A stretch of DNA of 41,473 nt, from assembly GCA_027730605.1 (NCBI GenBank), contig JAQCGN010000004.1:1-41473 (forward strand). Reading direction: 5' to 3'. Made by a program: the position numbers and the translations under genes. Positions 1 through 41,473 of this stretch are shown here, one piece after another. The stretch is from Actinomycetota bacterium. GTDB lineage: Bacteria > Actinomycetota > Actinomycetes > S36-B12 > UBA5976. The notes under the pieces are model-generated. The model saw only the letters and a list, made by a program, of their open reading frames with translations. It made no database searches and had not been told where the DNA came from. The first letter of the stretch is position 1; each line of letters starts with the position of its first letter.

Positions 1-943
1 CTTCAACCCATGCTGGGTGGTTTTGGGCCCATAAATCAACTTGGTTTTTAGTGTTTAAGTCGAATTGTTTAAAGACCATTGTTTTTTGATCTCTTGTTAA
101 AAGTGTTAAATTCACAATGTTTGAAGAGTTAAAATCGACATCGGTTACGTATTCAAATTCATTCTTATCGATTTCTAATTTGGTTTTATTTCCTTCTAAG
201 TCTGTGACAAAAAAATCGCAATCAGGGTTCTTTGAACCAGCAAATGGGTAACGATGATTTCTGGTCCCTGCGGAAGGATTATCAGGATCAGTAATTTGCA
301 CGGTAGTTACTTGGCTTTCATCCACTCTTTCCACAACTAAACGATTTGATTCAGGGCTCCACCAAAATCCTCTATAACGATTCAGCTCTTCAGCTGCGAT
401 GAAATCAACAAGGCCATAAGTAACATTTTCATTTTCACTGGCAAGAATTACTTTTCCAGATTTAGTATCTAGGCCATACAAATAAAGACTGGCATTAATA
501 ACACCTGCAACAAATTTTCCATCAGGAGAAAACCTAGGATCAATTATTGACCCTGGAAGATCAATGTTAGAAATATGTTTAGTTCTGACATGATAAATCC
601 ACAATTCACCATTGAGGGCAAAACATAAATTTTCACCACTTTTATCAATACTGAAAGTTGTTATTCCTGAACCTGATTCTCGAAGTCTTTCCCTGCGGGC
701 TTTTTCTTGAGCGGGTAAGAAATCTTCGTCTTTAACTTTTAAATCTTGAGGATTAATTAAAAGCTCTTCTTGACCATTTGAGGTATCGAGAGCAAAAAGT
801 GCAAGTCTTAAATCAGTTTTAGAAATCGATCTGACAAAAAAGACTTGATTATTCTCAGGACTTATTACAAAACTTCTGGCACGTCCAGATGAAAATCTTC
901 TCGTTTGTGCATATTGTTTTGGAAAAGTTGGCCATCTACTCAC
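1..943 (-). CDS. S9 family peptidase (DPP IV-like), N-terminal part
   Basis: Reading the minus strand from a GTG at 943 gives an open frame of about 314 codons that runs off the left edge. The protein has repeated beta-propeller-like blades (for example DPRFSPDGKFVAGV) and the stretch RYRGFWWSPESNRLVVERVDES, cut here into RYRGFWWSPES and RLVVERVDES, which resembles the N-terminal domain of dipeptidyl-peptidase IV type S9 serine peptidases, including the AEEL segment just before it. The catalytic alpha/beta-hydrolase domain with Ser, Asp and His would lie outside the window. No Shine-Dalgarno is seen and the start is close to that of mshB on the other strand, so the two are divergent with about 34 bases between starts. 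Likely role: peptide degradation, removing dipeptides from peptides. Family assignment is good; the exact specificity is not visible. Confidence 0.82.
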   Translation of the reverse strand, partial: MSRWPTFPKQYAQTRRFSSGRARSFVISPENNQVFFVRSISKTDLRLALFALDTSNGQEELLINPQDLKVKDEDFLPAQEKARRERLRESGSGITTFSIDKSGENLCFALNGELWIYHVRTKHISNIDLPGSIIDPRFSPDGKFVAGVINASLYLYGLDTKSGKVILASENENVTYGLVDFIAAEELNRYRGFWWSPESNRLVVERVDESQVTTVQITDPDNPSAGTRNHRYPFAGSKNPDCDFFVTDLEGNKTKLEIDKNEFEYVTDVDFNSSNIVNLTLLTRDQKTMVFKQFDLNTKNQVDLWAQNHPAWVE

Positions 944-964
944 ACACATATTCTGCTTGTCGCG

Positions 965-970
965 TATTCT
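965..970 (+). promoter_or_regulatory. -10 box for leaderless mshB transcript
   Basis: TATTCT fits TANNNT and ends 7 bases before the mshB ATG, with no Shine-Dalgarno between. A transcript starting at or just before the ATG is expected. No convincing -35 is seen. Confidence 0.5.
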
Positions 971-977
971 TTCAACT

Positions 978-1847
978 ATGTCGAGTCACCGTCTTTTATT
1001 AGTTCACGCTCACCCAGATGATGAAACCATTGGCACTGGAATAACAATGGCAAAATATGTAAAAGCAGGTGTAAAAGTAACGCTGGTCACTTGTACAAGT
1101 GGGGAAGAGGGAGAAGTTCTTGTCCCAGAATTAGCACACCTTGCTTCTAACAAAGAAGACAAACTTGGACCTCATCGCCAAATAGAACTAGCTAATGCAT
1201 TAAAAGCATTAGGTGTAACAGATCATAGATTTTTAGGTGGACCTGGAAAGTTTAGAGATTCAGGAATGATTGGCACGCCATCTAATGATAGAAAAGATTC
1301 TTTTTGGCAAACAGATTTACAAATAGCAGCAGACGAATTAGTAAAGGTGATAAGAGAAACAAAACCTCAAGTTGTGGTTACCTATGACGACTTTGGAGGC
1401 TATGGACATCCAGATCATATAAATGCTCATCGTATAACTCATTACGCCACAGATTTAGCAAGTATTTCAAGTTATAAACCCGAGCTAGGCGTTGAATGGA
1501 AAGTAAGCAAAATTTATTGGACTTGTATTCCTAAATCACAAATTCAAAAAGGAATTGATGCTTTAGCAAAAAGTGGTTCAAAGTTTTTTGGTGTTGACTC
1601 GGTAGATGAGTTTCCCTTTGCAGTTGATGACAAATTTGTTACCACAAGAATTGAAGGATTTGATGAAGTTGACATGAAATTAGCTGCACTGAGATGTCAT
1701 GCAACCCAAGTTGAAGAAACAGGACCGTTTTTTCAAATGGCTGAAGTTGTTGGACCCGAAGCTTTAGGGGTGGAATATTTCCGCATTGCTAAGGGAAATG
1801 TTACAAAGAATGGCGAATTTGAAACTGATTTATTTGCTGGAATCTAA
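978..1847 (+). CDS. mshB: MshB, GlcNAc-Ins deacetylase of mycothiol synthesis
   Basis: PIG-L family zinc deacetylase of about 289 residues, close to the roughly 300 residues usual for MshB. It removes the acetyl group from GlcNAc-inositol, giving GlcN-Ins for ligation to cysteine in mycothiol synthesis. The metal and catalytic motif AHPDDE lies at residues 11-16, and GHPDH with the third zinc histidine lies near residues 143-147. The N-terminal pattern LLLVHAHPDDE and TCTSGEEGEV match MshB better than generic PIG-L proteins; the paralogue Mca (mycothiol conjugate amidase) is the main alternative. I prefer the ATG at 978 to an in-frame TTG at 957, because a -10-like TATTCT ends 7 bases before it and the family motif then starts at the usual distance. 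The stop is directly followed by the next gene's ATG. Confidence 0.88.
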   Translation: MSSHRLLLVHAHPDDETIGTGITMAKYVKAGVKVTLVTCTSGEEGEVLVPELAHLASNKEDKLGPHRQIELANALKALGVTDHRFLGGPGKFRDSGMIGTPSNDRKDSFWQTDLQIAADELVKVIRETKPQVVVTYDDFGGYGHPDHINAHRITHYATDLASISSYKPELGVEWKVSKIYWTCIPKSQIQKGIDALAKSGSKFFGVDSVDEFPFAVDDKFVTTRIEGFDEVDMKLAALRCHATQVEETGPFFQMAEVVGPEALGVEYFRIAKGNVTKNGEFETDLFAGI

Positions 1848-2201
1848 ATGAAAATTAAATTATCAAACTTTTTTGCTTCAATTCTTCTTGGTGTTGCAGT
1901 TTCTCTTGTGGGAGGATTTTTGCAAGCAGGAACGCTAAAAGTCTTCATTGTGATTCCTTGGGGTTTAGTTTTATATTTAATCATTTTTATTTACTCAATA
2001 AATTACGTTAGAAAAAATATGCACTCTCGAATTTTTGTTGTGACTTATGCTCTGGGCTGGCTAACTATTGCACTTTTAATGAGCACAAAATTGGCTGCGG
2101 GAGATTTAGTTTTGACAAATAATTTATTAGCAATGATTTATTTATTTGGATCAGTCATAATTTTAGGGGCAATGGCATCATTGCCCCTAAAGAAACGTTA
2201 A
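1848..2201 (+). CDS. Small four-helix membrane protein beside mshB
   Basis: A 117-residue hydrophobic protein with about four predicted membrane helices (roughly residues 7-27, 31-51, 60-80 and 88-110) and a basic C-terminus (LKKR). Its ATG directly follows the mshB stop codon, so the two are translationally coupled. In other actinobacteria a small integral membrane protein (DUF6113-type in Streptomyces) sits next to mshB, and position, size and topology agree. I cannot see a function. The 3' end overlaps the convergent coiled-coil gene by four bases (TTAA at 2198-2201), so both genes use the same bases as stop codons. Confidence 0.75.
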   Translation: MKIKLSNFFASILLGVAVSLVGGFLQAGTLKVFIVIPWGLVLYLIIFIYSINYVRKNMHSRIFVVTYALGWLTIALLMSTKLAAGDLVLTNNLLAMIYLFGSVIILGAMASLPLKKR

Positions 2202-3073
2202 ATACCGTCTTTAACTGATTTGGTTTTATCAGCAACTGCTTGTGTTTTTTGCTCAATATCAGTTGCTACTGCTAAAGCATCATCAAGTGCTTGACGCAAT
2301 TGTGTTGATGCCGAAGCAAGGGAACGACGAACTTTAGCTGCTTCTGCTGCAACTTTATTTGCAGCATCTCTTTGAACATTAACATTGTCAATTACTCGTT
2401 TTCGTTCAGCTTGGGCTTCATCAATTAATCGACGTGCTTCTGTTTGGGCTTCAGTTCGGGTGCGAGTTAATAACTCTGCAGCTCTCTTTGATGCATCACT
2501 GGTAGTACGTAATTCTTCACTCTTTGCATTTGTAATAAGTGTATTTGCTTCAGATGTGGCCGTGGAAATAATTCTTTTTGCTTCCTTATCTGATGCCTCA
2601 TATTCAGATTCAGCTTTTGCTCTTAAATCCTTGACATACTTTTCAGCATCATTTTTAAGTCGCGTATTTTCAGCATTAGTTGCTTCAATCAATCTTGTGT
2701 TTTCTTCTTTGGTCGAAGATAACTGAGCAGCTGAAGTTTCTCTAATATCTTGAGCCAGTTTTTCGGCTTCAACTAAAACAGATTGAGCCTTTGATTTTGC
2801 TGCTCGAATTAAAGTTGCAGCATCTTCACCGGCAAGAGCTGTAATTTCTGCATCATCTAATTCAAAGATATTTGGTCTTTTAGAAAGTATTTTTACTTGT
2901 TGTTCTAATTCATTAATTTTTCTGCTAGCACCAGATGATGTAACCACAATTGCTCGGGATAGCCAGGTTTTGCCAGATTTTTTCGAAGCTGTGTCCGTAT
3001 CCTCAACCCATTGAGAACTTGCGTTAATTACGGTGCCTTCGGCAGAGTCGTTTGGGGTTTGTTGGTCAGCCAT
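2198..3073 (-). CDS. DivIVA-like coiled-coil protein
   Basis: A 291-residue, highly charged, Ala/Glu/Lys/Arg-rich protein, almost all predicted coiled coil from about residue 95 to the end, with repeated alanine and acidic/basic heptads. The segment around residues 68-95 (FELDDAEITALAGEDAATL) resembles the domain placed before coiled coils in actinobacterial DivIVA/Wag31-related cytoskeletal proteins. Likely role, by inference: scaffold for polar growth or cell-envelope assembly. No transmembrane segment or catalytic motif is seen. The ATG at 3073 is preceded by a good AGGAGA Shine-Dalgarno. It is transcribed alone, divergent from the VanW gene, and its stop overlaps that of the upstream convergent membrane-protein gene. 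Confidence 0.7.
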   Translation of the reverse strand: MADQQTPNDSAEGTVINASSQWVEDTDTASKKSGKTWLSRAIVVTSSGASRKINELEQQVKILSKRPNIFELDDAEITALAGEDAATLIRAAKSKAQSVLVEAEKLAQDIRETSAAQLSSTKEENTRLIEATNAENTRLKNDAEKYVKDLRAKAESEYEASDKEAKRIISTATSEANTLITNAKSEELRTTSDASKRAAELLTRTRTEAQTEARRLIDEAQAERKRVIDNVNVQRDAANKVAAEAAKVRRSLASASTQLRQALDDALAVATDIEQKTQAVADKTKSVKDGI

Positions 3074-3233
3074 TAGTGGGGTCTCCTATAGAACGTAGAG
3101 TTTTAGATTAGCGATAAACATGTTTTTAGACCATAGCCCAGTATGACTTTCACGCTCAAAGTAGCCTTTATCTAATATTGCATCGTGGTGGTTTTTCACA
3201 CAATACCCGAATTGATTAGGGCAGGATTTCGTT

Positions 3234-5111
3234 TTGAGTGATCGCGGAAAGACTTCGGCTTCAAAAAAAACAAAATCGACCAACCCAAAACATAAATTAA
3301 AAGCCACCGCTCAAAAAGAATTAAATATATTAATTCAAAATTTAGACTTACTGAAACCTGTAAAAAAAGACTGGCGCTACAGAATTGGTGAGTTCCTTGG
3401 CCAATTAATCTTAACTGTTTTTGCCATAATTCTGCTGGGTTGCTACATCTGGTCGATTACAGTTGTGCCTCCAAATACCACTTTGTTGGGTTATGAAATT
3501 GGTGGCAAACTTGCTCCTAATGTTTATCAACAAATAAATGTTTCCATAAAGGATAAAATAGATAACCCAATTACGATAAAAACTCCTCAGGGAAATATTT
3601 TACTTACTCCAGAAGAAATTGGGATGGAACTAGATTTACCAGGAACAATTAAATCTATTAGAAAAAATTCTTTGGTATTTTTCCGATCTTCAGTAATTAG
3701 TACAGAAATAAAACCAATTATTAGAATCAATGATGACTCATTGATTAATGCCTTAAATCCAGTATCAAAGCAAAATACTAAAGCACCAATTATTGCAACA
3801 CTAGATTTTCAAAATGGAAAAGTTATTACAACAGAAGCTGAGAGCGGAACCAAAATAGATTGGGAAGAAACTAAAAAAAGTTTATCTAGATCTTGGCTTA
3901 ATGAAACAAGAACAGCTGAAGTAGTTATTTCCTATATTCCACCTGCAGTTAGTAACGAAGACGTAAATAAAGTAAGAACTAATCTGGCGGATTTAGCAGT
4001 CGCTGCTCCAATAACTTTAAAAATTGGATCTAGAAACATTAATATTGCTCCTGAGGTAATTGGCACAGCCCTTAATTTTGTTGCAAACGACGGTAAACTT
4101 GAATCAAAGTTCGATGAATCAGTCATTATTAATGAAATTTCTAGACTGATCCCTAATATTCAACCGATTGCCAGTGATGCAAAATTTGATTTCATTGGAG
4201 AGAAAATAGTAATTATTCCCGCACAAGATGGTATTTCATTTAAACCAGGTCAATTAGATGCTGCTTTTTCACCAGTTTTTAGACAAAGAGAAAATAGAGT
4301 TGTAAACCTAGATAGTGCTGTAATTAAACCAGTTATCACAACGGAAAGTTTGGATGCACTGGGAATAAAAGAACAGTTAAGTTCTTTCAGACAAGAATTT
4401 GATTATTTGCCATATCGTGAAAAAAATGTTGCTAAAGCTGCAGAGTATATGGATGGAAAAATCTTAAAACCTGGTGAAGTTTATTCAATGAATGAGACCA
4501 TCAAACAGCGAACAGTTCAAAATGGTTATGTTAAGGGAATTTTCATTGGTGAAGGTGGCCGATTTGCTTTTGGTTTAGGTGGAGGAGTTTCAATTATTAC
4601 TGCTGCTACTTGGGGTGCAGCTTTTTATGCAGGATTAGAAGCAATTGAACAACGTGCTCATTCAATTCTAATTTCCAGATACACACCAGGTTTGGAAGCA
4701 ACAGTTAGCTGGCCTCGTCTAGATCTTAAATTTAGAAATAATACAAATAATAATATTTTGATTAAAGCCATTCCAACAAGAGATTCAATAACAATATCAA
4801 TGTATGGACAAAAAGTTTACGATAGAATTACAGCTAGCTTTGGTGAGCCTTACAGCCTTAATAACAATATTGACCGAGTTATTTCATATGACCCAAATTG
4901 TTTAGAGCAAGAACCTGGACCAGGATTTAAAATAAATGTGACCAGACAATTTTGGCAACTGGGCACAATTGTTGAAAGTGAAAATTTCTTTACAAGCTAT
5001 AAACCAAGTGATGAAATTATTTGTCTTAAAGAAGGAGAGGTTGCTCCTACGCAAACTCCTTCACCAGCACCAGTTACAAGTGGTGTGCCACAACCAGAAC
5101 CACAAAGTTAA
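3234..5111 (+). CDS. VanW-domain membrane-anchored protein
   Basis: A 625-residue protein with a basic N-terminus (about 45 residues), one membrane helix near residues 53-76, then a long extracytoplasmic part. The middle holds repeated segments like the peptidoglycan-binding-4 domain that often precedes VanW. The VanW domain spans roughly residues 390-530, recognised from YREKNVAKAAEYMDG, LKPGEVYSMNE, GLGGGVSIITAATW and AHSILISRYTPG. The C-terminus is a Pro/Thr/Ser-rich tail. VanW proteins are thought to act in cell-wall metabolism, but the biochemical role is not established. The Cys seen in many firmicute GGGxCQ motifs is replaced by Ser. Start is a TTG at 3234, since no ATG or GTG precedes the membrane helix in frame. 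The stop overlaps the convergent cysS stop by four bases. Confidence 0.82.
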   Translation: MSDRGKTSASKKTKSTNPKHKLKATAQKELNILIQNLDLLKPVKKDWRYRIGEFLGQLILTVFAIILLGCYIWSITVVPPNTTLLGYEIGGKLAPNVYQQINVSIKDKIDNPITIKTPQGNILLTPEEIGMELDLPGTIKSIRKNSLVFFRSSVISTEIKPIIRINDDSLINALNPVSKQNTKAPIIATLDFQNGKVITTEAESGTKIDWEETKKSLSRSWLNETRTAEVVISYIPPAVSNEDVNKVRTNLADLAVAAPITLKIGSRNINIAPEVIGTALNFVANDGKLESKFDESVIINEISRLIPNIQPIASDAKFDFIGEKIVIIPAQDGISFKPGQLDAAFSPVFRQRENRVVNLDSAVIKPVITTESLDALGIKEQLSSFRQEFDYLPYREKNVAKAAEYMDGKILKPGEVYSMNETIKQRTVQNGYVKGIFIGEGGRFAFGLGGGVSIITAATWGAAFYAGLEAIEQRAHSILISRYTPGLEATVSWPRLDLKFRNNTNNNILIKAIPTRDSITISMYGQKVYDRITASFGEPYSLNNNIDRVISYDPNCLEQEPGPGFKINVTRQFWQLGTIVESENFFTSYKPSDEIICLKEGEVAPTQTPSPAPVTSGVPQPEPQS

Positions 5112-6523
5112 AGGGGAGTAACTTCCTGACCGTTATTGCTGTCTTTAACTCCAACACCTAATTGCGCAAGCTGATCTCTAATTTCATCGCTTTTCTGCCA
5201 ATTCTTTTCATTTCTGGCTATCACTCTTTGAGCTAAGAGCGTTTCTATTTCTTTGGTCAATGTGATTTCTTTCTTATTTTCAGGTGTAGCCGTTAAATTT
5301 AAACCCAATATTTCATCAAATTTCAAGATTGTTTGATATTTATTGCCTTCAGACACTGATTCATCTTTCTCAAGAGTTCTTAATATTTGCAATCCTTTGT
5401 TGGTATCCAAATCTTCATCAAGTGCACTCTCGAACTGCTTAAGATAATTTTCATCAATCTTGCCTTCTTTGTTTGACCAAATCTGCATTTTTTCGCGTAA
5501 TCTATTTAAAGTTTTGTGAGAGGCGTTAATTGAATTCCAAGTTAAATCCATCTGAGATCTATATCTGTGTTCCATTAACGACAACCTAATTGCAAGAGGA
5601 TCAAGATTTTTTTGTACTACATCCGAAACTAGTAAGACATTTCCAGAAGATTTACTCATTTTTCTTCCTTCAAATAAAAGATGTTCACCATGGATCCAAT
5701 GATTAACTACTTCTGTTTCACTTGCTGCATTACTTTGAGCACGCTCATCTTCATGGTGGGGAAATCTTAAATCGATGCCACCGGTGTGAATATCAATTTT
5801 ATTTCCCAGAAATTTCAAACTCATAGCACTGCACTCGATGTGCCAGCCTGGATAACCAACTCCCCAAGGAGTTTGCCAAGTTAATTGAGTCCTTGATTCA
5901 CTACTTTTTTTCCACAAGGCCCAGTCTGCATGAAATTTCTTATTGGAATCTTCTTTACCAACAAATCTGTAACCAGGTTTTAATTCATCTAGTTTATTCC
6001 CACTTATTTGCCCATAGGTTGGAAATGACTTTGCATCAAATAAGACACTGCCATCTTGGCTTACATAGGCGTGATTTTTAGCAATTAATTTGGCGATTAA
6101 TTCGATCATTAATTCAATTGATTCACTTGCTCTGGGATATTGTGTGGCAGGTTGAATATTTAGTAATGCTAAATCTTTATGAAAACTTTCCTCATATTTT
6201 CTGGCTATAGTTAAAGCATCAATCGATTCCTTACCTGCTTGAACAAGAATTCGATCTTCAGTGTCAGCTTGTCCTTCATCAACACCGCCTAATCCTGCAT
6301 CATCTGCCATGTGTCCAACATCGGTGATGTTTTGAATTAGTTCAACTTTTAAACCTTGGTATTGGGCAAGGCGTTTGATTAGATCTGTGAGTAGGAATGT
6401 GCGCATATTTCCCACATGCGCATCACGATAAACAGTTGGTCCACAAGCATAAATTTTTAAAACACCGGGAGTTTGGGCAATTATTTCAACAATTTTTCGA
6501 CGCTTAGTGTCATATAACTTCAT
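5108..6523 (-). CDS. cysS: Cysteinyl-tRNA synthetase, divergent subtype
   Basis: Class I aminoacyl-tRNA synthetase of 471 residues charging tRNA-Cys. Signature motifs are ACGPTVYRDAHVGN (residues 26-39, the HIGH motif reading HVGN), GWHIECSAMS with Cys231, FPHHEDE (residues 254-260) and KMSKS at 288-292. Zinc ligands expected from the family (Cys27, Cys231, a His of HHEDE and its last Glu) are all present. The C-terminal part, including the short EKNWQKSDEIRDQL tail, is that of CysRS. The mycothiol ligase MshC lacks such a tail, so MshC is unlikely despite mshB nearby. The YRDAHxGN form is one I associate with CysRS in Chloroflexi-like lineages. The ATG at 6523 has TACGCT 7 bases upstream and no Shine-Dalgarno. 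Confidence 0.9.
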   Translation of the reverse strand: MKLYDTKRRKIVEIIAQTPGVLKIYACGPTVYRDAHVGNMRTFLLTDLIKRLAQYQGLKVELIQNITDVGHMADDAGLGGVDEGQADTEDRILVQAGKESIDALTIARKYEESFHKDLALLNIQPATQYPRASESIELMIELIAKLIAKNHAYVSQDGSVLFDAKSFPTYGQISGNKLDELKPGYRFVGKEDSNKKFHADWALWKKSSESRTQLTWQTPWGVGYPGWHIECSAMSLKFLGNKIDIHTGGIDLRFPHHEDERAQSNAASETEVVNHWIHGEHLLFEGRKMSKSSGNVLLVSDVVQKNLDPLAIRLSLMEHRYRSQMDLTWNSINASHKTLNRLREKMQIWSNKEGKIDENYLKQFESALDEDLDTNKGLQILRTLEKDESVSEGNKYQTILKFDEILGLNLTATPENKKEITLTKEIETLLAQRVIARNEKNWQKSDEIRDQLAQLGVGVKDSNNGQEVTPL

Positions 6524-6530
6524 GGTCTTA

Positions 6531-6536
6531 AGCGTA
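6531..6536 (-). promoter_or_regulatory. -10 box for leaderless cysS transcript
   Basis: On the minus strand TACGCT (TANNNT) is followed by 7 bases and the cysS ATG, with no ribosome binding site between. Confidence 0.5.
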
Positions 6537-6557
6537 GTTCAAAACTATTATTTTGCA

Positions 6558-7517
6558 TCAACAATTAACTTCTGGTGCCAATTGTGCTCTGTTATGGCGG
6601 TAATATCCATATTCGTGGTGTATTTGGTAACCCAATGACTGGTAAAGATTTATTGCGGGGATGTTGGATTTTAGTACCTGCAAAACAATCTTTTCTAACC
6701 CCAAATTAAATGCCTCATTGCTCAAAGTGTTCATAATTTGTCTTCCCAAACCTTTATTCCGATTATTTTGAGAAACCCAAACTGTTGTCACCATAGCCAA
6801 TTTATTAGTGATTGAAACTCGACCTATGGCAATAATTTCATTTTGCTGATTTATAACGGAAGCAAATTTAACAATTTCACCACTTTTTAGTAGTTCCTTA
6901 CTTAATCTTGCACCGTGGTTTTCAGAAGTAAGTGCAGCATTAAGCCAGTTGTCAGATAATTCAGATTCAACTTTCACATTTTCTTCAACAAAAGACTGCG
7001 TATCAGCAATCATGTATAAAGCATGAGCTATTTCAATAAAATTATTTCTTTTTAACCCATCATCAAAAGCACCTGGCTTTGGTGACTGCACAAACGCTGG
7101 TGCTTTTCTTTCCTTGTACCAACCAATAATTTTCAATAAAGATTCATCAACTGAATTTTCGGGTCTGCCATCTAAGCGACAAGAATTAGCACGAGCTGAT
7201 TCATTTCCAGAATATCGAAGTACCCAATCACCTAGGTTCTCTTTCTCACTCGGAACCCAAGTAGTTTCAGATTCTCGTTCAAGATCAAGACAACCTATTT
7301 CTGGTTCTATAACTTTGGCAGCAAGAATTTTTCCCGAAATAACTTCTTGAAAAGAATCATCTTTCTTTTTTACTTGCAATAGCCCATGGGGCCAATCACC
7401 TTTCCAGGAATCTAAAATTCCCAGCACATCGGTTAACTGATCAGCATCTAAAAAGCGCACACTTACTCGTCGACCGATATCCGAAGGGCAAATCCTAAGC
7501 CTGCCGATTGTGGTCAT
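6558..7517 (-). CDS. GNAT acetyltransferase with N-terminal SH3-like domain
   Basis: A 319-residue protein in two parts. Residues 1-70 (GRRVSVRFL, WPHGLLQVKKKD, GKILAAKVIEP) resemble the SH3-like domain found at the N-terminus of Rv0428c-type actinobacterial acetyltransferases. The C-terminal ~120 residues are a GNAT fold: WVSQNNRNKGLGRQIM is the acetyl-CoA-binding motif A and AINLYQSLGY the following helix. Likely function: acetyl transfer to an unknown amine or protein. MshD, the mycothiol acetyltransferase, has two GNAT domains at about this total length, but the N-terminal part here does not look like a second GNAT, so I do not call it mshD. The start at 7517 gives the expected family N-terminus. 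The gene is divergent from the ferredoxin gene. Confidence 0.78.
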   Translation of the reverse strand: MTTIGRLRICPSDIGRRVSVRFLDADQLTDVLGILDSWKGDWPHGLLQVKKKDDSFQEVISGKILAAKVIEPEIGCLDLERESETTWVPSEKENLGDWVLRYSGNESARANSCRLDGRPENSVDESLLKIIGWYKERKAPAFVQSPKPGAFDDGLKRNNFIEIAHALYMIADTQSFVEENVKVESELSDNWLNAALTSENHGARLSKELLKSGEIVKFASVINQQNEIIAIGRVSITNKLAMVTTVWVSQNNRNKGLGRQIMNTLSNEAFNLGLEKIVLQVLKSNIPAINLYQSLGYQIHHEYGYYRHNRAQLAPEVNC

Positions 7518-7610
7518 ACGAGAAAAATTGTTCCTTTCATATACTCTTTACTTGTAAATAGTAGAGATGAAGTAGTTTTGTCTTACTTTCCCAAGTAGAG
7601 GAGTCCAAGC

Positions 7611-7931
7611 GTGACCTACATTATCGCCGAACCATGCATTGATATCAAAGATAAATCATGCATTGAGGAATGTCCGGTGGATTGCATATATGAAGGTGAA
7701 CGCATGCTTTACATCCATCCTGATGAATGCGTTGACTGCGGAGCATGTGAACCCGTTTGTCCAGTAGAAGCAATTTATTACGAAGACGATGTTCCAGAAA
7801 ACTTCAAAGACTACTCTGCATCAAATGCCGCATTCTTTTCTGAAATTGGTTCACCAGGTGGAGCAGCTAAATTAGGAATGACTGCAAATGATCCTGCTGT
7901 GATTAAAGCAATAGCTCCCAAGAGTAAATAA
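7611..7931 (+). CDS. fdxA: 7Fe-type ferredoxin FdxA
   Basis: A 106-residue ferredoxin whose N-terminal 60 residues carry the two cluster motifs: CIEECPVDC (3Fe-4S-type set together with Cys9) and CVDCGACEPVCP (4Fe-4S set). The C-terminal extension with PENF is typical of the actinobacterial FdxA/FdxC family, cytoplasmic electron carriers for P450s and other oxidoreductases. Starts with GTG at 7611, with GAGGAG as a strong Shine-Dalgarno about 6-7 bases upstream. The next gene, pheA, begins 8 bases after the stop, so the two are probably cotranscribed. A ferredoxin next to amino-acid biosynthesis genes is common in actinobacteria, where dapC often follows; here pheA takes that place. Confidence 0.93.
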   Translation: MTYIIAEPCIDIKDKSCIEECPVDCIYEGERMLYIHPDECVDCGACEPVCPVEAIYYEDDVPENFKDYSASNAAFFSEIGSPGGAAKLGMTANDPAVIKAIAPKSK

Positions 7932-7939
7932 GAATTATT

Positions 7940-8884
7940 GTGAGTAATCAAAAACTGGTTTATCTTGGACCACCTGGAACTTTTACTCACGCAGCAATAG
8001 ATTTAATGACAGTCCCGTGGACTGGAGAAATAATTGCAGAAAAAGAAGTTTCAGATGTGGTATTCGCAGTTGAGTCAGGAAATGCGGATGTAGGTTTAGT
8101 TCCACTGGAAAATTCTGTGGAAGGTGATGTCTTAAGCACACTAGATGAATTAATTTTTAGAGCAGCACAATGTTTCATAAACGAAGAAATAGTTGTTCCT
8201 ATTTCTTTTGTGCTCGCAGTCCCAGCTTCAACTAAAAATGTAACAATTACAAAAGTTTTAACACATCCACATGCCGCTGCACAATGTAAAGAGTTTTTAA
8301 AAGCAAACAAGATAGAAGTTGAATTTACCGCTTCAACAGCTGATGCGTGTCGAATTGTGGCTGAAAGAAAAGAAGCAGGACTTGGTGCAATTGCTGCAAC
8401 AAAAGGTGCTGACACATTTGGATTGTTTGTGAAGCAAACAAGATTAGAAGATTTTGCAGGTGGAAAAACTAGAATGGCTTTAATTTCAAGAAATCTTTCA
8501 TCCCCAACCGGACATGATAAAACCACATTGGTAATCACACCGGTTGCAGATCGAAATGGTTTATTAGCAGACATATTGACTTGTTTTGCCAAAAGAGATA
8601 TCGGGATAACTGCTATTAGTTCTAGACCGTTAAAAACACGATTAGGGGAATACACATTTTCGATTTCGGCGCGAGGTCATATTGGCGAGCCAACTTTGCA
8701 AGCAGCAATTATGGATGTTAGTAATTTAGGTGCCGCAGTTAAGGTTCTTGGTTCCTACCCAATGAATCCAGAAATTAGTTCAGCACGCGTGGGTGAATCG
8801 ATACCACCAGGCAGTGTGACAACTGATGTATTAAAAGAATGGGTTGAGCGTTTAGTAAAAGCTGCAACTGAAGTTCCACGTTAA
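7940..8884 (+). CDS. pheA: Prephenate dehydratase
   Basis: A 314-residue monofunctional prephenate dehydratase converting prephenate to phenylpyruvate in phenylalanine synthesis. The N-terminus VYLGPPGTFTHAA, the VPLENSVEGDV motif near residue 54-64 and ADTFGL are dehydratase-domain signatures. The C-terminal ACT domain (about residues 195-275, with DILTCFAKRDIGITAISSRP cut as DILTCFAKRDIG and ITAISSRP) provides phenylalanine feedback in the family. No chorismate mutase domain is fused. GTG start at 7940, 8 bases after fdxA. The ESRP-type motif reads SSRP here. It is followed after 16 bases by tyrA, so both branches from prephenate sit in one operon. Confidence 0.93.
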   Translation: MSNQKLVYLGPPGTFTHAAIDLMTVPWTGEIIAEKEVSDVVFAVESGNADVGLVPLENSVEGDVLSTLDELIFRAAQCFINEEIVVPISFVLAVPASTKNVTITKVLTHPHAAAQCKEFLKANKIEVEFTASTADACRIVAERKEAGLGAIAATKGADTFGLFVKQTRLEDFAGGKTRMALISRNLSSPTGHDKTTLVITPVADRNGLLADILTCFAKRDIGITAISSRPLKTRLGEYTFSISARGHIGEPTLQAAIMDVSNLGAAVKVLGSYPMNPEISSARVGESIPPGSVTTDVLKEWVERLVKAATEVPR

Positions 8885-8900
8885 CAGTTTTAAAAGAATT

Positions 8901-9869
8901 ATGAAGATTTCAATTATTGGCTTAGGCCTAATCGGTGGCTCAATTGCTATCGGATTAAAAAATAAACATCAGATCACAGGATTTGATCCAGATTCAAACA
9001 CGCAAAGTTTGGCAATGAAATCAGGATTAAATGTTTCGAAAGATTTTGTAAGTTGTGTTAAAGATGCAGAACTTGTAATTGTGGCAGCCCCCACCACACA
9101 GAGTGAAGAAATATTAAAAGAGTTAAACAAATTAAATTTCTCAGGTTTTGTGACAGATATTTGTTCTGTGAAAGCCCCTTTGTTAACAGCGGCTAATGGG
9201 TTAAATTATGTGGGATCTCATCCTATGGCTGGTTCAAATGAATCAGGCTTTAGAAGTGCAGATCAAAATATTTTTAAAGATGCTCCGTGGGCAATTTCTA
9301 TCACAAGTGATACAAAGCAAGGTGCATTAATTTCAGTAATTAGTTTTATTTCAGATTTGGGTGCATTTGTAGTTCCAGTTAATCCAATTGAGCATGATGA
9401 ATCAGTTGTATTAAGTAGTCATTTGGCTCACGTAGTTGCATCTGCTTACGCTAAGAGTGTGGGTGAATCTGAATTTGCTCAGCTTGCGCAATTATTAGCC
9501 GGTGGAAGTTTTAGAGATTTAACCAGAGTTACAACTTCTCCTGCACAAAGAACGGCCGAAATAGTTTGGCCAAATAGGAAATCTCTTTCCAAGGTTGTTG
9601 AAAATTTGGGCGATAATCTAACTAAATTGCAAAATCTGCTAGACCAGGGTAGCCAAGCAGATATTGAAAAATTCTTAACCGAAGCTAGTGCTTTACGTAC
9701 TATTTCTGATGAAACTTTAAATAAAGTAAAAAATCATCAGGGTAATAAAGTCAATTCAAGATTTGAAAGTTTGATTAAGGATTTTCTAGAACTATCGCAA
9801 AAGCGAGTTGTTACCTCTGATTTTAAGATAAATGCAGATTCTGTTGATTATTTAATTAACGAGATTTAA
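8901..9869 (+). CDS. tyrA: Prephenate dehydrogenase
   Basis: A 322-residue NAD(P)-dependent dehydrogenase of the TyrA family, oxidising prephenate (or arogenate) toward tyrosine. The Rossmann motif GLGLIGGS is at residues 7-14, the conserved [13 protein letters not shown] near residues 104-116 is the family signature, and SSHLAHVVA lies in the helical dimer domain. There is no ACT domain at the C-terminus, unlike many longer TyrA proteins. The ATG at 8901 follows the pheA stop by 16 bases. Its stop TAA shares bases with the stop of convergent dapD (TTAA, 9866-9869), leaving no room for an intergenic terminator. Confidence 0.92.
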
Positions 9870-10792
9870 TTCTTATGCAGGACAGAATTTAATCCACCCC
9901 AACTACCAGTTCTGTTTTGAGCTTCAATTGAACCTGTTTGAGAATTTCTTCTAAATAACAAATTATTTCCACCCGATAATTCTTTTGCTTTTACTATGCT
10001 GTTATCGGGCAATAAAACTTTAGATCCAGCAGTCAAATAAAGGCCTGCTTCAACTACACAGTTATTTCCTAAACTAATTCCTAAACCTGCGTTAGCACCG
10101 ATTAAACATTTTTCACCAACACTAATAACTTCTTGGCCACCACCAGAAAGTGTGCCCATAATGGAAGCACCACCACCGATATCAGTTCCATCACCAACAA
10201 CAACGCCTGCAGAAATTCTGCCCTCCACCATAGAAGTTCCTAAAGTTCCTGCATTGAAATTAACAAAGCCTTCATGCATAACTGTTGTGCCAGCAGCAAG
10301 GTGTGCACCAAGTCTTACTCGATCAGCATCTGCAATTCGCACACCACTTGGAACTACGTAGTCAAGCATTCTAGGAAACTTATCAACAGAAAATATTGTT
10401 AAATGCGTACCGGATTTTTTAGCAGTAGCTCTGACCTGTTCAACTTTTTCAGGTAGTACTGGACCAATTGTTGTCCACGCAACATTGTTAAGTATTGCAA
10501 AGATTCCCTCAAAATTAATCGTTCTTGGTTTTACTAAACGGTGTGAAAGTAAATGTAATCGAAGATAAGCATCCTCAGTACTTTCTGCTGGTTTTGATAA
10601 ATCTTTAATAATTGTTTTAACAATTTTTAACTCACAACTTCGAACTAAATCTTTTTGTTCATGACTGGATGCATCAAGCAATTGAATGGGAGAGGAATTA
10701 AGCACCGGATTTGGATACCAGACATCAAGTGTTTTTTTACCATCAATTGTGGCAATACCTATTGCACTAGCTGCTTCGGTTATAAAACTCAT
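9866..10792 (-). CDS. dapD: Tetrahydrodipicolinate N-succinyltransferase
   Basis: A 308-residue DapD of the actinobacterial type, transferring succinyl from succinyl-CoA to tetrahydrodipicolinate in the succinylase branch of meso-DAP/lysine synthesis. The C-terminal half is a left-handed beta-helix seen as hexapeptide-type repeats ([26 protein letters not shown]-like steps, [14 protein letters not shown]). Motifs such as [16 protein letters not shown] and [16 protein letters not shown] are typical of the actinobacterial form. ATG at 10792, with TAGTTT 6 bases upstream and no Shine-Dalgarno, so a leaderless transcript is likely. It is divergent from dapE, the next-but-one enzyme of the pathway, with about 68 bases between. 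Confidence 0.92.
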
Positions 10793-10798
10793 GAGTCA

Positions 10799-10804
10799 AA
10801 ACTA
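10799..10804 (-). promoter_or_regulatory. -10 box for leaderless dapD transcript
   Basis: On the minus strand TAGTTT is followed by 6 bases and the dapD ATG. It lies in the short divergent spacer shared with dapE. Confidence 0.5.
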
Positions 10805-10860
10805 TCTCTTAATTGGGGTTAGTGGTCGCATAAGGGTTGGCTTATTGGCAGAATAGACAC

Positions 10861-11919
10861 GTGTTGAAAATAGATCAAGAACTTGGACAGTTAACCCTGG
10901 ATCTTGTCAACATATCAAGTGTCTCCCAGGATGAAAAGGCAATCAGCGATCAAGTCCAAGAGTCACTGGGCTTAGTAAAGCACCTAAAAGTCACTCGCAT
11001 TAATAATTCCATAATTGCCCAAACAAACTTTGGACATAACAAAAGAGTGGTAATTGCCGGTCATCTCGATACAGTTCCTGCCAATCATAATTTTCCAGGA
11101 AAGAAAATAGACAACGAAATTGTTGGTTTAGGTTCTGTTGATATGAAAAGTGGTATTGCTGCTGCCCTTAAACTTGCACACGATGTAAGTCAAGCAAAAT
11201 ATGATATTACTTATTTATTTTATGAGTCTGAAGAAATTGAAACAAAATATAATGGATTAGAACTAATCACACAACAATCTAAAGATTTATTGAATTGTGA
11301 TTTTGCTATCTTGATGGAACCAACTAACGGTATTATTGAGATTGGCTGCCAAGGAAGTTTGCGATTTGAAGTTAGTGCCAAAGGTAAAAGATCACATTCT
11401 GCACGTTGGTGGAATGGGAAAAATGCTATCCATGACTTAACAGATTTATTGCAAATTCTTAATTCTTATAAATCAAGAGAACCAGTAATTGATGGATATA
11501 AATTTAGAGAAGGCTTACAAGCTGTAAAAATAAATGGGGGAGTAGCCGGAAACGTAGTACCAGATTTAGTTACGGTAAATATCAATCACCGCTTTGCACC
11601 CGATACCACCCCACAGGCGGCTGAAGAAAATATGAAAAAACTATTTAAAGACTTTAATTTCAAATTAATAGATGTAGCAGCAAGTGCCCCAACTGGATTA
11701 AATAATGAATTAATAAAAGAGTTTATTTCAGTGATTGGCACAGATATTGCACCTAAATTTGGTTGGACAGATGTAGCACGCTTTGCATCTGCTGGAATTC
11801 CTGCCATAAATTTTGGCCCAGGAGATCCAAATCTGGCACATCACCCAGATGAAAAAGTAACAATAAAACAAATTGAGGATGTTTTTAACTCTTTAAAAAA
11901 ATGGTTAACTACTAAATGA
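10861..11919 (+). CDS. dapE: Succinyl-diaminopimelate desuccinylase
   Basis: M20 family metallopeptidase of about 352 residues, hydrolysing N-succinyl-LL-DAP. Metal-site motifs: AGHLDTVPA (first His and its Asp), GLGSVDMKSG (bridging Asp), YESEEIE (Glu base and ligand), MEPTNG, and AHHPDEKV near the C-terminus (last His ligand). The central dimerisation domain (RFEVSAKGKRSHSA onward) is typical. I place the start at GTG 10861 rather than an in-frame TTG at 10837 because family homology begins at about LKIDQEL; no Shine-Dalgarno is clear for either. The stop overlaps the next gene in an ATGA arrangement. It pairs functionally with divergent dapD. Confidence 0.9.
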   Translation: MLKIDQELGQLTLDLVNISSVSQDEKAISDQVQESLGLVKHLKVTRINNSIIAQTNFGHNKRVVIAGHLDTVPANHNFPGKKIDNEIVGLGSVDMKSGIAAALKLAHDVSQAKYDITYLFYESEEIETKYNGLELITQQSKDLLNCDFAILMEPTNGIIEIGCQGSLRFEVSAKGKRSHSARWWNGKNAIHDLTDLLQILNSYKSREPVIDGYKFREGLQAVKINGGVAGNVVPDLVTVNINHRFAPDTTPQAAEENMKKLFKDFNFKLIDVAASAPTGLNNELIKEFISVIGTDIAPKFGWTDVARFASAGIPAINFGPGDPNLAHHPDEKVTIKQIEDVFNSLKKWLTTK

Positions 11920-12371
11920 AACCAGTTGATATTTCTTTAACCGTAGATATTAAAGCCAATCAAAAGAAAGTTTTTGACAAAGTAGTTGACTGGGAAAGCC
12001 AAGGAGATTGGATGCTTGGCACAAAAGTTTCACCAACCAAAAACAACGGCCAAGGAATTAATGGAGAAATAGTGGCCTGGACTGGTATTTGGAAATTTGG
12101 TTTTAATGATCCTATGGTGATTACCAAATGGGTTGAGCCAGAAATTGTTGATGTTAAACATTTAGGCAAAGTTGTTAAAGGAACTGGCTCGATGATTGTG
12201 GAAAAAGTTGATGAGAATAATTCAAAATTTATTTGGAGTGAATCAATTGATTTACCATTAGGAATTTTTGGAAGAATTGGATGGATATTTGTTAAACCTT
12301 TTTTCGTAGCAGGAATTAAGTACTCATTGAATAAATTCGCGCTCTCTTTTGCACAAATAGACCCAAAGTAG
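11916..12371 (+). CDS. SRPBCC superfamily protein
   Basis: A 151-residue protein beginning with the polyketide-cyclase/SRPBCC pattern: first beta strand (ISLTVDIKANQKKVFDKVVDW), then WESQGDWMLGTKVS and a C-terminal long amphipathic helix (residues about 125-148). Members bind hydrophobic ligands in a deep cavity; nothing here names the ligand. Small stand-alone SRPBCC proteins next to dapE occur in several actinobacteria, as I recall. It is coupled to dapE by a four-base ATGA overlap, so it is in that operon. The function is unknown. Confidence 0.75.
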   Translation: MKPVDISLTVDIKANQKKVFDKVVDWESQGDWMLGTKVSPTKNNGQGINGEIVAWTGIWKFGFNDPMVITKWVEPEIVDVKHLGKVVKGTGSMIVEKVDENNSKFIWSESIDLPLGIFGRIGWIFVKPFFVAGIKYSLNKFALSFAQIDPK

Positions 12372-12397
12372 ACGAAATCGCTGGGTTGCGAGATAAT
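12369..12397 (+). promoter_or_regulatory. Possible promoter of the DUF3117 gene
   Basis: TAGACG at 12369-12374, 17-base spacer, GATAAT at 12392-12397. The -35 matches TTGACA at four of six positions. The first bases overlap the preceding gene's stop codon. Confidence 0.35.
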
Positions 12398-12434
12398 AGA
12401 TATATCGAACATTAATTATTGAAAAGGTGTTTAA

Positions 12435-12599
12435 ATGGCCGCAATGAAACCTCGTACCGGTGATGGACCAATGGAGGTTACAAAAGAAGGACGTGGAGTA
12501 GTTATGCGCGTTCCCCTTGAAGGAGGCGGACGTTTAGTTGTTGAAATGACTGTTGAAGAAGCTAAAGAATTAGATGTGCAATTGGAAGTTCTTAAGTAA
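12435..12599 (+). CDS. DUF3117 small protein
   Basis: A 54-residue reading frame starting ATG at 12435, with AAAGGTG as Shine-Dalgarno 5-11 bases upstream, and ending TAA at 12597-12599. The sequence MAAMKPRTGDGP, VTKEGRG, RVPLEGGGRLVVE is nearly invariant in the actinobacterial DUF3117 family, whose members are 54-60 residues and of unknown function. Conservation this strong in so short a protein suggests a core role. It is followed one base later by the convergent O-methyltransferase stop. A possible promoter (TAGACG, 17 bases, GATAAT) lies at 12369-12397. Confidence 0.93.
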   Translation: MAAMKPRTGDGPMEVTKEGRGVVMRVPLEGGGRLVVEMTVEEAKELDVQLEVLK

Positions 12600-12600
12600 A

Positions 12601-13221
12601 TTAGCTAGGTCTATAAGAAGCAGCAATAATTCCTGATCCACTTGGAATCATCACTGAAATTAATCTTGAATCATCTTTAATCTTGTCACTAACTGCACTT
12701 ATTGCTTGTGCATCTGAAGTGCTAAATTCACCCAAAATATTATTAAAAATAAGAATTCCACCAGGTCTTAATAATCTTAAAGATTGTTCAAAAAGTGTTT
12801 CATATTCTAGTTTTTCACCATTAATAAACATTAAGTCATAAGCATTGTCTGTTAATTTATCAACAACCTCAATAGCACGTCCGGCAATTAATCTAATTTT
12901 ATTTGCCGCAATTCCTGCTTCAGAAAAGATTTCTCTTGCGGCACGTTGTCTTTCCGCATCAGAATCAATGGAGGTTAAAACTCCTGCGGAATTCATACCT
13001 CGGAATAAACACAATCCAGAAACACCTGTGCCAGTACCAATTTCAACAACATTTGAAGCATCAATGGTGGAAGCTAAAAATCTAATTAGGGCACCGGCAC
13101 CTGGGCCAATTGTGATCAAACCTAATTCTTTAGATTTTTCCCGCGCATTTAAAAGATGAGAATCCTCAGTTATGTAACTTTGAGAAAGATTCCAGTCATT
13201 ATTAGATGGCATTTGAGTCAT
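12601..13221 (-). CDS. O-methyltransferase, class I SAM-dependent
   Basis: A 206-residue protein of the O-methyltransferase family 3 (catechol/caffeoyl-CoA OMT-like). The SAM-binding motif VVEIGTGTGVSGLCL is near residues 56-70, SIDSDAERQ supplies the acidic residue that binds the ribose, and MFINGEKLEYETL corresponds to the metal-binding region where DADK/DGxK is usual. Here the residue is Asn rather than Asp (FINGEK), which may alter metal binding. In mycobacteria a homologue (Rv1220c) lies just before sigE and htrA, and here the gene is also divergent from htrA, which supports orthology. The substrate is unknown. Confidence 0.85.
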   Translation of the reverse strand: MTQMPSNNDWNLSQSYITEDSHLLNAREKSKELGLITIGPGAGALIRFLASTIDASNVVEIGTGTGVSGLCLFRGMNSAGVLTSIDSDAERQRAAREIFSEAGIAANKIRLIAGRAIEVVDKLTDNAYDLMFINGEKLEYETLFEQSLRLLRPGGILIFNNILGEFSTSDAQAISAVSDKIKDDSRLISVMIPSGSGIIAASYRPS

Positions 13222-13258
13222 GTTTAAATTAGCCCTTCGTTGAAATAGAATCTTAATG

Positions 13259-13271
13259 AATTCTTAGAATT
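13259..13271. repeat. Inverted repeat in the htrA/O-methyltransferase spacer
   Basis: AATTCT-T-AGAATT, a perfect 6-bp inverted repeat around one base, in the 159-base divergent spacer. It could be an operator, but no protein can be assigned; in AT-rich DNA this can also arise by chance. Confidence 0.25.
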
Positions 13272-13327
13272 TGGTAGTAATTTCCTAGGCATTCTCTCGA
13301 AGACTACTTCCTGGGAGGCCAAAATAG

Positions 13328-13356
13328 TTGTCACACATTAAACTTACAAGTAAATA
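13328..13356 (+). promoter_or_regulatory. Putative htrA promoter
   Basis: TTGTCA at 13328-13333, 17-base spacer, TAAATA at 13351-13356, about 24 bases before the htrA start. This looks like a housekeeping promoter rather than an ECF-type one. Confidence 0.4.
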
Positions 13357-13380
13357 GCTTGCTTTGATCCCTAGAAGAGA

Positions 13381-14556
13381 GTGAAGTTTAAACAAAATAT
13401 GGTTGAACCATCAAACTCACCAACACCAGGATTTAGGTCATACCCGACGCAGCCTTCTTGGGCTAGAACAAAGAAAAGAAAAAGCACTCCACTTTCAGCC
13501 GTCATTGTGCTTGCATTAGTTTTTGGTGGAACAGCTGGTGGAGCTTTGGGATATCTAGCAGCAGATTTTTCAAACGGTATTTCTAATTCAACAACTCAAG
13601 TACCAGAAACACCAAGTAATAATGAAAATAGTGTTGCAATAACACCTGCAACAGAAACAGTTTCACAAATTGTACAAAATATTAAATCAAGTGTTGTTTC
13701 AATAAAAGCCGATGGTAGATCAGGTGCAGGCACTGGTTCAGGATTTATTTACCGAGAAGATGGATATGTAATAACTAATAATCACGTAGTTACGCCATCA
13801 CTTAATGGCGGAGAATTAACAGTTTATTTAGAAGATAAAACTCCTTATATTGCAAAATTAGTGGGACGTAATGCTTCTTATGATTTAGCAGTCTTAAAAA
13901 TTGAAGCCCAAGGTTTAAAACCAGTTAAAATTGGTGATTCTAGTGCAATTAATGTAGGAGACTTAACTGTTGCATTTGGTTCACCCCTTGGTTTAACCGG
14001 AACAGTAACTTCAGGAATTGTTAGTGCAGTTAATAGACCAGTTACAGCTGGGGGATCTGATGATCAATCTTTTATTTCTGCAATTCAAACTGATGCTGCA
14101 ATTAACCCAGGTAATTCAGGTGGACCACTTGTTAACGGTCAAGCAGAAGTAATTGGTGTTAATTCAGCAATCGCCACATTGGGAATTGGTGCTCAAAGTG
14201 GAAGCATAGGTTTAGGTTTTGCAATTCCTATGAATCAGGTTCAAAGAATTATCACCGAAATAATTAATACTGGAAAATCAAGTACTCCAATTGCCGGAAT
14301 TAGTATTGATTCAACTTTTGATGGTGAGGGTGCAAGAGTTGCTGAAATTGTTGCTGACGGACCAGCTGCCACAACTGATCTAAAAGTTGGCGATGTGGTG
14401 GTAAGAATTAACGGTGAGATAATTGGTAATTCAACTGAATTAATTGTTGCGATTCGAAGAAATAATCCAGGAGACACAATAGTTCTAACTGTTAAGGACA
14501 TTGCTGGAAAAGAAAGAGAAGTATCAGTGATTCTGGGAAGTAGAGAAGAAGGCTAA
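13381..14556 (+). CDS. HtrA/DegP-like membrane-anchored serine protease
   Basis: S1C family protease of 391 residues: cytoplasmic N-terminus of about 35 residues, one membrane helix near 37-62, a Ser/Thr/Asn-rich linker, a trypsin-like domain and one C-terminal PDZ domain (about residues 290-388). The catalytic triad is visible as His135 (TNNHVV), Asp168 (SYDLAVLK) and Ser246 (GNSGGPL). It should act outside the membrane in protein quality control. GTG start at 13381 with AGAAGAG upstream; an in-frame ATG at 13399 is possible. In mycobacteria the order is O-methyltransferase, sigE, rseA, htrA, tatB, mrp; here sigE, rseA and tatB are absent. The stop overlaps the convergent mrp stop (CTAA at 14553-14556). 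Confidence 0.9.
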   Translation: MKFKQNMVEPSNSPTPGFRSYPTQPSWARTKKRKSTPLSAVIVLALVFGGTAGGALGYLAADFSNGISNSTTQVPETPSNNENSVAITPATETVSQIVQNIKSSVVSIKADGRSGAGTGSGFIYREDGYVITNNHVVTPSLNGGELTVYLEDKTPYIAKLVGRNASYDLAVLKIEAQGLKPVKIGDSSAINVGDLTVAFGSPLGLTGTVTSGIVSAVNRPVTAGGSDDQSFISAIQTDAAINPGNSGGPLVNGQAEVIGVNSAIATLGIGAQSGSIGLGFAIPMNQVQRIITEIINTGKSSTPIAGISIDSTFDGEGARVAEIVADGPAATTDLKVGDVVVRINGEIIGNSTELIVAIRRNNPGDTIVLTVKDIAGKEREVSVILGSREEG

Positions 14557-15677
14557 TTAGTTAAAATACCTAGGTTCTTTCCCACTAAACCTTTTGGATT
14601 TTTTAATAACGCTTTAGCCATATTTATAATTTCAACTGCAGCAGGTGACTCTGGATTTGAAACAACTAATGGTTCACCATTGTCTCCACCTTCTCTAAGG
14701 CGCTCATCAAATGGCACTTGAGCAAGTACTTTTACATTTGTGCCTAATTCATCACTAATTGCTTTAGCCACAATTTCTCCACCACCTTTACCAAAAAGTT
14801 CCATAATTTCACCACAATGAGGACATGGCACACCACTCATATTTTCGATCACACCAGCGACAACTTGGTGTGTTTGTTTAGCTAAAGTTCCTGATCTAAC
14901 TGCAACTTCAGCGGCACTAATTTGAGGAGTTGTCACCACAATTATTTCTGATTTTGGAACAAGTTGGGCAACACTAATTGAAACATCACCAGTTCCTGGA
15001 GGTAAATCTAAAAGCAAAATATCTAAATCACCCCACCAAACATCAGTCATGAATTGCTCAATTGCTTTATGAAGCATTGGTCCTCTAAATGCAATTGGTT
15101 GGGTAACACCACCTGGTTTAAATGACAACATCGAAATAATTCGAACCCCATGAGCAATTTGAGGCATAATCATTCCTTCAACTACCGTTGGAGGAATTGT
15201 GACTCCCATGATTCTGGGAATTGAATGTCCATAAATATCTGCATCAAGTATTCCAACAGATAAACCTAACTGGGTAAACGCGATTCCTAAATTTGCAGTT
15301 AGTGAAGATTTACCAACCCCGCCTTTACCTGAGGCGATTGCATAAACCCTGGTTAAGTTTTTCTCACTAGAGAATGGATTTTCCTTAGTTGGTCCACGAA
15401 GCAATTCCTTGAGTTTTTTGCGTTGATCATCACTCATAACATCTAAAACAACCTTGGTTTGAGCAGATTTATCTATCTCTAAAACGGCATTTGTTACTCT
15501 TTTTATTATTTCTTCTTTTAAAGGACAACCAGAAACTGTTAAATAAATTTCAACTAATACATTTTTATCTTGAACTTCAACGTTCTTGACCATACCAATT
15601 TCGGTGATTGGTCGTCTTATTTCTGGATCCTGCACTGTGGAGAGTGCAGACATAATTGTTTCAGTACTTAGTGACAA
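14553..15677 (-). CDS. mrp: Mrp/NBP35-family ATP-binding iron-sulfur carrier
   Basis: A 374-residue P-loop ATPase of the Mrp/ApbC family, a scaffold or carrier for Fe-S clusters. Residues 1-90 form a MIP18/DUF59 domain (VQDPEIRRPITEIGMV, VSGCPLKEEI). The ATPase domain follows with the deviant Walker A SGKGGVGKS at 116-124, DLPPGTGD near 224-231, and the cluster-binding CPHC at 285-288. I choose the TTG at 15677, because an AAAGGAC Shine-Dalgarno lies 5 bases upstream; ATG at codon 9 has none. It is divergent from the EamA transporter and convergent with htrA. Confidence 0.93.
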   Translation of the reverse strand: MSLSTETIMSALSTVQDPEIRRPITEIGMVKNVEVQDKNVLVEIYLTVSGCPLKEEIIKRVTNAVLEIDKSAQTKVVLDVMSDDQRKKLKELLRGPTKENPFSSEKNLTRVYAIASGKGGVGKSSLTANLGIAFTQLGLSVGILDADIYGHSIPRIMGVTIPPTVVEGMIMPQIAHGVRIISMLSFKPGGVTQPIAFRGPMLHKAIEQFMTDVWWGDLDILLLDLPPGTGDVSISVAQLVPKSEIIVVTTPQISAAEVAVRSGTLAKQTHQVVAGVIENMSGVPCPHCGEIMELFGKGGGEIVAKAISDELGTNVKVLAQVPFDERLREGGDNGEPLVVSNPESPAAVEIINMAKALLKNPKGLVGKNLGILTN

Positions 15678-15784
15678 AGATGTCCTTTAAGGTTATTTGG
15701 AAATCTGTGCGTTAGGTGGGTTATGAGGATAAAGTTAGACACATTTCAATGTTAGCCCTGGGACATGATTGACTAACAACTCAT

Positions 15785-16663
15785 ATGAAATCCACGAAAG
15801 CAAATAGCAAATTTTCCATAGATTTCATTATTTTGGCCATCGCCATATTGGCAATATCAACCTCAGGTCCACTTATTACTGTTACTGCGGCTCCAGCTAT
15901 CGCAATCGCATTTTGGCGCTGTTTCCTCGGAGCAATTGCGACGATGCCTTTTGCGTACAAAGACGGATTAAAAAATATTAATAAAAAAACTTTCCTAACT
16001 TCAGTTAGCGCAGGTTTGCTATTAGGAATCCACTTTGCGGTGTGGATTCCAAGTTTGAGATTTACCACGGTTGCTGCCTCAACTGCCATGGTGGCAACTC
16101 AACCTGCTTGGGCTGCATTGATTGCAAAAATAAGAGGAGAAAGTATTCCAAATAAAGTTTGGGTTGGAATATTTGTAGCACTTGCTGGTGCAATACTTTT
16201 AACTGGAATTGATATAACAATAAATTCAAGAGCAGTAATCGGAGATTTATTAGCTCTCTTGGGCGCAATTTTTGCAGCACTTTATGTAACTGTAGGGCAA
16301 AGTGCTCGGGAAAAACTTACAACAGCCCAGTACACAATGATGGCATATTCTGCTGCTGCCTGTGCATTATTGGTTTTGGTTGTAGTTACTGGAACTAACT
16401 TAACTGGTTATTCTAGGCAAGCTTGGATTTATATTTTTTTACTAACACTTCTAGCACAAATTCTTGGTCACACATTATTTAATATAACTTTAAGGTCTCT
16501 TTCAGCCACAGTTGTAAGTATGGGAATTTTATTTGAAATGCCAGGTTCAACAATTATTGCCGCACTAGCCATAGGTCAGCTGCCTCCATGGCAAACAATT
16601 CCTGCCATAGTTCTTTTAATGGTGGGGATGTTTTATGTTGTTACAGGTTATAAAACTAAATAG
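15785..16663 (+). CDS. EamA/DMT-family transporter
   Basis: A 292-residue, very hydrophobic protein with ten predicted membrane helices arranged as two EamA repeats (roughly residues 12-138 and 150-288). The pattern ISTSGPLITVTAAPAIAIAFWRC in the first repeat (cut: ISTSGPLITV and AIAIAFWRC) is the DMT signature where the first helices meet. Family members export amino acids or other metabolites; the substrate cannot be read from sequence. ATG at 15785, with no clear Shine-Dalgarno. Its end overlaps the convergent hydrolase end by 8 bases. Confidence 0.87.
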   Translation: MKSTKANSKFSIDFIILAIAILAISTSGPLITVTAAPAIAIAFWRCFLGAIATMPFAYKDGLKNINKKTFLTSVSAGLLLGIHFAVWIPSLRFTTVAASTAMVATQPAWAALIAKIRGESIPNKVWVGIFVALAGAILLTGIDITINSRAVIGDLLALLGAIFAALYVTVGQSAREKLTTAQYTMMAYSAAACALLVLVVVTGTNLTGYSRQAWIYIFLLTLLAQILGHTLFNITLRSLSATVVSMGILFEMPGSTIIAALAIGQLPPWQTIPAIVLLMVGMFYVVTGYKTK

Positions 16664-17516
16664 TTTTTAAAAATGTATCTATTTCAATAGCCGTTTTATC
16701 TGGTAGTTCCCTAGCAGGAGAATGTGCTGCGCCAATAATTTCAATAAAAGCACACCCAAGTTCTTGGGCCATTGCTAGTTGCTGATCTTTAGGCCAAGCA
16801 TCATCATTTTCTCCACGTAACACTAGAACTGGAATTTTGTGTCTTTGTAATGTAATTTTTAATTTATTGGTCACATTTTCAACCGACATCAATAATTGTG
16901 ACATTACTTTTAAGGATTGTGGATTAGTGCTTAACCATCTTTGTTTTCGCCATTTTCTTACTGGTCTAGAAAACTTTTGTAATCTTAAAATTGTGAGAGT
17001 TAGTGACTTCACAAACCAAATAAATCTAAGACTTCGACCCTTTTCAACAGCTTGAACTAGTGCTGGAAGCCCACCCCATTTTTCTTTAGGTAAAGGTCCT
17101 GGTCCACTACACATAAGTATTAGAGAAGCAAAAACTTCTGGATTCATAGCAACTGCAGATTGTGCAACGGTTCCGCCAAAAGAATGACCTATGACGTGTA
17201 CTGGTTCAGGAAAATTTTTCGCCACATCAATTAAGTCTTGGGCAAATATTTCTAAACTAAAAGCGTCTTCATTGCTTGGTCCATAACTTGAAGGTTGACC
17301 AAGTTGATCGATAGAAACACAGTGCCAACCAAGCGAGGAAAGAATTGGCATGACCGCCACGAAATCTTCACGACTGCCACTCCATCCTGGCACAAAAAGA
17401 ATTGTGCCAGCATGAATTGCTTCAGGTTCGGAAACTAATGCCCCAATAATATTTTTGTTAGTGGTGAACTTTTCTTCAGTGATACCTGCAGGATTTACTA
17501 ATAACTGCTCTTGCAT
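16656..17516 (-). CDS. Alpha/beta-fold hydrolase
   Basis: An alpha/beta-hydrolase of about 286 residues. The oxyanion-hole strand is FVPGWSGSRED; the nucleophile elbow is GHSFGG (Ser112 in this numbering), the acid lies in ENDDAWP (Asp238/239) and the base is the His of AAHSPARE (about 265). A basic, aromatic lid (residues about 160-195) follows the nucleophile. Substrate unknown. I start at the ATG at 17516, four bases after the DUF3107 stop; a TTG at 17561 would overlap that gene by 41 bases. The two are likely cotranscribed. Confidence 0.82.
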   Translation of the reverse strand: MQEQLLVNPAGITEEKFTTNKNIIGALVSEPEAIHAGTILFVPGWSGSREDFVAVMPILSSLGWHCVSIDQLGQPSSYGPSNEDAFSLEIFAQDLIDVAKNFPEPVHVIGHSFGGTVAQSAVAMNPEVFASLILMCSGPGPLPKEKWGGLPALVQAVEKGRSLRFIWFVKSLTLTILRLQKFSRPVRKWRKQRWLSTNPQSLKVMSQLLMSVENVTNKLKITLQRHKIPVLVLRGENDDAWPKDQQLAMAQELGCAFIEIIGAAHSPARELPDKTAIEIDTFLKTI

Positions 17517-17520
17517 TTGG

Positions 17521-17742
17521 TTATCCAGCAAAACCAACACGTCGTTGTTCTGAGGCTCCAATTTCTACAAAAGCCAGACTTTCACCTGGAACCAATATTT
17601 TTTTGCCTTTGTCATCAATTAGGGATAACAAGGTTTTATTCTTCACGGCTGATTCAATTTCTTTAGTTATTTGATCAGCTGTGGCAGCTGTTTCAAAAAC
17701 GATTTCTCTTACTGTGTTTTGAACACCGATTCTTACTTCCAT
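17521..17742 (-). CDS. DUF3107 protein
   Basis: A 73-residue protein whose start MEVRIGVQNTVREIVFET and end GASEQRRVGFAG are the hallmark of the actinobacterial DUF3107 family (TB9.4-like in mycobacteria), known only as a conserved small protein. It reads as a compact alpha/beta unit with no membrane segment. It is upstream of the alpha/beta hydrolase and likely in one operon with it; the start at 17742 gives the usual family length. Confidence 0.92.
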   Translation of the reverse strand: MEVRIGVQNTVREIVFETAATADQITKEIESAVKNKTLLSLIDDKGKKILVPGESLAFVEIGASEQRRVGFAG

Positions 17743-17849
17743 TACCTCAGGGCTCCTAGATATTTAATGTGCTTCTAAGACTATTCCCAAGCACTAAGCC
17801 TCGCATCCTCACCGGCTATTTCCAAGTCAATGTTGACCGGAGTAATCTC

Positions 17850-25910: not shown

Positions 25911-26765
25911 ATAACAAGTCGCAAAAAAGTTCGCGAGCCTGCTTCTAAAAGAAGTGGGCTCGTTCGCATTCGTCTAGATATTGCATATGACGGCACAAAT
26001 TTTTCAGGTTTTGGAATTCAACCACATATGAGAACTGTGCAGGGAGAATTAAATAAAGTTTTAAAACAATTTCTTAGATTAGACAAAGTAAAAACAGTGG
26101 GAGCTGGAAGAACCGATGCTGGTGTTCATGCTCGCGGACAAGTTGTGCATTTTGATATTGATCAAGAATTATGGTCAAAAATTAAAGATCCTATGTACAA
26201 ATTCAGAAGAATACTGCCCGCAGATATTCAAGTAAGAAAAGTCGTTATTGCACACCCTGACTTTGATGCTAGATATTCAGCTTTAACAAGAAGGTATTCC
26301 TACACAATTTCAGATGCTAAAGATGGACTAGATCCCCTAAATTCTCGCTATGTTCTTGATTATCGAAAGAAACTTGATCATCATGCGATGAATAAAGCAA
26401 GTAAGGAATTAATTGGTCTTAATAATTTTTATGCTTTTTGTAAAACACGCAAAGGTTCCACCACCATTAGAAATTTGATTAAATTTAATTGGACTAGAAA
26501 AAGTGATTATGTGATATGTGAAGTTATCGCTGATGCATTTTGTTATTCCATGGTGAGAGGACTTGTGGCTGCTGTTGTCCAAGTTGGTGAGGGCAAACGA
26601 GATTTTTCCTGGCCTAAAGAAATCATGCTGAAAGGTAAGAAGATAACTGATTTAAACGTGGTTTCAGCAAATGCTTTGGTGTTGGAAGAAGTTACTTATC
26701 CTCATTTTTCAAAACTAAAAGAGCAATATGAGATTACAAGACGGATGAGGAAACTCGAAGAGTAG
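25911..26765 (+). CDS. truA: tRNA pseudouridine synthase TruA, non-canonical start
   Basis: Makes pseudouridine at positions 38-40 of the tRNA anticodon stem. The catalytic motif GAGRTDAGVHARG has its Asp at residue 69, and RLDIAYDGTNFSGF and RTVQGEL are the conserved N-terminus. The first in-frame ATG (26028) lies after RLDIAYDGTNFSG and would remove essential conserved residues. The frame is open back to 25911, directly after the rplQ stop, but contains no ATG, GTG or TTG there. An AAGGA at 25899-25903 sits 7 bases before an ATA at 25911, the best start candidate. Either an ATA start is used or the base is a sequencing error for ATG. The predicted length of 284 residues fits the family. Confidence 0.85.
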   Translation: MTSRKKVREPASKRSGLVRIRLDIAYDGTNFSGFGIQPHMRTVQGELNKVLKQFLRLDKVKTVGAGRTDAGVHARGQVVHFDIDQELWSKIKDPMYKFRRILPADIQVRKVVIAHPDFDARYSALTRRYSYTISDAKDGLDPLNSRYVLDYRKKLDHHAMNKASKELIGLNNFYAFCKTRKGSTTIRNLIKFNWTRKSDYVICEVIADAFCYSMVRGLVAAVVQVGEGKRDFSWPKEIMLKGKKITDLNVVSANALVLEEVTYPHFSKLKEQYEITRRMRKLEE

Positions 26766-26829
26766 TAATAGATTTGCTTTGTGTATTGTTGGGCCTAAGA
26801 ATAAAAATTCCTAGAAACGAGTAAATCAG

Positions 26830-27663
26830 GTGAATACCACCAAAGTTTGGCTAAATGATGAATTGGTGGACGCCCAAAAGGCCACAGTTAGTGTTTTTGA
26901 TCACGGTTTTACCGTAGGTGATGGAGCTTTTGAAACATTAAAAGTTGTGAACACTCAACCAGTAGCTCTCACCCGTCATATAAAAAGATTAGTTCATTCA
27001 TTAAACACAATTGGAATTGAATTTGATAAAGAAGATTTGTTAAAAAAAGCCATTAATGAGGTTATATCTGCAAATAAATCACTTGGTGAAGTAATGAGAA
27101 TGCGCATTACCTATACCAGTGGAGTGGGTCCTCTTGGTTCAGATAGAACTAAAGATAATTTCACACTTGTGGTGGCAGTAAGTCCTGAATCAATTTGGCC
27201 AGATACAGCACTTGTTATCACAGTTAGTGATCCTAGAAATGATAAATCAATACTTGCTGGATCAAAAACCACTTCTTATGCTCAAAATGCTGCCTTATTA
27301 TCTGTGGCTAAAAAGCAAGGTGCGCATGAAGCAATAATGCCCAACACAAAAGGTGAATTGTGTGAAGGAACTGGTTCAAATATTTTCGTGGTAAAAGATG
27401 GTCAAGTAATGACTCCACCGTTGAGTGGTGGTTGTTTAGGTGGCATAACTAGAGCATTAGTCATTAAATGGTTTGATGTTAAAGAAGTTGATTTACCAAT
27501 GTCGGTTTTAAAAGATGTTGATGAGGCATTTCTAACTTCTTCAACCAGAGATATCCAGCCAATTTCAAAAATTGATGATCGAGTGCTGAATGCACCTGGT
27601 CCAGTGGCCTCAAAAATGAGAAAAGAATTCATTGAGAAATTAGCCCAAAATTACGATGCATAA
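26830..27663 (+). CDS. pabC: Aminotransferase class IV, probable aminodeoxychorismate lyase
   Basis: A 277-residue fold-type IV PLP enzyme. VFDHGFTVGDGAFETLKV is the N-terminal signature and GELCEGTGSNIFVV with TPPLSGGCLGGITR the C-terminal one; the PLP lysine lies in GSKTTSYAQNAALL. The family includes aminodeoxychorismate lyase (PabC, folate synthesis), branched-chain aminotransferase and D-amino acid aminotransferase. The LSGGCLGGITR loop and short length favour PabC, but the substrate is inferred. GTG start at 26830. It is inserted between truA and rplM, which are adjacent in many actinobacteria. Confidence 0.78.
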   Translation: MNTTKVWLNDELVDAQKATVSVFDHGFTVGDGAFETLKVVNTQPVALTRHIKRLVHSLNTIGIEFDKEDLLKKAINEVISANKSLGEVMRMRITYTSGVGPLGSDRTKDNFTLVVAVSPESIWPDTALVITVSDPRNDKSILAGSKTTSYAQNAALLSVAKKQGAHEAIMPNTKGELCEGTGSNIFVVKDGQVMTPPLSGGCLGGITRALVIKWFDVKEVDLPMSVLKDVDEAFLTSSTRDIQPISKIDDRVLNAPGPVASKMRKEFIEKLAQNYDA

Positions 27664-27665
27664 GG

Positions 27666-27720
27666 CCTAAATCTCCTCACAAATTCAGGCAATACCCTCG
27701 ATGCCACCAAGGGATTTAGG
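27666..27720 (+). promoter_or_regulatory. Nested hairpin leader before rplM
   Basis: CCTAAATC (27666-27673) pairs with GATTTAGG (27713-27720); the stem can extend two pairs inward, one a G-U. Inside it GGCA (27688-27691) and TGCC (27702-27705) make a second small stem. The structure lies about 70 bases before the rplM start. L13 leaders with autogenous control are known in Firmicutes, so this is a candidate regulatory leader; a terminator for pabC is the alternative, but there is no U-tract. Confidence 0.4.
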
Positions 27721-27789
27721 GTTAGGTAATCTAGGACTTCGAGCAAGATCAAGAAATAAAAGCCCCAAACCGAAAAGAAAAGAAAAACT

Positions 27790-28242
27790 GTGCGTACTTT
27801 TAGCCCTAAGGCAACCGAGGTCACTCGTGCTTGGCACATTATTGATGCCAGCGAAGTTCCGCTAGGTCGTATTGCATCAGTTGCAGCAAGTATCTTGCGT
27901 GGCAAACACAAAACAATTTTTGCACCACATGTTGATACAGGTGATTTTGTTATTGTTATTAATGCAGGCAAAGTCGCTCTCTCCGGTTCAAAGAGAACTC
28001 AAAAGAAAGCTTTTACCTACTCTGGTTTTCCAGGTGGTTTAACTGCTATTGGTTATGACAAATTATTAGAAACTAATCCACAACGTGCAATTGAAATTGC
28101 AGTTAAAGGAATGCTTCCACACAACAAACTTGGTCGACAATTAATCAAGAAACTAAAAGTTTATGCAGATGCAAATCATCCACATGTGGCACAAGATCCA
28201 AAGCCTTACGAAATTAAACAAATCAAACAGATTGCCAACTAA
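27790..28242 (+). CDS. rplM: Ribosomal protein L13 (uL13)
   Basis: A 150-residue early-assembly large-subunit protein. [38 protein letters not shown] (19 residues) and [19 protein letters not shown] are diagnostic. GTG start at 27790, after an A/G-rich run that serves as a weak ribosome binding site. It is paired with rpsI as usual, 12 bases apart. Upstream is a 126-base spacer with a nested hairpin. Confidence 0.97.
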
Positions 28243-28254
28243 GAGGAAAATATC

Positions 28255-28713
28255 TTGAGCGAATCAGAAAATTACGTAACCAGCGAATCTTCAAAAACTT
28301 TTGCACCACTAAAAACTGGTAAACAAGCACCAAGTGCTGGAACTGGTAGACGTAAAGAAGCTATTGCACGTGTTCGAATTGTGCCAGGAAATGGCAAGTT
28401 TGTAGTTAACGGTAAAGAATTAGCAGTTTATTTCCCCAACAAATTACATCAGCAATTAGTTAATGATCCATTCAAAGTTTTAGGTATTGAAAAAAATTAT
28501 GATGTAATAGCTCACATTGTGGGTGGTGGCTCAAGTGGTCAAGCAGGAGCATTGCGCTTAGGAATTGCCCGTGCGCTAAATGAAGTTGATAGAGAAATTA
28601 ATCGCCCAGTTTTGAAAAAAGCAGGATTTTTAACTCGTGATCCAAGAGTTATTGAACGTAAAAAAGCTGGTTTGAAGAAAGCTCGTAAGCGTTCTCAATA
28701 CAGCAAGCGCTAA
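28255..28713 (+). CDS. rpsI: Ribosomal protein S9 (uS9)
   Basis: A 152-residue small-subunit head protein whose C-terminal tail reaches the P-site t[43 protein letters not shown] and the C-terminal [12 protein letters not shown] are diagnostic, including the final KR that contacts tRNA. The N-terminal ~25 residues are an extension typical of actinobacteria. TTG start at 28255 with AGAGGAAAA upstream. glmM begins 5 bases after its stop. Confidence 0.97.
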
Positions 28714-28717
28714 TTAC

Positions 28718-30052
28718 ATGGGCCGATTATTCGGCACCGATGGTGTGCGAGGAAGTGCCAATAAAGATTTAACTCCTGAACTAGTTTTCTCCCTTGGAAG
28801 ATCAGCATCCTTAGTTATTGCTCAACAACACGGCAAAGGTAAAGCAAAAGCTGTTGTGGGCAGAGACCCAAGAGCATCTGGTGAAATGCTTGAAGCAGCA
28901 TTAATTGCAGGTCTTGCCACTGTTGGTGTTGATGTTTTAAAAGTTGGTGTTTTACCAACACCTGCCATTGCTTATTTAACACAATATTACGGTGCAGATT
29001 TAGGTGTGGTTTTATCTGCTTCACATAACGTTTTCTCAGACAATGGAGTTAAGTTCTTTTCAAAGGATGGTAAAAAACTTCCCGATGGTGTTGAAGATGA
29101 AATTGAAAAAAATCTAGAAACAAAAGTTCCTCATCCAACAGGAAGTGAAGTTGGCCGAGTTAAAGAAATGGCTGATGCCTACGAAGCATATTTAGCTCAC
29201 CTTTTAGAAACAGTTGATACAGGTGCTTTAAAAGGTTTAAAAATTGCTGTTGATTGTGCCAATGGTGCAGCAAGTGAAGTTGCTCCAGATTTGTACTCCA
29301 GAGCAGGAGCTCAAGTTATTGCAATTCACAATGCACCAAATGGCATCAATATAAATGACAATTGTGGCTCTACTCATCTGGAATCCTTAATTGAAACTGT
29401 TAAGAAAAATAATTGTGATTTGGGAATTGCTCATGATGGCGACGCTGATAGATGTTTAGCAATTGACAATGAAGGAAACGTAATAGACGGTGATCACATT
29501 TTGGCTCTTTTGGCGCATGATTTTAAACAAACAGGAAAATTGACTTCTGACACGGTTGTTTCAACAGTCATGGCAAATCTTGGCTTTAAAATTGCTATGA
29601 AGTCCTCATCAATAAGTGTTATTGAAACTGCTGTTGGGGATAGATATGTTCTTGAAGCAATGGAAGAAAAGAATTATATTTTAGGTGGCGAACAATCTGG
29701 TCATATAATAATGAGAAACTATTCCACCACTGGAGATGGATTATTAACAGCCCTTCATTTAATGAAAGCTGTTTCTGCAACTAAGAAATCACTCAAAGAA
29801 TTAGCAAGTATTGTCAAGAAATTTCCACAAATCTTAATCAATATCCCTGATGTCGATAAAGCTAAAATTAATAATTCAGAGCTAAATACTGCTGTTAAAA
29901 AATATGAAACAGAACTTGGTGAAAAAGGAAGAGTGTTACTTAGACCAAGTGGTACCGAACCCTTAATCAGAGTAATGGTTGAGGCAGAAACAATGAAACA
30001 GGCTAAAGATATTGCAGATTCTTTAGCAAGTATTGTTAAAAAAACCTGTTAA
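28718..30052 (+). CDS. glmM: Phosphoglucosamine mutase
   Basis: A 444-residue alpha-D-phosphohexomutase converting GlcN-6-P to GlcN-1-P for UDP-GlcNAc and peptidoglycan. FGTDGVRG opens the protein, the phosphoserine motif SASHN has Ser102, the metal loop is HDGDADRC near residue 240, the sugar-binding loop GGEQSGH near 325, and the phosphate-binding RPSGTEPLIRVM near the end. It starts 5 bases after rpsI, in the common actinobacterial order rplM-rpsI-glmM-glmS. The stop overlaps the convergent yaaA stop (TTAA, 30049-30052). Confidence 0.97.
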   Translation: MGRLFGTDGVRGSANKDLTPELVFSLGRSASLVIAQQHGKGKAKAVVGRDPRASGEMLEAALIAGLATVGVDVLKVGVLPTPAIAYLTQYYGADLGVVLSASHNVFSDNGVKFFSKDGKKLPDGVEDEIEKNLETKVPHPTGSEVGRVKEMADAYEAYLAHLLETVDTGALKGLKIAVDCANGAASEVAPDLYSRAGAQVIAIHNAPNGININDNCGSTHLESLIETVKKNNCDLGIAHDGDADRCLAIDNEGNVIDGDHILALLAHDFKQTGKLTSDTVVSTVMANLGFKIAMKSSSISVIETAVGDRYVLEAMEEKNYILGGEQSGHIIMRNYSTTGDGLLTALHLMKAVSATKKSLKELASIVKKFPQILINIPDVDKAKINNSELNTAVKKYETELGEKGRVLLRPSGTEPLIRVMVEAETMKQAKDIADSLASIVKKTC

Positions 30053-30735
30053 TTCTTAACAATTATATCTAGAAACCAACTTTTTTTGGCTTCTGGTTTT
30101 ACTAACTCACACTTGAACTCTTTGGACAATAATTTTTGAAGTTCTTGAGGAGTCTTTGGGGTCTTTGATTGCATAACTAAAAACCTTGTGACATCACCTC
30201 TGGTTTTCTTTGACATGTGAGTGACCACAGTTCTTTTGCCAGATTTTTCGGTAAACACCCTTATACCAACTGTTTTTTTTAATTCTGGGGTCCAAACAGC
30301 TTGATAAGTAGATGATCGACAATCAATAATTAAATCAGTTTTAATAGCAGCAAGAGCGCTAGTCACAACTGGTTTCCATAGTGCATTTAAGGAACCAAGT
30401 TTAGGTAAAGATTTAGCCGTATCTAATTTGTAGTAAGGAATTAAGTCATTGAGCCTTACTGCGCCAAATAATGCAGAAATTATCACAATGCATTTCTCAG
30501 ATTTTTTCTTAGCCGCTGAACTTAAGTTTTTGTAATCAAGTGCTTGATATAAAACTCCTGAATATACTTCAACTGCTTTGGCACTTGGTGATTTCAATAT
30601 TTTTGCACCCATTGCTGAAAGTGTTTTCTTTCTGGTGGGGTTTAGATCTTTTCCAAAAGACATTGAGTTTAAAGAGACAGGTTTGCCCTTTGGTACAGAG
30701 TTCTTGCCCTCGCTGGGCGGTAAGAGGATGAGCAT
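30049..30735 (-). CDS. yaaA: YaaA (DUF328) family protein
   Basis: A 228-residue protein of the UPF0246/YaaA family, in E. coli a peroxide-stress protein that lowers free intracellular iron; the fold binds DNA in the E. coli structure. Motifs: MLILLPPSEGKN at the start, YSGVLYQALDY, IISALFGAVRLNDLIPYYKLD, and HMSKKTRGDVTRF. I choose the ATG at 30735, giving the family start MLILLPPSEGK; an upstream extension would overlap the glmS promoter. TAGTGT lies 7 bases upstream. It is inserted, reversed, between glmM and glmS. Confidence 0.9.
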   Translation of the reverse strand: MLILLPPSEGKNSVPKGKPVSLNSMSFGKDLNPTRKKTLSAMGAKILKSPSAKAVEVYSGVLYQALDYKNLSSAAKKKSEKCIVIISALFGAVRLNDLIPYYKLDTAKSLPKLGSLNALWKPVVTSALAAIKTDLIIDCRSSTYQAVWTPELKKTVGIRVFTEKSGKRTVVTHMSKKTRGDVTRFLVMQSKTPKTPQELQKLLSKEFKCELVKPEAKKSWFLDIIVKN

Positions 30736-30742
30736 AAGTTGA

Positions 30743-30748
30743 ACACTA
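30743..30748 (-). promoter_or_regulatory. -10 box for leaderless yaaA transcript
   Basis: TAGTGT on the minus strand, 7 bases before the yaaA ATG. It lies 20 bases from the glmS box on the other strand, in a 47-base divergent spacer. Confidence 0.5.
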
Positions 30749-30767
30749 CGCCAAATCTTGATTCGCG

Positions 30768-30773
30768 TAGGCT
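30768..30773 (+). promoter_or_regulatory. -10 box for leaderless glmS transcript
   Basis: TAGGCT ends 9 bases before the glmS ATG, with no Shine-Dalgarno. It is preceded by GCG, as is the yaaA box on the other strand. Confidence 0.5.
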
Positions 30774-30782
30774 GTAAACACA

Positions 30783-32633
30783 ATGTGTGGAATTGTTGGC
30801 TACGTCGGAAACAAGCAAGCCTTAACGGTGGTAGTTGATGGATTGCGTCGACTTGAATACCGCGGTTATGACTCCGCTGGTGTTGCTGTTGTTAATAACA
30901 AAAAACTTGATGTTAGAAAAAAAGCTGGAAAGTTAACCAATCTTGAAACACTCTTAGGTAATGATCCACTTCCAGATTCCACAACTGCAATAGGACATAC
31001 TCGCTGGGCAACCCATGGCATTCCAAATGATGCCAATGCTCATCCCCACACTGATGTTTCAAATGAGATAGCAGTTATCCATAACGGAATTATAGAAAAT
31101 TTCTCTGAGCTAAGAGCCGAATTACAAAAAGCTGGTGTCAAATTAAATAGTGATACTGACACCGAAGTAGTAGCACATTTACTAAATTTTGAATATCCAA
31201 AATCAAATAATGATTTAGCAGAAAGTATGAGAAAAGTAGTGAGAAGGCTTAAAGGTGCATTTACTTTAGTGGCAGTCCATGCACAGCAACCCGATGTTGT
31301 GGTAGGGGCAAGAAGAAACTCACCGTTAGTAGTAGGACGCGGTAATGGAGAAAATTTCTTAGCATCAGATGTGGCAGCGTTTATATCTCACACAAAAAAT
31401 GCTATTGAATTAGGACAAGACCAAGTTGTTGAACTTCGACATAACAAAATAACAATCACAGATTTTGATGGCAAACCTGCTCAAACTAAAGAATTTGTGG
31501 TTGATTGGGATTCAAAGGCTGCAGAAAAAGGTGGCTTTGATTTGTTTATGTTAAAAGAAATATTTGAGCAACCAAAAGCTGTTGCCGAGACTTTGGTTGG
31601 GCGCTTAGCCGGAGATGGCAAATTAATTTTAGAAGAAATGAATTTATCAATTGGTGAAATTGCAAATATTGAAAAAATAGTTTTCGTAGCCTGTGGCACT
31701 GCTTTTCATAGCGGAATGATTGGCAAATATGCCATGGAGCGCTGGACAAGAATTCCGTGTGAAGTTGAATTAGCAAGTGAATTTAGATATAGAGATCCAA
31801 TTTTAAGTGCTAAAACTTTAGTTGTAGCAATTTCTCAAAGTGGGGAAACTATGGACACTTTGATGGCGATTAGACACGCTAAATCTCAAGGTGCCAGAGT
31901 TTTAGCAATTTGTAATACCCAAGGATCAACTATTCCTAGAGAATCTGATGCAGTTTTATACACTCGCGGTGGGCCAGAAATTGCAGTTGCTTCAACCAAA
32001 GCATTTTTAACCCAAGTCGTTGCAGTTGAACTATTATCACTTTATTTTGCGCAATTGCGCCTTGATAAACCAACCGCTGAAATAAAACAAGTGATGAATG
32101 AATTAGCAAATATTTCCCACCAAATAGATGTAGTGCTAGATACCACAGATGCGGTCAAAGATTTAGCTAAAAAATATGTGAATGCTCAAAGTGTTTTATT
32201 TATTGGTCGACATGTTGGCTTTCCTGTTGCCCTTGAAGGGGCTTTAAAGTTAAAAGAACTTGCTTACATGCACGCTGAAGGATTTGCTGCCGGAGAGCTA
32301 AAACATGGCCCCATTGCATTAATTGAAGATGGAATTCCAGTAGTAATAATTGTGCCAAGTGTGAGAGAAGAAAAAGAGTTACATGAAAAAGTTGTTTCAA
32401 ATATTCAGGAAGTAAGAGCAAGAGGGGCTAAAACTATTTTGATAGTTGAAGAAGGAGATGAGTCCGTGGTGCAGTTTGGCGATCACATAATAAGAATTCC
32501 TCAAACCACAAGTTTGCTCCAACCTTTAGTGGCCACAGTTCCTTTACAAGTATTTGCCTGCGCATTGGCCACACTGAAAGGCCACGATGTTGACCAACCC
32601 CGTAATCTGGCTAAATCAGTAACAGTTGAATAG
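30783..32633 (+). CDS. glmS: Glutamine-fructose-6-phosphate aminotransferase
   Basis: A 616-residue enzyme making glucosamine-6-phosphate from fructose-6-P and glutamine. The N-terminal Ntn-glutaminase domain starts MCGIVGYVG with the nucleophile Cys2 exposed by methionine removal, and has HTRWATHG and NGIIENF. Two SIS domains follow (about residues 285-430 and 460-600), with FVACGTAFHSG and the C-terminal tail DQPRNLAKSVTVE, typical of GlmS. It feeds glmM, separated only by the reversed yaaA. No ribozyme-like leader fits, since the promoter box is 9 bases from the start. Confidence 0.97.
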   Translation: MCGIVGYVGNKQALTVVVDGLRRLEYRGYDSAGVAVVNNKKLDVRKKAGKLTNLETLLGNDPLPDSTTAIGHTRWATHGIPNDANAHPHTDVSNEIAVIHNGIIENFSELRAELQKAGVKLNSDTDTEVVAHLLNFEYPKSNNDLAESMRKVVRRLKGAFTLVAVHAQQPDVVVGARRNSPLVVGRGNGENFLASDVAAFISHTKNAIELGQDQVVELRHNKITITDFDGKPAQTKEFVVDWDSKAAEKGGFDLFMLKEIFEQPKAVAETLVGRLAGDGKLILEEMNLSIGEIANIEKIVFVACGTAFHSGMIGKYAMERWTRIPCEVELASEFRYRDPILSAKTLVVAISQSGETMDTLMAIRHAKSQGARVLAICNTQGSTIPRESDAVLYTRGGPEIAVASTKAFLTQVVAVELLSLYFAQLRLDKPTAEIKQVMNELANISHQIDVVLDTTDAVKDLAKKYVNAQSVLFIGRHVGFPVALEGALKLKELAYMHAEGFAAGELKHGPIALIEDGIPVVIIVPSVREEKELHEKVVSNIQEVRARGAKTILIVEEGDESVVQFGDHIIRIPQTTSLLQPLVATVPLQVFACALATLKGHDVDQPRNLAKSVTVE

Positions 32634-32649
32634 AAGGAATTAATTTCTC

Positions 32650-33021
32650 ATGATCATTGGTATTGGTGTTGATGTGGTTGACACCCCTAGGTTTCAAGGT
32701 TCTCTTGTGCGAACTCCTGGTTTAAATAGCCGTTTATTTACAGAAAGAGAATTAAATTCTCCTGGCGGTAAAGGAGAAAATGCAGTTTCACTGGCGGCAC
32801 GTTTTGCAGCAAAAGAAGCAGTGGCAAAAGCTTTAGGTGCACCAGCAGGTTTGAGTTGGCAAGATTGTGAAATTTTACTTGGAGATCGTGGTAAACCATA
32901 TTTAGAAATTAGTGGCACAGTTGCCAATGAAGCAAAACGTCAAGGAATAACTAATTGGCATCTTTCTCTTTCCCATGATGGCAATATTGCAACGGCTTTT
33001 GTTATTGCTGAAAAGCAATAA
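32650..33021 (+). CDS. acpS: Holo-ACP synthase
   Basis: A 123-residue phosphopantetheinyl transferase that activates acyl carrier protein. [14 protein letters not shown] contains the metal-binding Asp8, and [13 protein letters not shown] the metal-binding Glu of the WxxKEA-type motif; [15 protein letters not shown] is the C-terminal signature. ATG at 32650, 16 bases after glmS with GAAGGAAT upstream. In most actinobacteria nnr (NAD(P)HX epimerase/dehydratase) follows; here alr follows directly. Confidence 0.96.
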
Positions 33022-33042
33022 ATAGTTTTAGAAAAATGAAAA

Positions 33043-34173
33043 ATGAGTAACTTACGCGGTGCCTATGTTGATTTAGCGGCAATCAGAGACAACGTAAAAG
33101 TTTTACAAAATTTAGCTAAAAACTCTGAAGTAATGGCTGTGGTAAAAGCAGATGCTTATGGTCATGGACTAATTCCTGTTGCAAAAGCTGCCCGACAAGG
33201 TGGGGCAACATGGTTAGGAACTGCACTTTTAGAAGAAGCAATTAGTTTAAGAAATTCTGGGGATTCAGGTCGGATATTAACTTGGTTGGGATCTCCCAAT
33301 GATAAATGGCAAGAATGTATTGATTTAGGAATTGATGTTTCTGTTTCTAGTATTGAAATAGCTTCCGAAGTTATTAAAGCAGCTAAAAAAATTGGCAAGA
33401 AAGCAAAAATTCATATCAAAGTTGATACAGGGTTAGGTCGAAACGGAGTAATGCCCAATGATTTAGCAGATTTGACAAGTTTACTTGAAGAAGCAACAGC
33501 AAATGGTTTAGTAGAGGTTGTTGCAGTTTGGACACACTTTGCTTTAGCTGATGCTCCAAGTAGTCCCACAATTGCAAAGCAACTGGAAGTTTTAGATGCA
33601 AGTTTTAAATTTGTTGAGTCAAGAGGATTTAAAAATTTAATGAAACATGCAGCAAATAGTGCTGCAACCTTAACTTCTCCGCACACCCATTTTGATTTAG
33701 TGAGACCAGGTATTGCTGTTTATGGCATAACTCCAGGTGGTGAAGTTGGTAAAGCTAGTGAATATGGATTAAGACCAGCTATGACTCTAAAAGCACAAGC
33801 AGCGTTAGTTAAAGATGTACCTGCAGGACATGGGATTTCTTATGGTGCTGAGTATGTAACTAAACAAAATACAAAAATTGCTTTAATTCCTTTAGGTTAT
33901 GCAGATGGAATACCAAGAATTGCTGGAAACAAAGGACCTGTCTTAGCTAATGGCAAAAAATTTAGCGTAGCAGGAAGAGTTTGTATGGATCAATTTGTTA
34001 TTGATATTGGTGATCTTGATTTTTCAACTGGGGATGAAGTAATTTTATTTGGAGACCCTGCTCAGAATGAACCAGATGTTGAAGAGTGGGCAAAAGCTTC
34101 ACAAAGCATAGGTTATGAAATTGTGACCAGACTTGGATCAAGAGTTCCACGAATTTATTTAAACGAGATTTAA
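33043..34173 (+). CDS. alr: Alanine racemase
   Basis: A 376-residue PLP enzyme interconverting L- and D-alanine for peptidoglycan. The PLP lysine is Lys35 in AVVKADAYGHG; the opposing Tyr of the active site lies in ISYGAEY near residue 266. KVDTGLGRNGV and RPGIAVYG are family motifs of the barrel domain, and VAGRVCMDQFVIDIG lies in the C-terminal beta domain. ATG at 33043, 21 bases after acpS. It is followed 7 bases later by tsaE. Confidence 0.97.
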   Translation: MSNLRGAYVDLAAIRDNVKVLQNLAKNSEVMAVVKADAYGHGLIPVAKAARQGGATWLGTALLEEAISLRNSGDSGRILTWLGSPNDKWQECIDLGIDVSVSSIEIASEVIKAAKKIGKKAKIHIKVDTGLGRNGVMPNDLADLTSLLEEATANGLVEVVAVWTHFALADAPSSPTIAKQLEVLDASFKFVESRGFKNLMKHAANSAATLTSPHTHFDLVRPGIAVYGITPGGEVGKASEYGLRPAMTLKAQAALVKDVPAGHGISYGAEYVTKQNTKIALIPLGYADGIPRIAGNKGPVLANGKKFSVAGRVCMDQFVIDIGDLDFSTGDEVILFGDPAQNEPDVEEWAKASQSIGYEIVTRLGSRVPRIYLNEI

Positions 34174-34180
34174 TAAAAGA

Positions 34181-34636
34181 ATGACTTTTTCTATCATCAC
34201 CTCTAATTCTCATGAGACTAAAGAGTTAGGCAAAAAACTTGGAAAACTATTAAAAGTAGGTGATTGTGTTTTACTCGATGGAGAACTTGGAGCTGGAAAA
34301 ACCACTTTTACGCAAGGAATCGCTAGTGCCCTAAAAATAAAGGGTGAAGTTACAAGTCCCACCTTTGTTATTGCTCGTGAGCATAAATCATTAAACGACG
34401 GGCCAAATCTTGTTCATGTTGATGCGTATAGATTGAGTACCTTGGCTGAAATTTCACATTTAGATCTGGCTTCAGATATTGATAAATCGATTTTGGTAGT
34501 GGAGTGGGGCAAGGGTTTAGTAAATGATTTAGTAGCCCAACCTATTCAAATCAAAATTAATCATGACATAACAGATGAAAACAAAAGGGAATTTATTATT
34601 ATCGCAAACGAACATATAACAAAAGGACTTTCATGA
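34181..34636 (+). CDS. tsaE: TsaE, ATPase of t6A tRNA modification
   Basis: A 151-residue P-loop ATPase. GELGAGKTTFTQG is Walker A; EVTSPTFVIAREH, HVDAYRLSTLAEI and VEWGKG are conserved in TsaE. With TsaB and TsaD it forms the complex transferring the threonylcarbamoyl group onto A37 of ANN-decoding tRNAs; TsaE drives turnover. It overlaps tsaB by four bases (ATGA), a translational coupling that fits their assembly into one complex. Confidence 0.95.
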   Translation: MTFSIITSNSHETKELGKKLGKLLKVGDCVLLDGELGAGKTTFTQGIASALKIKGEVTSPTFVIAREHKSLNDGPNLVHVDAYRLSTLAEISHLDLASDIDKSILVVEWGKGLVNDLVAQPIQIKINHDITDENKREFIIIANEHITKGLS

Positions 34637-35310
34637 AAGGTCCCACAAACTTATTAGCTATTGACACATCAACCAACAGAATTGCAGTAGCTCTATTGCA
34701 ATTTGGAAAACAACCAGTTGTGGCTATCAAAGATGATGGATTACGCCATGCTGAGTATGCAGCAGAGTTAATTAAAAAAGTTGTCAGTGATGCAGGGCTA
34801 ATGATGCAAGAATTAGGAGGCATTGTTTGTGGTATTGGACCAGGTCCATTCACAGGTTTACGGGTCGGAATTGTTAGTGCTCAAAGTATTGGATTTGTTC
34901 TAAGTATTCCAGTTTTTGGAGTTTGTAGTCATGACGCCATAGCTTTTGAATATGCGCAACAAAATCCCAACAAAGACTCAATTGTCATAACAGATGCCAG
35001 ACGAAAAGAAGTTTATTGGACAAAGTATCAAGGAATTAAAAGAACAAGTTCTCCTAAGGTTTCTAAATTAGAAGAAGTTCCAACTTCTGGTGTACACCTT
35101 CTTCATAAACCATTAGATCCCATTTCACTTGCTCAAGTTGCCATTGAAGCTATGAATAGAACTGAAAAAGGAATTGAAATTAAATCATTTGCCACCGATT
35201 TAGCAACTGGTGATGGATCAATCGTGGCATTACCAAATCAAGTGCTATTGCCCCCTATTCCTTTGTATTTGAGAAAACCAGATGCACTTACCTTGGCGGA
35301 GCGATCATGA
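34633..35310 (+). CDS. tsaB: TsaB, t6A complex partner of TsaD
   Basis: A 225-residue ASKHA-fold protein without catalytic metal ligands. LLAIDTSTNRIAVALLQ, IVCGIGPGPFTGLRVGI and FGVCSHDAIAFEY are the TsaB signatures; TDARRKEVYW follows. It is a scaffold that pairs with TsaD, and TsaE binds the pair. It overlaps both neighbours by four bases (ATGA), so the set tsaE-tsaB-rimI-tsaD is a tightly coupled operon. Confidence 0.95.
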   Translation: MKGPTNLLAIDTSTNRIAVALLQFGKQPVVAIKDDGLRHAEYAAELIKKVVSDAGLMMQELGGIVCGIGPGPFTGLRVGIVSAQSIGFVLSIPVFGVCSHDAIAFEYAQQNPNKDSIVITDARRKEVYWTKYQGIKRTSSPKVSKLEEVPTSGVHLLHKPLDPISLAQVAIEAMNRTEKGIEIKSFATDLATGDGSIVALPNQVLLPPIPLYLRKPDALTLAERS

Positions 35311-35759
35311 ATCTAAATCTGGTTGATTTTTCTTGGTGGCATGTTACAAAAGCTCACCAAATTGATAAAGAAGCATTTAATGCCACAGCTTGGTCACTGG
35401 AAACATTTTGGAATGAATTATCTCAACAAAATCGCTACTACTTGGCCCTAGTTGATGAAAATAAAGAAATCGTGGGATTTGGGGGCATTGCTTTTAATGG
35501 TAGTGATGCCGATATTCAAACTATGGTTATTAAACCTGAATTTCAAAAAAAAGGATTTGGTAAGAAATTACTTGACGCATTATTAGAAAAAATTAAAGAA
35601 AATAAAGTCAATAGAGTTTTTCTAGAAGTAGTTGCTGATAACAAACCCGCCATTTCTTTGTATTTATCTAGAAAATTTACCCAAATAGCTAAAAGATCAA
35701 ATTACTATCCCAACGGATCTGATGCGGTAATTATGCAACTTGATTTGAGAGCACGATGA
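35307..35759 (+). CDS. rimI: RimI-family N-acetyltransferase
   Basis: A 150-residue GNAT protein of the RimI type, which in E. coli acetylates the N-terminal Ala of ribosomal protein S18; actinobacterial homologues act on several N-termini. [21 protein letters not shown] (cut: QTMVIKPEF and [10 protein letters not shown]) is the acetyl-CoA-binding motif; [15 protein letters not shown] and [20 protein letters not shown] are RimI signatures. Four-base overlaps join it to tsaB before and tsaD after. The start at ATG 35307 gives the normal family length. Confidence 0.93.
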
Positions 35760-36802
35760 CAAATGCTCTTATTTTAGGTATTGAAACTTCATGTGATGAA
35801 ACCGGAATTGGAATAGTTAGAGGAACAGAACTTTTAGCAGACACATTGGCATCATCTGTTGAAGAACATGCAAGATTTGGTGGAGTTGTTCCCGAAGTTG
35901 CATCAAGAGCTCACGTAGAAGCAATGATTCCAATATTGAAAAAAATTATTGCAACTGCTGGAGTTGGTTTAAAACAAATTGATGCCATCGCTGTGACAAG
36001 TGGACCAGGTTTAGCAGGTGCTTTAGTTGTAGGAGTGGCAGCCGCTAAAGCATTAGGAGTTGCACTTAATAAACCTGTTTATGGTGTGAATCATTTAGCA
36101 TCACATGTTGCTGTTGACACGTTAGAAAATGGCAAACTTCCAGAACCTACTTTGGCACTACTGGTAAGTGGTGGTCATTCATCACTTCTTAAAGTAAATA
36201 ACATAACTTACGAGATTGAATCATTAGGAAAAACACTTGATGATGCAGCTGGTGAAGCATTTGACAAAGTGGCAAGAGTTCTTGGTTTACCTTTTCCAGG
36301 TGGACCCTGGATTGATAAAGCAGCCAAAGAAGGAAATGCTTTAGCTATTGATTTTCCTAAAGGATTAATGAGTAAGGAAGATTTAATAAATCACACCTTT
36401 GATTTTTCTTTTTCTGGATTAAAGACTGCTGTAGCAAGATGGGTGCAGGCTTGGGAAAAAACTGGTGTCGCGATACCAGTTGCTGATGTAGCAGCTTCCT
36501 TTCAAGAAGCAGTTGTGGAAGTTTTAGTTAAAAAAACTTTATTAGCTGCTAAACAAACCGGAATCAATACCGTTGTTATTGGTGGTGGAGTTGCTGCTAA
36601 TTCAAGATTAAGAAGTATGGCAACTAGTGAAGCTGAAAAAGTTGGGGTAAGCATAAGAATTCCTCGACCAGGTCTTTGCACCGATAACGGGGCAATGGTG
36701 GCAGCTCTTGGATCTCATCTATTTAGTGCAGGAATTGAGCCCAGTGCGCTTAACTTTGAAGTTGACCCAATCTTTCCAATTACGCAGGTCAAAGCCCTCT
36801 AG
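35756..36802 (+). CDS. tsaD: TsaD, t6A threonylcarbamoyltransferase
   Basis: A 348-residue ASKHA-fold catalytic subunit of the t6A complex. [15 protein letters not shown] opens the protein; [10 protein letters not shown] near residue 112-121 carries the two metal-binding His; [30 protein letters not shown] (cut: [20 protein letters not shown]), FSFSGLKTA and [13 protein letters not shown] (Asp metal ligand) follow. Overlaps rimI by four bases (ATGA). A short GC hairpin (GCCC-TCTA-GGGC, 36794-36805) spans the stop codon; groES follows after 134 bases. Confidence 0.97.
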
Positions 36803-36805
36803 GGC
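36794..36805 (+). terminator. Weak hairpin over the tsaD stop
   Basis: GCCC-TCTA-GGGC, a 4-bp GC stem containing the stop codon, followed by CTATTTG with a short T run. It may weakly terminate the tsa operon before the heat-shock promoter. Confidence 0.3.
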
Positions 36806-36812
36806 CTATTTG

Positions 36813-36839
36813 CTGGCACTCAACTTGAGAGAGTGCTAA
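36813..36839 (+). promoter_or_regulatory. CIRCE operator (HrcA site)
   Basis: CTGGCACTC, nine bases, GAGTGCTAA. The consensus is TTAGCACTC-N9-GAGTGCTAA; the right arm is perfect and the left differs at two outer positions. HrcA binding here would repress groESL at normal temperature. The operator covers the proposed -35 box. Confidence 0.92.
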
Positions 36840-36853
36840 GGCCTTGGTAAGTT
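36825..36853 (+). promoter_or_regulatory. groESL promoter overlapping CIRCE
   Basis: TTGAGA at 36825-36830, 17 bases, TAAGTT at 36848-36853 (TANNNT). The -35 lies in the CIRCE spacer and right arm, so HrcA would block polymerase directly. This leaves a leader of about 75 bases before groES. Confidence 0.6.
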
Positions 36854-36936
36854 AGGGGATAAGTCTTTCCGAACTTTTTTAAGAAGTTAGGCAAGAAAAC
36901 CATTCCAAGTAAATATCCCATGAAGGGGAGTAGACC

Positions 36937-37236
36937 GTGGCGGTCCAAATTAAACCACTCGAGGATCGAATCCTCGTTGAAGTACTAGACGCTGAAACAA
37001 AAACTGCGTCAGGCCTAGTAATTCCTGACACTGCAAAAGAAAAACCTCAAGAAGGAAAAGTTATTGCAGTTGGTCCAGGTCGCTTTGATGAAGACGGTGA
37101 AAAGCGTGTTCCTATGGATATCAAAACAGGCGACACCGTAATTTTCTCAAAATACGGCGGTACAGAAGTTACTTATGACGGTAAAGACTATTTACTGTTG
37201 TCAGCTCGCGATGTTCTCGCAATCGTTTCTAAATAA
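36937..37236 (+). CDS. groES: Co-chaperonin GroES
   Basis: A 99-residue cap of the GroEL folding chamber. [27 protein letters not shown] (start [12 protein letters not shown]), [27 protein letters not shown] and the C-terminal [12 protein letters not shown] are diagnostic; the mobile loop lies in [17 protein letters not shown] start with AAGGGGAGT upstream. Expression is under CIRCE control. An 85-base spacer with a perfect 16-bp inverted repeat separates it from groEL. Confidence 0.98.
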
Positions 37237-37253
37237 GAAACAAAAATAATTAA

Positions 37254-37287
37254 ATTTACTCCGGAAAATCAATTTTCCGGAGTAAAT
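37254..37287 (+). other. Perfect 16-bp inverted repeat between groES and groEL
   Basis: ATTTACTCCGGAAAAT (37254-37269), CA, ATTTTCCGGAGTAAAT (37272-37287). A folded RNA would have about 14 pairs after loop strain. It is followed by A-rich rather than T-rich sequence, so it is not a classic terminator in this direction. It starts 17 bases after the groES stop and ends 34 bases before groEL. It could stabilise or process the mRNA, or attenuate groEL. Confidence 0.85.
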
Positions 37288-37318
37288 AAAAATGATAAAT
37301 AGCCGGAAGAGGAAATAA

Positions 37319-38950
<1,632 letters not shown>

Positions 38951-38985
38951 TTAATTAGAAAATAAAATAAGAGACGTTCAAGAAA

Positions 38986-39022
38986 TCCGTCGGTCACGGG
39001 TTCAAGTCCCGTCCGCCCTACC
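38986..39022 (+). tRNA. tRNA 3' half remnant (not a complete gene)
   Basis: TCCGT (38986-38990) could be the 3' side of an anticodon stem, CGGTC a 5-base variable loop, ACGGG-TTCAAGT-CCCGT (38996-39012) a perfect T-arm, then CCGCCCT, A and CC as the acceptor strand, discriminator and the start of CCA. The 5' side (AGGGCGG) and D-arm are absent upstream, where the sequence is AT-rich. Amino acid identity cannot be assigned because the anticodon loop does not read cleanly. This half-gene lies exactly where base composition changes. Confidence 0.75.
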
Positions 39023-39023
39023 G

Positions 39024-39036
39024 GGCCTCGAAGGCC
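39024..39036 (+). terminator. Hairpin after the tRNA remnant
   Basis: GGCCT-CGA-AGGCC, a 5-bp GC stem immediately after the tRNA 3' end, likely the original tRNA terminator of the GC-rich genome. There is no T run. Confidence 0.4.
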
Positions 39037-39042
39037 GCTCTA

Positions 39043-39060
39043 GCGTTAACGCGGCGTTAA
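39043..39060 (+). repeat. GCGTTAA direct repeats before the araC gene
   Basis: GCGTTAA at 39043-39049 and 39054-39060, 11 bases apart (about one helical turn). The first is part of a 10-base palindrome, GCGTTAACGC. This is a candidate regulator site about 70 bases before the araC-like start. Confidence 0.4.
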
Positions 39061-39125
39061 TGTTCCTCTGTATTCTGAGTTGTGGAGCTGACGCCAAAGG
39101 GGGCGTTGCTGGGTGAGGAGGGCGA

Positions 39126-39974
39126 ATGTCGCTGGCGCAAGCGGAGGAGCTTCCCCAACCCTTTGAGCCCAAAATTTACCTTCCCCCACGGTTGAGGGGA
39201 ATCGTCGATTTCATTGGTGAAATGGAGCAAGACCGGCCCGGCCGAGCGCTGATTATGCCCATGGGTAAAGTCGAAATCGCTTTTTTTCTCGAGGGCAGTG
39301 ATGTTGAGGGATTTTATATGGGCGAGGACTCGCCCGCTGATCGTGGCGTCCGCAAAGAAACCTCCCTTATCTTTTCCGTCGCTAACCGACCACAAATCGT
39401 CGCGGGGCAAATTCACGTCTTGCTCGCTCTGATGAGCCCGGCTGCGGCCATGTTGTTGTTCGGAATTCCGGCTTCTGCACTCGCGAATCGGTCCGTTGAG
39501 CCCCGGGAAGTGGGGGTAGACGTTCGACCCCTCGAAGACGTCTTGAGGACGCTTCCAAACTTTGAGATGCGATCGCGAGCTCTCGAGGCCTGGATGGTGA
39601 ACAGACTGGGAGCCATCGCGGACTTGCCGGACTTCATCTCCTTCCGCGGTGCGCTGATTGATTTGTTCCGAGATGGCCGGGATGTTCCCCGTGTTGACCA
39701 GGTGATGGATCTCACCGGCTACTCTCGGGCGCACGCGAATCGACTCTCGCGCCAATGGACGGGTTTGTCGCTGGAGAAGACTCTCGCTCTCAAGAGGTAT
39801 CGGAAGGCGCTGAGGCTCGTCAATTCGCCGATGCCCCTGGCTGATGTAGCTGCCGCGGCGGGTTATTTTGACCAGGCTCATTTCACCCACAGGTTTACCG
39901 AGTACTCCGGAATCTCGCCCAGCAACTATCGACACACCCCAAGGACCGGGGCGGACACTCTTCATCTCGCCTAG
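39126..39974 (+). CDS. AraC-family transcriptional regulator
   Basis: A 282-residue regulator. The C-terminal ~100 residues form the two helix-turn-helix units of AraC proteins: VMDLTGYSRAHANRLSRQW is the first and VAAAAGYFDQAHFTHRFTEY with GISPSNYR the second, with the usual strong FDQAHFTHRF conservation. The N-terminal part (LPPRLRGIVDFIGEM, ALIMPMGKVEIAFFLEG) resembles AraC proteins with a small effector-binding beta domain; the ligand is unknown. ATG at 39126 with GAGGAGG 4 bases upstream. Codon use is GC-rich, unlike everything before 38.96 kb. Its last codons (DTLHLA) are repeated before the downstream paralogue, so it may once have been duplicated. Confidence 0.88.
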   Translation: MSLAQAEELPQPFEPKIYLPPRLRGIVDFIGEMEQDRPGRALIMPMGKVEIAFFLEGSDVEGFYMGEDSPADRGVRKETSLIFSVANRPQIVAGQIHVLLALMSPAAAMLLFGIPASALANRSVEPREVGVDVRPLEDVLRTLPNFEMRSRALEAWMVNRLGAIADLPDFISFRGALIDLFRDGRDVPRVDQVMDLTGYSRAHANRLSRQWTGLSLEKTLALKRYRKALRLVNSPMPLADVAAAAGYFDQAHFTHRFTEYSGISPSNYRHTPRTGADTLHLA

Positions 39975-40065
39975 TGGCCCTCGGGGGCTCGCGAAACATG
40001 CTCATCTCGTACAAGACCGTCTTCGCCCCTTTTTGGAAAACTTCACGCAGCGCATCTTTGCGCTT
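39954..40065 (+). repeat. Leader repeat, copy A
   Basis: About 110 bases starting in the last codons of the araC gene and running to the first membrane-protein gene. Shared with copy B are GAAACATGCTC (39993-40003), TACAAGAC (40010-40017) and GCATCTT (40052-40058). It includes inverted repeats AAGAC-C-GTCTT (40013-40023) and AGCGCA-TCTT-TGCGCT (40049-40064), the latter before the ribosome binding site. Confidence 0.8.
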
Positions 40066-40091
40066 ATTTCAAACAACGGAAGGTGAAACTA

Positions 40092-40454
40092 GTGGACGTA
40101 AAGAACCAGTACTTGTCAGATATGGGAAATCAAACCAATGCCCAATACTTGACATTCATAATCGTGTCCTCAGTGTGGGCACTGGGGATTCCCCTAGTCC
40201 ATGGAGTACTCGGAAGTAATCCAAATGCAGGACTGGGCCTCACAATAGTCACTTCCACTTCGGCGGTTACCTTTTTGATCGTCGGATTGAACACGATAAA
40301 CCGGTACAGAATTCAGAGCCTTAATCCGCAGCCCGAGGCGCAGGACACAGTGGTTGCGCAAACGGAAAGAAAGCAGCCATTCGCCTTTTTTCTGGCGTTC
40401 GTGCCCATCGTCCTGGTGGCCACACTCACGGGTCACCTATTGATACTCAATTAG
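40092..40454 (+). CDS. Small three-helix membrane protein (paralogue 1)
   Basis: About 120 residues with three hydrophobic segments: LTFIIVSSVWALGIPLVHGV, GLTIVTSTSAVTFLIVGLNTI (cut: GLTIVTSTSAVTFLIVGLNT) and FAFFLAFVPIVLVATLTGHL, with a charged loop between the last two. I start at GTG 40092, which has GGAAGG 8 bases upstream; GTG 40083 in the same frame lies inside that motif. Paralogue 2 at 40641 shares WAxGxPL in helix 1, R near the end of helix 2 and GHxxxL at the end of helix 3. I do not recognise the family. Confidence 0.7.
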   Translation: MDVKNQYLSDMGNQTNAQYLTFIIVSSVWALGIPLVHGVLGSNPNAGLGLTIVTSTSAVTFLIVGLNTINRYRIQSLNPQPEAQDTVVAQTERKQPFAFFLAFVPIVLVATLTGHLLILN

Positions 40455-40482
40455 GCGACACCGCCAGGCGAGGAAACCAGAG

Positions 40483-40527
40483 ATGTCAACCCGGACCAGA
40501 GGGGACACCTTCCATCTCGCCCAGTGA
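40483..40527 (+). pseudogene. Remnant of a second araC 3' end (or leader peptide)
   Basis: The frame ATG-TCA-ACC to TGA reads MSTRTRGDTFHLAQ. The end RTRGDTFHLAQ matches RTGADTLHLA, the end of the complete AraC protein at 39974, and the following bases match copy A of the leader. So this looks like the last codons of a duplicated araC gene whose body is lost. A short leader peptide is an alternative, but no ribosome binding site is clear. Confidence 0.55.
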
Positions 40528-40614
40528 CGCTGGCGATTCGAGAAACATGCTCGTTTCATACAAGACGTTCGTCAGCCCTTTTGGGAGCCTTGCGTCAGAG
40601 CATCTTCACGCTCC
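40504..40614 (+). repeat. Leader repeat, copy B
   Basis: Second copy of the ~110-base leader, offset about 549 bases from copy A. GAAACATGCTC at 40542-40552, TACAAGAC at 40558-40565 and GCATCTT at 40600-40606 are shared. The hairpin is less perfect here: GAGC and GCTC flank ATCTTCAC (40597-40612). Confidence 0.8.
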
Positions 40615-40640
40615 TTTACAGGAAGAGAAAGGCATGAAAA

Positions 40641-41024
40641 ATGACTGATCAGCACGAGAGCACGCGAGTTCATTGGGTCTCGTCGAATACTGCGGACAAC
40701 GTTCGCTTTCTCGGGATGAGTCTGCTGGCGATCACAATCTGGGCAGTGGGGATGCCTTTGGCATTCTTTGCGGCTGGGCAAGGGTCAGGGCCGGCAGGAA
40801 CAGGATTGTTCGTGGCGAGTTGTGCGGTTGGACTCGTGCTGTGGGTTTCCACCTTCACGACCGTTGGCCGGCTTCGCGCCTTGGCCAGTGGCCTGCCGGA
40901 GGGCATCTCTGACATGGCTTTCAGCCGCAACTTTCAGGCAAACCCCTGGTTTGCCTTCGCGTTCTTGTTCACTGCGGTACACATCGGCATCATCGTTGGG
41001 CACGGAATCGTCCTGCTCGGCTAA
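40641..41024 (+). CDS. Small three-helix membrane protein (paralogue 2)
   Basis: A 127-residue protein with the same layout as paralogue 1: hydrophilic N-terminus, helix 1 with ITIWAVGMPLAFFAAG, helix 2 TGLFVASCAVGLVLWVSTF, a polar loop and helix 3 WFAFAFLFTAVHIGIIVGHG. ATG with AAAGG 7-11 bases upstream. It lies after leader copy B. The function is unknown; the position behind an AraC regulator suggests a regulated membrane unit. Sequence has diverged well beyond synonymous changes, so the duplication is old. Confidence 0.75.
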   Translation: MTDQHESTRVHWVSSNTADNVRFLGMSLLAITIWAVGMPLAFFAAGQGSGPAGTGLFVASCAVGLVLWVSTFTTVGRLRALASGLPEGISDMAFSRNFQANPWFAFAFLFTAVHIGIIVGHGIVLLG

Positions 41025-41042
41025 ACCATCGAAAGGAAGACA

Positions 41043-41473
41043 ATGAAAATCCTCAACACACGGTTTTGGTTGCTAGCCACCGGAACCCTGTTTACGGTAT
41101 TTCCAACTATCAACGCGCTGTCAGGACAGACAGTAGCCAGCGCCCCTAGTTATTGGCCAGGCACTCTTTCAGCTCGAGAAGCTGAGATCGCAGCTGTCGT
41201 GGAACTGGCATGGGGCTTCCACATCCTTGCCCTGGGTCTGGTGGCTCTGGCCATTGCGCTCCTCTCGCCTGACCCATTGAGGGCTCGGCTCGGTGTGGTG
41301 GTGACGGTCGCTTTTGCCCTGAGCCAAGGACTTTCAGCAGGTACGGCAGCGCAGTTTGGATATGGCGGCACAGACGGCATGGGGCTTTTCGCCATTGTGG
41401 TGATCGGGGTGCCCCTGATCACGCTCATTACCTGCGCCGTGCGGTGGAACGCCAGACCCGTTAGTACCCGCTA
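41043..41473 (+). CDS. Membrane protein, cut at the right edge
   Basis: Open frame from ATG 41043 (AAAGGAAG Shine-Dalgarno, 18 bases after the previous stop) to the window end, 143 codons; the last two bases are TA, so a stop may follow at once. Predicted helices: residues about 8-28, 58-80, 87-110 and 116-137, with a GTLSAREAEIAAVVELAWGFH-type segment (cut: GTLSAREAEIAAV, ELAWGFH) between helices 1 and 2. The N-terminal helix may be a signal anchor. Not clearly a third paralogue. The tight spacing puts it in one operon with the preceding gene. Function unknown. Confidence 0.65.
   Translation, partial: MKILNTRFWLLATGTLFTVFPTINALSGQTVASAPSYWPGTLSAREAEIAAVVELAWGFHILALGLVALAIALLSPDPLRARLGVVVTVAFALSQGLSAGTAAQFGYGGTDGMGLFAIVVIGVPLITLITCAVRWNARPVSTR

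Follow-up and report, generated by a model that had tools for sequence, protein, structure and literature searches.

When the base composition of a contig changes abruptly at a broken tRNA gene, one has to ask whether the DNA beyond the break belongs to the organism and, if so, how it came to be there. The window considered here (the entire contig C29 of genome G000, 41,473 bases) raises this question just after groEL. G000 is a MAG-like assembly (1.24 Mb, 88 contigs, completeness 94.9%, contamination 4.2%), and the host appears to be a Nanopelagicaceae-like, low-GC freshwater or marine actinobacterium. In our reading, which we regard as probable, the GC-rich end of the contig is a small mobile cassette from other aquatic actinobacteria, inserted after groEL and carrying half a tRNA as its joining site. 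The relevant features are:

37322..38950, + strand: groEL, native host gene (TIGR02348 GroEL, E=3.5e-237)
38969..38986, + strand: groEL intrinsic terminator, surviving 5' arm (38969-38981) and loop (38982-38986), from comparison with the G003 hairpin
38984..39022, + strand: 3' half of a Microbacteriaceae-type tRNA-Met(CAT), read as the element's attachment core (exact match, 34 genome-collection stretches)
39025..41473, + strand: foreign cassette, left part, with the contig ending inside it (94% over 1,573 bp and 95% over 487 bp to L184/G059)
39126..39974, + strand: AraC-family regulator, cargo (PF12833, E=2.4e-15; PF00165)
40083..40454, + strand: small hydrophobic protein, 123 aa, cargo (93% aa identity to L184)
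40641..41024, + strand: small hydrophobic protein, 127 aa, cargo (71% aa identity to L179)
41043..41473, + strand: small hydrophobic protein, 143 aa, cargo, truncated where the contig stops (99% aa identity to L184, 79% to L179)

The composition break at 39 kb is real. The low-GC actinobacterial core region extends up to groEL, and GC content rises from 38% to 56% at the tRNA half (0.42 to 0.57 between neighboring 500-bp windows). The first-pass annotation, which had reported this break at a half tRNA gene, advised comparing GC profile and tetranucleotide use on each side, and on both measures the right part lies outside the range of the left: its 2.45 kb have a GC content of 0.563 against a mean of 0.381 (SD 0.016, maximum 0.420) for left 2,450-bp windows, and its tetranucleotide distance to the left mean is 0.070, where the maximum among left windows is 0.031.

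Up to the junction, the DNA is native. The groEL gene is 85-93% identical to those of five same-genus genomes and 73% identical to that of a sixth, and homology to the sister genomes ends exactly at the junction, in the loop of the groEL terminator, which agrees with the earlier placement of the end of the AT-rich core just after groEL. The sister G003, 93% identical over groEL and its trailer, continues with AAGAGACGTTCAAGAAAT-TTGAACGTCTCTTATTTTTT and forms a terminator hairpin with a 13-bp stem (-18 kcal/mol, z -6.0). In the window, the 3' arm of this hairpin, TTGAACGTCTCTT, is missing; the 5' arm and loop are followed by the tRNA half, and only the AAT at the join is common to both. Positions 38969..38986 may thus represent the left half of the host attachment site. 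In the sister genomes groEL, the terminator, and the next gene are contiguous, with no tRNA between them. The native continuation of groEL in G000 is found at the end of contig C23, beginning 48 nt downstream of the hairpin; no cassette DNA is present on C23, and the assembly lacks the window cassette's far end. A second groEL-like gene, 70% identical to that of the window, is located at G000:C50:1891-3365.

The fragment itself (AATCCGTCGGTCACGGGTTCAAGTCCCGTCCGCCCTACC, 38984-39022) corresponds to tRNA-Met(CAT) from the anticodon loop to the 3' end. It had been described as a 3' half comprising the T-arm and acceptor strand; the 3' half stands, though the fragment starts inside the anticodon loop. 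ARAGORN calls no tRNA in the window, where the 5' half is absent; in Microbacteriaceae loci it identifies the full gene as tRNA-Met. The same 39 bases occur inside full tRNA-Met genes of Microbacteriaceae (e.g., Pontimonas, Microcella, and Herbiconiux), and the exact 39-mer is present in 34 genome-collection stretches, so that the half tRNA is no chance match; the titles of these stretches are mostly Microbacteriaceae or Micrococcales, the remainder being two MAGs placed in Cellulomonadaceae and a few that carry no label beyond Actinomycetota. Among 43 family members, it is found in G000 and G005 only. A search of G000 for a matching full tRNA, using Rfam RF00005 to list its tRNAs, located an intact host tRNA-Met on C36; it is only 79% identical over 38 bp, and an origin of the half from the host's own gene was therefore rejected. 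A phage origin was likewise rejected on the IMG/VR results, where neither the half tRNA with the window's downstream sequence nor the arm plus core gave a match, and the half tRNA alone gave two (one within a full tRNA-Met, one cut at a contig edge). Copies of the half tRNA-Met with different upstream arms occur in L056, L065, and L074; it seems that this one anticodon-loop site serves several integrase types.

The DNA to the right of 39024 matches a Microbacteriaceae MAG locus (L064/L184, from G059); as the first-pass annotation had supposed, the two sides come from different organisms, the left being native and the right 94-95% identical to this MAG. The AraC-family regulator shares 94% aa identity with L184 and 52% with L179. 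The 123-aa protein has no match in Pfam or NCBIfam; the 127-aa protein is weakly similar to it (E=1e-6), is missing from L184, and is found in L179. An imperfect direct repeat (39943-40040 and 40511-40600) lies around the first two small membrane-protein genes, and the L184 copy is without the 390 bp between the repeats, as if these had been lost by recombination. Neither G000 nor G005 contains a further foreign block of this kind beyond the window's own segment.

In the donor, the block lies between a full tRNA-Met (L184:9222-9297) and a decayed half (12787-12824). To locate the latter, ten cassette ends, each an arm plus half tRNA, were combined into a profile; an nhmmer search with it matched L184:12733-12827 (E=3e-7), covering the decayed half tRNA-Met and part of the arm. 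On one side of this match is the last of the small membrane-protein genes and on the other a native fatty-acid desaturase gene, and in Pontimonas L178 the same desaturase directly follows the half tRNA. By these sequence boundaries, the AraC block of L184 is a bounded 3.5-kb island at the donor tRNA-Met; the idea that it was native chromosome downstream of that gene was dropped once the decayed half had been found.

This locus is one of a family. Many Pontimonas-like genomes possess integrase-less cassettes of 1.3-3.5 kb that end in a conserved arm (..CACCGAACTCAT) and the half tRNA. In L177, L178, and L179, a full tRNA-Met precedes a 1.4-kb cassette that contains one gene for a lipoprotein (HEYWH motif) and is followed by a half tRNA; L177 has a second half tRNA 1.2 kb further on. 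In that locus (Pontimonas sp. M30B37) the full tRNA-Met at 3755 is followed by two tandem cassettes, each closed by a half tRNA (5178 and about 6373), and the second of the two extends to the contig end. The 1.3-kb cassette of L180 (3052-4220), also at tRNA-Met, carries genes for a DUF6036/AbiEii-like nucleotidyltransferase and an XRE-type regulator, likely a toxin-antitoxin pair. L177, L178, L179, L180, L181, and L184 each have a full tRNA-Met at one end and, at the opposite end, a displaced 3' fragment, whereas the window has only the 3' fragment, at a non-tRNA site.

Ten cassette ends share about 60 bp before the half tRNA (TCACCTGTTTACTGGCATCCGCAACGTCAGCTAACACCCTCTAACACCAGCTAATACCTAGGCACCGAACTCAT), with repeated CTAACACC/CTAATACC motifs that may correspond to integrase arm sites, which they resemble. 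No integrase was found in the visible 2.45 kb of the window cassette, and none is evident among the listed ORFs of at least 90 aa in the 1.3-3.5 kb donor cassettes. A candidate tyrosine integrase of 387 aa is encoded on G059:C182 (PF00589, E=6e-17), at a locus (L185) that also ends in the half tRNA and is incomplete and larger than the 1.3-3.5 kb cassettes; no close copy occurs in G000 or the tested Pontimonas genomes. Two TetR/CcdA-type modules that resemble each other also stand in tandem in L185, and a cassette arm lies close to each.

The decisive evidence comes from two other contigs of G000. The native genes of C62 are fusA, rpsG, rpsL, and a lipoprotein gene; these are followed by ..TTTAACATTCATAATCCGTCGG.., the half tRNA already seen in the window, and the opening part of a HEYWH cassette (94.7% identical to G005:C27 and 76-80% to Pontimonas-like loci). 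In the sister G001, the lipoprotein gene is followed contiguously by an NADH-dehydrogenase-like gene. G000 has this gene on C31; the first 69 bases of that contig finish with the cassette left arm, GTCGCCGAACTCATAA, and native DNA starts after them. C62 and C31 flank a single native intergenic region, with G001 as the reference. C62 ends with ..TTTAACATTCATAA joined to TCCGTCGG, C31 starts with ..GTCGCCGAACTCATAA joined to GTCGCTC, and the two have a 6-bp overlap, TCATAA, in common. Overlaps of 6 bp are of the size used by tyrosine recombinases.

The arm GNCNCCGAACTCATAA has one exact match in G000, at C31:54-69, occurs at cassette ends in Pontimonas-like genomes, and was absent from six same-genus genomes in a pattern search. 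The chance of an exact match in the 110-nt stretch is ~4e-7; with up to one mismatch allowed, a reversed control pattern also has one G000 match, so it is exactness and position that carry weight. In both C29 and C62, host DNA gives way to foreign DNA at one and the same point of the tRNA, AATCCG in the anticodon loop. As expected of a secondary attB, the C62/C31 junctions are reciprocal, share a short overlap, and leave the host sequence continuous across them; for the window insertion, the left junction alone is represented. Taken at the level of sequence, C62/C31 is a second cassette insertion of the same type in G000, with both ends shown, and its reciprocal ends indicate that the element brought the half tRNA along as its attachment core when it entered a site without a tRNA gene. 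All of the host-side evidence comes from one metagenome assembly. G005, through a related contig, is the sole other family genome with such insertions. On G005:C27 (L090), a 5'-only tRNA-Thr(CGT) fragment at about 2119-2166 is followed by AT-rich DNA, and then by a cassette-type arm at 2378-2427 that has a core unlike the half tRNA; these may mark one more element end or insertion, this time in another genome of the genus.

How, then, might the window have arisen? An integrative cassette, whose normal home would be the tRNA-Met gene of Pontimonas-like Microbacteriaceae, would have inserted into the host genome at the groEL terminator loop, presumably through a tyrosine integrase acting in trans. 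In its circular form, the left arm (..CACCGAAC) would run through the overlap in the anticodon loop (TCATAA) into the tRNA 3' half (TCCGTCGGTC...), and the three together would make up the attachment site. Recombination with a tRNA-Met gene would restore the tRNA on one side and leave a half on the other. A non-tRNA site offers no 5' half to join, and the half tRNA is then expected directly after the left host flank, with the cassette behind it and the left arm against the right host flank; at the groEL site this would read groEL, half tRNA, AraC block, arm, TTGAACGTCTC, provided that the far end closes in the same way as that of C62/C31, which we infer. The overlap at groEL is 3 nt (AAT), compared with 6 nt (TCATAA) at C62/C31.

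The first-pass annotation had remarked that a simple island insertion would be reversed here, and indeed the half tRNA adjoins the host on the left. A circle carrying a half tRNA and inserting at a non-tRNA site yields just this order at both junctions, with the half next to the left host and the element downstream, so that the "reversed" orientation is explained once the half is taken as the element's own core.

The assembly join preferred by the earlier reading has become less likely, since the left junction shares only AAT, the same break recurs at C62, and its reciprocal end is on C31. A chimera made during assembly would be joined in shared sequence of at least k bases; the 3 nt common to both parents are too little for an assembler to join on, although a join on the right could have used the half tRNA. 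The 41 bp at 38984-39024 are identical in C29, C62 (G000:C62:3372-3412), and many Microbacteriaceae, and it is possible that a chimera arose through this repeat and that a wrong cassette, or donor chromosome, now occupies the positions beyond 39024. We consider it unlikely, while giving it some weight, that a real cassette inserted at groEL and the assembler then crossed at the half tRNA into an AraC block from co-occurring Microbacteriaceae. The contig does end 2.45 kb later, inside the AraC block, and in L184 that block follows a full tRNA-Met; but it is itself a cassette, bounded by the decayed half, and a misjoin is unneeded. A repeat of 41 bp would also fall short of the final k-mer if one of the common assemblers was used.

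That both junctions are chimeras of unrelated DNA, from amplification or assembly, seems to us very improbable. The fragmentation and contamination of the assembly would allow for it, as would the position of the groEL break in a strong hairpin's loop, where template switching by polymerases can occur; yet two random chimeras at the same tRNA nucleotide would be a great coincidence, and C31 supplies a reciprocal end with a conserved arm and shared 6-bp overlap. Least credible is an ordinary island at a host tRNA-Met gene whose 5' half was later deleted: half tRNAs normally mark island ends, but the contiguous, tRNA-free groEL region of the sisters contradicts this, and the host tRNA-Met is intact on C36 and dissimilar.

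The cassette reading invites comparison with several known systems. Like the tRNA-anchored genomic islands of the Islander type (PMC4383910), the donor elements integrate at a tRNA gene, restore the target, and leave a displaced 3' fragment to mark the opposite end; the window island, by contrast, lies outside a tRNA gene, with the half tRNA at the host-left end and nothing restored. SGI1 (PMC2297512) is likewise a preferred-site element that can enter an intergenic secondary site sharing part of the core and form tandem copies, but it is mobilizable, about 42 kb in size, and has its own integrase, whereas the cassettes are mostly 1.3-3.5 kb without an integrase and their secondary sites are in another bacterial order.

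Cargo is also carried by the tycheposons of streamlined aquatic bacteria (Prochlorococcus; Methylophilaceae, PMC10872708), which use tRNA genes, tRNA-Met among them, as anchors. The donor loci share this anchoring, starting at a full tRNA-Met; tycheposons, however, are 4-200 kb with a tyrosine recombinase (PMC10872708), and the complete cassettes are 1.3-3.5 kb with no recombinase ORF seen. The Methylopumilus additive island fGI-2 (PMC10872708) similarly has recurring tRNA-gene-end repeats between cargo blocks, though its repeat is the last 20 bp of tRNA-Lys, as opposed to 39-41 bp of tRNA-Met plus the conserved ~60-bp arm.

Integron gene cassettes are comparable in being small, in lacking an integrase, and in having a recombination site on every unit, with units sometimes in tandem. 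Here the site is a tRNA-Met half with phage-type arms rather than attC, no integron integrase was found nearby, and the 387-aa candidate scores 37 bits, far below the integron integrase cut-off of 265, so the pairing of attC with an IntI-type integrase is lacking. The available portion of the Pontimonas salivibrio genome paper (PMC6106888) reports island-like regions rich in toxin/antitoxin genes, with no phage genes, and does not describe tRNA-Met cassettes. The cassettes differ from these relatives in their small size, in the absence of an integrase from most units, and in insertion across orders.

We recommend that the genes after 39.0 kb be treated as recently acquired and probably mobile DNA and not as core genes of this organism; "reversed" flanks of a half tRNA do not necessarily signal a misassembly. 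More tentatively, and with more doubt than conviction, we suggest an integron-like economy, in which tiny integrase-less cassettes share the tRNA-Met 3' half and a conserved arm as their site of recombination. In marine and freshwater Microbacteriaceae they would pile up in tandem at tRNA-Met, and they would also cross into another order, landing in terminators and intergenic regions of its streamlined actinobacteria. The recognizable arm and half tRNA make such cassettes countable in any metagenome, and transfer between orders is directly evidenced, with both insertion ends. The routes by which streamlined aquatic actinobacteria gain genes are poorly known, and the cassettes offer a concrete, sequence-defined vehicle.
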